Both the position numbers and the translations under genes were made by a program. A stretch of 64,000 nucleotides of DNA from Acinetobacter harbinensis (lineage in GTDB: Bacteria > Pseudomonadota > Gammaproteobacteria > Pseudomonadales > Moraxellaceae). The stretch lies in the NCBI RefSeq assembly GCF_000816495.1, contig NZ_JXBK01000001.1, forward strand, positions 1,524,516-1,588,515. Direction: 5' to 3'. The notes under the pieces were generated by a model. The model was not told the DNA's origin. It saw only the letters and a program-made list of their open reading frames with translations, and did no database searches. The stretch's first letter is position 1; each line of letters starts with the position of its first letter. Below are positions 1-64,000 of the stretch, in pieces.

Positions 1-128
1 AGCAAAATATCAGCCCCACTATTTTTATACAGCGCAAACTGACTAGACAGATAGCCAGCACTGGCGCTTTCAATAAAGCCAATAGTTAAATGATGATATT
101 GCAATAAATCACAGCATTTTTTAATCAT
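1..128 (-). CDS. CinA C-terminal-domain family protein (partial, cut by window edge)
   Basis: Only the first 42 codons are inside the window. The reading frame starts with ATG at 128 and reads MIKKCCDLLQYHHLTIGFIE, followed by SASAGYLSSQFALYKNSGAD. This matches the start of the CinA C-terminal (nicotinamide-nucleotide amidase-type) fold, where the family has a 'TIATAESCTGG' stretch followed by a 'PGSS' turn. Here the usual ESCTGG is ESASAGY, so the typical Cys/Thr is replaced, as in CinA-like side families without proven amidase activity. A GGA stands about 9 bases upstream of the ATG. With two thirds of the domain missing the assignment is tentative. Confidence 0.5.
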   Translation of the reverse strand, partial: MIKKCCDLLQYHHLTIGFIESASAGYLSSQFALYKNSGADIL

Positions 129-395
129 TAGTGGAACATTCCATTATTTGAAGTCATCTTGAAAATATTATTGGTTTTTTAATTTTTGATAAAGCGATGA
201 GTGTAATAGTCAGAATATAATAAATATGCTACTTAATGATTTAACTTTAAAGTATATAAAAATAATATCGTTTTAAGAATAAAAAACGAAATATATAAGA
301 TGTGTTTTTTATCTGTATATTTATGATTTAAAAAGAATTAAATTTATAAAATTTTAAAGTGATAATTATAATAATTTGTATTTAGAGGAATAAAA

Positions 396-512
396 ATGCT
401 TAAATTCTTAAGAAGTTTTAATATAATCGATACCTATTTATGGCTTTCACTATTTCTGCTCATTTATCTTTTAGTGTATTTTTACCTTATTAATCCGGTG
501 AAAGTAAGCTAA
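396..512 (+). CDS. 38-residue single-span membrane peptide, KdpF-like
   Basis: This is a short ORF with an ATG at 396 and a good ribosome-binding site (AGAGGA at 384-389, 6 bases before the ATG). The product has a basic start (MLKFLRSF), one hydrophobic span at about residues 14-32, and the tail INPVKVS. The span followed by a short polar tail with Pro resembles KdpF, the small stabilising subunit of the KdpFABC potassium ATPase, which usually ends in '..YALLRPEKF'. No kdpA, kdpB or kdpC follows: the next gene is on the other strand. It could be an orphan KdpF relative or an unrelated small membrane protein. The RBS and hydrophobicity support translation; the name is inference. Confidence 0.5.
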   Translation: MLKFLRSFNIIDTYLWLSLFLLIYLLVYFYLINPVKVS

Positions 513-660
513 AGGATTAACAGTTATGGTGCCATGAAGCTAAATAGAAAAATATGTTCTAGAATCACGATAAAATTAATATTGCGTGGTTTTAAATTTA
601 ACTAATAGTACAGTTTTACTGGCAAGAGCACATATAAAGATAGATCCATTGAATAGACAA

Positions 661-690
661 TAAAAAACCCAGTATCAGCACTGGGTTTCT
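661..690 (-). terminator. Rho-independent terminator of the 713-1183 lipoprotein gene
   Basis: There is a perfect 9-bp inverted repeat, AAACCCAGT (665-673) and ACTGGGTTT (680-688), with a 6-base loop. On the minus strand it is followed by a run of T, and it begins about 25 bases after the stop of the lipoprotein gene. Confidence 0.85.
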
Positions 691-712
691 TGTATTTTAA
701 ATTAAATTGAAC

Positions 713-1183
713 TTAGTTGTTAAGTGCTGGCGTTGCAGCAGCAATGGCCGCCGCAATCGCATCATCTTCAGATTGAGAGCTAGCACTGCTTGGTTTACTT
801 GGCGTTGGTTTGCTTTCAATTTTCGCTGTTGGTGGTTTAGGAGCTTCTACTTTGGGTGCTGGTGCCGGCGTCGGTTTTGCTGGTTCAACCTTGGTTGGCT
901 CTTGTGCTGTAGGTTCAACTGGTCGCACTTCTCGGCGAATTTCAGTGGTGGTGTTGGCCGTTTCCTGACGTTCAATTTCTACGCGTGCAGGAATTTCGGG
1001 TTCATCGCTTTCAATGGGTTCGAGTGGTTGCATGGGTGCAGGCTCAATTACAGTCACCGTTTCGGGTTGTAAGGTGGTTTCAGGCTGTTTTGGTTCATCT
1101 TGCTTGGGCTCTTCTTTTTTTACACAAGCAGTAAGTACAAGAGCAGCAGCAATTGCCCCACAGATTAAAAGTTTTTTATTCAT
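713..1183 (-). CDS. Proline/glutamate-rich lipoprotein of unknown function
   Basis: The start chosen is the ATG at 1183 (MNKKLLICGAIAAALVLTAC), because it places a lipoprotein signal peptide directly at the N-terminus with the lipobox LTAC and the lipidated Cys at residue 20. An upstream in-frame ATG at 1216 would add 11 residues before the signal. The mature 136 residues are low-complexity, rich in Pro, Glu, Lys and Ala (repeated EPK, PAP and KPxP patterns), and end in an Ala-rich stretch. This looks like a flexible periplasmic tether rather than an enzyme. No family is recognised. It is transcribed divergently from pyrG and followed by its own terminator. Confidence 0.8.
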   Translation of the reverse strand: MNKKLLICGAIAAALVLTACVKKEEPKQDEPKQPETTLQPETVTVIEPAPMQPLEPIESDEPEIPARVEIERQETANTTTEIRREVRPVEPTAQEPTKVEPAKPTPAPAPKVEAPKPPTAKIESKPTPSKPSSASSQSEDDAIAAAIAAATPALNN

Positions 1184-1343
1184 AATTGCACAAAATAAAG
1201 CATCGATAGGATGCAACTATTATAACAGTAAATATGAATATAGAAATCCTGCTTCAGTACACTAATTTTTTATCGGAAATGCTGATAGAATAACCAATTG
1301 TTTATTGTTCTATGAATTGATGCGGATTGACTTTGCTTTATAG

Positions 1344-3053
<1,710 letters not shown>

Positions 3054-3082
3054 TGTGTTCGGATTAAACTAGGGACGTTTAA

Positions 3083-5274
<2,192 letters not shown>

Positions 5275-5282
5275 GCGGCTGA

Positions 5283-5687
5283 ATGCGATTTATGTTAAAT
5301 ATATTTGACTCCTTGATGAGTAAAATATTATTGGGCCTTGCGATCATTTTGATCGCAGGGTTTCAGTATTTATTTTGGTTTGGGGAAGGTGGTTACAATG
5401 ACCATCAAAAATTAGCACAAAAAATTCAACAACAAACAGAAATAAATGGCGAATTAAGAGAGCGTAATCGCGTTCTTGCAGCCGAAGTCTACGATTTAAA
5501 AAATGGTATTGAAGCCATTGAAGAACATGCCCGTTTAGATTTAGGTTTAATTAAGCCGCATGAAACCTTTGTGCAAATGAGTATGATTGGCACGCAGTAT
5601 AAACCCATCTATATCGATCCCAATGCTCAAGTGGATTTAAGAACCAATGAAGACGCCAATCAAGTTTCTAGCGCAGACACACCCTAA
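5283..5687 (+). CDS. ftsB: Cell division protein FtsB (septum formation initiator family)
   Basis: FtsB forms the FtsQLB divisome complex that activates septal peptidoglycan synthesis. The sequence shows a short cytoplasmic N-terminus, one membrane span at about residues 13-31 (ILLGLAIILIAGFQYLFWF), then a periplasmic coiled coil at about 40-75 and the family signature IEEHARLDLGLIKPHETF. At 134 residues it is somewhat longer than E. coli FtsB (103) because of a polar C-terminal tail. The start may be the ATG at 5283 or at 5292; neither has a strong Shine-Dalgarno. It begins 8 bp after eno, and its last 41 bp overlap the start of ispD in another frame. Confidence 0.92.
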   Translation: MRFMLNIFDSLMSKILLGLAIILIAGFQYLFWFGEGGYNDHQKLAQKIQQQTEINGELRERNRVLAAEVYDLKNGIEAIEEHARLDLGLIKPHETFVQMSMIGTQYKPIYIDPNAQVDLRTNEDANQVSSADTP

Positions 5688-6369
5688 AATTTGGGCGGTC
5701 ATTCCGGCTGCCGGTTCTGGACGTCGTTTTTCTCAGACTGCGCTTAAACAGTATCAAATGATCGACGATCAAACTGTTTTAGAACACACCATTGGTCGTT
5801 TAAATCACTTGTCATTAAGCGGTTATGTTTTAGCCATTGGCGCGAGGGATGATTTTGCCCGAACGCTTAATTTTGCTCAGTCCGATCAAACGCATTTTTG
5901 TATAGGCGGGGTAGAGCGTGTTGATTCTGTTTTGAATGCTTTACATTATTTAAGCCCAATAGCCAGTGATGATGATTGGGTTTTGGTGCATGATGCGGCT
6001 CGTCCTTGTGTTACGCAAAAGTGCTTGTCACGACTGATTCATACTGCCATCACCGAAAACTGTAGTGCAATTTTAGCGATTCCCGTTCGAGATACGCTCA
6101 AATGTGTGAAACAGGCCGAGCAGATTCAAAGTACGGTCAGCCGCGACTTTTTATGGCAAGCGCAAACGCCGCAGATTGCAAAACTAGGACTATTAAAGCA
6201 AGCCATTGAGCAGGCTTTAAAAGATGGTGCACATATTACGGATGAAGCCAGTGCGTTAGAGCATATGGGCGCAGTCGTGAAAGTTGTACAAGGCCGTTCA
6301 GACAATATTAAAATCACCTATAGCGATGATTTAGAGTTGGCCAAACTCATTCTCAATGCACAAAAATAA
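5647..6369 (+). CDS. ispD: 2-C-methyl-D-erythritol 4-phosphate cytidylyltransferase
   Basis: IspD transfers CMP from CTP to methylerythritol phosphate in the MEP isoprenoid pathway. The 240-residue protein has the glycine-rich CTP-binding loop PAAGSGRRF (about 20-28), then VLVHDAARPC, RDTLK, and the C-terminal TDEASALE motif. The ATG at 5647 lies inside ftsB, a 41-bp overlap that implies translational coupling. The residues before WAVIPAAGSG are not conserved in the family, so a slightly later start is possible. The next enzyme of the same pathway present in this window, IspF, is encoded 40 kb away at 46.7 kb. Confidence 0.95.
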   Translation: MKTPIKFLAQTHPKIWAVIPAAGSGRRFSQTALKQYQMIDDQTVLEHTIGRLNHLSLSGYVLAIGARDDFARTLNFAQSDQTHFCIGGVERVDSVLNALHYLSPIASDDDWVLVHDAARPCVTQKCLSRLIHTAITENCSAILAIPVRDTLKCVKQAEQIQSTVSRDFLWQAQTPQIAKLGLLKQAIEQALKDGAHITDEASALEHMGAVVKVVQGRSDNIKITYSDDLELAKLILNAQK

Positions 6370-6452
6370 AATTAAAATGTATCGTAGATATAGGATCTGG
6401 TACGCTTTGAATTTATAATTCGCCATCTCATTTACACGTCTAAACATTTCAA

Positions 6453-7589
6453 ATGATACCATCTCAGCAGTATCGTTTTTTACGTCACGCTTTACGTGAT
6501 GGTAGAAGCATTAAACATGACGCATCACGTTGGAAAAAACTACATTTAGATCCGTGGTTATTGTGTTTTTTACTTCTAAACGCCGCCTTAGGTTTAATGG
6601 TGGTGTATAGCGCCTCTGGACAAGACTCACAAATGGTATTACGCCAAGCAATCAGCTTTGGTGTCGGTTTTATTGCGCTTTTTATCTGTGCGCAAATTCC
6701 ACCGAAAGTCTATCAAGCAATTAGTCCATTTTTCTATGTCTTGGGTGTGGTGTCGTTAATTTTGGTGCTGTTGGTGGGTGAAACACGCATGGGCGCAAGA
6801 CGCTGGATCAGTTTACCCGGTATTGGCAGTATGCAGCCCAGCGAGTTAATGAAATTTGCAATGCCATTAATGATGGCATGGTTCTTTGCTCGTCGGCCGT
6901 TTCCACCTAAACTTTTGGATATTATCATCGCCTTGGTGTTGATGCTGATTCCTTTTGTATTGGTGGCCTTGCAACCCGATTTAAATATCGGACTGATTAT
7001 TCCGGGTATTTTTGTACTGTTTTTAAGTGGCATGTCGTGGAAGTTAATTTTAGGCGCATTATCTGCACTGGCCGTTGCTGCACCGGCATTATGGATGTTC
7101 GTGTTTCAGGAATATCAGAAAAAACGTGTGATTACATTATTTGATCCAGAGTCTGACGCTTTGGGTGCAGGTTGGAATATTATTCAATCTAAAATTGCCA
7201 TTGGTTCAGGCGGCTTAACCGGTAAAGGCTATCTCGGTGGCACACAATCGCATTTGGGGTATTTGCCTGAACACCATACCGATTTTATTATGTCAACCTA
7301 TGCTGAAGAGTTTGGCTTTATTGGGGTGTTTTTGCTGATCAGCTTATTTGCCGCCATTATTATTCGTTGTTTAATGATTGGCATGGACTGTTTTCATAAT
7401 TTTGGACGTTTATTTGCCGGCGCAATTGGTCTGACCTTCTTCTTCTTTGTCTTTTTAAGTACCGGTATGGTCAGTGGTATTTTACCCGTAACAGGCGATC
7501 CTTTACCTTTGATGAGTTACGGCGGAACGGCGGTCATTTCAATGCTGGCCAGTATGGGGATTGTGATGTCGATTCACACCCATCGCTGA
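6453..7589 (+). CDS. rodA: Peptidoglycan glycosyltransferase RodA (SEDS family)
   Basis: RodA is the SEDS-family glycosyltransferase of the elongasome, working with PBP2 to build lateral-wall peptidoglycan in rod-shaped cells. The 378-residue protein has about ten hydrophobic segments. It carries SEDS landmarks: VVYSASGQD after the first span, RRWISLPGIGSMQPSELMK, the LPEHHTDFI loop (catalytic Asp region), and the C-terminal PVTGDPLPLMSYGGT. The N-terminus (about 30 residues before the first span) is longer than in E. coli RodA; the ATG at 6453 has no clear Shine-Dalgarno, so the start is not certain. It is 83 bp after ispD and followed by a strong terminator at 7704. Confidence 0.94.
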   Translation: MIPSQQYRFLRHALRDGRSIKHDASRWKKLHLDPWLLCFLLLNAALGLMVVYSASGQDSQMVLRQAISFGVGFIALFICAQIPPKVYQAISPFFYVLGVVSLILVLLVGETRMGARRWISLPGIGSMQPSELMKFAMPLMMAWFFARRPFPPKLLDIIIALVLMLIPFVLVALQPDLNIGLIIPGIFVLFLSGMSWKLILGALSALAVAAPALWMFVFQEYQKKRVITLFDPESDALGAGWNIIQSKIAIGSGGLTGKGYLGGTQSHLGYLPEHHTDFIMSTYAEEFGFIGVFLLISLFAAIIIRCLMIGMDCFHNFGRLFAGAIGLTFFFFVFLSTGMVSGILPVTGDPLPLMSYGGTAVISMLASMGIVMSIHTHR

Positions 7590-8037
7590 GTGATAAATCT
7601 ATAGATTATTTAATTACAGCGATAAAGCATGCCAAGATAAAATGAGTCAGCAGGTTAGGAATAGGGTAATGCGACAAGCTGACCAAAGTGAATGTTGAAC
7701 GTGAAGCAGATTCTATAGATAGAATCTGCTTTTTTAATCGGCTTAAATTATCAATCTGATCCTATACACTAAAATCAATGAACTCCTACATCTACTCAGC
7801 AACAGAATAAAACACTCGGTCTTTAGGCCAATCAATCGGATGGTTGAAGCTCACTCTTAAAATAATAAAAAAATTTCAGTTCTATGAGGTTTTGTTGGCT
7901 TACGTGGTGGTTGTGATACTTTTTTGCTGCTGGCGCTATGCGATTGCACTAAAGCACTTTATGTTGGATGTGCATCGCATGATTTATAGATGCTGCGCTA
8001 TATTCAAATTATAACGATACACTGACTGGAGATTTTT
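7590..8037. other. Non-coding gap between rodA and the aldehyde dehydrogenase gene
   Basis: It contains the rodA terminator (7704-7736) and then AT-rich sequence leading to the dehydrogenase gene, whose ATG is preceded by a GGAG at 8029-8032. An open frame without ATG covers about 7800-8010 and would encode a hydrophobic peptide, but it lacks a credible start. No RNA gene or repeat is recognised. Confidence 0.6.
7704..7736 (+). terminator. Rho-independent terminator downstream of rodA
   Basis: There is a perfect 12-bp stem (7704-7715 with 7720-7731), a TAGA loop, and a T run to 7735. It lies 115 bp after the rodA stop codon. Confidence 0.9.
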
Positions 8038-9417
8038 ATGGCTTACCAATCGGTAAATCCTGCTACAGGCGAAGTTGTTAAAACATTTACTCCTCATGAT
8101 CAACAAAAAATTGACCAAACGCTAGCGCGTGCACAGGCACTGTTTAAATCAGACTGGTCACAGCACGATCACTTGCCGCAGCGATTAGACGTGTTGCTAA
8201 AATTTGCAGATCTTTTATTAGAACAAAAAGAACAGTTGGCTACTCTGATGAGTAGTGAAATGGGTAAATTAATTGCCCAAGGCCGAGATGAAATTGAGCT
8301 TTGTGCGGGAATTGCACGTTATTACAGTGCTCAGGCAGCAGAATTTTTGAAACCGGTGCAATATCCGACTGACTTGGGTGAGGCATGGGTAGAAAATCAT
8401 CCGCTGGGTCTAATCATGGCAGTAGAGCCGTGGAATTTCCCGTTTTACCAATTGATGCGCGTTTTTGCACCAAACTATGCCATTGGTAATCCGGTCATGC
8501 TGAAACATGCCAGTATTGTGCCGCAGTGCGCTGAAAAATTTGAAGCGTTAATTCGTGATGCTGGTGCGCCAGATGGTGCTTTCACCAATCTATTTATTAG
8601 CCCTGATCAAGTGGCAGAAATTATTGCTGATCAACGGGTTCAAGGTGTGGCGTTAACAGGTTCAGAAGGTGCCGGTAGTGTAGTTGCTCAGCAAGCGGGT
8701 AAACATCTGAAAAAATCGACGCTAGAGCTCGGAGGGAATGACGTTTTTGTGGTGCTAGATGATGCCGATATGGAAAAAGCCATTACCATTGGTTGTCAGG
8801 CACGTCTCAATAATGCAGGACAGGTATGTACCGCCGCTAAACGTTTTATTTTGCATGAAAAGATTGCAGCGCAGTTTAGACAGGGCATGTTAGAGGCCTT
8901 TAAAGCGATAAAAATTGGTGATCCGCTCGATGAAAGCACTCAATTGGGGCCATTATCATCAAAAGATGCCACAGATAAGCTGTATAAACAGGTACAAAAA
9001 GCCGTTAAACAGGGTGCGACATTGCTCACAGGCGGTAATCCCGTCCAAGGTCAAGGTTTCTTCTTTGAACCTACGATTTTAGAAAATATTAGTATCGACA
9101 ATGACGCATGGTATGAAGAGTTCTTTGGCCCAGTGGCACAGATTTATATTGCCAAAGATGATGATGAGATTGTTGAGATTGCCAATAACTCAAATTATGG
9201 TTTAGGCGGTGCTATTCATTCAAAAGATATTGAGCGCGCTAAAAAATTAGCATCGCGTATTGAAACCGGTATGTTGTGGATTAATTGGTACACTGCATCT
9301 TCACCTGAATTACCCTTTGGTGGGGTAAAACGTTCAGGTTATGGGCATGAATTGGCTGATATTGGATTCTCGGAGTTTGTTCAAAAAAGGTTGGTGGTGG
9401 TCAAGTCTGCCGAATAA
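8038..9417 (+). CDS. NAD(P)-dependent aldehyde dehydrogenase, succinate-semialdehyde dehydrogenase type
   Basis: This is a cytoplasmic enzyme oxidising an aldehyde to the acid with NAD(P)+. The 459-residue protein has the ALDH signatures in order: the Rossmann-domain EPWNFPF (about 129-135), general base Glu230 in LELGGND, catalytic Cys264 in NAGQVCTAAKR, and the EEFFGPVAQ and PFGGVKRSGYG segments near the C-terminus. Length and the YQSVNPATGEVV start resemble the short succinate-semialdehyde dehydrogenase (Sad/GabD-like) group, but the substrate cannot be read from sequence. A GGAG stands 5 bases before the ATG. The gene stands alone between two terminators, with no gabT or other pathway gene nearby. 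Confidence 0.9.
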   Translation: MAYQSVNPATGEVVKTFTPHDQQKIDQTLARAQALFKSDWSQHDHLPQRLDVLLKFADLLLEQKEQLATLMSSEMGKLIAQGRDEIELCAGIARYYSAQAAEFLKPVQYPTDLGEAWVENHPLGLIMAVEPWNFPFYQLMRVFAPNYAIGNPVMLKHASIVPQCAEKFEALIRDAGAPDGAFTNLFISPDQVAEIIADQRVQGVALTGSEGAGSVVAQQAGKHLKKSTLELGGNDVFVVLDDADMEKAITIGCQARLNNAGQVCTAAKRFILHEKIAAQFRQGMLEAFKAIKIGDPLDESTQLGPLSSKDATDKLYKQVQKAVKQGATLLTGGNPVQGQGFFFEPTILENISIDNDAWYEEFFGPVAQIYIAKDDDEIVEIANNSNYGLGGAIHSKDIERAKKLASRIETGMLWINWYTASSPELPFGGVKRSGYGHELADIGFSEFVQKRLVVVKSAE

Positions 9418-9545
9418 ATTATCGATATATAAGCTGAAGCGATTGTTTGTTTTTATAATGCGTCTGCTTGTTAGATAAAATTTAGTGATGGTTTTGATGT
9501 TTAATCAGCTATTTCGATGGTTTAAAAACAGGCATGAAAGCCATT

Positions 9546-9573
9546 AAAAAAGCCCTCAGATGAGGGCTTTTTT
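9546..9573. terminator. Bidirectional terminator between the aldehyde dehydrogenase gene and the cyd operon
   Basis: The stem of AAAAAAGCCCTCA with TGAGGGCTTTTTT has a very short loop and U-tracts on both strands. It lies between two converging transcription units and can serve both. Confidence 0.9.
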
Positions 9574-9576
9574 AAT

Positions 9577-9873
9577 TTAAATCACGAACCAAGTGTAGTA
9601 ACCCCAAAGCATAAGTGGCCATGAAAGAAAAGGACTAAACATCCATTTCCATAACCAAAACTTTGGAATAAAGCCTACCCCGTAAACAAAGCCACCCGAA
9701 ATGCCGATCATAATCAACATCATCACGCGGTGACTATATTCACCATTGGCATCTAAAATTAATGCTGGATGAATGAGTAAAACAGCTGCAAGCGGCAATG
9801 CCAACAAAAATGAAATGGCCATAACCAACTTGTTAGGCTTTTGGCTCTTTTCGGGCACTACAACGTCAGTCAT
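9577..9873 (-). CDS. ybgE: Cyd operon protein YbgE family
   Basis: This 98-residue inner-membrane protein has three hydrophobic segments (about 17-35, 48-66 and 75-96), a short charged N-terminus, and a Trp-rich end (FWLWKWMFSPFLSWPLMLWG). It is the last gene of the cytochrome bd operon, starting only 3 bp after the cydX stop, which is the position and size of the YbgE family. Its function is not established; it is thought to accompany assembly of the bd oxidase. The assignment rests on position and general sequence character. The operon terminator follows immediately. Confidence 0.85.
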   Translation of the reverse strand: MTDVVVPEKSQKPNKLVMAISFLLALPLAAVLLIHPALILDANGEYSHRVMMLIMIGISGGFVYGVGFIPKFWLWKWMFSPFLSWPLMLWGYYTWFVI

Positions 9874-9876
9874 TTT

Positions 9877-9978
9877 TTATTCCTCATCCAAATCTTGATT
9901 GTGTTCGATATAAAGCGCACTTAATATACCTGCAAAACACGCCATTAAAATTCCAAGAATCCAAGCGAAATACCACAT
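9877..9978 (-). CDS. cydX: Cytochrome bd small subunit CydX
   Basis: This is a 33-residue peptide that standard length cut-offs miss. The ATG at 9978 is preceded by a strong AAGGAG site. The sequence begins MWYFAWILGILMACFAGILS, the hallmark of CydX (conserved MWYFAWILG), followed by LYIEHNQDLDEE with an acidic tail. CydX is a single-span subunit needed for stability and activity of the CydAB quinol oxidase, where it packs next to the haem-bearing CydA. It lies 23 bp after cydB and 3 bp before ybgE, as in other proteobacteria. Confidence 0.95.
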   Translation of the reverse strand: MWYFAWILGILMACFAGILSALYIEHNQDLDEE

Positions 9979-10001
9979 ATCTATTCTCCTTGTACACGCA
10001 C

Positions 10002-11147
10002 TCAATAAAGAGTGTGTGAGTTTTCCTGAACGTGTTTATTGGTGATAACGCCCCACATTTTGTAGTAACACCATGTGGTGTAACCCAAGATAAGAGGAAC
10101 AAAGATGCCTGCTGCTACGGTCATTACTGTAAGCGTATGTTTACTTGAAACAGCATCCCACATGGTTAAGCTGATCGCCGGATTAATGCTAGATGGCATC
10201 AAGAACGGGAACAACGCGAAACCTGCGGTAAGAATGGAGCCAATCACAGCAAGGCTTGAACCTAAAAAGCTAAAACCGGCTTTATTTTTACTGGCGCCCA
10301 ACACCACAATTAAACCACCGAGCAGACCCATAATCGGTGCAAGCATCATAATCGGATAAGTCGTGTAGTTGTTCATCCAGCCGTGGTTACCTGTGGCCAG
10401 TACTTCTTTGGCTAAAGGATTCGCCACGCCATTGGTGTCAAATGGTTGAACCAAGGTATAGCCTTCAATACCACCGAAGTATAACCAAGCGCCTGCGCCC
10501 AAGAAGCAAACCAAGAACAGGATGCCCATAATTTGCGTCGCTTTGGCTGAACGCATGCGTAAGTCACCATCGGTACGCAGCATCAGCCATGCACCACCGT
10601 GTGCGCAAAGCATTGATAGGCTGACTAAGCCACAGATTAAAGCAAACGGGTTGAGTAAGGCAAAGAAGCTACCGCTATAGGTTGAACGCACTGTTTCATC
10701 TAAATTAAACGGTAAGCCAAGGAATAAGTTACCGAATGCCACGCCAAAAACCAGCGCAGGAACTGCACCACCAATCGCCAAACCCCAATCCCAAGAGGTA
10801 CGCCATTGCACGTTTTCTAGTTTTGAGCGGTAGTCAAAGCCTACCGGACGTAAGAATAGCGCGAACAGTACCAACAGCAGTGCCCAGTACATGCCGGAAA
10901 AGGCAGTGGCATACACCATTGGCCATGCTGCAAATAATGCACCACCGGCAGTGACGAACCAAACTTGGTTGCCTTCCCAGTGCGGAGCAATAGTGTTAAT
11001 CGCGGCGCGACGTTCGTTATCATCTTTACCGACAAATGGCATGAGAGCCATGGAGCCCATATCAAAACCATCAGTTAGAGCAAAACCAATCAGCAATACC
11101 CCAACCAACACCCACCAAATAATTTTGAGCAGTTCATATTCGATCAT
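10002..11147 (-). CDS. cydB: Cytochrome bd ubiquinol oxidase subunit II
   Basis: CydB is the non-haem-ligating structural subunit of the bd quinol oxidase in the inner membrane. The 381-residue length matches E. coli CydB (379). The N-terminal [21 protein letters not shown], the HWEGNQVWF motif, and [10 protein letters not shown] are typical of the family, and about eight to nine hydrophobic segments follow. The start overlaps the cydA stop by 4 bp (ATGA arrangement), giving translational coupling. cydX follows after 23 bp. Confidence 0.97.
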
Positions 11148-12733
11148 GATTGCGCCTCATCATTGACTTTGTTTTGTGCTTCAAGTTTTTCGAAGTGATA
11201 TTTACCCGTATGCAATGAGCTTGGCCCAAGACGAGAGAACTTAATCATTAAATACATTTCGATAATCAAAAGCACGGTATAGAAGGCAACCAGTGCAATG
11301 ATTGAACCCCAGATGTCGCCAGTACTTAAAGTTGAAGTAGAAAGATGGGTCGGTAAAATTTCACCAATGGTCCATGGTTGACGACCGACTTCGGCCACAT
11401 ACCAACCGGTTTGACCGGCAATCCAAGGTAGCGGAAGCGAAAACAGTGCAAATTTAAGTAACCAAGGTTTGCTTTCTGCGTTGCGTTTTGCCACTGCATA
11501 GGTTGCAAGAGCGAACAATAACAACATAAGGAAACCAGACGCGACCATGGCACGGAATGCCCAGAATAAACTTGGAACGTGTGGAATGGTATCTAGAGCG
11601 GCAGATTTAATATTGGCTTCAGTTGCATCCACCACATTCGGCGCATACTTTTTCAGTAGTAGGCCATACCCTAAATCTTTTTGAGATTGATCAAAAGCAG
11701 TTTTTAATTCTGGTGAGGTATCACCCGCACGCAGTTTTTCAAGTTGTGCATAGGCCACCATACCATTGCGGATACGTTCTTCATGCTGAATCAATAAGTC
11801 TTTAATACCGGTAACTTGTTGAGTGGTCGAGCGTGTTGCAATAATCCCCATGAGATATGGGATTCTAACTGCATAATCTGTGGTCATGGTTTCTTTATTC
11901 GGAATACCAAATAAAGTGAACGATGCTGGTGCAGGATGCGTATCCCATTCTGCTTCAATAGCTGCAAGTTTGGTTTTTTGAACATCACCAATTTCGTAAC
12001 CCGATTCATCGCCCAGTAAAATAACCGATAAGGTCGAAGCTAAACCGAAGATAGCCGCGATAGCGAATGAACGACGTGCAAAGGGTAAATCACGCTTTTT
12101 CAGCAAGTAGTAACTTGAAATTGCCATGACAAAAATGGCACCAGTTACATAACCGGCTGAAACGGTGTGGACAAATTTAACTTGTGCCACGGGATTAAAA
12201 ATCAATGCGCCAAAGTCAATCAATTCCATTCGCATGGTTTGATAGTTGAACTCTGAACCGACGGGATTTTGCATCCAACCATTGGCAATCAGAATCCACA
12301 GTGCGGATAAGTTAGAGCCTAAAGCCACCAACCACGTTACCGCCAAATGCTGAACCTTGGTTAGTCGGTCCCAACCAAAGAAGAATAGACCAATAAATGT
12401 CGACTCTAAGAAAAATGCCATCAGGCCTTCAATGGCCAAAGGTGCACCAAAAATATCACCCACATAATGTGAGTAATAGGCCCAGTTGGTACCAAACTGG
12501 AACTCCATGGTCAGACCAGTCGTCACTCCTAAGGCGAAGTTAATACCGAAGAGTTTTCCCCAGAACTTAGTCATGTCACGGTAAATTTCTTTACCTGAAA
12601 TCACATAGGTGGTTTCCATGATGGCTAAAATAAAAGCCATACCTAAGGTCAGTGGGATAAAAATAAAGTGATACATCGCGGTCATTGCAAATTGGAACCG
12701 CGAAAGATCGACCACGCTTTCAGAAATCATCAA
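11144..12733 (-). CDS. cydA: Cytochrome bd ubiquinol oxidase subunit I
   Basis: CydA carries haems b558, b595 and d, and oxidises ubiquinol while reducing oxygen to water with high affinity. The 529-residue protein shows the first haem ligand His22 ([15 protein letters not shown]), the [16 protein letters not shown] and [12 protein letters not shown] segments of the haem core, a long quinol-binding Q-loop at about 250-390, and the C-terminal EVGRQPW motif. Length is close to the long-Q-loop type of E. coli (522). It overlaps cydP upstream and cydB downstream by 4 bp each, so the operon is tightly coupled. Triple direct repeats upstream of cydP may control it. Confidence 0.97.
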
Positions 12734-12927
12734 CGTGTCTCCTTGATTGGGGAAGGACTGCCGGCAATACGCTCGGCAACTTGAGTGTCAAAATTTTTGG
12801 GAACAGTAGGGGCGTCAAACCAGATGCTTTTAATAGTCAACAAAATAACAATCTTAATTATTAATATGATTGTGATCTCTCGAACTAATTTCTGGTTGAA
12901 GTTTTTCGGTATTAAGCTCATGCGCAT
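12730..12927 (-). CDS. cydP: Cytochrome oxidase putative small subunit CydP
   Basis: This is a 65-residue protein with one membrane span (about 17-35, [21 protein letters not shown]) followed by a short polar tail containing [17 protein letters not shown]. The order L-R-(E)-x-span-K-x-W-F and then 'P-V' fits the CydP family found ahead of cydA in Acinetobacter and several other gamma- and betaproteobacteria. Its stop codon overlaps the cydA start by 4 bp, which argues strongly that it is a real, co-translated part of the oxidase operon. The start may be the ATG at 12927 or at 12921. Its role in the oxidase complex is inferred only from genetic linkage. Confidence 0.85.
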
Positions 12928-13376
12928 AAGCCTATCTGTAAAACATTATGTTGCTTATTATACAAAAATTAACCAAAGATAAACAGGTTAAATAATTAAA
13001 ATAGATATATATTATTTTATATATAATTAACAGTAACTTATAAATAATTAATGTTAAAAAATAAACTAAATTTTGTTATTTTAAAGTTGATTAAAATGCT
13101 TTGTATTGTTGTTTTTAATCCCGACTAAAATGGTTATATATTATATTTAAAGTTGACTAAAATGGTTGAATATTATTAATGCATTAAAGAGTATTTATAA
13201 ATGAGATTGATTGATATTTTAATTCAAACTTAAATACATTGAAAAGTAATAGCGGAAAATCAAATATCGGTATGCTGATGAGCAAGGCAAAGGTTATCGG
13301 GACTGTCATCAAAAGACCACCCGAAGGCAGTCTTGGATTACATCAAAAGGACAGTAAAATGTTAACCAGAGGATTA
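12928..13376. other. AT-rich intergenic region upstream of the cyd operon
   Basis: This 450-bp non-coding stretch separates the cydP start from the porin stop, and both genes are on the minus strand. It must hold the cyd promoter. It contains three direct repeats (listed separately) in an otherwise very AT-rich background. Near the porin end, two CATCAAAAG copies (about 13307 and 13340) flank a weak AAGAC/GTCTT hairpin that could terminate the porin transcript. No ORF or RNA gene is supported. Confidence 0.6.
13081..13170. promoter_or_regulatory. Three phased direct repeats (GAYTAAAATG) upstream of cydPABX
   Basis: The cores GATTAAAATG (13089-13098), GACTAAAATG (13123-13132) and GACTAAAATG (13155-13164) are spaced 34 and 32 bp apart, about three helical turns. 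The first and third share the longer AAAGTTGAYTAAAATG. The third copy, extended to AAAGTTGACTAAAATGGTTG plus AATAT, agrees at about 21 of 25 positions with the IscR type 1 consensus as I remember it (ATASYYGACTRWWWYAGTC plus RRSTAT); the second agrees at about 19 and the first at about 16. They lie 160-240 bp upstream of cydP and are candidate operators for an Rrf2-family regulator. Function is inferred, not shown. Confidence 0.5.
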
Positions 13377-14414
13377 TTAAAAGTTAAGTTCCATGCCCAA
13401 GCCAAACACCGATTGTGAATCTTCTGCGCCCCAGTCACGTTTTTGCTGAGCCAGTAAGCCATACAGTTTGGCTTGTTTGTTGAGTGTATAATCCACAGCG
13501 ACACCATATTGATCTACTGTGCGGTCGTTACCTGTCCAAGAGGTATCCGCCGTTTGGTATTGTGCTTTTAGTGTCCAAGGTGTAGTCGCAATTTTATAGG
13601 TGGCATTAATTAGCCATGCTTGTTCTTCTAGGTTTAAGGCTTTACCTACCGAAGAGGTCGCTTCAGCCGTTTGATACAGTGCATTTAAGCCTAAACCTTC
13701 CACACCAACTTTGGCTAAATCATAAGAGCCGGTTAAGCGAAAAGCATCACTGGCTTGTTTGCTGCTGCCAAAACTTGAGGCAGAGTATTTGCCTTTCACA
13801 TCAAAGTCACCGGCCAAAGCCAAAGCTAAACCTAAATCTTTATTTTCATAAGTGATTGAAGTGGAAATTGCATCACCAACGCCATTGTCGCCGTCAGCCT
13901 TATTTTCTTCACCTTGTTGCAGCATGATATTAAGACCGACACCGGCCAGTCGTTTTGGATCGGTTTCAAAACCAACCACGTTTTTTAGGCGTTCTTCGCC
14001 ATAGATCATGCTGGTCATGTCAAAGCTATGATCATTAAAAATATCATTTTTACTGGCTGCGGCTGTTTTAAAGTAGGAGTCATAGTTACCGGCTTTTAAG
14101 GTGCCAAAACCATTCCATTTTAATCCTGCATAGATATTACGTTTCTTAAAGGTTTGGCTATCATCTTCATCGCCATCGACACTAATTTCCCACTCTGCTA
14201 AATATAAAGCCGAAAGTTGATCTGAAATTTTTTCTTCGCCTTTGACCCCAATACGGGATGAATTAGAATTCACCTCGGTGACATTTTCACTGCCAAAACT
14301 TTTATTATTAAATTGATCAATGCTGACGTTTACTTTACCGTAAAGTGTAGGCGCAGCTTGTGCTGCATGTAAGCTTAAACTGGTTATTGCTACGGCAAGA
14401 AGCAATTTTTTCAT
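13377..14414 (-). CDS. Gram-negative general porin (outer membrane beta-barrel)
   Basis: This 345-residue outer membrane protein has a signal peptide (MKKLLLAVAITSLSLHAAQA, cleavage after AQA) followed by APTLYGKVNVSID, the usual first strand of trimeric porins of the proteobacterial type. Alternating-residue beta strands, RIGVKGEEKISDQLSALYLAEWE and an eyelet-like loop follow, and the last residue is Phe (GLGMELNF), the signal recognised by the BAM complex. GGAG lies 7 bases before the ATG. Two tandem Pho-box-like sequences and a matching -10 lie 100-160 bp upstream, so expression under phosphate starvation and a role as an anion or phosphate-selective channel are plausible. Selectivity cannot be read directly from sequence. 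Confidence 0.88.
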   Translation of the reverse strand: MKKLLLAVAITSLSLHAAQAAPTLYGKVNVSIDQFNNKSFGSENVTEVNSNSSRIGVKGEEKISDQLSALYLAEWEISVDGDEDDSQTFKKRNIYAGLKWNGFGTLKAGNYDSYFKTAAASKNDIFNDHSFDMTSMIYGEERLKNVVGFETDPKRLAGVGLNIMLQQGEENKADGDNGVGDAISTSITYENKDLGLALALAGDFDVKGKYSASSFGSSKQASDAFRLTGSYDLAKVGVEGLGLNALYQTAEATSSVGKALNLEEQAWLINATYKIATTPWTLKAQYQTADTSWTGNDRTVDQYGVAVDYTLNKQAKLYGLLAQQKRDWGAEDSQSVFGLGMELNF

Positions 14415-14516
14415 TGATATTTCTCCAAAACACGATCTTTAAAGGCGACAGCCTGACATAGCTTTTTAAGTACGCTGATGTAGGACAACCTACACAAGCT
14501 CACCTGCTTGCAATGC

Positions 14517-14522
14517 AGTATC
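14517..14522 (-). promoter_or_regulatory. Candidate -10 element of the porin promoter
   Basis: On the minus strand GATACT stands exactly 10 bases after the proximal Pho-box-like repeat, the spacing found at PhoB-activated promoters where the box replaces the -35. This would give a leader of about 95 bases. Confidence 0.4.
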
Positions 14523-14532
14523 TGTAATCTTT

Positions 14533-14572
14533 ATGACAGTGCAGTGAACGATCAATGACAGTTTAATGAACT
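14533..14572 (-). promoter_or_regulatory. Two tandem Pho-box-like sites upstream of the porin gene
   Basis: Read on the minus strand, the region is built from 7-mers separated by 4 bases: AGTTCAT-TAAA-CTGTCAT (14572-14555), TGAT, CGTTCAC-TGCA-CTGTCAT (14550-14533). The PhoB box is two 7-bp CTGTCAT repeats with a 4-bp spacer; here the second 7-mer of each box is perfect and the first is degenerate (TCAT or TCAC conserved). The 22-bp period puts both boxes on one helix face. Binding by PhoB is inferred from this match. Confidence 0.6.
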
Positions 14573-14620
14573 GTTGAGTGAGGTGGAGATTAAGAAATTC
14601 TTTATTCTTATTATATGCTT

Positions 14621-14646
14621 ATAAAAAATGGAGCCGAAGCTCCATT
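14621..14646 (-). terminator. Rho-independent terminator of the HIT protein gene
   Basis: On the minus strand the stem AATGGAGC-GCTCCATT closes on a TTCG tetraloop and is followed by a T run. It begins 21 bases after the stop of the HIT gene. Confidence 0.92.
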
Positions 14647-14667
14647 GGATCAATTAAAAATGAGAAT

Positions 14668-15081
14668 TTAAAGCGCGGCTTTAATTTTTTCAGCCAAGGC
14701 TTTAATTTTTTCCTGATCACCCATTTGTAAGGCATGTTTACCCAGCTCATGAACTGAACTTGGAATAAGATGAAAGTGCACATGCGGTACGGTTTGACCC
14801 GCTGCTGCACCGGAAAGTTGCATCAACACAATGCCTTTCACTTCTAAAGCTTTTTCCATCGCCTGTGCAATTTTTTGCACAATTTGAATGGTATAAGCCG
14901 CAGCTTCTGGCGGTAAATCAAGCAGGGTTAACGCAGGGGTTTTGGGAATCACCAGCGTGTGACCTTCAGCTTGCGGCATGATGTCCATAAAGGCCAACAC
15001 TTGATCATCTTCATATACTTTTATGGCAGGCAATTCGTTGCGAATAATGCGTGCGAAAATATTTTGCTCATCGTAAACCAT
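14668..15081 (-). CDS. HIT family protein (histidine-triad nucleotide hydrolase)
   Basis: HIT proteins hydrolyse nucleoside phosphoramidates or dinucleoside polyphosphates. The 137-residue protein has the N-terminal FARIIRNELPAIKVYED, the substrate-fold segment AFMDIMPQAEGHTLVIPK, and the histidine triad PHVHFHLIP with His100, His102 and His104. Length and motif fit the HinT/Fhit-like branch common in Acinetobacter. It lies 31 bp after the YARHG-like gene on the same strand and may share its transcript. The physiological substrate is unknown. Confidence 0.92.
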   Translation of the reverse strand: MVYDEQNIFARIIRNELPAIKVYEDDQVLAFMDIMPQAEGHTLVIPKTPALTLLDLPPEAAAYTIQIVQKIAQAMEKALEVKGIVLMQLSGAAAGQTVPHVHFHLIPSSVHELGKHALQMGDQEKIKALAEKIKAAL

Positions 15082-15112
15082 GTCTAATCCTTGAAAATGC
15101 TTGAAGCTGTAA

Positions 15113-15382
15113 TTATTTACAGTTCAATTCTTTCTGACGATCTTTAATGGCGTCAAGTCGTTGTTGTTCTTTATCCGAAAATTTTGGCTTGGTGGTATAG
15201 CAATTGTCATTGCCATATTTTGCCTTCGCTTCGGGGTCTTTAAAGCAAAAACCTTTTGATGCATAAATAACATCATGGTCATTTTTCAATTTTTGACACT
15301 CTTCTTCAGTGCTGGCTGCAAAAGTGCTTGTCCCCATAAAGACTGCAAGGCTTGTAAGTATTGCAGCGGTAAATTTGCTCAT
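15113..15382 (-). CDS. Small secreted Cys-containing protein, YARHG-like
   Basis: The start is placed at the ATG at 15382 because the AAGGA site is 8 bases upstream; an in-frame ATG two codons earlier is too close to that site. The 89-residue precursor has a signal peptide (MSKFTAAILTSLAVFMGTSTFAA). The mature part carries four Cys (EEECQKL, GFCFKDPEA, NDNCYT and the C-terminal NCK) and the stretch VIYASKGFCFKDPEAKAKYG. This resembles the YARHG extracellular domain, whose core is an aromatic-Ala-Arg/Ser-x-Gly motif followed by F and a Lys-x-Tyr-Gly. The Cys pairs probably form periplasmic disulfides. Function unknown. Confidence 0.8.
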   Translation of the reverse strand: MSKFTAAILTSLAVFMGTSTFAASTEEECQKLKNDHDVIYASKGFCFKDPEAKAKYGNDNCYTTKPKFSDKEQQRLDAIKDRQKELNCK

Positions 15383-15463
15383 GAGCATTTCCTTAATTTT
15401 AACTGGTGTGGACGCATATAATCACAATATTAGGTTTAGTTATCATTATTCAATGGCCAGTTC

Positions 15464-16336
15464 TTACTCAAGTGTAATTTTACTCCATGATTCATACATT
15501 TTTACAGCACTAGAAAAGTCACTGTCTTTTTCTGCTAAATCACTGGAAGCTTGAATTAAACTTTGGGTTAAAGCAATGACCGGTGCCGAGAGTTTTGCTT
15601 CACGCACCAAGTCTAAAGCAATTCCGGTGTCTTTGGCCAATAACGGTAGGGCAAAGGTGAGTGGGAAACTGCGGTTTAAAATACGCTGCGGTAAAACTGT
15701 TTCAGTCACACCACTTTTTCCACTTGAGGCATTAATACAATCTAAAGCCTCATTTAAATTAACGCCGTGTGCTTTAAGGGTTGTAAATCCTTCTGCAACC
15801 GAACATAAATTAACAGCCAGTAACATATTGTTGACGGCTTTAACGGCAAAACCCGTACCTGAGTCGCCCACATGCTTAATCAATTGCCCGAATGCTTGAA
15901 TCGCAGGTCGTGCTTTTTCAAAAGCTTGCGTGTTACCACCGACCATCACCGTTAAGGTAGCATTCTGCGCACCAATCGTTTGACCACTCACTGGGGCATC
16001 GAGAAAGTCGACATTCTGTACTTTTAATTGTTGACTCAGGTGTTTGGCGGATGCAGGTACACCGCTGGTGCAATCCACCCAAATTGCCCCAGATTTAATG
16101 CTTAATGGCGCAATCAGTGCTTCAAGATCTGTACTGGTGGGTAAGCAAGAAAAAATAATATCCGCCTGAACCGCGTGTTGTAGCTCGACCGCTTGTGTGC
16201 CGTATTCAGTTGCATGTTGTTGAGCTTTTTCAAAGTTACGGTTCCAAACATATACCGTGTCGAAATGTTGCGGTAAATGCGCAGCCATACGATAACCCAT
16301 TGCGCCTAAGCCGATAAATGCCACTGACTGAATCAT
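15464..16336 (-). CDS. NAD(P)-binding beta-hydroxyacid dehydrogenase family oxidoreductase
   Basis: The family includes 3-hydroxyisobutyrate dehydrogenase, tartronate-semialdehyde reductase and related enzymes that oxidise a beta-hydroxy acid with NAD(P)+. The 290-residue protein has the Rossmann GLGAMG at residues 9-14, the substrate-binding DAPVSGQTIGAQNATL segment (about 113-128), and the catalytic Lys in GTGFAVKAVNNML (about 172). The specific substrate cannot be inferred. It starts 10 bp after the stop of the PhaC-like hydrolase gene on the same strand, so the two are probably one transcript. The 4-hydroxybutyrate/3-hydroxyacid theme of such pairs is suggestive only. Confidence 0.88.
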   Translation of the reverse strand: MIQSVAFIGLGAMGYRMAAHLPQHFDTVYVWNRNFEKAQQHATEYGTQAVELQHAVQADIIFSCLPTSTDLEALIAPLSIKSGAIWVDCTSGVPASAKHLSQQLKVQNVDFLDAPVSGQTIGAQNATLTVMVGGNTQAFEKARPAIQAFGQLIKHVGDSGTGFAVKAVNNMLLAVNLCSVAEGFTTLKAHGVNLNEALDCINASSGKSGVTETVLPQRILNRSFPLTFALPLLAKDTGIALDLVREAKLSAPVIALTQSLIQASSDLAEKDSDFSSAVKMYESWSKITLE

Positions 16337-16346
16337 GTTCTATCCT

Positions 16347-17438
16347 TTAGATTTTGCTCGATCTTTGTTTGAGCCAATGGGTCATAAATGGCCAGAACTC
16401 GTTGGCACTGGCTTGACTAGACATTAGCCCCAAATGACCACCGGGAATAAGAGTAAACGTGACATCTGTACTATTTGTCAATTTGGTTAATGGTTTAACC
16501 GCATTAATTGAGACAATTTGGTCACTACGGCCTGCACCGACCAATAACGAGCAACTGATATTTTTTAACTCAATATAATGATTTTGCAGTTGAATCGCGC
16601 CTTTTTTCAGGGGGTTTTGTAGCCACACATTTAAAATCATATCCTCATTGATGCCGCCTGGATAATCAATCATACGATTGAGAAAATGACCCATCGTGGC
16701 ATGTTCATACAGGGCTTGGCGATTATCTAAATTCAGCAGTAAGCGTTTTTGACTTTTTAACCAGCCTTTGGGATCAATCATTTTAAACACCAAGGCATTT
16801 AACAGCCCGGGGGTGTGGATGAACTGTTTAGGTACGTGACCTGAATAAATTTTACTTTGTAAGCTTAAGCTTTTATGAATTAGATGATTAAGCTTTTTAA
16901 CTATAGTGCCGATATATCCAGAAGCATAGCTATCAACTGGGCTGCCCAAAACAATTAAGTTTTTAACCGGATTAATCGGGTGTAAAGCGCTATATAGCAT
17001 CACAAATACACCGGACATACTCCAGCCATGTAGTGAAATTTGCTCGCTTTTAGAATGCTGACAAATCTGCTCAATACAGTGTGGAATGGCATCATTAATA
17101 AAAGACATAAAGTTTAAGAAACGATCTTGATAATTAAATTGTCCCCATTCCATTAAGTACACATCAAAGCCGCTATTTTGAAAATGTTTCACCAAAGATC
17201 GATAGGGATATAAGTCGTAAATCGCCATATTAATGGCCAAGGGTGGCACAAATACCAATGGCTCTTTATATTGCCTATTGGGAGAAGCGTAATAACGCAC
17301 ACGCGTTTGTTTATATTCTGCAATCACCTCATAGGCTGTGCTTTGAGATAACACCAGTGAGTTTGAATTAAATAAACGGGTAGATAGATTTTTAAGTTTC
17401 TTGGCCTGTTTGTTAATTTTATCTTTAACTCGAATCAT
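16347..17438 (-). CDS. Alpha/beta hydrolase related to class III-type PHA synthases
   Basis: This is an alpha/beta-fold protein with the overall pattern of polyhydroxyalkanoate synthase PhaC: PLVFVPPLAINMAIYDLYP, DVYLMEWGQ, a nucleophile elbow, a lid region, DQIVS (catalytic Asp) and PGGHLGLM (catalytic His). The elbow is HGWSMSG, with Ser where true PhaC enzymes have Cys in GxCxG, so hydrolase rather than polymerase activity is more likely. The open frame extends to 17555. I place the start at the ATG at 17438 (MIRVKDK), just before the conserved part; no start has a good ribosome-binding site, so this is uncertain. It is divergent from metZ and likely co-transcribed with the following dehydrogenase. 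Confidence 0.75.
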   Translation of the reverse strand: MIRVKDKINKQAKKLKNLSTRLFNSNSLVLSQSTAYEVIAEYKQTRVRYYASPNRQYKEPLVFVPPLAINMAIYDLYPYRSLVKHFQNSGFDVYLMEWGQFNYQDRFLNFMSFINDAIPHCIEQICQHSKSEQISLHGWSMSGVFVMLYSALHPINPVKNLIVLGSPVDSYASGYIGTIVKKLNHLIHKSLSLQSKIYSGHVPKQFIHTPGLLNALVFKMIDPKGWLKSQKRLLLNLDNRQALYEHATMGHFLNRMIDYPGGINEDMILNVWLQNPLKKGAIQLQNHYIELKNISCSLLVGAGRSDQIVSINAVKPLTKLTNSTDVTFTLIPGGHLGLMSSQASANEFWPFMTHWLKQRSSKI

Positions 17439-17576
17439 GGGATGTATGCTGATATATAAGTGCATTAAACACAGTGTAAGCGATATTTTTACATTATGCC
17501 TTGACCTTAAATGTATTAGACGCTCAAAATATTGGCAATTATTCGCAAAAAGCAATTACAGGATTGGGTAATACAC

Positions 17577-18764
17577 ATGAGCCGACCAGACGATATTGAA
17601 TATCAATTAGACACTTTAGCCATTCGTACAGGTCATACGCGTAGTTTTGAAGGCGAGCACGGCGAACCTATTTTCTTAACCTCATCCTTTGTTTATGAAA
17701 ATGCAGCAGAAGCCGCGGCTAAATTTTCCGGTCAAGAGCCGGGTAATATTTACTCACGCTTTACCAATCCGACAGTTGCAACGTTTGAAAAACGTTTAGC
17801 TGCCTTAGAAGGCGCTGAACGTGCTGTTGCCACCAGTACTGGTATGGCGGCCATTATGGCTGTGGCAATGTCGTATTTAAAAATGGGCGATCATGTGATT
17901 TGTTCACGTGCCGTATTTGGCTCTACGGTTTCTTTATTTGAAAAATATGTGGCTAAATTTGGTGTGGCGGTTGATTTTGTCGATTTGACAGATTTACAGG
18001 CTTGGAAAAATGCCATCAAAGCTGAAACCCGCTTATTGTTTGTAGAATCACCGTCCAATCCATTGGCAGAGATTGCTGATATTCAAGGCTTGGCAGAGAT
18101 TGCCCATGCCAATGGTGCATTACTGGCCATTGATAACAGCTTTTGTACCCCCGTGTTGCAACGCCCTATTGAATTAGGTGCAGATTTGGTGGTGTACTCC
18201 GCCACCAAATACTTAGATGGTCAAGGCCGCGCTTTGGGCGGCGCCGTGGTGGGTAATCACAAGTTGCTTGATGAAGTGTTTGCCTATGTACGTACCACAG
18301 GCCCATCGATGAGTCCGTTTAATGCTTGGGTGTTTTTAAAGGGTTTAGAGACCTTGCATTTGCGCATAAAAGCGCATTCAGAAAGTGCACAAAAACTGGC
18401 TGAATTTTTAAATCAACACGAAAAGGTTGAAAAAGTTTATTACGCAGGTTTAAGCTCTCATGTTGGTCATGCGATGGCCGCTAAACAACAAAGTGCTTTT
18501 GGTGGCATTGTTTCCTTTGAAGTTAAAGGCGGACGTGAAAGCGCATGGACAGTCATCGATCAGACGCAATTTATTTCAATTACCGGTAATTTGGGCGATA
18601 CCAAGTCGACCATTACCCATCCAGCCACCACTACACACGGTAAACTTCCTGCTGAAGCCAAAGAAATTGCCGGTATTCGTGAAGGTTTAATTCGGGTATC
18701 TGTTGGTTTGGAAGATATTGATGATATTATTCGCGATCTTAGTCGTGGTTTAGACTTAATCTAA
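17577..18764 (+). CDS. metZ: O-succinylhomoserine sulfhydrylase
   Basis: This is a PLP-dependent enzyme of the Cys/Met metabolism family that makes homocysteine from O-succinylhomoserine and sulfide in direct sulfhydrylation. The 395-residue protein has [54 protein letters not shown] and the PLP lysine at about residue 211 in [12 protein letters not shown]. The FCTP and SRFTNPT features fit MetZ rather than cystathionine lyases. The start is the ATG at 17577; an earlier in-frame codon at 17532 is ATT-type and not credible. It sits alone ahead of ybaB-recR. Confidence 0.92.
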
Positions 18765-18792
18765 TTTTAACCTTTGTGGTTCGGAGATTTTT

Positions 18793-19122
18793 ATGAACAT
18801 TAATATGTTGATGCAGCAAGCACAGCGCATGCAAAAAGATATGGAAGTTAATGTTAAAAAGGCAAAAGAAGAACTTGCTCAAACAGAAGTACACGCTGAA
18901 GCGGGCGGTGGTTTGGTTAAAGTTACCATGACTTGTCGTAACGTGGTAAAACGCATTGAAATCAGTCCTGATCTTTTGCAAGATGATGCCGATATGATTG
19001 AAGATTTGATTGCCGCAGCAATGAACGATGCAGCACGTCAAGCCGAAGCCGTTTCAGAAGAAAAAATGAAAGTGGCAAATTCGGGTATGGGCATGCCACC
19101 GGGCCTTGCTGGTTTATTCTAA
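18793..19122 (+). CDS. ybaB: YbaB/EbfC family nucleoid-associated protein
   Basis: This is a small dimeric DNA-binding protein that sits just upstream of recR in most proteobacteria. The 109-residue product begins [20 protein letters not shown] and has the basic helix, the [20 protein letters not shown] beta part, and the [15 protein letters not shown] helix typical of the family, ending in a Gly/Met-rich tail. A GGAG lies 6 bases before the ATG. The gap to recR is 12 bp. The family binds DNA with little specificity and has been linked to nucleoid organisation and recombination. Confidence 0.95.
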
Positions 19123-19134
19123 GGAAGACGTTAA

Positions 19135-19731
19135 GTGTTTAGTGATCGATTTGATCAGCTAGTGCAAGCTTTACGTATTTTACCTAGCGTTGGGCCGAAA
19201 TCGGCTCAGCGTATGGCATTGCACCTGATTATGAAAAATAGACAAGGTGCAGTGGGCTTAGCGCATGCATTAAATGAAGCGACCAGTTATATTCATGAGT
19301 GTCGTCTATGTCACTCACTGACTGAAAATGAGATATGTGATATTTGTCTCTCACATGAACGTGATGATCAGCTTTTATGTGTGGTTGAATCGCCAGCTGA
19401 TGTTATGGCCATTGAACAAAGTGGCAGTTTTAAGGGTAAATATCATGTTCTAGGCGGACATTTATCGCCGTTAGATGGTATTGGGCCTGAAGAAATTGGT
19501 ATTCCATATTTAATACAGCGACTAACACAAGGTCATGTGGTTGAAGTCATCTTGGCCACCAATGCCACAGTAGAAGGACAGGCGACTGCACACTACTTGG
19601 TAGAAGCCACCAAACACTTACCATTACAAATGACGCGAATTGCACAAGGCGTTCCGCAAGGCGGAGAACTTGAGTATGTCGATAGTCATACCTTAAGTCA
19701 GGCTGTGCATAATCGTATGCGAATGAAGTGA
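19135..19731 (+). CDS. recR: Recombination mediator protein RecR
   Basis: RecR works with RecO (and RecF) to load RecA on SSB-coated DNA at gaps. The 198-residue protein has the N-terminal helix-hairpin-helix (RILPSVGPKSAQRMALHL), a C4 zinc finger with Cys56, Cys59, Cys68 and Cys71, then a Toprim domain starting LLCVVESPADVMAIE and the C-terminal RIAQGVPQGGELEYVD motif. Translation starts at a GTG with a GGAAG sequence 8-9 bases upstream. It follows ybaB by 12 bp, the usual pairing. Confidence 0.97.
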   Translation: MFSDRFDQLVQALRILPSVGPKSAQRMALHLIMKNRQGAVGLAHALNEATSYIHECRLCHSLTENEICDICLSHERDDQLLCVVESPADVMAIEQSGSFKGKYHVLGGHLSPLDGIGPEEIGIPYLIQRLTQGHVVEVILATNATVEGQATAHYLVEATKHLPLQMTRIAQGVPQGGELEYVDSHTLSQAVHNRMRMK

Positions 19732-19895
19732 TTTTGGCCTGTACTTAGATCAAAAACCTCTAACTGATGGCTGGGTTTCTACTTGAGGTGTCAAATTACG
19801 AGCAATAGACGCTATAGACATAAAATTTGTTATAGCCAAATGTTATATATCGGTTAATATGCTTTTAAAGAGAATCTGATCTTAGACTCGATAAT

Positions 19896-21038
19896 ATGTT
19901 CCAGTTCATTCAGCAACAACAAGACTTAGACAATATTCTGCATTTAATGAGTCAAACCTCGGTTTATGGGTTAGATACAGAATTTATTAAAGTTGATACG
20001 CTGTGGCCCAAATTAGGGGTCTTTCAAATTAATGTTGCGGGTCAAGTGTTCTTGCTCGACGGCACACGTCTAGAACTGTCAGCCTTTTGGGAAAAATTAT
20101 TTCAAGCGCAGCAGAATATATTTCATGCCTGTAGCGAAGATATTGATTTAATTTATCACTATGCGCAGCAAAAAAGTTTAAGCAATGTCTTTGATACGCA
20201 AGTCGGCTTGTCCTTTTTAGGCCATGGACTGCAAGTGAGTTATCAAAACGCCTTAAAGCAAATGCTCGATGTGGATATTGATAAAGATCAGACGCGTTCT
20301 GATTGGTTGGCGCGTCCATTGACTACCAAGCAATTGGATTATGCGGCCAATGATGTGCTGTATTTGATGAATTTGTCGCATAAAATTCAGCATCAACTCA
20401 GCGATAAGTATCTACTTGATTTTGCCCTTGAAGATTGTCGTCACTTGACCTATGAAATCGGACAAGAAACGCCTTTAGAGTTACTGTATCAGGATATCGG
20501 AAATTATCGTCATTCACGCCGTCAACTGATGCAATTACAACAATTGGCAGTGTGGCGTGAACAGATGGTCAAAGCCTTAAATTATCCGCGCAGCTTTATT
20601 TTAAAAAGCTCAACCATGATGGATTTGGTCGAGCAAAATCCACATAACCAGTTTCAACTCTCTGGCATCAAAGATATTCGGCAAAATATTGTTCGGGACT
20701 ACGGTAAAACCATTTTAGATTTACTGAAATTTTTACCCGAGCAAAATGAATGGCCACTGCGTATGGCACGCCCAATTCGCCATTCCTCTAAAGATATTGG
20801 CGAAAAAGTGGATACCGTGATTCAAGCTGTCGTGCAACAGACGACCGTGCCTAAAGAAGTGCTGATGCGTAAAAAATGGCTGAATGCCTTATATCAGCAT
20901 GTGGTGTTTCATAACGATGAACAAGATTTACCGTCTTATCTTTTGGGTTGGCGCTATGAGTTATTAACCAAGCCACTGATTGATGTTTTACATAGCGATG
21001 AAAGTTACCTTTCTACCCAAATGAAAGTCATGGAATAA
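19896..21038 (+). CDS. rnd: Ribonuclease D
   Basis: RNase D is a 3'-5' exoribonuclease that trims tRNA and other stable RNA precursors. The 380-residue protein has DEDD-type exonuclease motifs: VYGLDTEF with Asp27 and Glu29, FHACSEDIDLI, and the Exo III motif QLDYAANDVLYL. It is followed by one HRDC-like domain (REQMVKALNYPRSFILKSSTMMDL). Length matches E. coli RNase D (375). It is alone between recR (164-bp gap) and a terminator at 21084. Confidence 0.93.
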   Translation: MFQFIQQQQDLDNILHLMSQTSVYGLDTEFIKVDTLWPKLGVFQINVAGQVFLLDGTRLELSAFWEKLFQAQQNIFHACSEDIDLIYHYAQQKSLSNVFDTQVGLSFLGHGLQVSYQNALKQMLDVDIDKDQTRSDWLARPLTTKQLDYAANDVLYLMNLSHKIQHQLSDKYLLDFALEDCRHLTYEIGQETPLELLYQDIGNYRHSRRQLMQLQQLAVWREQMVKALNYPRSFILKSSTMMDLVEQNPHNQFQLSGIKDIRQNIVRDYGKTILDLLKFLPEQNEWPLRMARPIRHSSKDIGEKVDTVIQAVVQQTTVPKEVLMRKKWLNALYQHVVFHNDEQDLPSYLLGWRYELLTKPLIDVLHSDESYLSTQMKVME

Positions 21039-21083
21039 TTTTTAGGCAGATTGCCAAAAGAGTGGTCATTTATATAAAATCGG

Positions 21084-21125
21084 GACGGGTACCTGAGCAT
21101 TGCTTAATGTACCGGTCTTTTTTTT
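21084..21125 (+). terminator. Rho-independent terminator downstream of rnd
   Basis: GACGGGTAC (21084-21092) pairs with GTACCGGTC (21109-21117) with one mismatch, and is followed by eight T. An inner AGCATTGCT can extend the fold. Confidence 0.75.
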
Positions 21126-21149
21126 ACTGTATGCTTGAGCTTAAGTTTT

Positions 21150-21476
21150 ATGAGTACTGTTTCAACTATGCACTGTTCAATTTATAAATCTAGCAAAAAA
21201 GATGAAATGTATATGTACATTCCTCGTCCTGTGTCGAGTGAAAACGAAGCAGAGCGCGCGGATCCGCTACTGGCTTTACCTGAAGCAATGCGTAGCGCAT
21301 TTGGTCGAGCCATCTTTATTATGGATTTAGAACTATCTGAAAGCCGTAAATTGGCACGTGTGAATGTCTTACACGTTATGGATTCAATTCAAAACAGAGG
21401 TTTCTTTATTCAGGTTCCACCCGAAGGATTAATTAATCCCAATGCAGTTGCCCCTGAGGGATTGCGCGGTGCTTAA
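21150..21476 (+). CDS. YcgL domain-containing protein
   Basis: This is a small cytoplasmic protein of unknown function. The conserved YcgL core begins [21 protein letters not shown] and ends [16 protein letters not shown], matching the family pattern 'CxIYRSSKxDxxYLY ... GYYLQLPPP'. Two in-frame starts are possible: ATG 21150 (used here, 108 residues) or ATG 21168, which begins directly at the conserved core; neither has a clear Shine-Dalgarno. It is the first of four closely spaced same-strand genes with the 3-TM protein, MoxR ATPase and VWA protein. Confidence 0.85.
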
Positions 21477-21497
21477 GGTTCATTCAGGAGTTGCACA

Positions 21498-21881
21498 ATG
21501 AATAGTTTGCTTTCACTGCTAGATTCAATTCCTGAAGACAGCATTGCTGTTACGGTTTATTTGCTGGGCAGCATGATTATGCTGTGGGCGTGGTATGGCG
21601 TTGCCAAACGCTTACCGAAACCTTTGGGTGGAATTACGTGGATCGTAGGATTTGCAATTTTACTCACACCTACGGTTTCTGAAGGCAATAATGCCTCAAT
21701 TGCTCCAGCAATTTTTGGCTGGGTTTTTGGGATTCTAACCAAAGAAAAAGATTTGGTTTGGTTCAATGCCGCGCTCATTTTATTTGTGATTGGATTGGGT
21801 TTGTTGGTGGGCTATCTATGGTCACAATACAGTGCCAAAAAAGCAAAATTTGTCATCAACAAAAAAAGTTCACCACTTTAA
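21498..21881 (+). CDS. Conserved three-span membrane protein, unknown function
   Basis: This is a 127-residue inner-membrane protein with hydrophobic segments at about residues 18-36, 47-60 and 92-112, the GGITWIVGFAILLTPTVSEGNNAS region between the second span and the next, and a basic C-terminal tail (KKAKFVINKKS). GGAG precedes the ATG by 7-9 bases. I do not recognise a named family. It lies 21 bp after ycgL and 22 bp before the MoxR gene, so it is probably part of that operon and may anchor or serve the MoxR-VWA pair at the membrane; that link is inference. Confidence 0.85.
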   Translation: MNSLLSLLDSIPEDSIAVTVYLLGSMIMLWAWYGVAKRLPKPLGGITWIVGFAILLTPTVSEGNNASIAPAIFGWVFGILTKEKDLVWFNAALILFVIGLGLLVGYLWSQYSAKKAKFVINKKSSPL

Positions 21882-21903
21882 AGTAAAACAATAAGGTCAA
21901 ATC

Positions 21904-22755
21904 ATGTCTGTGGATACTCAACAATTTACTGGTACCAACCAATACATCGCAACTGAAAGTCTAAAACTGGCAGTAAAAGCTGCGCGCGCACTCCAAAAAC
22001 CGCTTTTAATCAAAGGTGAGCCGGGCACAGGTAAAACCTTACTGGCAGAGCAAGTGGCGCAAAGTTTAGGCATGGAGCTGAAAACGTGGCACATTAAGTC
22101 CACCACAAAAGCCCAACAAGGTTTATATGAATACGATGCCGTATCACGTTTGCGTGATAGCCAATTGGGCGATGATCGTGTTTATGATATCAAAAACTAT
22201 ATTAAACCGGGTAAATTGTGGGAAGCCTTTACCAGCGATCAGCGCTGTGTGTTATTGATTGATGAAATTGACAAGGCGGATATTGAATTTCCAAACGACT
22301 TGTTGCATGAATTAGATAAAATGTCATTTTTTGTCTATGAAACAGGCGAAACCATTACTGCCATTCAGCGTCCAATTGTGATTATTACCTCAAATAATGA
22401 AAAAGAATTACCCGATGCATTTTTGCGTCGTTGTTTCTTTCATTATATTGAATTCCCTGATGAAGCCACCATGCGTGCCATTATTGATGTGCATTTTCCG
22501 CGTGTTTCTGCCAGCTTGGTCTCTGAGGCGCTACAAGTATTCTTTAAGTTGCGTCAAGTTCCGGGCTTAAAGAAACCGCCATCAACCTCTGAATTAATTG
22601 ATTGGTTAAGTTTGCTGATGGCAGATGACATGCCTGCCGATGTGCTACGTAATCATGATAAATCTGAAGCTATTCCACCGCTGTATGGTGCGCTGATTAA
22701 AAATGAGCAAGATGTACAGTTGCTGGAACGTTTAGCCTTTATGTCACGACGTTAA
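21904..22755 (+). CDS. MoxR-family AAA+ ATPase
   Basis: MoxR ATPases act as chaperone-like remodelers, usually with a VWA-domain partner, in metal-centre insertion or complex assembly. The 283-residue protein has Walker A GEPGTGKT (38-45), Walker B CVLLIDEIDKAD (about 113-124), sensor-1 ITSNNEKELPDAFLRRC, and a C-terminal lid domain. The KSTTKAQQGLYEYD segment is typical of the CoxD/APE-type MoxR subgroup. It is followed 13 bp later by a CoxE-like VWA gene. No CO dehydrogenase or other obvious client gene is nearby, so its target is unknown. Confidence 0.92.
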   Translation: MSVDTQQFTGTNQYIATESLKLAVKAARALQKPLLIKGEPGTGKTLLAEQVAQSLGMELKTWHIKSTTKAQQGLYEYDAVSRLRDSQLGDDRVYDIKNYIKPGKLWEAFTSDQRCVLLIDEIDKADIEFPNDLLHELDKMSFFVYETGETITAIQRPIVIITSNNEKELPDAFLRRCFFHYIEFPDEATMRAIIDVHFPRVSASLVSEALQVFFKLRQVPGLKKPPSTSELIDWLSLLMADDMPADVLRNHDKSEAIPPLYGALIKNEQDVQLLERLAFMSRR

Positions 22756-22768
22756 GGAGACATCGCTC

Positions 22769-23956
22769 ATGTTCGTGCGACTGTTTTATACCTTGCGACG
22801 TTACGGTATACCGGTTTCAACGCGTGAATTAATCGACTTAAATCAGGCGGTGAGCGAAGGATTGGTGTTTGCCGATCAAGAAGAGTTTTATCAATTGGCC
22901 AAAACAATTTTGGTCAAAGATGAACGCTTTTTTGATAAGTTTGACCGTGCCATGAAGGATTACTTTGAAGGTATTTCCACTTTTGATATAGATGATGTGC
23001 TCAAGCAAGTACAGCAATTGCCCAAAGAGTGGTTAGATCTTGAATTGCTTGAAAAAAATCTTACGCCAGAGCAACGAGAAGAACTGAAAAAAGCCGGTTC
23101 ACTCGAAGAATTAATGAAGATGCTTGAAGAGCGTCTACGTGAGCAACATAAAAAACACCAAGGTGGCAATCGAATGATTGGCACCGGTGGCACATCACCA
23201 TTCGGTGCGTTTGGTGATCATCCCGAAGGCGTGCGTATTGGTGGGCCGGGGCGTAAGCGTTCGGCAGTTAAGGTGTGGGAACAGCGTAAATATAAAAACT
23301 TAGATGATGAACAAATTTTAGGGACACGGCAAATGCAGATGGTACTGCGCCGTTTACGTAAATTTGCCCGCCAAGGTGCAGCTGAAGAGTTGGATATCAA
23401 TGGCACTATTCGCGAAACGGCCAAGCAAGGGGTGCTCGATGTCCAGCTGATCCCTGAGCGACGTAATCGCGTTAAAGTTTTAATGTTGTTTGATGTTGGT
23501 GGCTCTATGGATTCTCACATTGCACAATGTGAAAAACTATTCAGTGCAGCCAAAACAGAATTTAAAACCCTCGAGTACTTTTATTTCCACAACTGTTTAT
23601 ATGATTATGTGTGGAAAGACAATGTGCGCCGCTCCAACACGCGCATGAACACCTTTGATTTGTTTAACACCTATGGGCGCGATTATCGGGTGATTGTGGT
23701 GGGTGATGCCAGTATGGCACCTTATGAACTAAACTCAGTTGGTGGCTCGGTTGAGTACATGAATGATGAAAGCGGTAAAGTCTGGTTACAACGCTTAAGA
23801 CAGCATTTTGAAAAAACAGCGTGGCTCAATCCAGAAGAAGATCGCTATTGGCATTACACGGCTACGATTGGTCAAATTCAACAGCTTTTTGAAAACCATA
23901 TGTATCCTATGACGCTAAAAGGGGTTGAAGAAATGACCAAATATTTAGCGCGTTAG
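22769..23956 (+). CDS. VWA domain-containing protein, CoxE-like
   Basis: This is the partner type of MoxR ATPases: a von Willebrand factor A metal-binding domain protein in the cytoplasm. The 395-residue protein has an acidic helical N-terminal half (FYQLAKTILVKDERFFDKFD; EQREELKKAGSLEELMKMLEE), a Gly-rich linker GGNRMIGTGGTSPFG, and a C-terminal VWA domain with the MIDAS-like DVGGSMDSH starting at Asp242. The MIDAS is DxGGS rather than the canonical DxSxS, as in CoxE relatives. GGAG is present before the ATG. It ends the ycgL operon, 64 bp before a strong terminator. Confidence 0.9.
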   Translation: MFVRLFYTLRRYGIPVSTRELIDLNQAVSEGLVFADQEEFYQLAKTILVKDERFFDKFDRAMKDYFEGISTFDIDDVLKQVQQLPKEWLDLELLEKNLTPEQREELKKAGSLEELMKMLEERLREQHKKHQGGNRMIGTGGTSPFGAFGDHPEGVRIGGPGRKRSAVKVWEQRKYKNLDDEQILGTRQMQMVLRRLRKFARQGAAEELDINGTIRETAKQGVLDVQLIPERRNRVKVLMLFDVGGSMDSHIAQCEKLFSAAKTEFKTLEYFYFHNCLYDYVWKDNVRRSNTRMNTFDLFNTYGRDYRVIVVGDASMAPYELNSVGGSVEYMNDESGKVWLQRLRQHFEKTAWLNPEEDRYWHYTATIGQIQQLFENHMYPMTLKGVEEMTKYLAR

Positions 23957-24019
23957 ATGATTTACTTTTCGCTTAGATAAAGTATTACAGCAACACCAAG
24001 CGAGACTGAATAGGTAAAA

Positions 24020-24070
24020 AATCAGCACTAAAAAAACCTCTGATGTGCAGAGGTTTTTTTAGTGCTGATT
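24020..24070. terminator. Bidirectional terminator between the VWA and CBS genes
   Basis: There is a perfect 23-bp stem (24020-24042 with 24048-24070) with a 5-base loop and internal A and T runs of seven. It sits between converging genes and works in both directions. Confidence 0.93.
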
Positions 24071-24074
24071 AAAA

Positions 24075-24506
24075 TTAACTGGCAATATATTGTTGTAGTT
24101 GTTCAATTAATTTACGCTGATCATCCATCACTGCTTTGACCAAGTCGCCAATTGAGATAAAACCGACTAATTTTTCATTTTCAATTACGGGAAGATGGCG
24201 TAAATGACGATCGGTCATCAAGTCTAAGCAGTCCTCAACACTGGTGGCTTTTGTCACTGTCACGACTTTTGTGGTCATAATTTCACTGACCAAGGTTTGT
24301 TTTGAAGTACGTTCCATCAGCATCACTTTACGCGTGTAATCACGCTCAGACAAAATACCTACGACTTTATCTTGATCCATGACCACGACTGCTCCAATAC
24401 CTTTTTCTGCCATAAGCGAAATCGCTTCAAGTACGGTTGAATGAGGAGCAATAGTAAAAATGGTTTGTTGACTTTTATCCTGAATTACTTGTGCCACATT
24501 GGTCAT
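24075..24506 (-). CDS. CBS-pair domain protein
   Basis: This 143-residue cytoplasmic protein is built of two CBS motifs (about 10-65 and 75-130) with typical IFTIAPHSTVLEAISLMAEKGIGAVVVMD and HLRHLPVIENEKLVGFISIGDLVKAV stretches. CBS pairs bind adenine nucleotides and act as energy sensors or regulators. Stand-alone versions of this kind are common, and their targets are usually unknown. A GGATGACC sequence lies upstream of the ATG as a possible ribosome-binding site. It is a single-gene unit ending in the shared 24020-24070 terminator. Confidence 0.92.
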   Translation of the reverse strand: MTNVAQVIQDKSQQTIFTIAPHSTVLEAISLMAEKGIGAVVVMDQDKVVGILSERDYTRKVMLMERTSKQTLVSEIMTTKVVTVTKATSVEDCLDLMTDRHLRHLPVIENEKLVGFISIGDLVKAVMDDQRKLIEQLQQYIAS

Positions 24507-24918
24507 AATTGGTCATCCTTCATTGTTTTTTATTTGATCTTAAACTTAGCGTGAAATTGAAAAAATGCAAATACTTTTAAGTCAAAAACTAAGTCATTGA
24601 TAGTTTATGTAGCACTTTAACCTATAGATGAAACCTGTTGCCTAAGTGCTGATGATTCAGTGAAAAAGAAATATAGATTTGTTGTGTGGTTAATTTAAAT
24701 TTTTTACTAGCGGCGTTGCCCTAGCACAATCATCACAACATATTTTTAATAAAGAAATTTTGCAAAATAAATTTTAGGCAAGAAATTGTGATGACTGAAT
24801 ACACTTTATCTCAAAAATAAGCTTTCATCTCAGTACATTATAAAAATTTTAGCTGAAGCGTGAGTGAAAGCTTGAAAGCGTAATGTAAATAAATATATCT
24901 CGAGAAAGAATAGGCATT
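24507..24918. other. Non-coding AT-rich gap
   Basis: This 410-bp stretch holds no open frame with a usable start and no recognised RNA. It must contain the promoter of the minus-strand CBS gene. Otherwise I see nothing in it. Confidence 0.6.
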
Positions 24919-24944
24919 AAAAAACGCCACCTTGGTGACGTTTT
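24919..24944 (-). terminator. Terminator of the SEL1-like small gene
   Basis: On the minus strand AAAACGTCACC-AA-GGTGGCGTTTT forms an 11-bp stem with one mismatched pair, followed by T residues. It lies directly after the stop codon. Confidence 0.75.
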
Positions 24945-24945
24945 A

Positions 24946-25179
24946 CTAAGCTTGCATGGTAGCTAAATTTTGCCAGTACTGCGCTTTGAGCGAATCGCGT
25001 TCAACTCGAAAGCCTTGATAATACAATTCGGCCAAAAATAAAGCGGCTTTACCATGTCCTGCGCGTGCCACGTCTTCCAACTGTTTAACGGCATCGGCAA
25101 AATTCATTTGTGATTGAATGGTATTGACTGCTTCTGCATATACATGTTCTAAATCTTGATGAGAGAGTTGTTGAATCAT
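24946..25179 (-). CDS. Small SEL1/TPR-like repeat protein
   Basis: This 77-residue protein contains the SEL1 repeat signature AVKQLEDVARAGHGKAALFLAELYYQGFRVERDSLKAQYWQNLA, in which A-x-x-x-L-x-x-x-A, GH-x-x-A and the LYYQG-x-x-V-x-x-D-x-x-KA-x-x-W pattern are all present. It is roughly one and a half repeats with no signal peptide, so it is probably a cytoplasmic protein-interaction module. An AAGGAG site precedes the ATG. It has its own terminator and no operon partner. The binding partner is unknown. Confidence 0.85.
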   Translation of the reverse strand: MIQQLSHQDLEHVYAEAVNTIQSQMNFADAVKQLEDVARAGHGKAALFLAELYYQGFRVERDSLKAQYWQNLATMQA

Positions 25180-25404
25180 ATTAAACTCCTTATTGTAATT
25201 ATGATTACTGTAAAAGACCTTTCGCTTTGTCTTACGATTACTTTAACGTAGTCATATTAAAGTAATATTACAATAAGTATAAATTGTCAAACAATAAGTC
25301 TGGACTAAATCATTTAAATTGGATTTACAGGATGATACAACGCTCGAAAAGATTTTTGCATAGTATAGAGATGCTGCAAGAATTGTAGAGATAAGGAGAA
25401 TAAT

Positions 25405-25764
25405 ATGACAAGAACATTTGATGGTTTGAATTTTGATTTTCCTCCAACAGCGGCTCAAATTGTCGAGCTTGCACATCAACATCGCAGAAATTTAGATGAA
25501 GCCGTTTTTCATCAGGATATTCACTTGGGAAATTTTTGCCTTTTGCAACGTAAAAGGGTTTACGATTTTACGCGTGATTTAGACAAACAACAGCGTAAAG
25601 ACTTTTATGGTGTCTACAATGGCGAATTGCTGCGTATCGCCGATGACGATGAACTACATCCTCAAGATGCAGAACGGGGCGTCGGCGTTTTTGCAATTGT
25701 GTTGGTATTGGCGATTATTGCATTGGTGCTTTATTTCGCAGTCATTAAAAATATTGTCGGATAG
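25405..25764 (+). CDS. Tail-anchored small membrane protein, unknown function
   Basis: This 119-residue protein has a polar N-terminal domain with clustered His and Asp (AQIVELAHQHRRNLDEAVFH; RIADDDELHPQDAERG) and one hydrophobic segment close to the C-terminus (about residues 95-114, VFAIVLVLAIIALVLYF), so most of it would face the cytoplasm. AAGGAG lies 7 bases upstream of the ATG. I do not recognise a family. It is followed by a 14-bp inverted repeat and a second small membrane protein gene on the same strand. Confidence 0.85.
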   Translation: MTRTFDGLNFDFPPTAAQIVELAHQHRRNLDEAVFHQDIHLGNFCLLQRKRVYDFTRDLDKQQRKDFYGVYNGELLRIADDDELHPQDAERGVGVFAIVLVLAIIALVLYFAVIKNIVG

Positions 25765-25777
25765 TGCATGACTGAAT

Positions 25778-25811
25778 GCTCAATTTTCATGTGGGTGCAT
25801 GGAAATTGAGC
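25778..25811 (+). terminator. Inverted repeat after the tail-anchored protein gene, possible terminator
   Basis: GCTCAATTTTCATG (25778-25791) pairs with CATGGAAATTGAGC (25798-25811) through one wobble. There is no T run directly after it, so it may be a terminator helped by other factors or a binding site. Confidence 0.4.
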
Positions 25812-25869
25812 AGCTTTGCTTGTGCTTCTTTATACCACGCCCTAAACTACCTTAAGTTCGAGGTAGTTT

Positions 25870-26187
25870 ATGCATATTGCTATACAAAAAATTGCTCAAT
25901 TAAAATCTGAAATCAAACTTGAAGATGTCTATAACGTACTCATTGTGAGTATTATTGTCATTATATTGGCACTGGCATTAATTGCGCTGCACCGACCGAT
26001 CTCGGTGCAGCAGTTTGAAAATGTGACCAAACTTTCCTCACAAGCCAATCATCCTGATACCCAAGCAATGGCCTTGCAACTTATGCAGCAACCTGAAGTC
26101 GCTTATGGTCAGTATTTTAGATTGCTTCAGGCGCATCAGTTGGAAACGACACGGGCAAATCAATTACCTCCTTTTCAGGTGGATTAA
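25870..26187 (+). CDS. Small single-span membrane protein, unknown function
   Basis: This 105-residue protein has one strong hydrophobic segment at about residues 22-42 (NVLIVSIIVIILALALIAL) followed by a Gln-rich polar part (QAMALQLMQQPEVAYGQYFRLLQAHQ). There is a GAGG before the ATG. No family is recognised. Its 3' end overlaps the convergent M16 peptidase gene by 71 bp, so the two C-termini share DNA in opposite directions. That overlap slightly lowers confidence in the annotated end, but the RBS and hydrophobic pattern support it. Confidence 0.75.
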   Translation: MHIAIQKIAQLKSEIKLEDVYNVLIVSIIVIILALALIALHRPISVQQFENVTKLSSQANHPDTQAMALQLMQQPEVAYGQYFRLLQAHQLETTRANQLPPFQVD

Positions 26188-27694
26188 GAATATTAGGAAG
26201 GTTTTCCGTGGGTAAAGGTTGGGCAGCCTGCGGATTCAGATCTTGCTTTAATCTGGTTTCTAGTGCAGTTTTATCTAATTGGTCATTGACTACGATCAGC
26301 GTTAAACGTTCGGGATGTAAGTGTTTCTGAATGGCATTTTGTACATCTTGGGCATTAATTTTTTCTAATAATTTTGGATATTGACTAAGATAGTCTGCTG
26401 CTTGGTGATAAAAACCCATTGCGCCCAACTGTGCATTGATATTGGCATTACTACTGTAATTGTTGGGAAAGGCACGCAACATGCCGGCTTTGGTTTCTGC
26501 AAGCTGATTTAAGTCAATGGGCTGTGTAACGAAATCAATAAGTGCTTGATGTGCCACTTGCACACTGCTTAACAGTTGATCTTGTCGCGTTGAATAGCTA
26601 AAACTAAAGGTACCCGGTACTTGGCTAAATGAAAAAGTACTATATGCGCCATAAGTATATCCACGCTTTACCCGTAATTCTTGCATTAAAATGGAGTTAA
26701 ATCCGCTGCCACCAAACATCTGATTGGCAATTTCTAAGGCCAAGCGATCTGAATCAAAACGGCTGGTGCCTAAATGCCCCATCATCACGTGTGCTTGACT
26801 GGAGTCAGAGGCAATATGACGAATATCAAAGCTCGATTTATCTATAGGTTCAGGCAAAGCTTGAGCTTTTTCGCCTTGTTTTAAGTTGCCTGCAATTCGC
26901 TCAGAAAGTTTAAGCGCTTCTTTTGCGCTTAATTGTCCCGTGATGGCAATATTCATATTTTGCGCCACCAAAAATTGATTGCTAAATTGCTTGAGTTGTA
27001 GCGGAGTAATTTTGCTAATACTGCGCTGCGTGCCGCTAATCGGTTCGGCATAAGGATGTTTGCCGTATAAAGCCCGATAAAATTGTACGTTCATCATCCG
27101 GCTGGGGTTTTCTTGGATCTGTTTTTGTCCAACCTGTGTATTGCTCAGAATTAAATTAATACTCGATTTTTTAAACGTCGCGTGATTGAGTATCTCCATC
27201 AACATGCCTAAAGCCGGTTCAAGTTTTTTAGGATGAGATAAGACCCGTAATTTAACAATAAACATATCGCGGTAAGCTTTAACGCTCAATTGCGCACCCA
27301 CACGCTCAAAAGCACGAGCAATTTCATTGGCAGTATATTTTTCTGTACCTTCATCCATCAATTGCGCTGCCATATTGGCAATACCATGTAATCCTGTCGC
27401 CACTTCTTCATCGCGTGCTGAGCCTGCATTAAAGGTCAGTTGTATATCCACAATGGGTAAGTTTTGTGACTCTACAAATAAGCTGCGAACTTTATAGCGG
27501 TTTTTTAAATCATGCACATATGGTGCATTAAATTGCATGGCAGTTTGCGGGCTTTTTAAGCTCTGTAATAAAGCAATTGATTTTAAAACGCGTGGATTAT
27601 GATCGAGTGTAACGCCTTCTAAGTTCACATCAGCAATACAGGCTTGAGTTAAAAAAAGTCCACTCAATGCAGTCAAAAAATACGGCTTAATCAT
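26117..27694 (-). CDS. M16 family peptidase-like protein lacking the zinc motif
   Basis: This is a secreted relative of pitrilysin/mitochondrial processing peptidase (525 residues, signal peptide with CIAD near residue 20). It has the M16 N- and C-domains, but where the catalytic HxxEH should be it reads GLHGIANMAAQLMDEGT, with only the first His and no Glu or second His. It keeps the C-terminal substrate-binding R-x-x-x-Y pair in LRVKRGYTYGAYS. It therefore looks like the non-catalytic partner of the HxxEH-bearing protein encoded 12 bp upstream, like the alpha/beta arrangement of MPP. Both probably act in the periplasm. Confidence 0.9.
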   Translation of the reverse strand: MIKPYFLTALSGLFLTQACIADVNLEGVTLDHNPRVLKSIALLQSLKSPQTAMQFNAPYVHDLKNRYKVRSLFVESQNLPIVDIQLTFNAGSARDEEVATGLHGIANMAAQLMDEGTEKYTANEIARAFERVGAQLSVKAYRDMFIVKLRVLSHPKKLEPALGMLMEILNHATFKKSSINLILSNTQVGQKQIQENPSRMMNVQFYRALYGKHPYAEPISGTQRSISKITPLQLKQFSNQFLVAQNMNIAITGQLSAKEALKLSERIAGNLKQGEKAQALPEPIDKSSFDIRHIASDSSQAHVMMGHLGTSRFDSDRLALEIANQMFGGSGFNSILMQELRVKRGYTYGAYSTFSFSQVPGTFSFSYSTRQDQLLSSVQVAHQALIDFVTQPIDLNQLAETKAGMLRAFPNNYSSNANINAQLGAMGFYHQAADYLSQYPKLLEKINAQDVQNAIQKHLHPERLTLIVVNDQLDKTALETRLKQDLNPQAAQPLPTENLPNILNPPEKEVIDLPVSFPTDAPEAI

Positions 27695-27706
27695 GTGAAT
27701 AATCCA

Positions 27707-29101
27707 TTACTGTGTTTTATTTTCAGGAGAGAGATATAAAGTGCTGAGGTTGTCACGAACAAAATAGATATTGGCCACACGTTGAATATCTTGCGGAGTC
27801 ACTGTTTCAAAATGCTGCGGTAATTCATCAATAAGGCGATAGCTTAAACCGTTAATTTCTAAATTACCGATCATCTTGGTTTGACCGGCAATATCATCTT
27901 GGCTATACACTAAACCAGAGACAAATTTGGCGCTTACGCGTTCCATCTCATCAGGCTGAATCAGCTCAGTCTTTAATAAGTCAATTTCATTTTGAATGGC
28001 TTTTTCAGCATTTTGCAGACTCACGCCTTCGGTTGGAATGGCAGAAATACTCAGCACGCTATCGCCACGGCTATAAGGGTCGTAACTGACGCTTATGGCG
28101 GTCAAGATTTTTTTATCTCGAACTAGTCGGTCTTGTAAGCGCGAGGAAATACCACTGTCTAATATATTCTGAATGATGGTGAGTGCGTAGGCATCCTGCG
28201 GATTTTTGGCAGTTTTGAGTGAGCGGACATTCCACGCCATATATAAATTCGGCACGTGTACAGGTAAGTTAAGCTCCATATGGCGGTAACCGACACGCTC
28301 AAATTCTAAGACATCATTGCGTTCGGGTGTTTTTCTGGGGGCAATATCACCAAAATATTTTTGTACCTGTAGTAATATTTTTTCAGAATCGACATCCCCG
28401 ACAATAATTAAGATTGCATTGTTCGGGGTGTACCAATCTCGATACCATTTTTTTAGATCGTTCAATTGAATATTTTGTAGATTTTTCATATAGCCAATCA
28501 CCGGTTGGCGATAATGACTGGTCGGATAGGTGAGCCACTTAAAACGTTCAAATGCCAAGGATCGCGGATTATCATCTGTACGTAAACGCCGCTCTTCCAT
28601 CACCACTTTAATTTCAGGTTCGAAATCTTGCTGACGCAGCAGTAAATTGCTCATCCGATCGGCTTCAAGCTCTAAAGCCATCGGTAAATAGTTTTTCGGA
28701 TACAGTTGATAGTAATTGGTGTAATTGGCTGTAGTAGCGGCATTGATACTGCCGCCATACATGCGACTTAATCGAGTAAATTCATCATTTGGCACTTTAT
28801 TGGTGCCTTTAAACATCATGTGTTCAAGCGCGTGAGAAATTCCGAGTAAGTTTCCCGACTCATCACTGCTGCCGACGCCGTACCAAATCTGCGTCATCAC
28901 CATCGGAGAACGATGGTCTTCACGAATAATGACTTTTAAACCATTTTTTAGGGTGGTTTCAAAAGTGGTGCGTGCCAGTTCGCTGCGTGTTTCCGCATAG
29001 AGTGTGCTGCTTTGGATCGATAGCCATGTAAAACCGATCAGTAAAATAAGCTTTTTGCTCAAAGCCAGTGGTGTAGAAGATGAAAAAAGCCTATTGAGCA
29101 C
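27707..29101 (-). CDS. M16 family zinc peptidase (catalytic partner)
   Basis: This is a secreted zinc metallopeptidase. The conserved core starts TTLKNGLKVIIREDHRSPMV and contains the inverted zinc motif HALEHMMFKGT (HxxEH) with the downstream Glu in AALELEADRMSNL. The open frame reaches 29293, but its first 60-odd codons lie over the ftsY start and look non-coding. A GTG at 29101 (MLNRLFSSSTPLALSKKLIL) or a TTG at 29062 (SKKLILLIGFTWLSIQSSTLYA) would place the signal peptide properly; I use 29101, with low certainty. It is followed 12 bp later by the non-catalytic partner and is divergent from ftsY. Confidence 0.85.
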   Translation of the reverse strand: MLNRLFSSSTPLALSKKLILLIGFTWLSIQSSTLYAETRSELARTTFETTLKNGLKVIIREDHRSPMVMTQIWYGVGSSDESGNLLGISHALEHMMFKGTNKVPNDEFTRLSRMYGGSINAATTANYTNYYQLYPKNYLPMALELEADRMSNLLLRQQDFEPEIKVVMEERRLRTDDNPRSLAFERFKWLTYPTSHYRQPVIGYMKNLQNIQLNDLKKWYRDWYTPNNAILIIVGDVDSEKILLQVQKYFGDIAPRKTPERNDVLEFERVGYRHMELNLPVHVPNLYMAWNVRSLKTAKNPQDAYALTIIQNILDSGISSRLQDRLVRDKKILTAISVSYDPYSRGDSVLSISAIPTEGVSLQNAEKAIQNEIDLLKTELIQPDEMERVSAKFVSGLVYSQDDIAGQTKMIGNLEINGLSYRLIDELPQHFETVTPQDIQRVANIYFVRDNLSTLYLSPENKTQ

Positions 29102-29269
29102 AAGATTTACCCAAGTGATTATGGTATTTAAGATTATTTTTAAGAAATTACACTTTGAAAGCAAGGCGAACGTGTTCCTTTTTGGTATGTGCTGCTTGTA
29201 CGGGGAATTGCAGCGTAAATTTATGCTAGAATCCTTGTTTTTTAACGCAATGCTTTTCAAGGATTCGGC

Positions 29270-30373
29270 ATGCAACAGCAATCTAATGGGCAAAATAAAT
29301 TTTTGATTGATGCTGATATCGGAGATGACGATGTCACTTTACCGAACTTACCTGCGGTAAATGTTCCTATTGTTGAGACGCCAAAGCCACAAGATACAAT
29401 TGTTTCTGCGCCTATGGTGACAGAAAGTACGCAAAATGAGCCAGCAAAGGGCGGCTTCTTTGGTCGTATGAAAGTGGGGCTGACCAAAACACGTAAAAAT
29501 CTTGCCGATGGGATGGTGAATATTCTCATTGGGGGTAAAGAAATTGATGATGAATTGCTAGAAGAAGTTGAAGAGCAACTCTTGGTGGCAGATATTGGTG
29601 TTGAAGCCACTAAAACCATTATTGCCAATTTGACTGAGCGGACTGCGCGCGGCGACTTAATTTACTCTCATTCATTATATAAAGCATTACAAGAAGAGTT
29701 GGTGGCTTTACTTGCACCGCGAGTCAAAGCTTTACACATTGATCCGAATAAAAGCCCGTTTGTAATTCTGGTGGTGGGCGTGAATGGTGTGGGAAAAACC
29801 ACCACCATTGGTAAATTGGCCAAGCGCTTACAAGGTGAAGGTAAAAAAGTCATGTTGGCGGCTGGCGATACTTTTAGAGCGGCTGCAACGGAACAACTGG
29901 AAGTGTGGGGCGAGCGTAATAATATTTCAGTGGTCTCTCAAGGCAATGGTGCAGACAGTGCATCGGTCATTTTTGATGCTTTTGAGAGTGCGCGCGCCAA
30001 AGGCATTGATGTCTTAATTGCCGATACGGCTGGTCGTTTGCATACCAAAAGTAATTTGATGCAAGAGCTGACCAAAGTAAAACGTGTTATGCAGAAAATT
30101 GATGCCACCGCGCCGCATGAAATTATGTTGGTGGTGGATGCTGGTACTGGGCAAAATGCGATTAATCAAGTGGAAATGTTTGATCAGGCTGTAGGATTAA
30201 CTGGACTGACAATCACCAAACTTGATGGTACAGCCAAAGGCGGTGTGCTGTTTAATATTGCCAGTCGTAGTCATGTGCCTATTCGTTTTATTGGTGTGGG
30301 TGAAAAAATTGATGACTTGCGCCCATTCTCCGCTAAATCCTTTGTGGCTGCATTATTTGAAACCGATAAATAA
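29270..30373 (+). CDS. ftsY: Signal recognition particle receptor FtsY
   Basis: FtsY is the SRP receptor GTPase that delivers ribosomes making membrane proteins to the Sec translocon. The 367-residue protein has a short acidic N-terminal A region (about 1-60), the N domain, and the G domain with P-loop GVNGVGKTTTIGK from residue 170, then AAGDTFRAAATEQL, DTAGRLHTKSNLM, TKLDGTAKGG and GVGEKIDDLRPF. It is shorter than E. coli FtsY (497) because the acidic region is reduced, as in many bacteria. A terminator follows at 30396. Confidence 0.97.
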   Translation: MQQQSNGQNKFLIDADIGDDDVTLPNLPAVNVPIVETPKPQDTIVSAPMVTESTQNEPAKGGFFGRMKVGLTKTRKNLADGMVNILIGGKEIDDELLEEVEEQLLVADIGVEATKTIIANLTERTARGDLIYSHSLYKALQEELVALLAPRVKALHIDPNKSPFVILVVGVNGVGKTTTIGKLAKRLQGEGKKVMLAAGDTFRAAATEQLEVWGERNNISVVSQGNGADSASVIFDAFESARAKGIDVLIADTAGRLHTKSNLMQELTKVKRVMQKIDATAPHEIMLVVDAGTGQNAINQVEMFDQAVGLTGLTITKLDGTAKGGVLFNIASRSHVPIRFIGVGEKIDDLRPFSAKSFVAALFETDK

Positions 30374-30395
30374 AAATACTTGATGTTTCACACAA

Positions 30396-30414
30396 ACTCC
30401 GCTAAATGCGGAGT
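30396..30414 (+). terminator. Terminator downstream of ftsY
   Basis: There is a perfect 7-bp stem ACTCCGC/GCGGAGT with a 5-base loop, followed by CTGTTATTTTAT. It lies 22 bp after the ftsY stop. Confidence 0.75.
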
Positions 30415-30543
30415 CTGTTATTTTATAGCGATATGTTTGTGTTAAAAAACAGCATTCAATAACAAGTGATTGAAAGAATGATCGCATAAGTGACTAGAAT
30501 AGCCAGCTTAAAGGTTTAACGTTAGTATTGGGGGAGTACGAGT

Positions 30544-31230
30544 GTGGCATTATTAGAAAAAATTGGTCATATCCTAAAATCAGATATCACTAAAGAATTT
30601 AAGTTAAAAAAGAAATTAACTGATGAAGTATACGAATTGACCTTTGTCGATCATTTAAAGAAACGCCGTAGTATTGAAGTGCTGGGTAAAAAAGTAAACT
30701 TTAGTCAAGCATATATAGTAGAGCTAATTCAAGAAGCAGTACGCAGTTGTCCATCGGCTTTAAACTCTCAAAGTTCAAGAATTGTGGTGTTATTTGGCGA
30801 TTCGCATGAAGATTTTTGGCAGATTGTGAAAGATGTACAACGCAAACTGATTGCTGCACATATTTTTGAAAGTACAGAAATGAAGATTGATCAATATAGA
30901 GCGGGTTTTGGCACCATTCTTTTTTATGAAGATCAACAAACCATTCGACAATTACAAAAAAAAGTTCCGTTTAATTCAGACGAATTTCCGGTTTGGTCTG
31001 AGCAGACTTCGGGTATGGCACAGTATGCAGTGTGGACGGCTTTGGCAGACTTGGATATGGGTGCATGCTTAAAGCACTATAATCCAAGCATTGATTTGGC
31101 TATAGCACAGCATTTCAGCATCAAAGACTCATGGTTGTTGCGTGCGCAATTGGTTTTTGGCTCCATTGAACAAGCAGCCACGATTAAAGACGAGCCAGAA
31201 GACAGCGAACGTTTTAAAATATTTTTCTAA
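30544..31230 (+). CDS. Nitroreductase-like oxidoreductase (Frm2/HBN1 type), paralogue A
   Basis: This is probably an FMN-dependent oxidoreductase. The 228-residue protein has the core FVDHLKKRRSIEVLGKKV, SCPSALNSQSSRIVVLFGDSHEDFWQIV, the AGFGTILFYED stretch, FPVWSEQTSGMAQYAVWTALADLDMGACLKHYNP, and a C-terminal LVFGS-ERFKIFF. This order matches the fungal Frm2/bacterial nitroreductase-like group. It carries a 25-residue Lys-rich extension before the core that paralogue B (63144-63746) lacks. It starts with GTG preceded by GGGGGAG. Physiological electron acceptor unknown. Confidence 0.88.
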   Translation: MALLEKIGHILKSDITKEFKLKKKLTDEVYELTFVDHLKKRRSIEVLGKKVNFSQAYIVELIQEAVRSCPSALNSQSSRIVVLFGDSHEDFWQIVKDVQRKLIAAHIFESTEMKIDQYRAGFGTILFYEDQQTIRQLQKKVPFNSDEFPVWSEQTSGMAQYAVWTALADLDMGACLKHYNPSIDLAIAQHFSIKDSWLLRAQLVFGSIEQAATIKDEPEDSERFKIFF

Positions 31231-31445
31231 GTGAAATTTGATAAAAGTATCTAAGAAAATTAACATAAGATGAAATGATCTGATAAAGATTGATAAAATC
31301 CAAAGGGTCATCTCATAGGATTTTAAAATCTATAAAGTAACGCCGTACTATTTCTAATATTGCTCATGAAGTATTTTCAATATATAGCCAAACTCTGGAA
31401 GAATTAGCACATTAAATTCTATTCATAACCTTTTAACAAATATTA

Positions 31446-31546
31446 GATCCATGCCAAGGTGGCATGGATGCCACCGGTTGAACAGAGGTTTCAGGGATGA
31501 ACCTTCTGTCCAACATAGGCATTTGTTTACTTTGTGCCTGCAAAGT
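31446..31546. repeat. Compact intergenic element with three successive hairpins
   Basis: There are three inverted repeats in a row: ATCCATGCCA/TGGCATGGAT (31447-31456 with 31460-31469); GTTGAACAGAGGTT with AACCTTCTGTCCAAC (31477-31490 with 31500-31514, one bulge and one mismatch); and ACTTTG/CAAAGT (31529-31534 with 31541-31546). Base composition is more GC-rich than its surroundings. On the minus strand an open frame crosses it (a short peptide containing FIPETSVQPVASM), but there is no ribosome-binding site. It looks like a dispersed intergenic repeat or a structured RNA; no family is recognised. Confidence 0.5.
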
Positions 31547-31933
31547 AAGAAATCAGGTATTTGAAAATATTTAAACATTAGCCTTTATGTGAAGTCGTAT
31601 TAATCTTTTCTGTTCTGTAAATTTTATGAAACCTATCGTGTGTTACTTATTTTCGTAACTAGCTATAGATTAAATAGATCACATCATTAAAGCGTCTGTT
31701 AGCCATAGTTTTTTGCTCTTCCTTTGGGCATATTCAGCGTGATAGATGCTTTCAGAGATTCGATGAGGTGATTTTCTTGAAGCTTTATCGCAGATTTTAG
31801 TTTTAAGTGGTCCTTAAAGTTTGTTTGTGGCTATAAATGAGTATCTATAGGCTTAGTTAAAGTGATAAATCTGTACTATTGGTTTAAAAATAGACAACTG
31901 GTTGTATTTTTAACTTTTTAATCGGTTTAGGGG

Positions 31934-31961
31934 TTGCGCTGATTTTTAAAGTGTATAGAAT
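31934..31961 (+). promoter_or_regulatory. Probable rRNA operon promoter
   Basis: TTGCGC and TAGAAT are separated by 16 bases, with an AT-rich stretch just upstream (UP-element-like) and a GC-rich discriminator-like ACGCTGCATCCCG downstream, as at stringently controlled rRNA promoters. The 16S gene begins about 270 bases later. Confidence 0.5.
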
Positions 31962-32080
31962 ACGCTGCATCCCGACGAGATAGACGGAAACGATTGAGGC
32001 ACGAAGTGCTGAGATGTTTAAGTTTATTAAGTTGAGCGACTTAATTACTGACGAAGTATTAAGAAGATCATTAATAGATT

Positions 32081-32113
32081 ATGAAGAACAACTTGTGTGG
32101 ATTTTTACTGGTT
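32081..32113 (+). other. Left arm of the 16S precursor processing stem
   Basis: ATGAAGAACAACTTGTGTGG and the following ATTTTTACTGGT are nearly the reverse complement of 33790-33822 on the other side of 16S. Together they form the long stem that RNase III cuts to release pre-16S RNA. Confidence 0.75.
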
Positions 32114-32235
32114 GATCGATCGAAATTATTTTCATTGATTGAATGGTAGAAATTACTCGAAGTTTATTTGAGAAAGATTTGTCAGACAATTGATGAGCCA
32201 AGATTGGTGCCCTTTAAGGCACTAGAAATGATATT

Positions 32236-33775
<1,540 letters not shown>

Positions 33776-33789
33776 ACGAAAGATTGACG

Positions 33790-33822
33790 ATTGGTAAGAA
33801 TCCACAACAAGTTGTTCTTCAT
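33790..33822 (+). other. Right arm of the 16S precursor processing stem
   Basis: This is the reverse complement of the leader segment 32081-32113 apart from a short bulge and a few mismatches. It lies between the 16S end and tRNA-Ile. Confidence 0.75.
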
Positions 33823-33835
33823 ACGATGTATCTGA

Positions 33836-33912
<77 letters not shown>

Positions 33913-33994
33913 ATCTAACGAACTTAAAGATTGATGAAGCAATTCATTGAACTTGAGTAACAGATAAACAGATAGATCAAATCTAATGATAGCT

Positions 33995-34070
33995 GGGGAC
34001 TTAGCTTAGTTGGTAGAGCGCCTGCTTTGCACGCAGGAGGTCAACGGTTCGACTCCGTTAGTCTCCACCA
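33995..34070 (+). tRNA. tRNA-Ala (anticodon TGC)
   Basis: A 76-nt cloverleaf: acceptor GGGGACT pairing with AGTCTCC (one G-U), anticodon stem CCTGC/GCAGG around TTTGCAC with TGC, T-loop GGTTCGACTCC, and encoded CCA. It is the second tRNA of the 16S-23S spacer. Confidence 0.97.
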
Positions 34071-34508
34071 AATTTCAAGATCAGAAAAGCATGCTTTTCC
34101 TTGAAATTTAAGCAAGAAGCTTTGCTTCGCGCAGACTATAAGTCTATAGATTATAGAACTTAATAAAAGAAACCTAGTGTTTAAGTTTATTAAGTTCTGT
34201 GATTTATCACAGCGTTAAACATGACCTGACGAAGGCATGTTAACTCATTAACAGATTGGCAAATTTGAGTTGAAATAATTGTTTAACTCAGAACTGATTT
34301 TGAATTCAGTTTTAATCGATTGTCACTATTTATAGTGATGTGAGGTTAAAGTTGAATGAAGATAAAGAACTGAGCACTAGCGAATTAACTGAATCAAGCG
34401 TTTTGGTAATATTAAGATTGAAGCTGTACCGTGCTTAAGTGCACAAGACTTTGAACGATAAGTTGTAAACACTCACTTGTAGGTGTTGACGACTGTTTGG
34501 GGTTGTAT
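34071..34508 (+). other. Second half of the 16S-23S spacer
   Basis: It contains a hairpin right after tRNA-Ala (AAATTTCAAG at 34070-34079 with CTTGAAATTT at 34100-34109) and a smaller one (AAGCAA/TTGCTT). Next comes a boxB-like hairpin CTGTGATTTATCACAG (34197-34212) followed about 30 bases later by a boxA-like AACTCATTAACA (34242-34253), the layout of rRNA antitermination signals. The left arm of the 23S processing stem (about 34488-34515) overlaps the 23S start. No protein gene. Confidence 0.6.
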
Positions 34509-37403
<2,895 letters not shown>

Positions 37404-37581
37404 ACAACACCCAAACAGTTGTATGACTTCACTTAATATCCAAATATAACTTGATTTAGTTAATCAAACGCTAGACAATATTCAACTCAAACAGCCCAAT
37501 CTGTTCAAGATTTGGAAAAAGCAATGGCGCAAGGAACATCGTTCCTCAAATAAGACCAAAGCAAGTATCCATAAACAGTTG

Positions 37582-37697
37582 TGCTGGCGACAATAGCAAG
37601 AGTGAACCACCTGATCCCTTCCCGAACTCAGAAGTGAAACCTCTTCGCGCTGATGGTAGTGTGGGGTTACCCATGTGAGAGTAAGTCATCGCCAGCT
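37582..37697 (+). rRNA. rrf: 5S ribosomal RNA
   Basis: This is about 116 nt, closed by GCTGGCGA and TCGCCAGC, with GTGAACCACCTGATCCCTTC, CCGAACTCAGAAGTGAAAC and a TGGTAGTGTGGGG segment typical of 5S rRNA. A hairpin AGGAAC-ATC-GTTCCT (37532-37546) stands in the 23S-5S spacer. The operon terminator follows at 37708. Confidence 0.95.
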
Positions 37698-37707
37698 CAT
37701 TATTCCT

Positions 37708-37745
37708 AAAAACACCCCCAACAGCAGTTGGGGGTGTTTTTTTAT
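37708..37745 (+). terminator. rRNA operon terminator
   Basis: There is a perfect 15-bp stem, AAAAACACCCCCAAC (37708-37722) with GTTGGGGGTGTTTTT (37727-37741), a 4-base loop and a T run. It lies 11 bp after 5S rRNA. Confidence 0.95.
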
Positions 37746-37784
37746 GGGGAAATTTAAATAGATAAAGAAAGATAAAGATATATA

Positions 37785-38652
37785 TAGATATGTTGCAAAG
37801 TTGATTTAAGAGCATCTAATTCATCATTCCTGCAATTAAATTCATTCTTAAACCAAATCGTTTCCATCTATTCCTATAGCGTTCTATTAATATCCGAAGA
37901 TGCTTAAGTTGGCAGTTGATATGTTCAATGGCTATCCTACGCCGACTGATTTCTTTGTTGATCTGTTTTGTTATTTGGGGTAATGAAATATTCTTGGATT
38001 TCTTGATTGGAATAAGTAGCTTACTCTTAATTTGATGAAATCCTTTATAGGTTAAATCTACTATAACACAATGATAAATAACCAATTTTTTCACATGTTT
38101 GCGTGCAATCGTCAGATCATGTTTTCTGCCACTTTCTATCTGAATACTGACTATTTGCTTTAACTTTGGATTGAAAATCACTTGTGTTTTTAGGGTATGT
38201 TTCTTCTTTTTACTGCTATAGAATTTTATTTTTTTTTTGAGCGCTTAATTTTTGACTCTGTGACATCAACGATCACATAATCACACTCATTAAAACTTTG
38301 ATTTCTTTTAGGCAAGGCAAAAATTCGTGACTGAATCAGAGCTTTTTAACTTTCTGAATAGTGCGATTTACATTACTTTCAGCGAGATTATAGTCAGCAG
38401 ATAACTCAATTTGAGTTCTATAACAACATAAGTAGTTTAAAGTTAACAACAATTGATCCGCTAAATGCAAAGAATGAGGCCTTCCAGATTTTTTCTTTGC
38501 AAGTTCAGCTTGTTGTAATACTGAGATCGTTTTTAAGGATAGCGGACAAGGAACTCTCACGAGTCTTTTAAATTCCCCATCATTGAATCGAGTTGAATTT
38601 TCATATTTCATGGGGCTAGTATAAACAATTTTTTACTTTCGCAAGAGGTCTA
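37785..38652 (-). mobile_element. IS5-family-type insertion sequence, decayed
   Basis: This element of about 870 bp is bounded by imperfect terminal inverted repeats: the left end TAGATATGTTGCAAAGTT (37785-37802) corresponds to the right end ACTTTCGCAAGAGGTCTA (38635-38652) read inverted (TAGA, TTGC and AAAGT shared). The transposase inside is read on the minus strand and is broken by two frame changes. The element sits 40 bp behind the rRNA terminator. A second, shorter relic with the same right end follows at 38655-38918. The exact target duplication could not be fixed. Confidence 0.7.
37816..38611 (-). pseudogene. IS5-family (DDE_Tnp_4-like) transposase, frameshifted
   Basis: Reading from the ATG at 38611, the first frame gives 91 residues with the N-terminal helix-turn-helix (LTLNYLCCYRTQIELSADYN; ESNVNRTIQKV) and stops at 38336. 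A second frame continues ALIQSRIFALPKRNQSFNEC and DYVIVDVTESKIKRSKKK with the first catalytic Asp. The third frame (to 37816) carries HCVIVDLTYKGFHQIKSK (second Asp) and IEHINCQLKHLRIL (catalytic Glu) with YRNRWKRFGLRMNLIAG. Both shifts are -1 type at A-runs (5 A near 38343-38347, 10 A at 38229-38238). The long run could allow programmed slippage; two breaks suggest inactivation. Confidence 0.8.
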
Positions 38653-38654
38653 TT

Positions 38655-38918
38655 GAACCAGAGAGTTTTTAAATTCTTGAATAATATCATTTTCATTGCT
38701 TCTATAGTGCGCAGATAAATTGATTATCTAGGCTCAAAGAATGAGCTTTTGAGATTTTTTCTGCCAATTTAAGCTTATCGTAATACGAATAACATCTTTA
38801 AGAACAGAACACGGGGAAACTCAACCCCAACGAGTCGCTTAAATACCTCATTATTAAATCGAATTAAATTTTCATATGATCAGTATAAATAATTTTTTAC
38901 TTTCGCAAGAGGTTTACT
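38655..38918 (-). mobile_element. Second, more degraded copy of the same IS (5' part only)
   Basis: This region repeats, with many differences, the transposase-start half of the element at 38341-38652. Shared stretches include AGAG(C)TTTTTAAA-TTCTTGAATA, GCAGATAA, AGATTTTTTCT, GAATC/GAATTAAATTTTCATAT and, nearly unchanged, ATAAAYAATTTTTTACTTTCGCAAGAGGT. No open frame remains and the left half is missing. It is therefore an older insertion or an internal tandem deletion product. Confidence 0.65.
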
Positions 38919-38967
38919 ATTGCTAATAAGAATTCTGAACTATTTTTTGAGTTACAACTCATCTTGC

Positions 38968-39501
38968 TTATAAAGCTTTTTTTAATAAGATTTGATGCTG
39001 CTTAACTTGATGTGCATATTTTTTACCTTGTTTTTTCATTCTTCGATTAGAATTATAACCTGTAGGGCCTACATTATAATAAGCAAGTGCTTTGGGCCAA
39101 CTTCCTGCTTTGTTATTATAGGAGGCTAAAATATAGGTGCCACAATTAATATTATTATATTCTTGAATAAGATCGCCAGGACAGCTAGATTGCCAATAAC
39201 GTGGAATAACTTGAGTAAGCCCTACAGCGCCTGCTGGTGAGATGGCATAATTTCTATAGCTAGATTCTTGACGAATTAATGCCGCCAGTAATATAGGATC
39301 TACTTTGTATTTATCAGCACTTTGTACAATAATAGGTGATACACGATTGGCTGTATTATATTCAACAGAATATGCTTTTTGTATACCTTTGGATAGTTTT
39401 GCTGATCGTTTGGCAATTGATCCAGAACCTAAAGATGAGCAACCCGTAAATGTGATTGCAACAATCACTGTAGTCATAAGTTTTAAAGAGTGAAAATTCA
39501 T
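38968..39501 (-). CDS. Lytic transglycosylase, SLT-domain lipoprotein
   Basis: This periplasmic enzyme cleaves the glycan strand of peptidoglycan, forming 1,6-anhydroMurNAc. I start at the ATG at 39501 because it gives a lipoprotein signal (MNFHSLKLMTTVIVAITFTG, then Cys21). The frame is open to 39564. The SLT domain follows at about 55-170, with catalytic Glu79 in LIRQESSYRNYAISPAGAVGLTQVIP and the ALAYYNVGPTGYNS motif. At 177 residues it is a small single-domain form. It follows the IS relic in orientation but appears intact. Confidence 0.9.
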   Translation of the reverse strand: MNFHSLKLMTTVIVAITFTGCSSLGSGSIAKRSAKLSKGIQKAYSVEYNTANRVSPIIVQSADKYKVDPILLAALIRQESSYRNYAISPAGAVGLTQVIPRYWQSSCPGDLIQEYNNINCGTYILASYNNKAGSWPKALAYYNVGPTGYNSNRRMKKQGKKYAHQVKQHQILLKKAL

Positions 39502-39693
39502 CTTAGAAAACTCTAAACGTAAATTAGATAAAAAATGATCAATTAACAAAAGTACAAACCGCAAAATAAAATCTATATAAGCCTATGCTAGTAGGCTGAG
39601 TGGTTTGAGTCAATACAATTACTTTATCGGATTATATTGATTGGTGAAGTATTGAGTATTAGCTCAGCATTAATGACTTTATATTATCAGTAG

Positions 39694-39726
39694 TGATCAG
39701 TCCCATTCTATTCATGGGACTGATCA
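39694..39726 (-). terminator. Inverted repeat after the PfpI-like gene, probable terminator
   Basis: There is a perfect 13-bp stem, TGATCAGTCCCAT (39694-39706) with ATGGGACTGATCA (39714-39726), and a 7-base loop, 14 bp past the stop. The following T run is poor. Confidence 0.6.
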
Positions 39727-39740
39727 TCTAAAATAAAGTT

Positions 39741-40283
39741 TTAACTATCCAATTCTTTTAAAATAGCCTGATTAAAAGCAGGGATATCATCTGGAGAGCG
39801 CGAAGTAATTAAGGGCCAATTATTGGTATTACAGCGATGAACTTCCTCATTTACCCAATGTGCACCCGCATTTTCGAGATCCAGTTTTATACTTTTATAA
39901 GAGGTGAGGTTTTTATCTTTAATTCTCTCAGCATTGATAAGTACCCAAGGTCCATGGCAGATAATTGCAATTGGCTTGGCGTTGTCAGTAAAATGCTGAA
40001 TAATTTTATGTGCATCCTCATTTAATCGCAGCGTATCTGCATTTACAGTTCCTCCAGGAATCACCAAAATATCATAGTCTTCTGCAGACACTGTCGATAA
40101 CGTGGTTTGCGGTATATAAGAGGTCGCCGGCTCTTTATCACCTTTCACCGTATGTACCTCTTTTTGTTCTTCTGCAGCATGAATCACTTCGATTCCTTTG
40201 GATTGTAGAAACTCAAGCGGTTTCATCAGTTCGTCTTGTTCTACGCCGACGTTAGAAGTAATAAATAATGCTTTTTTAGACAT
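39741..40283 (-). CDS. DJ-1/PfpI family protein (class I glutamine amidotransferase-like)
   Basis: This family includes YhbO/PfpI-like stress proteins proposed to repair glycated proteins or act as chaperones or peptidases. The 180-residue protein has MSKKALFITSNVGVEQDEL with the conserved Glu15, DILVIPGGTVNADTLRLNE, and the nucleophile elbow IAIICHGPWVLI with Cys109 and His110. This E-C-H arrangement is that of the PfpI/YhbO subgroup. The C-terminal NNWPLITSRSPDDIPAFNQAILKEL is also typical. AGGATCA lies upstream as a weak ribosome-binding site. The gene is monocistronic with a terminator at 39694. Confidence 0.92.
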   Translation of the reverse strand: MSKKALFITSNVGVEQDELMKPLEFLQSKGIEVIHAAEEQKEVHTVKGDKEPATSYIPQTTLSTVSAEDYDILVIPGGTVNADTLRLNEDAHKIIQHFTDNAKPIAIICHGPWVLINAERIKDKNLTSYKSIKLDLENAGAHWVNEEVHRCNTNNWPLITSRSPDDIPAFNQAILKELDS

Positions 40284-40538
40284 TTTGATGATCCTAACTA
40301 TTGATTCAATTGATTACCTTAGCAAGCTGCGCAAAAGAGGCTGTACACATTTCAGCTTATTATTGTAAAAGTTTGAAAAAATAGAGCTTAAAAATAAGTT
40401 GCATATCTTCATGCTGCCTGAGCTTTATAGTTTAATTAATAATTAGATCGGCTAACATTCATATCTGCTATTTTCGTAAGGAAATGCTGACATCAACTTA
40501 TTTTTATTTTAAAGCTAAGTGTTGATATAAAAATTAAA

Positions 40539-41024
40539 TTAGAGTTCTTTTTTCATCCAGATTTCACAGGCATGACTATGGCCTGTATTGCCTAAAGGAT
40601 GATGAAGATAGATAAAGCCTAATTTTTCATAAAGTTTCAGGGCTTGTTTTAGTTGTTGAGTGGTTTCTAAATAACATACTTTAAAGCCATGTTGTGCTGC
40701 AAAATCAAAAGCATGTTCTAATAATTGTTTCGCTAACCCTAAACCGCGTATTTTTGGCAAAAAATACATTTTTTGAATTTCTAGAATTGAGCTGTCACCT
40801 TTTAGTTTAGAAATACCACCACCGCCAAATATTTCTCCATGTTCATTTTCAACTACCCAATATTGAGCATAGGCCTGTGTATATACAGTGTATAAATCAT
40901 CTAAAATAGGGTCTGCTACTGCAAAACCTAATTCAGGTGCAAGTCCAAACTCTTTAGAGGTTTCACGGATAATATGCGCAATTTGAGCATTATCTTGGGG
41001 TTGGATTGGTCGAAGATGATACAT
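40539..41024 (-). CDS. GNAT family N-acetyltransferase
   Basis: This is an acetyl-CoA-dependent acetyltransferase of unknown substrate. The 161-residue protein begins MYHLRPIQPQDNAQIAHIIRE and contains WVVENEHGEIFGGGGISKL, EIQKMYFLPKIRGLGLAKQLLEHAFDFAAQHGF (acetyl-CoA loop RGLGLA) and the C-terminal LYEKLGFIYL motif. All four GNAT motifs are present at normal spacing. It stands alone with about 150-250 bp of non-coding DNA on each side. Confidence 0.9.
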   Translation of the reverse strand: MYHLRPIQPQDNAQIAHIIRETSKEFGLAPELGFAVADPILDDLYTVYTQAYAQYWVVENEHGEIFGGGGISKLKGDSSILEIQKMYFLPKIRGLGLAKQLLEHAFDFAAQHGFKVCYLETTQQLKQALKLYEKLGFIYLHHPLGNTGHSHACEIWMKKEL

Positions 41025-41133
41025 AAATTCAATGACTACCCATAAAAAAGGAGCGTTATAAGCAAAAATGGAACTTTGTTAGGTTGTATGTTTTAAAAAT
41101 ACAAATCTATTTTTAAATAAAATGAACCAAGTC

Positions 41134-41163
41134 ATCAGAATGATCAAAGAAGATCATTCTGAT
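41134..41163 (-). terminator. Inverted repeat after the UbiB-like kinase gene
   Basis: There is a perfect 12-bp stem ATCAGAATGATC/GATCATTCTGAT with a 6-base loop, 10 bp after the stop codon. A T-rich tract comes only some 10 bases later, so termination is likely but not certain. Confidence 0.5.
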
Positions 41164-41172
41164 AATAAAATC

Positions 41173-42546
41173 TTATAAGAATTTCGCCACCATTTTACGT
41201 ACATTGGTTTTGGCATCAATTACGGTCATAAAGGTATAGGCGCCAATGAATTTACGGCTAATAAACATAAATTCTTTAGGCGGAACACTGAAATAACGAG
41301 AAGCAATAGATTTGGATGCGCGTTGCATCACACGGCTATGTAATTGACTTTTTTTCCAATCATAACGCTGATGTTCATCAATCACGCCACTTGGTAAGTC
41401 TGGATTATTTAAAATGGTGCTAAAGGCCTCTGTGGCCAATAAGAAGACTTTGGCCATATCTGGTTTGGTGCTTACGGGAATTGAGTCGAAAAACTCATAA
41501 CCCGTCATCGCTTTGACCATTTCATCAAGATTATGATGATAACCGGCTTTAATTAAGTTGCGCGCCACTGTCAATAAATGATCATCAAATTGTCGAATCG
41601 CCCCAAAATCTAACAGAACAATTTTATCTTGAATGTCATCTGCATTGCCTAAACGAACCAAATAATTGCCAAAATTTGGATCTGTTTGCATTTCACCCCA
41701 TTCAAAAATTTCACGAACAGCAATTTCTAAAGACGCTTCACCCAATTGATTGCGACGTTCTTGGGGTAACGACAGCATTACGGGGCTATTAATTGGCACA
41801 CCGCGCTCAAAAGTCATACATAAAATTTGATCGCTACAATATTCCTCAATGATACGCGGTACAACATAGCGCGGATCATCTTTTAAGCGTTCTGCAAAAC
41901 GACGCGTGGTGTCTGCTTCAGTTTGATAGTTCACTTCGCGGTGCATCATCTCACGCACTTCATCGAACCATTGATCAAATTCACGTGTTTGCGGCACCAT
42001 ACGCGTCAGTTTAAGCATATTTTTAAACAGGCTCATATCTGAATCTATGGCATCGGCCACGCCCGGATATTGAATTTTAAGCACGATTTCTAAGCCGTCA
42101 GATTTACGTGTGGCACGATGTACTTGTGCTAAAGAAGCCGTACCCAGTGGCTCCCGATCAATGGTTAGATCATTGAGTTTTGCACCTAATTGTTGTTCTA
42201 AGTGGGTTTTAATAGCCGGCCAAGCCAGTGCGATGGTTTGATTGTTTAACGTGTTCAGTGCTTGAGTAATTTCTTCAGGTAAAAAATGTTCACCATAAAG
42301 CGCCATCATTTGCCCAATTTTAACGATAGAGCCTTTTAATTTTCCAATTTCAGAAACCAGATAATCTGCCTGCTCTTTGGTGGCTTTTTTGCGTTTTTTT
42401 TCTTTTTCTGCATCACTGGAGAATATCGTGGTTGCACTAGAAGCCGCCCATCGCGTTCCTGCTAGTAACGAGGCTTTGGCAAGAGATAAGCGTCGATCCA
42501 TAGAGGAAGTTTTGAGTTGTTTAAGCTTGTCGTTCTGATCTGACAT
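41173..42546 (-). CDS. ABC1/AarF (UbiB-like) atypical kinase family protein
   Basis: The family includes UbiB, needed for ubiquinone synthesis, and several paralogues of unknown substrate. The start is the ATG at 42546, which has AAAGGA nine bases upstream. The 457-residue protein shows the family's KxGQ motif (KLKGSIVKIGQMMALYGEHF), the Ala/Ser-rich loop LGTASLAQVHRA in place of a Gly-rich loop, VLKIQYPG with the VAIK-like Lys, and DPNFGNYLV and LLDFGAIRQF as catalytic and metal-binding segments. It is not next to other ubi genes, and no strong C-terminal span is evident, so it is likely a paralogue rather than UbiB itself. Confidence 0.88.
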   Translation of the reverse strand: MSDQNDKLKQLKTSSMDRRLSLAKASLLAGTRWAASSATTIFSSDAEKEKKRKKATKEQADYLVSEIGKLKGSIVKIGQMMALYGEHFLPEEITQALNTLNNQTIALAWPAIKTHLEQQLGAKLNDLTIDREPLGTASLAQVHRATRKSDGLEIVLKIQYPGVADAIDSDMSLFKNMLKLTRMVPQTREFDQWFDEVREMMHREVNYQTEADTTRRFAERLKDDPRYVVPRIIEEYCSDQILCMTFERGVPINSPVMLSLPQERRNQLGEASLEIAVREIFEWGEMQTDPNFGNYLVRLGNADDIQDKIVLLDFGAIRQFDDHLLTVARNLIKAGYHHNLDEMVKAMTGYEFFDSIPVSTKPDMAKVFLLATEAFSTILNNPDLPSGVIDEHQRYDWKKSQLHSRVMQRASKSIASRYFSVPPKEFMFISRKFIGAYTFMTVIDAKTNVRKMVAKFL

Positions 42547-42711
42547 TAAACAAAATCCTTTAATCAGCAAGTCGCAGAATAATTAATTGTAACGGATATT
42601 ACCGCTTATTCGCGTATTAAAAAAGTTCAAGCTCGTGAATGAAGCGTTAAAAAGCATAAACATATTAAACTATTGACGGTTAAAGAGCAGTTGCAAGATA
42701 AAATCATTTTA

Positions 42712-43014
42712 TCAGCGAAATTGAATTTTAATATTGCTCTTTTGCTTTAGCATCGTTGCGTGCTCTTGAATGTGTTTTAAAATCATGTTTTGAACGGTGT
42801 CATGCGTAAAACCCAAAGAATAACCTTTCACAATGATAATACTGGGTAAGCTAAAGAATAAATAGCGAGCATCTTCTAGAGAAGGCGCTGTATAGATAGC
42901 ATGCTCAATTAACAATTGTTGGAAGAATTTTTTTTCCTTCTCAACTTGAGCAGAGTGAGTGTCATTCCAGTATTTTTCACGCATTGCCATTAAATTGTTA
43001 TGTTTGTAGCTCAT
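42712..43014 (-). CDS. Hypothetical small protein
   Basis: This is a 100-residue protein if read from the ATG at 43014 (MSYKHNNLMAMREKYWNDTH); a further in-frame ATG lies four codons upstream at 43026. It has no signal peptide and no convincing membrane span. The middle part (EDARYLFFSLPSIIIVKGYSLGF) is hydrophobic and may be a domain core, and the end is basic. No family is recognised. It shares orientation with the kinase gene but is separated from it by 165 bp. Start choice and function are uncertain. Confidence 0.65.
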   Translation of the reverse strand: MSYKHNNLMAMREKYWNDTHSAQVEKEKKFFQQLLIEHAIYTAPSLEDARYLFFSLPSIIIVKGYSLGFTHDTVQNMILKHIQEHATMLKQKSNIKIQFR

Positions 43015-43217
43015 CAGAATCAGCATTTAAACGAAGAATTTAAACTAATATGAGGGCATTTTAAGTAGATTCAATCTCTAAGCGCTTTGAAGTTAGAATT
43101 GTCATAAAGACCGGCCTTTCATGTGATAGAAATTTATTTCTGCTTGCTGTAATATCGCGCAATAAACAAAACAATAGTATTTGTAATTGAATCATTTAGC
43201 GTAAATAGGGGAATAGT

Positions 43218-43598
43218 ATGCAGTGGGCAATACCAATCATGCTGAGCATGGCAGCTTTGGCTTCAAATTCAGTTTGGGCTCAAGGATACTCAGAGGAATA
43301 TAAACAGTGTCTAAATAGTTCTTATGGACAAGCCAGCACCATTAAAAAGTGTGTAGATAAAGAGTTAAAAGCTCAAGAAAAGCTTTTAGAAACCTATTAT
43401 AAAAAATATTTAAAACATAGTGACACATATCGCAATAATATTGAGCAGCAACATCAGGTGTGGGGAAACCGAGTGAAGCAACAATGTTATTCAAAAGTGA
43501 CTTCAAGTTATGTGGAGCTGCAACAGGCAAAATGTGTCTTAGAAATGACCATGCAGCGCGCTTACTATTATGAAACTAAGCAATTGGTGTATAGATAA
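43218..43598 (+). CDS. Secreted Cys-containing protein resembling the LprI/DUF1311 family
   Basis: This 126-residue precursor has a signal peptide (MQWAIPIMLSMAALASNSVWA) and a mature part of charged helices: YSEEYKQCLNSSYGQAS, IKKCVDKELKAQEKLLETYYKKYL, QHQVWGNRVKQQCYSK, and QQAKCVLEMTMQRAYYYE. Four Cys at regular positions and the C-x-x-E-L-x-x-x-D/E-x-x-L-N-x-x-Y style resemble LprI-type lysozyme inhibitor domains. AGGGG lies 8-11 bases before the ATG. A periplasmic location is likely; inhibition of lysozyme is only an idea from family resemblance. Confidence 0.75.
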   Translation: MQWAIPIMLSMAALASNSVWAQGYSEEYKQCLNSSYGQASTIKKCVDKELKAQEKLLETYYKKYLKHSDTYRNNIEQQHQVWGNRVKQQCYSKVTSSYVELQQAKCVLEMTMQRAYYYETKQLVYR

Positions 43599-43689
43599 TT
43601 GCTGTGAAACGGTGGGTAAGGTTATAAAAAAATATTAAAACAAGGTATCATAAGGCGTTTTGAAAAATTTGACCTTGGAGACGCCTTAA

Positions 43690-44703
43690 GTGGATGATCA
43701 ACTGACCATTAGCCCTGAACATTTGCAGGAAGCCGCTGAAAACCTTACCACTATTCGAGATTTTATTCGTTTTGGTGTTTCAGCTCTACGTCAATACGAT
43801 GCACACTTGGGTCAAGGTACGGAAGACTTTTTTGCTGAAAGTTCGGCTTTAGTCTTGCAAACATTGGCATTGGACTGGAGTGCTAATCCAGAGATTTTAG
43901 ATGCGAAATTGCTGCCAAGTGAAAAAGCGGAGTTCATTAGTTTATTGGAGCGTCGTATCAATGAAAAAGTGCCGACCTCTTATTTGTTGAATCTTGCGTA
44001 TTTCTGCGGAAAACCGTATTACGTTGATGAGCGTGTGCTTATTCCACGTTCACCAATTGCTGAACTTATTACGCAGCGTTTCGCACCGTACTGCTTAGAT
44101 GAAAATGGTTTAATGCGTGAAGCTTTAAACAATTTACCTGAAAATGAACAGGCGAAAATGCCACGTCGTATTTTAGATATGTGTACAGGTTCAGGTTGTA
44201 TTGCCATTGCCTTGGCGGATGCTTTTCCTGAGTCTGAAGTGGACGCCACCGATATTTCTAAAGAAGCGTTAGAAGTGGCGTCTATTAATGCAGAACATCA
44301 CAATATGCAATATCAAGTTGCATTGATGGAATCTGATCTTTTTGCAAAAATTCCTGCTGAAAATCAATATGATTTAATTGTGTCAAATCCTCCTTATGTT
44401 GATGCTGAAGACATGGCGGATTTACCCGCTGAATTTTTACATGAACCTGAGCTGGCACTGGCGGCGGGTCAAGATGGTTTAGATTTGGTTCGTAAAATGC
44501 TTGCCCAAGCAGCAGATTATTTAACTGAAGATGGCTTAATTGTCATTGAAGTGGGTAATTCTGAATGGGCCATGAAGCAGAATTTTAATACAGTGGATTT
44601 TCACTGGTTAACATTCCAAAAAGGCGGCTCGGGTATTTTTGCTTTAACCGCAGCGCAATGCCGTAAATATCGTGATTTATTTGTACAATCTGTTCCAGCA
44701 TAA
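43690..44703 (+). CDS. prmB: Ribosomal protein L3 (uL3) glutamine methyltransferase
   Basis: PrmB transfers a methyl group from S-adenosylmethionine to a glutamine of ribosomal protein L3. The 337-residue protein has an N-terminal helical domain, the FCGKPYYVDERVLIPRSPIAELI linker, the SAM site LDMCTGSGCIAIALA, and the catalytic NPPY in IVSNPPYVDAEDM. PrmB and PrmC (release-factor methylase) share this motif, but the extra N-terminal region and RVLIPRSPI fit PrmB. It starts with GTG preceded by GGAG. aroC follows after 12 bp, a conserved pairing. Confidence 0.93.
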   Translation: MDDQLTISPEHLQEAAENLTTIRDFIRFGVSALRQYDAHLGQGTEDFFAESSALVLQTLALDWSANPEILDAKLLPSEKAEFISLLERRINEKVPTSYLLNLAYFCGKPYYVDERVLIPRSPIAELITQRFAPYCLDENGLMREALNNLPENEQAKMPRRILDMCTGSGCIAIALADAFPESEVDATDISKEALEVASINAEHHNMQYQVALMESDLFAKIPAENQYDLIVSNPPYVDAEDMADLPAEFLHEPELALAAGQDGLDLVRKMLAQAADYLTEDGLIVIEVGNSEWAMKQNFNTVDFHWLTFQKGGSGIFALTAAQCRKYRDLFVQSVPA

Positions 44704-44715
44704 GGGGCTTTAAAC

Positions 44716-45810
44716 ATGGCAGGTAATAGTATCGGGCAATTGTTCCGTGTAACGACTTGTGGTGAATCTCATGGCGCAGGTTTGATGGCCATTGTCGATG
44801 GTGTGCCGCCAGGTTTAGAGTTATCTGAGGCAGATTTACAAAAAGATTTAGACCGTCGTAAACCCGGAACCTCAAAGTTTGCCACACAACGTAAAGAGCC
44901 TGATGAAGTTGAAATTATTTCGGGGGTTTTTGAAGGTAAAACCACAGGAACTTCTATTGGTTTATTGATTCGTAATACAGATCAAAAATCTAAAGATTAC
45001 GGCAATATTGCACAAACTTTTCGTCCTGGTCATGCCGATTATACTTATAGTCAGAAATATGGCTTCCGTGATTATCGGGGTGGTGGACGTTCAAGTGCGC
45101 GTGAAACGGCCATGCGGGTTGCGGCAGGCGCAATCGCTAAAAAATATTTGGCTGAAAAATTTGCTATCTTAATTCGCGGTCATGTTACCCAAATTGGCAC
45201 AGAAAAAGCCGTTAAAGTGGACTGGAATGAAGTCTCCAATAATCCATTTTTCTGTGCTGATATAGAGGCTGTTCCTCGTTTTGAAGCCTTGGTCACCTCT
45301 TTGCGTGAGCAAGGTACCAGCTGCGGGGCAAAGCTAGAGATTTTAGCGGAGCATGTCCCTGTAGGTTGGGGTGAACCGGTATTTGATCGTTTAGATGCCG
45401 ATATTGCCCACGCCATGATGAGTATTAATGCGGTAAAAGGCGTTGAAATTGGGGATGGCTTTGCGGTGGCTGAGCAATTTGGTCATGAAAGCCGTGATGA
45501 GTTAACCACAGACGGATTTTTAGCCAATCATGCCGGTGGTATTTTAGGCGGAATTTCAAGTGGTCAAACCATTCGCGTGGCGATTGCACTTAAACCGACG
45601 GCCAGTATTACGACAGCGGGCAAAACCATTAATATTGACCGCAAAGATACCGATGTACTCACCAAAGGTCGTCATGATCCTTGCGTTGGTGTACGTGCAA
45701 CCCCAATTGCTGAAGCGATGTTTGCTATTGTATTGATGGATCATTTTATGCGCCACCGTGCGCAAAATGCCGATGTGGTGGCGCCTTTTGCACCGATTGA
45801 GCCTAAATAA
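44716..45810 (+). CDS. aroC: Chorismate synthase
   Basis: This enzyme makes chorismate from EPSP, the last common step of aromatic amino acid synthesis, and needs reduced FMN. The 364-residue protein has [20 protein letters not shown] at the start (two conserved His/Ser region), [35 protein letters not shown] and the C-terminal [17 protein letters not shown]. Length matches the family (E. coli 361). It is co-transcribed with prmB and followed by a strong two-way terminator. The first enzyme of the pathway, DAHP synthase, is encoded 3 kb downstream on the other strand. Confidence 0.98.
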
Positions 45811-45873
45811 AAAGCCAGCGTTATCGGGTTAAATGACTTTGGTTAGCTTGCAATCAATTTTAATTTAAGCTTA

Positions 45874-45920
45874 AAGCACATAAAAAAACCAGACTTGAAG
45901 TCTGGTTTTTTTATGTGCTT
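45874..45920. terminator. Bidirectional terminator after aroC
   Basis: There is a 22-bp perfect stem with a TGA loop and runs of seven A and seven T inside the arms. It serves aroC on the plus strand and the convergent secreted-protein gene on the minus strand. Confidence 0.93.
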
Positions 45921-45969
45921 CTATTCAAAATTATCTTCAAGTTATAGTTGAATTGAGAAAAGATGAAGC

Positions 45970-46620
45970 CTAGTCATAAATGCGATACACGCCAACGAAC
46001 CGTTCACAGCCTTTTTGCTGGGTTTTAACCGATAGAATCGCTTTATTAAAATTAAACTGATATTGGCAATCGTGTTCATTGTCTTTAATTTGATGTTTCT
46101 GATTGGTGTCGGTATAGGCCAAGAAAGCCGCACTTTGGCTGTTGGCTTTATTGTTGGGATTGCGATAAGCAATCCCTTCGATTTTAATTTTATCTTTGGT
46201 CAGTTGATGCACTTGTAAATGCACAGGAGCATGTGCAATTTGACCCTGTTCAAATCTTAAATAATGGTTGGTCAAACTCTGATTGAGTGAGGTATAAAAT
46301 TTAAGATCATCACGACGTAGCTCAAATTGTTGTTCGTAACAATTGATACTTTTACATTGCTGTAAGCGTTTAAACCATAAGCTGTGTGTGTCTTCTAATA
46401 GACGAATAGGCGCATCACTAATCAATAAAGCAGTTTTATAATCGGTATTTAATTTTTCTCGCGTTTCATTAAAATTTTTGCCACAGATTTTTTTCAGCGT
46501 CATACCATTTGAACTTGAACAGTCAATTTTTTCGGCATAAACCATCGGTGAGCATAAACAGCCCACACTGAATAAGGCACTTAATATTTTAGTCAGATTA
46601 ATATCGGTATTCACCAGCAT
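45970..46620 (-). CDS. Secreted protein with LprI-like Cys-rich N-terminal part
   Basis: This is a 216-residue precursor with a hydrophobic signal (ILSALFSVGCLCSPMVYA, cleavage after VYA). The mature N-terminal part CSSSNGMTLKKICGKNFNETREKLNTDYKTAL, then WFKRLQQCKSINCYEQQFELRRDDL, matches the lysozyme-inhibitor LprI-like pattern with paired Cys. A beta-rich C-terminal half ends CQYQFNFNKAILSVKTQQKGC. Acinetobacter genomes annotate a family of similar size as a putative colistin-resistance protein; I cannot confirm that this belongs to it. It is divergent from ispF and uses the terminator shared with aroC. Confidence 0.75.
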   Translation of the reverse strand: MLVNTDINLTKILSALFSVGCLCSPMVYAEKIDCSSSNGMTLKKICGKNFNETREKLNTDYKTALLISDAPIRLLEDTHSLWFKRLQQCKSINCYEQQFELRRDDLKFYTSLNQSLTNHYLRFEQGQIAHAPVHLQVHQLTKDKIKIEGIAYRNPNNKANSQSAAFLAYTDTNQKHQIKDNEHDCQYQFNFNKAILSVKTQQKGCERFVGVYRIYD

Positions 46621-46719
46621 GATCGCTTATAATTTCACTATATTGCGCTGCCGTAACTATAGCGAAATAGAAAGCGTCAATACAACATCTCAATCATTTA
46701 TTTATTAAGGATGCCTACA

Positions 46720-47211
46720 GTGGTCGCACAAATTCGAATTGGTCAGGGAATGGATGTACATGCGTTTGAAGAAGGGGATTTTGTCACTTTAGCGGGCATT
46801 AACATTGCACATGAGTATGGTTTAAAAGCGCATTCAGATGGTGATGTGGTGTTACATGCCTTATGTGATGCTTTATTGGGCGCATTGGCTTTAGGTGATA
46901 TTGGCCAGCATTTTCCGGATACGGATGCAAAATTTAAAGGTGCTGATAGTCGCGTTTTACTGAAACATGTCTATCAGCTGATTTTAGATCGTGGTTATGC
47001 ATTAAATAATGCTGATATTACCGTGGCGTGTGAACGTCCAAAACTGGCCAAACATACCTTGCAGATGCGTCAGAGCATTGCAGATGTGCTCAATGTGCAT
47101 GTGACACAAGTTAGCGTCAAAGCCACCACCACTGAAAAATTAGGTTTTACAGGGCGTGAAGAAGGTATTTTAGCAACCGCGACGGTATTAATTTCCCATC
47201 AAGCAAAGTGA
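46720..47211 (+). CDS. ispF: 2-C-methyl-D-erythritol 2,4-cyclodiphosphate synthase
   Basis: IspF cyclises CDP-methylerythritol phosphate in the MEP isoprenoid pathway. The 163-residue protein has the metal-binding [14 protein letters not shown], the [34 protein letters not shown] signature, and the C-terminal [21 protein letters not shown] start at 46720 is chosen because the AAGG site lies 9 bases before it; the in-frame ATG at 46711 is immediately next to that site and too close. The gene is separate from ispD, unlike in organisms with an ispDF pair. Its end overlaps the convergent phosphatase-like gene by 13 bp. Confidence 0.95.
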
Positions 47212-47723
47212 TCGGGATGAATCAAAGAATGTTGCAGTTCTTGGGTCGATTTTCGACCTTGTAGTTGTAATGCAACCGCATGCATCAGGCCAGTCCACGT
47301 GTCGTTGGGTTGCCAGATGCTGTGCATTAACGCTTGCGCGCTCGGCATATCGACATCCATGTAGTATTGACGATATAGATACATCAGGCTACTCACATGA
47401 TAGTTTTTGCTGCAATGAATCCAAACCAATTGTTCTTGAACCAAGTGATGCAGTAAATCTAATGCTAGTAAGCACTGATCGTCGGATGGTGTATCGGTAG
47501 AAATAGGCAGTTGAATATAATTTAAACCCAAATCCAAACAGATTTTATCTTCATGCGCTAAGTGTGGTTCTGCATCAGAAAGTGCTAAATTCACAATCGT
47601 GGTCACCCCATATTCTTTAATTACTTTTAACTGTTCAGCGGATGGCTGCGCAGAGCTGAATAAACGCGCATGAACAAATTGGAAATTTTCGATATGGCTG
47701 AGTGTATGTTCAATTTCATTCAT
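47199..47723 (-). CDS. Dual-specificity-phosphatase-like protein with altered active site
   Basis: This 174-residue protein starts at the ATG at 47723. Earlier in-frame codons to 47768 overlap the aroG terminator, so they are not credible. The fold is that of small Cys-based phosphatases: [29 protein letters not shown], the [12 protein letters not shown] loop (general-acid region), and [14 protein letters not shown] at the P-loop. The usual signature is HCx5R (or HCxxNxRVS in this family). Here the Arg position is His (HCSKNYHVS), so the phosphate-binding Arg is missing. Catalysis may be weak or lost. Function unknown. Confidence 0.8.
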
Positions 47724-47752
47724 AAGATAAAATTTTCCTAAGGTTAAAGTAG

Positions 47753-47780
47753 AAACGCCATCTATCAAGATGGCGTTTTA
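47753..47780 (-). terminator. Rho-independent terminator of the DAHP synthase gene
   Basis: AAACGCCATCT (47753-47763) pairs with AGATGGCGTTT (47768-47778) through a 4-base loop, 8 bp after the stop codon of the upstream minus-strand gene. Confidence 0.8.
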
Positions 47781-47786
47781 AATCTC

Positions 47787-48878
47787 TTAGCGATTGGGTA
47801 ATACGTCTTTAAGTGCTTCATGCATATCAAGTAAGGCTTTTTCGGTGGTTTCCCAGTCGATACAGCCATCAGTCACTGATTTACCATACTCAAGCGCATC
47901 TAAATTTTCAGGAATATCCTGACGACCGCCTTTGAGATGGCTTTCCACCATAATACCGACGATGGATTTATTGCCATCTAAAATTTGTTCGGTAATATTT
48001 TTTAACACCAATGGTTGTAAGTATGGGTCTTTATTGGAGTTGGCATGACTGGCATCAATCATAATCTTGTTGCTGACTTTGGCTTTGGCTAAAGCATTTT
48101 CTGCTTCTGCTACCGAGCCTGCATCATAATTGGGTTTTCCATTGCCACCGCGTAAAACCACATGTGCATACTGATTGCCACTGGTACGAATCACAGAAAC
48201 TTGACCTTGATCGTTTAGGCCCAAAAAGCTATGACCGTGTTTAACCGATTGCATGGCGTTGGTGGCAACGGTTAAGCCGCCATCAGTGCCATTTTTAAAA
48301 CCGACCGGCGAGGATAAACCCGATGACATTTCACGATGGGTTTGGCTTTCTGTGGTGCGTGCGCCAATGGCTGACCATGAAATAAGATCTTGATAATATT
48401 GCGGTGAGTTCGGGTCAAGGGCTTCAGTTGCACAAGGCAAGCCTTTTTCATTGAGTTCAACCAACAACTGACGACCAATACGCAAACCCTTTTCGATGTT
48501 GAACGAGTCGTTCATATCAGGGTCATTGACCAAGCCTTTCCAGCCGACAGTGGTGCGTGGCTTTTCAAAATACACGCGCATCACAATATAAAGGGTGTCT
48601 TTGACTTGCTCACTTAAAACTTTTAAGCGATTGGCATATTCATGCGCAGCAACGGTGTCGTGAATGGAACAAGGGCCAATAACGACAAATAGACGCTTGT
48701 CCGAACCATCTAAAATATTACGAATGGTTTCACGACCTTTAAGCACTATTTGGTAGGCACTTTCAGTTAAAGGTAACTCTTTTTTTAATTCAGCAGGAGT
48801 TACCAAAGGCTGAATGCTTTGTACATTCACGTCATCGATGTCGGATTGTGTAATAGGATTTGACTGTAGTGTATTCAT
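47787..48878 (-). CDS. aroG: 3-deoxy-7-phosphoheptulonate (DAHP) synthase, class I
   Basis: This enzyme condenses PEP and erythrose-4-phosphate, the first and regulated step of aromatic amino acid synthesis. The 363-residue protein starts at the ATG at 48878 (MNTLQSNPITQ); the frame is open to 48938. It contains LFVVIGPCSIHD, the KPRTTVGWKGLVNDP loop, the IGARTTESQTHREMSSGLS substrate site, GGLTVATNAMQ, and DASHANSNKDP with the metal-binding residues. This is the AroF/G/H family; which amino acid inhibits it cannot be told. The symbol aroG is used in the general sense. No attenuator was recognised upstream. Confidence 0.92.
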   Translation of the reverse strand: MNTLQSNPITQSDIDDVNVQSIQPLVTPAELKKELPLTESAYQIVLKGRETIRNILDGSDKRLFVVIGPCSIHDTVAAHEYANRLKVLSEQVKDTLYIVMRVYFEKPRTTVGWKGLVNDPDMNDSFNIEKGLRIGRQLLVELNEKGLPCATEALDPNSPQYYQDLISWSAIGARTTESQTHREMSSGLSSPVGFKNGTDGGLTVATNAMQSVKHGHSFLGLNDQGQVSVIRTSGNQYAHVVLRGGNGKPNYDAGSVAEAENALAKAKVSNKIMIDASHANSNKDPYLQPLVLKNITEQILDGNKSIVGIMVESHLKGGRQDIPENLDALEYGKSVTDGCIDWETTEKALLDMHEALKDVLPNR

Positions 48879-49003
48879 TGCCGTCACTGGTTTGATTATA
48901 CAAAAGTTTTTTAGTTGCTTGAATATAGCACGATTCAAACGCTAAGTCGGTATACAAAACAGCAATAAATTGCTGAAAAGCACTCATTAATCGTGTAGAT
49001 AGT

Positions 49004-49894
49004 TTAACCATTACTTGATTGTGCGAGGGTTAAAACCATCGCCGTTGTTGGTTTTTCAACAGGTTTTACTTTAACGGGATGTAGCATAAAATTAAGACCC
49101 AAAGCAAATAAGGTAATCCCTAAAATTTTACGGATCATGCGTTCCGGTAAGCGTGAGCTGATGAGCGTTCCAATAATAATGGCTGGAATGGAGCCGACCA
49201 ACAACCAACCCAATAAGTGTAAATCTACATTACCTGAGCTTAAGTGTCCAAGCCCTGCCACTAAAGTCAAAAGTACAGCATGTACCACATCTGAGCCAAT
49301 AATCCGAATCATGGGCAAATGCGGGAACATTAACACCAGAGCCATGATGCCAAAAGCACCGGCACCTACAGATGAAAGCGTGACAAATATGCCCAGCACA
49401 ATCCCCATCACTACAATATAGACCCGCTTTTCTTTGGCGCGAAGATGAATATTGGCTAAATCTTCGGTCAGCTCTAGAGATTCATTTTGGCGGAATTTGC
49501 TAAAGAATTTTTCAATCGAGCCGCGAAACACGATAGAGATACCGGTTAAGGTCAGCATAAAGCCCAACACCATGGTGAGAATGCCTTTATAACTGGCCGA
49601 TTGACTTAAGTAGTTCTCTAATACCCAGTGCGTGGCTAACGATGCCGGAATACTGCCGACAGCCAGCCAGAGCACAATAGGCCATACAATATTGGTTTTT
49701 TTAGCATGTACAATCGAGCCGCAGAATTTGGAAATAGCGGCATATAATAAGTCAGTCCCAATGGCAATATGCGGTTCAATTTTAAACAGGCTAATTAAAA
49801 TTGGGGTCATTAAAGAGCCGCCACCCACGCCGGTAATACCTACGCAGAAACCGACTAAAACGCCTGCTAAAATAAACTCAAAGGGACCGAACAT
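49004..49894 (-). CDS. TauE/SafE family sulfite exporter-like membrane transporter
   Basis: This 296-residue inner-membrane protein has about eight hydrophobic segments. The N-terminal GPFEFILAGVLVGFCVGITGVGGGSLMTPIL is the signature of the TSUP family, and a second GAGAFGIMALVL half-repeat near the middle is the family's duplicated core (VTLSSVGAGAFG). Members export sulfite, sulfoacetate or similar sulfur-containing anions, or take up small organic acids. The substrate is unknown here. A 47-residue cytoplasmic loop with charged residues (ENESLELTEDLANIHLRAKEK type) lies between the halves. It is a stand-alone gene. Confidence 0.9.
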   Translation of the reverse strand: MFGPFEFILAGVLVGFCVGITGVGGGSLMTPILISLFKIEPHIAIGTDLLYAAISKFCGSIVHAKKTNIVWPIVLWLAVGSIPASLATHWVLENYLSQSASYKGILTMVLGFMLTLTGISIVFRGSIEKFFSKFRQNESLELTEDLANIHLRAKEKRVYIVVMGIVLGIFVTLSSVGAGAFGIMALVLMFPHLPMIRIIGSDVVHAVLLTLVAGLGHLSSGNVDLHLLGWLLVGSIPAIIIGTLISSRLPERMIRKILGITLFALGLNFMLHPVKVKPVEKPTTAMVLTLAQSSNG

Positions 49895-50109
49895 GGGTAA
49901 ATGCCAAATATTAAAAACTTAGATATATTAGGGTTTTCTAAGATAAGCTGTTGTCTTGATTGTTGATTTACTTATTCTAAAAAACGCTAAAGTCGGCTGC
50001 TGTAACAATGTAGGTCTCGCTTAGTCAGTGTTGATCAGTCAAGTCGCCATTAAACTTTCACATAGATGAACATGCTAAAATACCCGTTATTTTAATGAGG
50101 ATAATAATC

Positions 50110-51306
50110 TTGCAAGATCGAAAGCTTAAAATTGGTATGGTGGTGGGAGAGGTATCCGGTGATACGCTGGGTGCAAAGCTCATTCGTAGTTTTCGTGAGC
50201 AAGGCATTGATGCTGAATTTGAAGGCATTGGTGGCCCGCAAATGATTGCAGAAGGTTTTAAAAGCTATTATCCGATGGATATTTTATCGGTAATGGGCAT
50301 TGTTGAAGTGTTAAAAGATATTAAAAAACTCTTTGCAGTACGTGATGGTTTGGTCGAATTGTGGTGCAATAATCCTGTGGATGTATTTATTGGCATTGAT
50401 GCACCAGACTTTAATTTACGCTTATCTAGAAGCTTAAAACAAAAACAGCTTCCGATTAAAACCGTGCAATATGTCAGTCCATCGGTGTGGGCATGGCGCC
50501 AAGGACGTGTACATGGCATTAAAGCCACTATTGACTTGGTGTTGTGTTTATTTCCGTTTGAAAAAGCTTTTTATCAAAAATTTGCGGTACCTGCTGCTTC
50601 TGTGGGGCATCCTTTGGCCACTCAACTGCCACTGAAAAATGCTTTAATTGAGGCCAAGCAAGAGCTGGGTTTAAATCCTGCACAAAAGCATATTGCGCTT
50701 TTGCCGGGCAGTCGCCGTGGTGAAATTGAACGACTGGCACCAATCGCCTTAGATGCAGCTCAAATCATCAGCACAAAACATCCGGAGTATATTTTCTTAA
50801 TTCCAGCGATTAATGACGCTCGAAAACAGCAAATTGAAGAGTTATTAAAACAATATCCAGCGGAATTGACTCAGAAAATTCAACTGATGGAAAACACCCA
50901 TATTGAGTCGAAAATTGGTCGTCAAGTGATGAATGCGGCTGATATTATTGCTTTGGCTTCAGGCACGGCCACTTTAGAGGCGATGCTGTTACATCGCCCG
51001 ATGGTGACTTTTTATAAACTGAATTGGTTGACCTATTGTGTGGTCAAATTCTTAATTAAAATTCCGTATTATTCGTTGCCCAATATTATTGCCGGCAAAA
51101 GAATTATTAAAGAGTTGATTCAAAGTGCTGCCACTGCTGAGAATTTAGCTGCTGAAATTGAAAAATTGATGAATATTGAAACTGCACAAATTCAAGTAAT
51201 GCAGCATATAACCATGCATAAAAAATTACTTGCAGGCAATAGTGAAGATCCGGTACAGGCTATTTTGCAGATCTTAAAAAAACCCAATGCTCCTAGTGTG
51301 GTGTAA
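50110..51306 (+). CDS. lpxB: Lipid-A-disaccharide synthase
   Basis: LpxB joins UDP-diacylglucosamine with lipid X to form lipid A disaccharide at the inner membrane. The 398-residue protein has MVVGEVSGDTLGAKLIRSF, FEGIGGPQMIAEGF, VGIDAPDFNLRL, YVSPSVWAWRQGR, LLPGSRRGEIERLAP and the C-terminal YYSLPNIIAGKRIIKEL. A TTG start at 50110 is used because GAGGA stands 9 bases upstream; an ATG at 50095 has no site of its own and would add five residues. Its end overlaps the AraC-type gene on the other strand by 14 bp. Confidence 0.95.
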   Translation: MQDRKLKIGMVVGEVSGDTLGAKLIRSFREQGIDAEFEGIGGPQMIAEGFKSYYPMDILSVMGIVEVLKDIKKLFAVRDGLVELWCNNPVDVFIGIDAPDFNLRLSRSLKQKQLPIKTVQYVSPSVWAWRQGRVHGIKATIDLVLCLFPFEKAFYQKFAVPAASVGHPLATQLPLKNALIEAKQELGLNPAQKHIALLPGSRRGEIERLAPIALDAAQIISTKHPEYIFLIPAINDARKQQIEELLKQYPAELTQKIQLMENTHIESKIGRQVMNAADIIALASGTATLEAMLLHRPMVTFYKLNWLTYCVVKFLIKIPYYSLPNIIAGKRIIKELIQSAATAENLAAEIEKLMNIETAQIQVMQHITMHKKLLAGNSEDPVQAILQILKKPNAPSVV

Positions 51307-52231
51307 CTTGCTGAAACTGTTGTCTATACTGGCTAGGGGTTAAATCAAAAAGTCGTTTAAAGGTTTGGCTAAAGGCGGTTTCTGATGAGTAACCGACCCG
51401 AGGCGCAATTTGTTGAATAGACAGCAGTCCTTCGCGTAAATGTTGACAGGCCAAGCGAAAACGATACTGCTGCAAATAAGCCAATGGCGTTTCACCGACC
51501 ATTTGACTAAACAGAGTTGCAAACTTGGAGCGTGACATGCAGCACTGTGCGGCTAAGCGCTCCACCGTCCATGCCTGTTCAGGATGACCATGAATTGCAG
51601 CTAAAGCGTTGGCCAGTTCAGTATGCGCCAAGGCACGCAGCCAGTTGTTACTGTCTTGCAATTGGGCAATGTAATCTCGCACGCATTCAATAAATAAAAT
51701 GCTGACCAAATGATCGAGAATTTTATCGCGTCCGGGGCGCACTTGATGCACTTCAAGCGCTAAAAAATGTAAACCAATTTGTAGCCACTCAGGTGTATTA
51801 CTGCCGGCAATATGAGGAATGTGAATATACTCGGGCAGAGCATTTAATAGTGGACGCGCCATAATGGTATCAATATGACAGTGTATGGCTAAAATTAAAC
51901 TGGCTTCACCAGTCGTACTGCCAAACGCAATGGTTTCTTTTGTTTTTTGCTTAAAAAAACCGCTGATATTTAACACATCTACCAAGTTGGATGGATGCTG
52001 GCTAGAACAAGTATGCTTTTGCCCTGATGGAATAAGCAGCAAATCGCCAGCTTCAAGTTGCAGCGGCTGAGATGATTCAAGTTGAAGGGTCATTTGACCC
52101 GCCAGCACCACATAGCCAATCATGGCATCTGCTTCTTGATAGCGATATGCCCAGTCACCTTGCGGTTTTAAATAAATAAATTCAGATTTATTAAGATGAA
52201 TATCATCAAAAATTTTACTTAAAGCGTCCAT
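51293..52231 (-). CDS. AraC/XylS family regulator, AlkR-like
   Basis: This is a transcription factor with an N-terminal cupin sensor domain (DAMIGYVVLAGQMTLQLESSQPLQLEAGDLLLIPSG) and two C-terminal helix-turn-helix motifs (WTVERLAAQCCMSRSKFATLF; SIQQIAPRVGYSSETAFSQTFKRLFDLTPSQYRQQF). It is divergent from the alkane hydroxylase gene, 191 bp apart, the same arrangement as alkR-alkM in Acinetobacter, where AlkR activates alkM in response to alkanes. The regulatory role is inferred from position. The intergenic region contains two phased GACGTTTRCA repeats that could be its binding sites. Confidence 0.9.
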   Translation of the reverse strand: MDALSKIFDDIHLNKSEFIYLKPQGDWAYRYQEADAMIGYVVLAGQMTLQLESSQPLQLEAGDLLLIPSGQKHTCSSQHPSNLVDVLNISGFFKQKTKETIAFGSTTGEASLILAIHCHIDTIMARPLLNALPEYIHIPHIAGSNTPEWLQIGLHFLALEVHQVRPGRDKILDHLVSILFIECVRDYIAQLQDSNNWLRALAHTELANALAAIHGHPEQAWTVERLAAQCCMSRSKFATLFSQMVGETPLAYLQQYRFRLACQHLREGLLSIQQIAPRVGYSSETAFSQTFKRLFDLTPSQYRQQFQQVTPH

Positions 52232-52328
52232 GTATTATCGTTCTATATATTGAGTGAAAATCATAACCAGCTTTCTCTTATATATAGCATCGCCAGTTTT
52301 TAATTTAAAGAGTGCGGCCATGTGCAAA

Positions 52329-52359
52329 GACGTTTGCATAGCTTTTTTGGACGTTTACA
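52329..52359 (+). promoter_or_regulatory. Candidate AlkR-like operator: phased direct repeats before alkM
   Basis: GACGTTTGCA (52329-52338) and GACGTTTACA (52350-52359) are repeated with a 21-bp period, two helical turns, as expected for an AraC-type activator binding a tandem site. The first copy also lies in an inverted repeat TGCAAA-GACG-TTTGCA (52323-52338). The repeats are 65-95 bp upstream of the alkM ATG. Confidence 0.5.
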
Positions 52360-52422
52360 ACTGTTGTTTAGCGCTCACATAGATAAAGATAAAAGGAGAA
52401 TAAAAATAGTGGAGTAAGCAAG

Positions 52423-53637
52423 ATGAATGCACCAGTGAATCTAAATCCCAGCGATCTGCAAGCCTTACGGGTAGCAACTGGCTTGGCGCTTGATAAAAAG
52501 CGTTATTGGTGGTTACTCAGTCCCGGACTTCCCGTGATTGGCATTGGGATTTTAGCCGGATATTATTTTGGTCCAAAATCAAGTAAGACAGTATTTGCCT
52601 TAGGCGGACCATTATTTTTACATGTGATTATTCCTGTGATTGACGCAATAGTCGGTGCAGACAGCAATAATCCTAGCGATGAAGAAGTTTCCGCTTTGGT
52701 CAGCGATCCTTACTATGACCGCATTGTAAAATTATTTATTCCCTTACAGATGGCTGCAAACGTTTTCGCAGGTTATGTGGTGAGCCGTCCCAGTACATCT
52801 TTACTGGATCAAATACTGCTGGGTGTTTCGATGGGTGCAATTAATGGGGTCGCGGTCAATACGGCACATGAGTTGGCACATCGACCACATAAAAAAGACC
52901 ATTATTTGGCGCATGCCACATTAATGCCATTATTTTATAATCATTTTCGTATTGAACATCCGTATGGACATCATAAACGCACTGCAACTCCTGAAGATCC
53001 GGCATCTTCAAGAATGGGAGAGACTTTTTATGAGTTTTGGCCAAGAACCGTTTTCGGTGGCTTTAAATCAGCCATTGAAATTGAGACGCGCCGATTAAAA
53101 CGCAAAGGATTGTCTTTTTTTAGCCCACAAAATGAGCTGTTTCAAGGTTGGGCCATGAGTGCCAGTTTTCATGCAGTCATGCTAAAATTATTTGGTAAAA
53201 AGATTGTTCCGTATTTGGTAACACAGGCTTTCTATGGGGTCAGCCTCTTTGAAATTGTTAACTATATTGAGCATTATGGTTTAATGCGTGACAAAAAATC
53301 GGACGGTGGCTATACGCGTATTCAGCCAGAGCATAGTTGGAATAACAATAACATTACCACCAATTTGTTTTTGTATCAGTTACAGCGCCATTCCGATCAT
53401 CATGCTTATCCAACGCGTCCATTTCAAGCTTTACGGCATTTTGATGAAGTGCCAGAACTACCCAGTGGCTATGCCACCATGCTGTTACCTGCTTTAGTGC
53501 CGTGGTTATGGTTTAAGATCATGGATCAACGGGTATTTGAGCATTATCAAGGCAATTTAGACAAAGCCAATATTCAGCCCAAACGCCGTGCAAAAATTTT
53601 TAAAAAATTTGGTTTAATCGATCGATTACTCAACTAA
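52423..53637 (+). CDS. alkM: Alkane 1-monooxygenase
   Basis: This is an integral-membrane non-haem di-iron hydroxylase that converts n-alkanes to 1-alkanols with rubredoxin as electron donor. The 404-residue protein has several membrane segments in the N-terminal half and the family's His boxes: HELAH (149-153), HPYGHHKR (179, 183 and 184), and LQRHSDHH (323, 326 and 327), plus NYIEHYG. Length and order match AlkM/AlkB of Acinetobacter. It lies next to the AlkR-like regulator. The rubredoxin and rubredoxin reductase genes are not in this window; in Acinetobacter they sit elsewhere. AGGAG lies well upstream of the ATG (about 25 bases), so the start or the site is not ideal. Confidence 0.95.
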   Translation: MNAPVNLNPSDLQALRVATGLALDKKRYWWLLSPGLPVIGIGILAGYYFGPKSSKTVFALGGPLFLHVIIPVIDAIVGADSNNPSDEEVSALVSDPYYDRIVKLFIPLQMAANVFAGYVVSRPSTSLLDQILLGVSMGAINGVAVNTAHELAHRPHKKDHYLAHATLMPLFYNHFRIEHPYGHHKRTATPEDPASSRMGETFYEFWPRTVFGGFKSAIEIETRRLKRKGLSFFSPQNELFQGWAMSASFHAVMLKLFGKKIVPYLVTQAFYGVSLFEIVNYIEHYGLMRDKKSDGGYTRIQPEHSWNNNNITTNLFLYQLQRHSDHHAYPTRPFQALRHFDEVPELPSGYATMLLPALVPWLWFKIMDQRVFEHYQGNLDKANIQPKRRAKIFKKFGLIDRLLN

Positions 53638-53887
53638 GCTTCGAGTGAAAAAGCGTTCAATAGACAGCAATATCTTGATATATCCTTTCTGTTGAACGTG
53701 TTGATTAGACTATGATTCAAATGCATATTGTGTATTTTGCTGATCTGTTTTTGATCAACGTAAAGGTCAAGCATCTTAAAATCAACAATCTCAAAGCTTC
53801 TATATAACTAAAAATAGCCTAAGCTTAATGAATTCTATTTTGAAAAAGGCATATAATTGCATAATCAAATCACAAATATGATTCAAA

Positions 53888-54358
53888 ATGACCCCTGCAT
53901 GTAAAATTTTAAAATCACATAGAATTGAATTTTCGCTGCATGAATATCAGCATGATGTGCATGCAAAAAGTTTTGGTTTAGAAGCAGCAGAAAAGTTAAA
54001 TTTAGCGGTAAATGAGGTTTTTAAAACCTTATTGGTGACCGATACAAAACATTATTATGTGGCGGTTCTACCGGTTAATTATCAATTAAGTTTAAAGAAA
54101 ATGGCGGCAGCGGTGGGCGCTAAAAAATTACAAATGGCAGCGCCTAAAGATGCTGAGCGTTTAACCGGTTATTTACTCGGTGGCATTAGCCCGATTGGAC
54201 AGAAAAAACGTTTAAAAACCATAGTCGATGCTTCAGCTGAACATTTGCCTACCATATACGTCAGTGGGGGTAAACGTGGTTTAGATATTGGCGTACATCC
54301 ACAAGATTTGCTGAGCGTATTAACCGCGCAATTTGCCGATCTTTTAGATCACGACTAA
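53888..54358 (+). CDS. ybaK: Cys-tRNA(Pro)/Cys-tRNA(Cys) deacylase YbaK
   Basis: YbaK removes cysteine wrongly attached to tRNA-Pro, a proofreading enzyme of the ProXp/EbsC family. The 156-residue protein has HRIEFSLHEYQHDVHAKSFGLEAAEKLNL, VFKTLLVTDTKHYYVAVLPVN with the substrate-binding Lys, AKKLQMAAPKDAERLTGYLLGGISPIGQKKRL, and the C-terminal VSGGKRGLDIGVHPQDLL. All match YbaK (E. coli 159). The ATG at 53888 has no strong Shine-Dalgarno. The gene stands alone after alkM. Confidence 0.94.
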   Translation: MTPACKILKSHRIEFSLHEYQHDVHAKSFGLEAAEKLNLAVNEVFKTLLVTDTKHYYVAVLPVNYQLSLKKMAAAVGAKKLQMAAPKDAERLTGYLLGGISPIGQKKRLKTIVDASAEHLPTIYVSGGKRGLDIGVHPQDLLSVLTAQFADLLDHD

Positions 54359-54543
54359 CGAATAAACGCTGCATGGTTTATGGAAATAGAATAATAGATT
54401 GAGCTACGCTTTAATTTTTACGTCTATCAATCTAATCATCCAATTGAAAGCCAAGGGTTAGGCTGGCCGATTTACACGTTGTTTTAAGCGAAATATAAGA
54501 AAATAAAGTTCATTCATGCTTTAATAATGCCGTCGAATTTAAA

Positions 54544-55185
54544 GTGATTTACTGCGTGTTCTTAAAGCCATCGACGTCTGTTATAGCAACTCGTGCAGGG
54601 GATTATCCTGAATGGCACTGTGGTCGCGAAAAATTTTCATTGTGGTATTTAGAAATTCAGCATCCTGAATTGTTGACTTATTTAAATCAACTACAATCCG
54701 CATTTACCGATTTTTTATATGCGCCGAATACGCGCCAATTTCATATCACCTTGTTTGTTTGTGGGTTTTTAACGCCGCACAGTGCAGTATTGAATGATGA
54801 TTTCACCATTGGGCAATTACAGCAGCAACTTACAGAACTAAGCCGAATGCAACCGCAAACCATTCAATTAAAAACCGGCAGTATTCAAAGTTTTAGCAGC
54901 GCATTATTTGTTGAAATTATAGATGAACAAGGTCAATTGTTAAAATTACGTGATCGATTGGCTCAGCATTCATCAGAGATTGCGCCCTTAGCATATTGCC
55001 CGCATTTGACTTTGGGTTTATATCGAGACAGCTTTAATAGTGATTTAATTTTTAATCAAATAGAACAAATACAACAAAAAACATTTGATCTCTCAATCGA
55101 TCAGCTGATATTTGGCACGTATCAAGCGCAAGTGTTACAAGGTCCACTGTCCCCATTTCAGCACGTTCAATTGGAAACTCTATGA
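54544..55185 (+). CDS. 2H phosphoesterase family protein (2'-5' RNA ligase-like)
   Basis: The protein has the two HxTx motifs of the 2H phosphoesterase superfamily, HITLFVCGFL (first) and HLTLGLYRD (second), about 85 residues apart, in a 213-residue protein. The fold matches 2'-5' RNA ligase-like enzymes that open 2',3'-cyclic nucleotides or hydrolyse cyclic phosphodiesters. It starts with GTG. Its stop overlaps the cobU start by 4 bp (ATGA), so it is translationally coupled to the cobalamin operon. The substrate is unknown; a role in cobalamin metabolism would be inference from coupling. It could be an unrelated RNA-processing enzyme. Confidence 0.8.
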   Translation: MIYCVFLKPSTSVIATRAGDYPEWHCGREKFSLWYLEIQHPELLTYLNQLQSAFTDFLYAPNTRQFHITLFVCGFLTPHSAVLNDDFTIGQLQQQLTELSRMQPQTIQLKTGSIQSFSSALFVEIIDEQGQLLKLRDRLAQHSSEIAPLAYCPHLTLGLYRDSFNSDLIFNQIEQIQQKTFDLSIDQLIFGTYQAQVLQGPLSPFQHVQLETL

Positions 55186-55703
55186 TGCAACTCATTTTAG
55201 GTGGCGCGCGTTCTGGTAAAAGTTGCCTTGCAGAACACTATGCACAAGAGAGTCAACTTCAAGTGACTTATATTGCCACCGCACAAGCCTTTGATGCAGA
55301 AATGCAGGCGCGTATTGCGCATCATCAAATGCAGCGTCCGTCGCATTGGGCATTGATTGAACAACCGCTTTATTTGGCCGATTGTTTAACCGCGATTGAT
55401 CAGCCTAATCAGCTGATTTTGGTGGATTGTTTGACCTTGTGGATGAGTAATTTATTGATGCATGATGATACAACCTTACAATTCAAGGAATGCCAAAAGC
55501 TGCTTCGCGTTTTACCGAATTTACAATCCCAAATTATTTTGGTCAGCAATGAAACAGGTTTAGGCGTAATTCCCATGGGTGAAATTAGTCGTAAATTTGT
55601 GGATGAATCTGGTCGTTTACATCAACAATTGGGACAAATTGCCGATCGCGTTATTTTTTGTGTAGCAGGTTTTCCAATGTTTTTAAAAGGAGAAAAAGAG
55701 TGA
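55182..55703 (+). CDS. cobU: Adenosylcobinamide kinase / adenosylcobinamide-phosphate guanylyltransferase
   Basis: This bifunctional enzyme phosphorylates adenosylcobinamide and attaches GMP, the first steps of nucleotide-loop assembly of vitamin B12. The 173-residue protein opens with the P-loop LILGGARSGKS (4-14), then VTYIATAQAFDAEM, the guanylyl-accepting His region RIAHHQMQRP, and LILVDCLTLWMSNLL, NETGLGVIPMGEISRKFVDESG near the end. This is the CobU/CobP family. It overlaps the 2H phosphoesterase gene by 4 bp upstream and cobT by 4 bp downstream. Confidence 0.95.
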   Translation: MMQLILGGARSGKSCLAEHYAQESQLQVTYIATAQAFDAEMQARIAHHQMQRPSHWALIEQPLYLADCLTAIDQPNQLILVDCLTLWMSNLLMHDDTTLQFKECQKLLRVLPNLQSQIILVSNETGLGVIPMGEISRKFVDESGRLHQQLGQIADRVIFCVAGFPMFLKGEKE

Positions 55704-56752
55704 ACTGGTGGTTAGATACAGCCAAAATTCCAAGTCAGCAAGCCCAAAAAGTGGCTGAAGCACGCCAATTACAATTGACCAAACCGACTGGTTCGTTATC
55801 TGAACTTGAAACAGTTGCGGTGCAATTGGCCAGTTTACAAGATACCTCACATCCGGATATACAGCAGCCATGGATCAGTATTTTTGCTGGAGATCATGGG
55901 GTGATGCAGGAAAATATTTCTGCTTATCCGCAAGCCGTTACGCGGCAGATGCTACAAAATTTTGCCACTGGCGGTGCGTGCATTAGCGTTATTGCCAAAG
56001 AGTACAATGCCAAACTGCAAATTATTGATTGCGGCTCGGTCGGTGAAGCCTATGATTATGTAGGTGTGGAGCGTCATTGCATTCGTGCAGGCACTGCCAA
56101 CTTTGCCCAAGAAGTGGCGATGACTGAAGATCAGTGCAGAGCAGCGCTAGATTTAGGCCGTAACAGCGTTGAAGATGCAGTTGCCTATGGTGCATCTATT
56201 TATGTGGCAGGTGAAATGGGTATTGGCAACACCTGTTCTGCTTCTGCTGTGGCTTGCTTTTTACTCGATGAAGATGCCGAGCAGCTGACCGGTGTGGGGA
56301 CGGGTATTCGCGCCGAGCAACTGATCCATAAGAAAAAGATTATTGATCAAGCTTTGGCTTTACATCAACATTATGTCGGTCAAGATGCTTTTAAAGCATT
56401 GTGCGCAGTGGGTGGTCTAGAAATTGCAGCCATGACCGGTGCCTATATACGCTGTGCGCAATTGGGTTTGCCCGTGGTGATTGATGGTTTTATTAGCAGT
56501 GTTTCGGCGCTGCTTGCGGTGCGTTTAAATCCTGCTGTGCGGCAATGGATGTTGTTTGGCCATCAATCGGCTGAATATGGACATCGCCGTTTATTAGAGG
56601 AGTTACAAGCCAATCCTCTACTGAAATTAAATTTACGTTTGGGTGAGGGCAGCGGTGCAGGAGCGGCGTTAGGACTGATTAAATTGGCCTGTAGCTTGCA
56701 CAATAATATGGCGACTTTTGCACAAGCTGCGGTAATTGGCGAAAAAGTCTAA
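55700..56752 (+). CDS. cobT: Nicotinate-nucleotide--dimethylbenzimidazole phosphoribosyltransferase
   Basis: CobT makes alpha-ribazole phosphate, the lower ligand for B12 assembly. The 350-residue protein starts at a GTG at 55700 with AAGGAG 7 bases upstream. An upstream in-frame TTG at 55658 lies inside cobU and lacks a site. Signatures include KPTGSLSELETVAVQLA, FAGDHGVMQENISAYPQAVT, EMGIGNTCSASAVAC and the catalytic Glu region near LRLGEGSGAGAALGL. Length matches E. coli CobT (359). It is coupled to cobU by a 4-bp overlap. Confidence 0.95.
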   Translation: MNWWLDTAKIPSQQAQKVAEARQLQLTKPTGSLSELETVAVQLASLQDTSHPDIQQPWISIFAGDHGVMQENISAYPQAVTRQMLQNFATGGACISVIAKEYNAKLQIIDCGSVGEAYDYVGVERHCIRAGTANFAQEVAMTEDQCRAALDLGRNSVEDAVAYGASIYVAGEMGIGNTCSASAVACFLLDEDAEQLTGVGTGIRAEQLIHKKKIIDQALALHQHYVGQDAFKALCAVGGLEIAAMTGAYIRCAQLGLPVVIDGFISSVSALLAVRLNPAVRQWMLFGHQSAEYGHRRLLEELQANPLLKLNLRLGEGSGAGAALGLIKLACSLHNNMATFAQAAVIGEKV

Positions 56753-56788
56753 TTATGCCGTTAATCTTCAATCCTCAGAGTTTTAAAC

Positions 56789-57403
56789 ATGTTAAAGATT
56801 GATCTACTGCGTCATGGGCAAAGTACTTTAAGCCATACTCTGCGCGGTTCTACCGATGATGACTTGACCGAATTAGGTTGGTCGCAAATGCAGCACAGTA
56901 TCGATCAGTCTTTGCATGCTCAGGATAATGAAGCGGTACCGTGGGATGTTATTTTTAGCTCGCCTTTAAAGCGCTGTCGCTTATTTGCAGACCGTATCGC
57001 GCAGCAAATTGAAAAGCCTGTTTTTTATCATGCAAATTTGCAAGAAATGCATTTTGGCGATTGGGAAGCTTTATCTACGCAATATATTTATGAGAATGAG
57101 CCAGAACTATTGGCAAATTTTTGGCAACAGCCGACCTTGTTTAGCCCACCCAATGCTGAAACTATGCAGAATTTTCATCTGCGAGTGATCAACGGGCTGA
57201 CCGATATACAGCAGCAGATGCAAGCCAATCATTGGCAACATGCTTTGCTGGTGACGCATGGCGGTGTCATCAAACTGCTTAAATGTATTGCTTTAAAGCA
57301 TGCATTGGATGATTTATTAAAGATGTCCGCGGAGTTGGGGCAGTTAAATGCTTTTATTTTGCATGAGGATGGTGCTTTAGCCTTTGTGGAGTACAGTGCA
57401 TGA
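56789..57403 (+). CDS. cobC: Histidine phosphatase, probable alpha-ribazole phosphatase CobC
   Basis: This removes the 5' phosphate from alpha-ribazole phosphate or adenosylcobalamin phosphate in the B12 pathway. The 204-residue protein carries the phosphoglycerate mutase-like core: LRHGQST with the RHG motif (8-10), VIFSSPLKRC, LQEMHFGDWEALS, and the second catalytic His in LLVTHGGVIKLLK. The family has many members of different function; the name CobC rests on the position between cobT (36-bp gap) and cobS (4-bp overlap). No strong Shine-Dalgarno is visible. Confidence 0.85.
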   Translation: MLKIDLLRHGQSTLSHTLRGSTDDDLTELGWSQMQHSIDQSLHAQDNEAVPWDVIFSSPLKRCRLFADRIAQQIEKPVFYHANLQEMHFGDWEALSTQYIYENEPELLANFWQQPTLFSPPNAETMQNFHLRVINGLTDIQQQMQANHWQHALLVTHGGVIKLLKCIALKHALDDLLKMSAELGQLNAFILHEDGALAFVEYSA

Positions 57404-58149
57404 CTCCCTTTTTAATTGCACTACAGTTTTTAACCACTTTCCCGATTCAACTGAAACAGATGCCAACCCAGCAGCAAAATGGTCAATCACTGCTGTTTTA
57501 TCCAGTGGTGGGTTTAATCATTGGCCTGATTTTAGCTATTTTGGCATTGCTATTACAGGCCCTGCCAAATGTACTGTTAAGCAGTTTAATTTTAGTATTC
57601 TGGATTTGGCTGAGCGGTGGTTTACATTTAGATGGCTTGGCGGATAGTGCCGATGCGTGGGTGGGTGGTTTTGGCGATAAAGAGCGCACCTTAGCCATCA
57701 TGAAAGATCCGGCATGTGGCCCGATTGGGGTTTTAAGTCTAATTATTTTATGCGTGATTAAAGGGTCGGCACTCTATGTTTTATTACAACATCAACTGTA
57801 TGCAGCACTAATTCTCTTTCCAATCTTAGGTCGTTTAGCGCCTTTATTTTTATTTTTGACCACATCTTATGTGCGTAAGCAGGGTTTAGGTTCATCCATG
57901 GCTGCCTTTATTCCTAAAACAGCTGCTTTGATTGTTGCAGCCTTATGTTTATTGGTGGTGCTGTATTTTCAATGGTTGGGTATTTTAAGTTTTATTGCGG
58001 CCGTACTGACTTTAGTTTACTTACGGCATAAATTTATCCAGCGTATTGGTGGCATTACCGGCGATACCTTGGGCGCAAGTATTGAAATAACTGAAGCCGT
58101 CAGTATGTTGGTGTTTGCATGCGCTTTGTCTTATTTGACATTGCTATAA
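57400..58149 (+). CDS. cobS: Adenosylcobinamide-GDP ribazoletransferase (cobalamin synthase)
   Basis: CobS joins adenosylcobinamide-GDP to alpha-ribazole (phosphate), the last step of nucleotide-loop assembly, at the inner membrane. The 249-residue protein has about six hydrophobic segments, the Asp-rich signature GGLHLDGLADSADAWVGGFGD (positions about 70-90) with the metal-binding Asp residues, and a C-terminal GGITGDTLGASIEITEAVSML. Length matches E. coli CobS (247). It starts within an ATGA overlap at the end of cobC. The operon is a salvage/late-pathway set; no corrin-ring genes are present here. Confidence 0.94.
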   Translation: MTPFLIALQFLTTFPIQLKQMPTQQQNGQSLLFYPVVGLIIGLILAILALLLQALPNVLLSSLILVFWIWLSGGLHLDGLADSADAWVGGFGDKERTLAIMKDPACGPIGVLSLIILCVIKGSALYVLLQHQLYAALILFPILGRLAPLFLFLTTSYVRKQGLGSSMAAFIPKTAALIVAALCLLVVLYFQWLGILSFIAAVLTLVYLRHKFIQRIGGITGDTLGASIEITEAVSMLVFACALSYLTLL

Positions 58150-58284
58150 AGACACCCGCAGCAGTACAGGTAGACCGCTCAAGTTTATGGTTTAGCTGTA
58201 CATTGCATGGCATAAAAGAATTAGTTATCGCTTGATGCCGTTTAAATGTAGGCTCATTCAATCAACCTTATGCAAAATAAAAAC

Positions 58285-58596
58285 TTATAAACAATTGGCC
58301 GGTTTAGGAATACCTGCTAAGCGGCTTAAGTGCCGTGCCACAAGACCTGTGTTAAATTGATCTTGCAGCATGGCATTGTTGATATCGCTACTGACTGTTT
58401 TCATTAAAAATTTAATCAGCGGACGTGTCGCCGGAGCATGTCCAAACTGCTGATAGAACTGACGTACTGCATGTAAAACTTCAAAATGCCAAACGGTTAA
58501 TTCTAAACTCAGCGTATCTGCCAATTGCTGCGCTACATCTTCATTCCAAATGCTGTAATCGACTAAGTGACCATCTTGATCGAGCGATAAATTCAT
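58285..58596 (-). CDS. tusE: Sulfurtransferase TusE (DsrC family)
   Basis: TusE receives persulfide sulfur from the TusBCD complex and passes it to MnmA for 2-thiolation of tRNA U34. The 103-residue protein has the DsrC/TusE fold segments WNEDVAQQLADTLSLELTVWHFEVLHAVRQFYQ, ATRPLIKFLMKTV, and the C-terminal arm GIPKPANCL with the penultimate catalytic Cys102. It lacks the second Cys of true DsrC, as expected for TusE. It is the last gene of the tusD-tusC-tusB-tusE order on this strand. Confidence 0.93.
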   Translation of the reverse strand: MNLSLDQDGHLVDYSIWNEDVAQQLADTLSLELTVWHFEVLHAVRQFYQQFGHAPATRPLIKFLMKTVSSDINNAMLQDQFNTGLVARHLSRLAGIPKPANCL

Positions 58597-58609
58597 GATT
58601 AATCTCGGA

Positions 58610-58894
58610 TTAATTTAAACGGATACAACGCGTATAATTTAAGCACAGCTCTGCAAACTGCGCATAGGAAATCAGCTGCATATTCTGTGTTTGTTGGCCG
58701 GCCAGAATTTCGACATCTGTTTCTAAAACATACACGGAATTGATTTGCTGTAGCACTGTATGTTGCACGTGTAAAAGCGCTTCACCCATTAAAACCACAC
58801 AATCACTAGCTTGATAAAGCTGTTGTAATTTAGCCAATGCAGCAGGCGTGGCTGCAAAGTCACTTTGTACCAAATATAAGCTGGCATTCGACAT
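58610..58894 (-). CDS. tusB: Sulfurtransferase complex subunit TusB (DsrH family)
   Basis: TusB is one of three subunits of the TusBCD sulfur-transfer complex. The 94-residue protein fits the DsrH/TusB pattern: SLYLVQSDF at the start, DCVVLMGEALLHVQHTVLQ, and the end part VYVLETDVEILAG and LISYAQFAELCLNY. It lies between tusC and tusE with gaps of 20 and 13 bp. Direct sequence similarity in this family is weak, so the call rests partly on position. Confidence 0.85.
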   Translation of the reverse strand: MSNASLYLVQSDFAATPAALAKLQQLYQASDCVVLMGEALLHVQHTVLQQINSVYVLETDVEILAGQQTQNMQLISYAQFAELCLNYTRCIRLN

Positions 58895-58914
58895 AGGGCA
58901 GGACTCTCTTTATT

Positions 58915-59283
58915 TTACCAGTACAACACAAAATCAAATTTTTGAATAAAGCTACTGTTGAACTCGATGAACTCGATGAACTCGATGAACTCGATCTCCT
59001 GTTGTGTTTGCATCACAAAAGGCGAATTTTGCTGTTTATTTTCAATCAATAGCGGCGTTAAATCGTAAAATTCAAAGCTATCGACCATATTGGAAGCCAG
59101 TTTAAATGCATGCTTAAGAGGTTCAAAAGCCAGTTCTGCATTGAGCAAACTTAAAGCGGCATCTTGCAATAACACTTTAACTTCGCAGCCAAAAGTCGCC
59201 AGTACCATCGTGGCAGACAAGCTTTCATGCACTTGTAAATGGCTAAGATTGGCTTGAGTTAAAATAACGAGTACAGATTTCAC
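58915..59283 (-). CDS. tusC: Sulfurtransferase complex subunit TusC (DsrF family), with in-frame tandem repeat
   Basis: TusC is a structural subunit of TusBCD. The 122-residue protein has the DsrE/F-like start MKSVLVILTQANLSHLQVHESLSATMVLATFGCEVKVLLQD and the segment LASNMVDSFEFYDLTPLL. Close to the C-terminus is an unusual run EIEFIEFIEFIEFN, encoded by four exact 9-bp copies (58960-58995). The end FIQKFDFVLYW fits the family's C-terminal strand. The repeat keeps the frame whatever its copy number. Gaps to tusD and tusB are 43 and 20 bp. Confidence 0.85.
   Translation of the reverse strand: MKSVLVILTQANLSHLQVHESLSATMVLATFGCEVKVLLQDAALSLLNAELAFEPLKHAFKLASNMVDSFEFYDLTPLLIENKQQNSPFVMQTQQEIEFIEFIEFIEFNSSFIQKFDFVLYW
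58960..58995 (-). repeat. 9-bp tandem repeat (4 copies) within tusC
   Basis: Four exact copies of GAACTCGAT on the plus strand read Ile-Glu-Phe per unit on the coding strand. The unit is a multiple of three, so slippage changes protein length without a frameshift. Confidence 0.95.
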
Positions 59284-59326
59284 ACAATTAACCTTTTAAA
59301 AGCAACAGATTCCAAAAAATAACGCC

Positions 59327-59695
59327 TTAGAATTGAATAAGGCGCTGAGCGGATTGTACTGCATCAGCAAGTTCACCCAGTCCAACCAACTCAAAGCCAT
59401 GGGCTAAATTATGTTGATTAATGTGGTGCCGCTCAGCATTGTCCTGATCGGTAATGCCACGTGCCAGTGCCGCACTGACACACACCGGCAGACGAATTGC
59501 CAACTTTTGCCACTCATGGGTTAAGTTACGCTGATCATCAGGAACCCACTGTAGCGCATTGGCGACATACACCGCATCTTGATAAAAGAACACACGAAAT
59601 GCTTGCTCTTTGGCTTGTAAAGCCTGTGCTAATCCCAGCGCATGCCACGCATATATACTGGTTGGAGCAGAGGTAATTAGTATTAAGGTACTCAT
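59327..59695 (-). CDS. tusD: Sulfurtransferase complex subunit TusD (DsrE family)
   Basis: TusD is the active-site subunit of TusBCD, accepting sulfur from TusA. The 122-residue protein has the DsrE fold: MSTLILITSAPTSIYAWHALGLAQALQAKEQAFRVFFYQDAVYVAN, and the conserved catalytic Cys in RLPVCVSAALARGI (about 80), followed by FELVGLGELADAVQSAQRLIQF with the GLGEL-type end. It heads the tusDCBE cluster on the minus strand. It is divergent from the GalE-like gene, 70 bp away. tusA is elsewhere. Confidence 0.9.
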   Translation of the reverse strand: MSTLILITSAPTSIYAWHALGLAQALQAKEQAFRVFFYQDAVYVANALQWVPDDQRNLTHEWQKLAIRLPVCVSAALARGITDQDNAERHHINQHNLAHGFELVGLGELADAVQSAQRLIQF

Positions 59696-59765
59696 CGAAA
59701 TTCACTTGAGGAATGCACCTGCTTAGCAGGCGCATTTAAAATTCATAAGAAGAAGGTAGTATACA

Positions 59766-60779
59766 ATGATTTTAGTGACGGGTGGTTTAGGCTTTATCGG
59801 CTCACATATTGCTTTAAGCCTGATGGCGCATGGGCAAGAAGTCATTATTGTCGATAATTTATCCAATGCAAATTTGCAGACCTTAGAACGACTTGAATAT
59901 ATTTCCGGCCGATATGTGCCTTTTGTTAAAATTGATATTAGAAATACGCCGGCTTTAAATAAAGTTTTTGAACAATATTCTATAGACGCTGTCATTCATG
60001 CCGCAGGTTTTAAATCTATAGAAGAGTCGGTGCTGAAACCACTTGAATATTATAATGACAACGTCAGCTGCATTATGAGTTTGTTACGCGCTATGCAACG
60101 TACAGGCGTGCGTACGCTGATTCATTTGTCTAGTTTGGCTGTGTATGGTCAATCCAGTTTAACGCTCTCTGAAGATATGCCTTTTCATTATGCTTACCCT
60201 AATCCTTATATTAAATCACAGCAAATGATTGAAGAAATTATTCGCGATACAGCTATTACTGACAGTGAATGGAAAATTGCCATTTTAAGATTAAGCAATA
60301 TTGCCGGTGCTTTTGAACATGCAGTCTTGGGTGAATTTATCGCGCCATTACCTAAAAATATTATTCCGTTGGCTTTACAAGTTGCCGCAAAGCAGCGCGA
60401 CTATGTTGAACTTCGTCAGCAAGCACAAACCGCAGACCATACGGTGGAGCGTAGTTTTTTACATGTTTTAGATGCTTGTGATGCGATTATGGCAACTTTA
60501 CACTGGCTCAGTACACAGCAGTCTGTCTGCGAAGCATTTAATATTGCCGGACAGTCACTTTCTATTCGTAGGTTATTAAAGGAAATTTCTGCCGTTACAC
60601 AAAGCGAGATTAAAACGGTAGATGCACCCTTTTATGCTTATGCTTATGCTGAATTGGATCAGCTGGGTGCCAGTACAGAAAAAGCCCAACAACAATTAAA
60701 ATGGCAACCGACGCGTCCGCTGAATAAAATCATTGAAGATGCATGGCGCTTTTATCAACAGACCTTGCACGGACGCTAA
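59766..60779 (+). CDS. NAD-dependent epimerase/dehydratase, GalE-like, with altered catalytic triad
   Basis: This 337-residue protein has the extended SDR fold: NAD-binding GGLGFIGSH (6-14), the VIHAAGFKSIEESVLKPLEYYNDNV signature of UDP-glucose 4-epimerase, and the Ser region IHLSSLAVYGQSSL. The normal catalytic YxxxK is PYIKSQQ, with Tyr148 present but Gln152 in place of the essential Lys. True GalE reads 'PYGKSK'. The usual substrate segment RYFNPAGA is replaced by LRLSNIAGAFEHAVLGE. It may be a catalytically dead or re-purposed paralogue. No sugar or capsule gene lies beside it. Confidence 0.85.
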   Translation: MILVTGGLGFIGSHIALSLMAHGQEVIIVDNLSNANLQTLERLEYISGRYVPFVKIDIRNTPALNKVFEQYSIDAVIHAAGFKSIEESVLKPLEYYNDNVSCIMSLLRAMQRTGVRTLIHLSSLAVYGQSSLTLSEDMPFHYAYPNPYIKSQQMIEEIIRDTAITDSEWKIAILRLSNIAGAFEHAVLGEFIAPLPKNIIPLALQVAAKQRDYVELRQQAQTADHTVERSFLHVLDACDAIMATLHWLSTQQSVCEAFNIAGQSLSIRRLLKEISAVTQSEIKTVDAPFYAYAYAELDQLGASTEKAQQQLKWQPTRPLNKIIEDAWRFYQQTLHGR

Positions 60780-60907
60780 ATAAGCAAGAGGAAGCTGCGT
60801 TAATAATTGATAACAATTCTCAGTTACAATTATTTGCTTAATCATGCTGAATATGTCAAAACAGAAAGAATGGCCAGTTAAAAAATCATATAAAGATGAG
60901 ATTAATT

Positions 60908-62302
60908 ATGCAAACACGGATTGAACACGACACCATGGGCGAAGTTGCAGTACCCAGTGAAGCCATGTGGGGCGCACAAACACAGCGCAGTTTGCAAAAT
61001 TTTAAAATTGGACAAGAGCGACTGCCTCGCGCCATGATTCAAGCTATGGGTTTGGTTAAAAAATCAGCAGCGCTGACCAATGCGGAGCTTGAACAAATTC
61101 CGCAGAATTTATCGCAATATATTGTTGATGCCGCAGATGAAGTGATTGCCGGAAAGTGGGATGCACAGTTTCCACTGGTGGTCTGGCAAACCGGTTCCGG
61201 TACGCAAAGTAATATGAACTGTAACGAAGTGATTGCCAATATAGCCAATCAAAAACTAGGCAATGCGTTAGGTTCACAAAAACCAGTCCATCCCAATGAT
61301 CATGTAAATCGTGCTCAATCGACCAATGATTCTTTTCCCACTGCAATTCATGTGGCGGCAAGCTTACAAATCAATCAGTTATTAATTCCTGCCGTACAGC
61401 GTTTACGCGATACTTTGGCGGCTAAATCGGCTGAATTTTCCGATATTGTTAAAATTGGACGTACCCATTTACAAGATGCCACGCCGTTAACCCTTGGCCA
61501 AGAATTCAGTGGCTATGTATCACAGCTAGATCATGCGCTAAAGCGTTTAGAATATGCACTTTTAGGGTTGTATGAATTGCCTTTAGGCGGAACAGCGGTG
61601 GGCACAGGCTTAAATGCACATCCCGATTATGCGGTCAAAGTCGCTGCACAATTGGCAAGTCTTACACATTTACCTTTTATCACGGCACCGAATAAATTTG
61701 AAGCTTTGGCAGGACGCGATGCAGCTGTATTTGCTTCAGGTGCATTAAAAACGTTAGCGGCCAGTTTAAATAAAATAGCCAATGATATTCGTTGGCTTGC
61801 CAGTGGGCCACGCTGTGGTTTTGGCGAAATCCGTATTCCCGAGAATGAACCGGGTTCAAGCATTATGCCGGGCAAAGTGAATCCCACCCAAAGTGAAGCC
61901 ATGACCATGGTAGTGGCGCAGGTTTTGGGCAATGACACCACCATTAATGTGGCAGGCGCTTCGGGTAATTTTGAACTCAACGTGTTTATGCCGGTTATTG
62001 CGTTTAACTTATTACAATCAATTCAATTGCTGGGCGATGTCTGTAATAGTTTTAATGAGCATTGCGCCCTGGGAATTGAGCCAAATCGAGAAAAGATCGA
62101 TTATTTTTTACATAATTCATTGATGCTGGTTACTGCGCTCAATCCGGTGATTGGTTATGAAAATGCGGCCAAAGTTGCTAAAACGGCTTATAAAGAAGGC
62201 AAAACTTTAAAGCAGGTTGCCGTGGAGTTAAATTTGGTCACCGCAGAACAATTTGACGCAGTGGTTATTCCTGAAAATATGGTTTCTGCGAATAGTAAAT
62301 AA
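60908..62302 (+). CDS. fumC: Fumarate hydratase, class II
   Basis: Class II fumarase is the oxygen-stable iron-free enzyme that interconverts fumarate and malate in the TCA cycle. The 464-residue protein begins [32 protein letters not shown] (ATG at 60908; the frame is open to 60896). It has [39 protein letters not shown], the catalytic [20 protein letters not shown] and the signature [16 protein letters not shown]. Length fits the family (E. coli FumC 467). It is monocistronic, with GAGATTAATT before the ATG. Confidence 0.97.
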
Positions 62303-62403
62303 GCTTTGAATCAATTGAAGTTTTATCAATTCTGCATCAGTGGTTTTTATCTGTGGCAGATATGCGTACAATATAGCGAGAAATTAACTGCTGATGATTG
62401 ATT

Positions 62404-62895
62404 ATGTTTGATGTTTATTTAACAGATGTTCAGAAAAAGGTACAATTCGAGGATTATCCCGGTGAGCATCCTGTTAAATTTATTTTAGATTTTAAAAAGA
62501 TTTTTCCAAGTGTGATGGAGTTAATGCTTCCCGTGCTACCGGAAGATGAAGATTTAAATGAGATGACGTGGGAGTCGACCACCGAAGACTTTGAATTGTT
62601 TAAATTGTTATTAAAGGGTTGGGGCGTAATTGAACTGCGTCTAAATGCCATTGCTCAGTTTAAAAATAGAAATTATGCCGATCAATTGATTAAAACTGCA
62701 CAAAAGAAACGTAAAGATTTTGCGAGTGCTCAGCATCAATTAAGTACGGTAGAATTGGATTATTTATTCATGCATGAAGTTCATGCTTTGATTGACGCAG
62801 AGCTGGTTGAAATTGGTGAGAAGTTCTATTTGCCGACCTTACGTGCTCTTTGGAAGTCGCATGTATCGGCCAATATCTTAAATGCTAAGTTTTAA
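62404..62895 (+). CDS. Conserved hypothetical protein
   Basis: This is a 163-residue soluble protein with no signal peptide or span. The ATG at 62404 is used; an in-frame TTG two codons earlier is the only alternative. The N-terminal half is acidic (PVLPEDEDLNEMTWESTTEDFELF), and the C-terminal half is helical and basic (QLIKTAQKKRKDFASAQHQLSTVELDYLFMHEV). I do not recognise a family. It is alone between fumC (101 bp) and the terminator at 62914. Confidence 0.8.
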   Translation: MFDVYLTDVQKKVQFEDYPGEHPVKFILDFKKIFPSVMELMLPVLPEDEDLNEMTWESTTEDFELFKLLLKGWGVIELRLNAIAQFKNRNYADQLIKTAQKKRKDFASAQHQLSTVELDYLFMHEVHALIDAELVEIGEKFYLPTLRALWKSHVSANILNAKF

Positions 62896-62913
62896 ATCCT
62901 GATATGTGATGAT

Positions 62914-62943
62914 AAAAATCCTTCATTATTGAAGGATTTTTTT
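62914..62943 (+). terminator. Rho-independent terminator of the 62404-62895 gene
   Basis: AAAAATCCTTCA (62914-62925) pairs with TGAAGGATTTTT (62930-62941) through a 4-base loop and continues into T. It begins 18 bp after the stop. Confidence 0.93.
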
Positions 62944-63143
62944 GTTGGAGCTTAAATCTTTAAAAAAGATTAAAAATACTGAAAGATCAATAAAATATTA
63001 TAGAAATTAACATGATTATTGGATAGGGTAGAGCCGCAGATGATTTTTCTTGAATGCTGTAAATGTGGATATTTCACATTTTCTCAGCCGTTTAGCGCTG
63101 TGATTTAAACGATCTCTCATTTAAGAGTAAAGGATTTTATAAG

Positions 63144-63746
63144 ATGTCGAATCAGTTTTTAGATTTAATCCATAAACGTCGTACTATTTATGCGCTAGGT
63201 AAAAATGTCGAGCAAAGCCCAGACGATTTAACCGATTTGATTCAGCAAACCATTAGGCAAAGTCCTTCCTCTTTCAACTCACAATCTTCGCGTGCAGTGA
63301 TGTTATTTAATGCTGAACATGAAAAATTTTGGGGGCTAGTCAAAGCGAAACTTAAGTCCTACGCGAAGGATGAAGAAACTGCTGCCAAGACCAGTGCTAA
63401 AATGGATAGTTTTGCCGCGGGCTTCGGCACCGTTTTATTTTTTGAAGATCTTGAGGTGATTAAAAGCTTGCAAGGGCAATTCCCATCTTATGCTGAGAGC
63501 TTTCCAGTTTGGGCGGAACATTCAACTGCAATTGCACAATTTGCCACTTGGACGGCTCTACATGCCGAAGGTTTAGGGGCGTCACTGCAACATTACAATC
63601 CCATTGTAGATGAGCAAGTGCATGCAGAATGGGATATTCCTCAGCATTGGAAAATGAGTGCACAGTTGGTGTTTGGTTCTATTGAAAGCCAAGCCAATGA
63701 CAAAGCCTATATGGATGATGCAGTACGCTTTAAAGTTTTTAAATAA
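63144..63746 (+). CDS. Nitroreductase-like oxidoreductase (Frm2/HBN1 type), paralogue B
   Basis: This 200-residue FMN-binding-type protein is related to the gene at 30544-31230. Shared segments: HKRRTIYALGKNVE, SPSSFNSQSSRAVMLFNAEHEKFW, SFAAGFGTVLFFED, FPVWAEHSTAIAQFATWTALHAEGLGASLQHYNP, SAQLVFGSIESQ and the final VRFKVFK. It lacks the 25-residue Lys-rich N-terminal extension of paralogue A. AAAGGA lies upstream of the ATG, though at long spacing. The substrate is unknown; the group is linked to lipid or quinone/nitro-compound reduction in other organisms. A terminator follows at 63752. Confidence 0.9.
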   Translation: MSNQFLDLIHKRRTIYALGKNVEQSPDDLTDLIQQTIRQSPSSFNSQSSRAVMLFNAEHEKFWGLVKAKLKSYAKDEETAAKTSAKMDSFAAGFGTVLFFEDLEVIKSLQGQFPSYAESFPVWAEHSTAIAQFATWTALHAEGLGASLQHYNPIVDEQVHAEWDIPQHWKMSAQLVFGSIESQANDKAYMDDAVRFKVFK

Positions 63747-63751
63747 TTCAA

Positions 63752-63798
63752 GAGATTAAAAAAGAGGTCAAGATGACCTCTTGTTTAATCTCATTTTT
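63752..63798. terminator. Bidirectional terminator after paralogue B
   Basis: The 19-bp arms (63752-63770 with 63774-63792) have one mismatch and an AGA loop, followed by a T run on the plus strand and preceded by T-rich DNA in reverse. It lies between converging genes. Confidence 0.85.
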
Positions 63799-63886
63799 TA
63801 TCCGTCGCATCTCTTGTAATTTATCGGTTGTATATGCCGATAAAACCACTGTTCTAAAAAATACCGCAGACTGATAAGTGAATGGT

Positions 63887-64000
63887 TTAGAACCATTCTG
63901 CTTGCATGCTTAAGCAGCTGTCATCAAAGTTAGTGAGCAGTTTGGCCAAATGCTCAATTTCAGGTAATTCCCAGCGAATAAAATAACGTGCAGCTTGTAA
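63887..64000 (-). CDS. Probable acyl-CoA dehydrogenase, C-terminal end (partial)
   Basis: Only the last 37 codons are in the window. They read LQAARYFIRWELPEIEHLAK, then LLTNFDDSCLSMQAEWF, then stop. This fits the extra C-terminal helical domain of some acyl-CoA dehydrogenases, where 'A-x-x-Y-F-x-x-x-x-L-P-x-x-x' is typical. The evidence is short and the match is by eye only, so other helical tails cannot be excluded. An AATGGTT/AACCATT inverted repeat at 63882-63896 overlaps the stop codon. Confidence 0.45.
   Translation of the reverse strand, partial: LQAARYFIRWELPEIEHLAKLLTNFDDSCLSMQAEWF

What the first reader, a model, noticed from the sequence alone, without database searches (positions are those of the whole stretch)
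14517..14572. Porin promoter carries two tandem Pho boxes with a correctly spaced -10
Four 7-mers with 4-bp spacers on the minus strand include two perfect CTGTCAT copies, 22 bp apart, and GATACT stands 10 bases downstream. This predicts a phosphate-starvation porin (PhoE/OprP-like role) in Acinetobacter, a regulatory assignment the protein sequence alone would not give.
Basis: partly seen in the sequence, partly recalled or inferred. Interest (0 to 1): 0.65.

Follow-up and report, generated by a model that had tools for sequence, protein, structure and literature searches.

The report
Phosphate-starvation promoter of an Acinetobacter porin
The gene for a pore protein in the outer wall of this Acinetobacter carries a strong, widely conserved switch of the kind that turns genes on when phosphate runs short, so the pore is very probably made to let in more phosphate during starvation.

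Summary
On the minus strand, 14572-14517, AGTTCAT-4-CTGTCAT-4-CGTTCAC-4-CTGTCAT-10-GATACT precedes a 345-aa Porin_4 gene. A matrix trained only on pstS promoters of the genus ranks it first of about 128,000 positions in the window, 18.0 bits against 4.8 for the next. In the 2.9-Mb genome a degenerate four-repeat pattern has two best hits: this porin and pstS. The array, 10 nt before GATACT, scores 0 or more in 92 of 94 orthologue promoters and reaches 5 bits in none when shifted by 1, 2, 3 or 5 nt. It is absent from 16 paralogue promoters and recurs in 5 of 6 related porins of a second genus. The genome has a PhoB equivalog. The porin is therefore very probably PhoB-activated. It is a general porin, not of the OprP family, with Glu where PhoE has Lys125. 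Ten library searches showed no paper on it; a 2025 paper asks for the A. baumannii PhoBR regulon to be delineated. A porin-specific leader with a moderately supported hairpin follows the promoter. Known kind, apparently unreported member.

The parts
14533..14572 (-). double Pho box: four 7-mers with 4-nt spacers (11-bp period), AGTTCAT / CTGTCAT / CGTTCAC / CTGTCAT
   Evidence: rank 1 of the window with a pstS-trained matrix; 92 of 94 orthologues at 0 bits or more at the fixed register
14523..14532 (-). 10-nt spacer between the last 7-mer and the -10; same layout as in pstS promoters
14517..14522 (-). -10 hexamer GATACT; the hexamer 17 nt upstream is ACTGCA (2 of 6 to TTGACA), so no -35
   Evidence: GATACT within 200 nt of ATG in 94 of 94 orthologue promoters; no sigma-70-type match at this site
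14415..14516 (-). region from -10 to ATG, holding the presumed 5' leader (transcription start inferred, not mapped)
   Evidence: in 41 genomes a model of the leader finds at E below 1e-4 only this porin's own leader
14468..14505 (-). leader hairpin H1 (contains the palindrome TGTAGG-TTGT-CCTACA)
   Evidence: moderate support
14443..14454 (-). small leader hairpin H2, AGGC-UGUC-GCCU (GGC....GCC in most orthologues)
   Evidence: weak to moderate
14415..14430 (-). conserved ribosome-binding stretch TTTTGGAGAAATATCA just before ATG
   Evidence: TGGAGA invariant in 79 distinct leaders
13377..14414 (-). porin gene, 345 aa with signal peptide, Porin_4/Porin_1, porin-barrel fold
14627..14646 (-). terminator-like stem and T-run after the upstream HIT gene
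   Evidence: 2 such sites found, 1.6 expected in shuffles
14668..15081 (-). upstream neighbour, HIT-family gene (synteny anchor)
   Evidence: HIT motif within 1 kb upstream in 88 of 94 orthologue loci

Best explanation
This is a PhoB-activated promoter of a general-type porin. When phosphate is scarce, phosphorylated PhoB binds the four half-sites as two head-to-tail dimers, standing where a -35 element would be. It recruits sigma-70 RNA polymerase to GATACT 10 nt downstream. The porin then raises outer-membrane permeability so that phosphate, including that set free by the co-regulated phosphatase PhoX, reaches the PstS system. Shown here: the site, its architecture, its conservation, its likeness to the pstS promoter, and a PhoB gene. 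Inferred: PhoB binding, induction by low phosphate, and the transport benefit.
For: (1) Matrix trained on 23 distinct pstS promoters: 18.0 bits, first in the window by 13 bits. (2) Genome-wide four-repeat pattern: 9 hits against 3 for the reversed control pattern; the only two one-mismatch hits are this porin and pstS, and one of seven two-mismatch hits lies before PhoX. (3) 94 orthologue promoters: 92 at or above 0, 87 at or above 5, 71 at or above 10 bits at the fixed register; shifts of 1, 2, 3 or 5 nt give none at or above 5. Of 9400 shuffled upstream regions 20 reach 5 and 2 reach 10, of 94 real ones 89 and 82. (4) 16 paralogue promoters: best 0.7. (5) 5 of 6 porins of a second genus carry the same array and spacing, two of them near-copies (11.0 to 22.1 bits), and lie on the same side of the porin tree. 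(6) PhoB equivalog over its cut-off. (7) The same matrix reaches 5 bits before 14 of 23 olsB-type (PF13444) genes; A. baumannii olsB is phosphate-responsive and its lipids need PhoR (PMC11828411). (8) No -35, as in activator-dependent promoters.
Against: No expression, binding or transport data were seen. Two orthologues (L003, L004) lack the array, and L025, L042 and L029 reach only 2.1, 4.3 and 4.5 bits. Porins of three other genera (g8, g10, g12) show none. The matrix is genus-bound: it scores the E. coli phoE promoter at -9.6 at best, so it cannot speak for distant genera either way. The main text of the A. baumannii low-phosphate RNA-seq paper has no 'porin', and its gene table was not open to me. 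PhoE Lys125 is Glu141 here and acidic in all 15 group members compared; the mature chains of the group have a median net charge of -11.
Confidence: 0.88

Rival explanations
1. The array is bound by another OmpR-family regulator that uses direct repeats (for example OmpR, or a second PhoB-like protein), and the porin answers to osmotic or another stress.
For: One search lists 20 matches to the PhoB model in this genome, one over the curated cut-off, so other response regulators exist. Porins are classical OmpR targets (recalled).
Against: The repeat sequence, the 11-bp period and the 10-nt distance to -10 equal those of pstS and, more loosely, those before phoX and olsB-type genes. The one regulator over the PhoB cut-off suffices.
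Confidence: 0.06
2. PhoB binds, but as a repressor or fine-tuner, so the porin falls in phosphate starvation.
For: The sequence does not give the sign of regulation.
Against: The array stands at the -35 position, 10 nt before -10, as at the pstS promoters used for training, and the promoter has no -35 of its own, which fits activation.
Confidence: 0.04
3. The repeats are chance or low-complexity matches without function.
For: Two of the four 7-mers are degenerate; the bare two-copy pattern within 2 mismatches is expected 0.53 times in the window.
Against: 0 mismatches in that pattern; matrix score above all 40 shuffles of the window; conservation of 1.41 bits per core column against 0.58 in spacers and 0.19 upstream, over an effective 12.8 sequences.
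Confidence: 0.01

Closest known systems
PhoE of E. coli (phosphoporin; induction by PhoB in phosphate starvation recalled)
   Same: Porin of the same fold (1pho, Z 24.5, rmsd 3.5 over 294 residues); predicted PhoB control; arginines aligned with PhoE R37, R75 and R126 are kept (R54, R92, R142)
   Different: 36.3 bits against the PhoE equivalog cut-off of 599; E141 in place of PhoE K125; about 20% identity; the phoE promoter itself is not recognised by the Acinetobacter matrix (best -9.6)
OprP/OprO of Pseudomonas (phosphate/polyphosphate-selective porins, recalled)
   Same: Expected physiological role in phosphate starvation (recalled); OprO appears among the fold matches (Z 24.1, tied with PhoE)
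   Different: No Porin_O_P match in Pfam; OprO match at 12% identity
KpnO of Klebsiella pneumoniae (OmpC-type porin controlled by PhoBR, PMC3405095; passages read)
   Same: General-type porin under PhoB
   Different: [quoted passage not shown] four half-sites ending 118 nt before ATG here
olsB promoter of A. baumannii (Pho box, PhoR-dependent aminolipid synthesis; PMC11828411, abstract, section 8 and passages read)
   Same: Same genus, same box type; the same matrix reaches 5 bits before 14 of 23 olsB-type genes
   Different: Lipid enzyme; lower median score (5.6, best in 800 nt, against 14.2 for the porin, best in 400 nt); no PF13444 match in this genome
PorB of Neisseria, Omp32 of Delftia/Comamonas, BpsOmp38 of Burkholderia
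   Same: Nearest solved folds (Z 25.3 to 27.5; Foldseek E 6.5e-18 to 2.1e-14)
   Different: About 20% identity; nothing in these calls on Pho control of them

Membership tests
PhoB-activated (Pho box) promoters | tandem 7-mers like CTGTCAT, 4-nt spacers, 11-bp period | tested here: met
PhoB-activated (Pho box) promoters | box about 10 nt upstream of -10 and a missing -35 | tested here: met
   10 nt; ACTGCA at the -35 position; no sigma-70-type match there; same layout in pstS
PhoB-activated (Pho box) promoters | conserved in orthologous promoters, absent from paralogues | tested here: met
   92 of 94 orthologues at 0 bits or more at the fixed register; best of 16 paralogues 0.7
PhoB-activated (Pho box) promoters | a PhoB orthologue in the genome | tested here: met
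   335.9 bits, cut-off 296.2
PhoB-activated (Pho box) promoters | PhoB binding and phosphate-dependent expression | not testable with these tools
   needs footprint, reporter or RNA data
General (Porin_4/Porin_1) porins | family profile over the curated cut-off | tested here: met
   103.5 against 27 and 64.3 against 23.7 bits
General (Porin_4/Porin_1) porins | barrel fold of this class | tested here: met
   model mean pLDDT 77.3; Z up to 27.5
General (Porin_4/Porin_1) porins | trimer | not tested
   no complex was predicted
PhoE phosphoporin | PhoE equivalog model over cut-off | tested here: not met
   36.3 against 599 bits
PhoE phosphoporin | Lys at the PhoE K125 position (its role in anion selectivity recalled) | tested here: not met
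   Glu141 in two MAFFT alignments with E. coli PhoE, E or D in all 15 group members; the phmmer alignment agrees but at low posterior there
OprP/OprO phosphate-selective porins | Porin_O_P profile (PF07396, accession recalled) | tested here: not met
   not among Pfam matches at E 0.001

The most novel reading that the evidence does not exclude
The porin is a core, previously unnamed member of the Acinetobacter PhoBR regulon with two layers of control: a four-half-site PhoB promoter and, just downstream, a porin-specific structured mRNA leader (H1, H2 and a conserved ribosome-binding stretch). The leader tunes translation or stability of the message, or the H1 palindrome serves as a second regulator's operator. 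Phosphate limitation would then change which solutes and antibiotics enter these cells through this pore.
Probability: 0.3. Interest if true: 0.65.

Novelty: new member of a known kind. Interest (0 to 1): 0.5.

Why it matters
PhoBR was found to be needed for A. baumannii fitness in mouse infection, and the authors stress the importance of delineating its regulon (PMC12604733, passages). A porin whose promoter fits the pstS matrix better than those of phoX and olsB-type genes (medians 14.2, 11.1 and 5.6), and which is kept in A. baumannii, A. pittii, A. nosocomialis and A. baylyi, links phosphate starvation directly to outer-membrane permeability, and so possibly to nutrient and drug entry. It is directly testable in the laboratory strain A. 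baylyi ADP1.

Tried and rejected
Rejected: chance; membership in the PhoE or OprP families; a pore made basic as a whole (median net charge -11 for 15 group members, -7.5 for 10 paralogues, -16.5 for 6 of the second genus). K27 and R54 are basic in all 15 group members and all 6 of the second genus but in none of 10 paralogues; I do not claim selectivity from it.

Results that cut the other way. The E. coli phoE promoter, a porin promoter that PhoB controls (recalled), scores -9.6 at best with my matrix: the matrix works within this genus and near it, and the missing arrays in g8, g10 and g12 are weak evidence of absence. Shifts of the array by one whole repeat still leave 16 (-11 nt) and 36 (+11 nt) of 94 promoters at 5 bits or more, as expected of a repeat. 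Six of 94 loci have no HIT motif upstream; two of them (L003, L004) lack the array, four (L005, L010, L013, L052) keep it.

Leader, weak points. RNAalifold on the MAFFT alignment gave 8 pairs at -1.4 kcal/mol. The hand-drawn structure has 86% of cells paired against 32-40% when slid, and a covariation score of 0.147 against at most 0.062; but slid versions reach 10 and 12 pairs with two-sided change against its 11 (shuffled mean 6.5), and it was drawn from one of the rows. H1 folding: mean z -1.61 in 15 diverse leaders (8 below -1.5), +0.04 in the rest of the leader (14) and +0.35 in the promoter (15), but only -0.69 over all 92. Rfam: no match in 13300-15100. The leader model was built from these leaders, so it finds them by construction; three weaker matches elsewhere (E 0.016 to 0.059) were not examined, and the search used strict filters.

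Other. Plasmid collection: 15 records with a match, none at 60% identity; best three are A. baumannii records at 53.5%. Papers: 10 library searches showed no paper on Pho control of an Acinetobacter porin, judged from the listings and from passages of seven papers; subscription papers and supplements were not seen, and one search listed 20 of 27 and one search listed 40 of 54. PMC5757984 (passages) lists phosphate genes repressed by mucin without this porin, but its table is grouped by predicted function, so this says little. PMC7481262 (passages), PMC5382811 (passages) and PMC6971185 (passages) say nothing on it in what I saw.

Rows dropped: of 127 genus genomes with a match, 96 were taken as orthologues (E to 1e-59, my cut); 2 (G030, G108) had too little upstream sequence, leaving 94. 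16 loci were taken of the many weaker matches as 'paralogues'; three of their genomes (G009, G012, G076) have no orthologue, so there the name is loose. Of 30 pstS loci (41 genomes had a match) 29 gave a site by a pattern that asks for the third and fourth repeats, so the pstS set leans to that architecture; L169 has poor first repeats; the porin scores are independent of this choice. olsB-type loci: the 23 best PF13444 matches; phoX: 29 loci, of which L350 and L351 hold only a later part of the gene and L334 is cut. L003 and L004 were left out of the leader alignment and identical leaders merged (79 of 92 kept). For the tree 15 of 16 chosen group proteins were found. L354 was fetched but not examined.

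Full report
What is there. The minus strand at 14572-14517 reads AGTTCAT TAAA CTGTCAT TGAT CGTTCAC TGCA CTGTCAT AAAGATTACA GATACT. The array ends 118 nt before the ATG of a 345-aa gene, 14414-13377, that matches Porin_4 and Porin_1 over their cut-offs. A terminator-like stem follows the upstream HIT gene (14646-14627), so the porin probably has its own transcript.

Is it more than chance. I took pstS loci of the genus (41 genomes searched, 30 loci fetched). 29 of the 30 gave a site by a pattern for the third and fourth repeats. By eye 28 of these show four repeats at 11-bp spacing, and the hexamer that lies 10 nt later is CAAAAT in 22 of 29. A 24-column matrix from the 23 distinct pstS sites ranks the porin site first of about 128,000 positions: 18.0 bits, next 4.8. 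The best scores of 40 Markov shuffles of the window averaged 3.6, the highest being 13.1. In the whole 2.9-Mb genome the pattern TCA-7-GTCA-7-TYAM-6-TGTCAY has nine hits within two mismatches, against three for the reversed control; the two with one mismatch are this porin and pstS. One of the seven with two mismatches lies before a PhoX phosphatase gene (PF05787), which the matrix scores 21.4 (L339). A further four-repeat stretch (G000:C1:600623-600660) lies before a 321-aa protein with a sub-threshold PHO4 (phosphate transporter) match. The genome has one PhoB equivalog over cut-off.

Conservation. Of 149 genus genomes 127 have a relative at E 1e-20. I took 96 as orthologues (E to 1e-59, 53-61% identity); 94 had enough upstream sequence. 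All 94 have GATACT within 200 nt. Scored at the one register that ends 10 nt before it, 92 are at or above 0, 87 at or above 5 and 71 at or above 10 bits. Shifted by 1, 2, 3 or 5 nt either way none of the 94 reaches 5; shifts by a whole repeat leave 16 (-11) and 36 (+11) at 5 or more, as expected of a repeat array. Shuffled upstream regions reach 10 bits in 2 of 9400, real ones in 82 of 94. Sixteen promoters of 36-43%-identical relatives ('paralogues') score 0.7 at best. Core columns hold 1.41 bits, spacers 0.58, the DNA just upstream 0.19, over an effective 12.8 sequences. The exceptions are L003 and L004; L025, L042 and L029 score low (2.1, 4.3, 4.5). Named holders include A. baumannii (L192), A. 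nosocomialis, A. pittii, A. calcoaceticus, A. baylyi, A. haemolyticus, A. junii and A. indicus; of 12 named records printed, 11 carry the array at the register, and L248, a Moraxellaceae MAG, does not.

Beyond the genus. In the same family five of six porins of a second, unnamed genus (g14) have the array, the 10-nt spacing and a GATACTT or AATACTT -10, with quite different spacers (11.0 to 22.1 bits; two of the five are near-copies). Three other genera do not: g10 (five stretches of four genomes), g12 and g8 (one each). In the tree the Acinetobacter group is one clade (100/100), and g14 lies with it on the far side of a 100/100 branch from the 10 paralogues. Limit: the matrix does not recognise the E. 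coli phoE promoter (best -9.6), so silence in distant genera is weak evidence. Whether Pho control is old with losses or gained twice was not tested.

Validation on a gene with data. A. baumannii olsB is induced by low phosphate (log2 fold change 8.57) and its lipids are not made in a phoR deletion (PMC11828411, section 8 and passages). The same matrix reaches 5 bits before 14 of 23 olsB-type genes (median 5.6) and 21 of 29 phoX loci (median 11.1), each the best score in up to 800 nt. The porin's median is 14.2, best in 400 nt, so its promoter fits the pstS matrix better than that of a gene known to respond.

How it most likely works. PhoB-P binds the four half-sites as two head-to-tail dimers at the place of a -35, which the promoter lacks (ACTGCA, 2 of 6), and brings polymerase to GATACT. 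The mechanism of PhoB activation is established knowledge, recalled here. The porin has the fold of PorB, Omp32, BpsOmp38 and PhoE; PhoE and OprO are tied in that list (Z 24.5 and 24.1). In two alignments with E. coli PhoE it keeps the arginines at R37, R75 and R126, while K125 is Glu141, and E or D in all 15 group members (the phmmer alignment agrees, at low posterior). I therefore predict more flux of small solutes, phosphate among them, by more pores, not a phosphate-selective channel.

Leader. From -10 to ATG about 100 nt are conserved in 79 distinct leaders. A hairpin H1 (14505-14468) is kept in position while its sequence and length vary: 15 diverse leaders fold with mean z -1.61, flanks near zero. 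It is well paired against slid controls (86% against 32-40%), but the count of two-sided changes is not above all slid controls (11 against up to 12), and over all 92 leaders the mean z is -0.69. Support is moderate. A model of the leader finds, in 41 genomes, only this porin's own leader at E below 1e-4 (25 genomes). One of these places (G030:C27) is a contig end that runs into the start of the gene; weaker matches were not examined. Its function is unknown; mRNA stability or translation control is my first guess, a DNA operator (TGTA-N8-TACA) the second.

What is known. Ten library searches showed no report of an Acinetobacter porin under a Pho box. PhoB-controlled porins are a known kind: PhoE and OprP (recalled) and KpnO (PMC3405095, passages). 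So this is a new member of a known kind, well supported by sequence, with the phosphate response itself still to be measured.

Noticed in passing
14415-14516 (-): Porin-specific conserved mRNA leader with hairpin H1, small hairpin H2 and a conserved ribosome-binding stretch; H1 also reads as a DNA palindrome TGTAGG-TTGT-CCTACA.
   Followed up: partly
G000:C1:600623-600660 (L114): Four 11-bp-spaced Pho-like repeats before a 321-aa protein with a sub-threshold PHO4 match, probably another phosphate-regulon promoter.
   Followed up: partly
G000:C1:864859-864895 (L174, L339): Strong Pho box (21.4 bits) before the PhoX alkaline phosphatase gene of this genome.
   Followed up: yes
G000, whole genome: No PF13444 (olsB-type) match in this genome although 25 of 41 genus genomes have one: the phosphate-starvation aminolipid pathway may be missing here.
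   Followed up: no
L273-L277 (second genus of the family): Porins with the same four-half-site array and 10-nt spacing; the sixth (L278) and three other genera show none.
   Followed up: partly
L003, L004, L248: Orthologues without the array; L003 and L004 also have no HIT motif upstream, as if the gene had moved from its old context.
   Followed up: no
proteins, residues K27 and R54 of the window porin: Two basic positions kept in 15 of 15 group members and 6 of 6 porins of the second genus but in 0 of 10 paralogues; R54 aligns with PhoE R37.
   Followed up: partly
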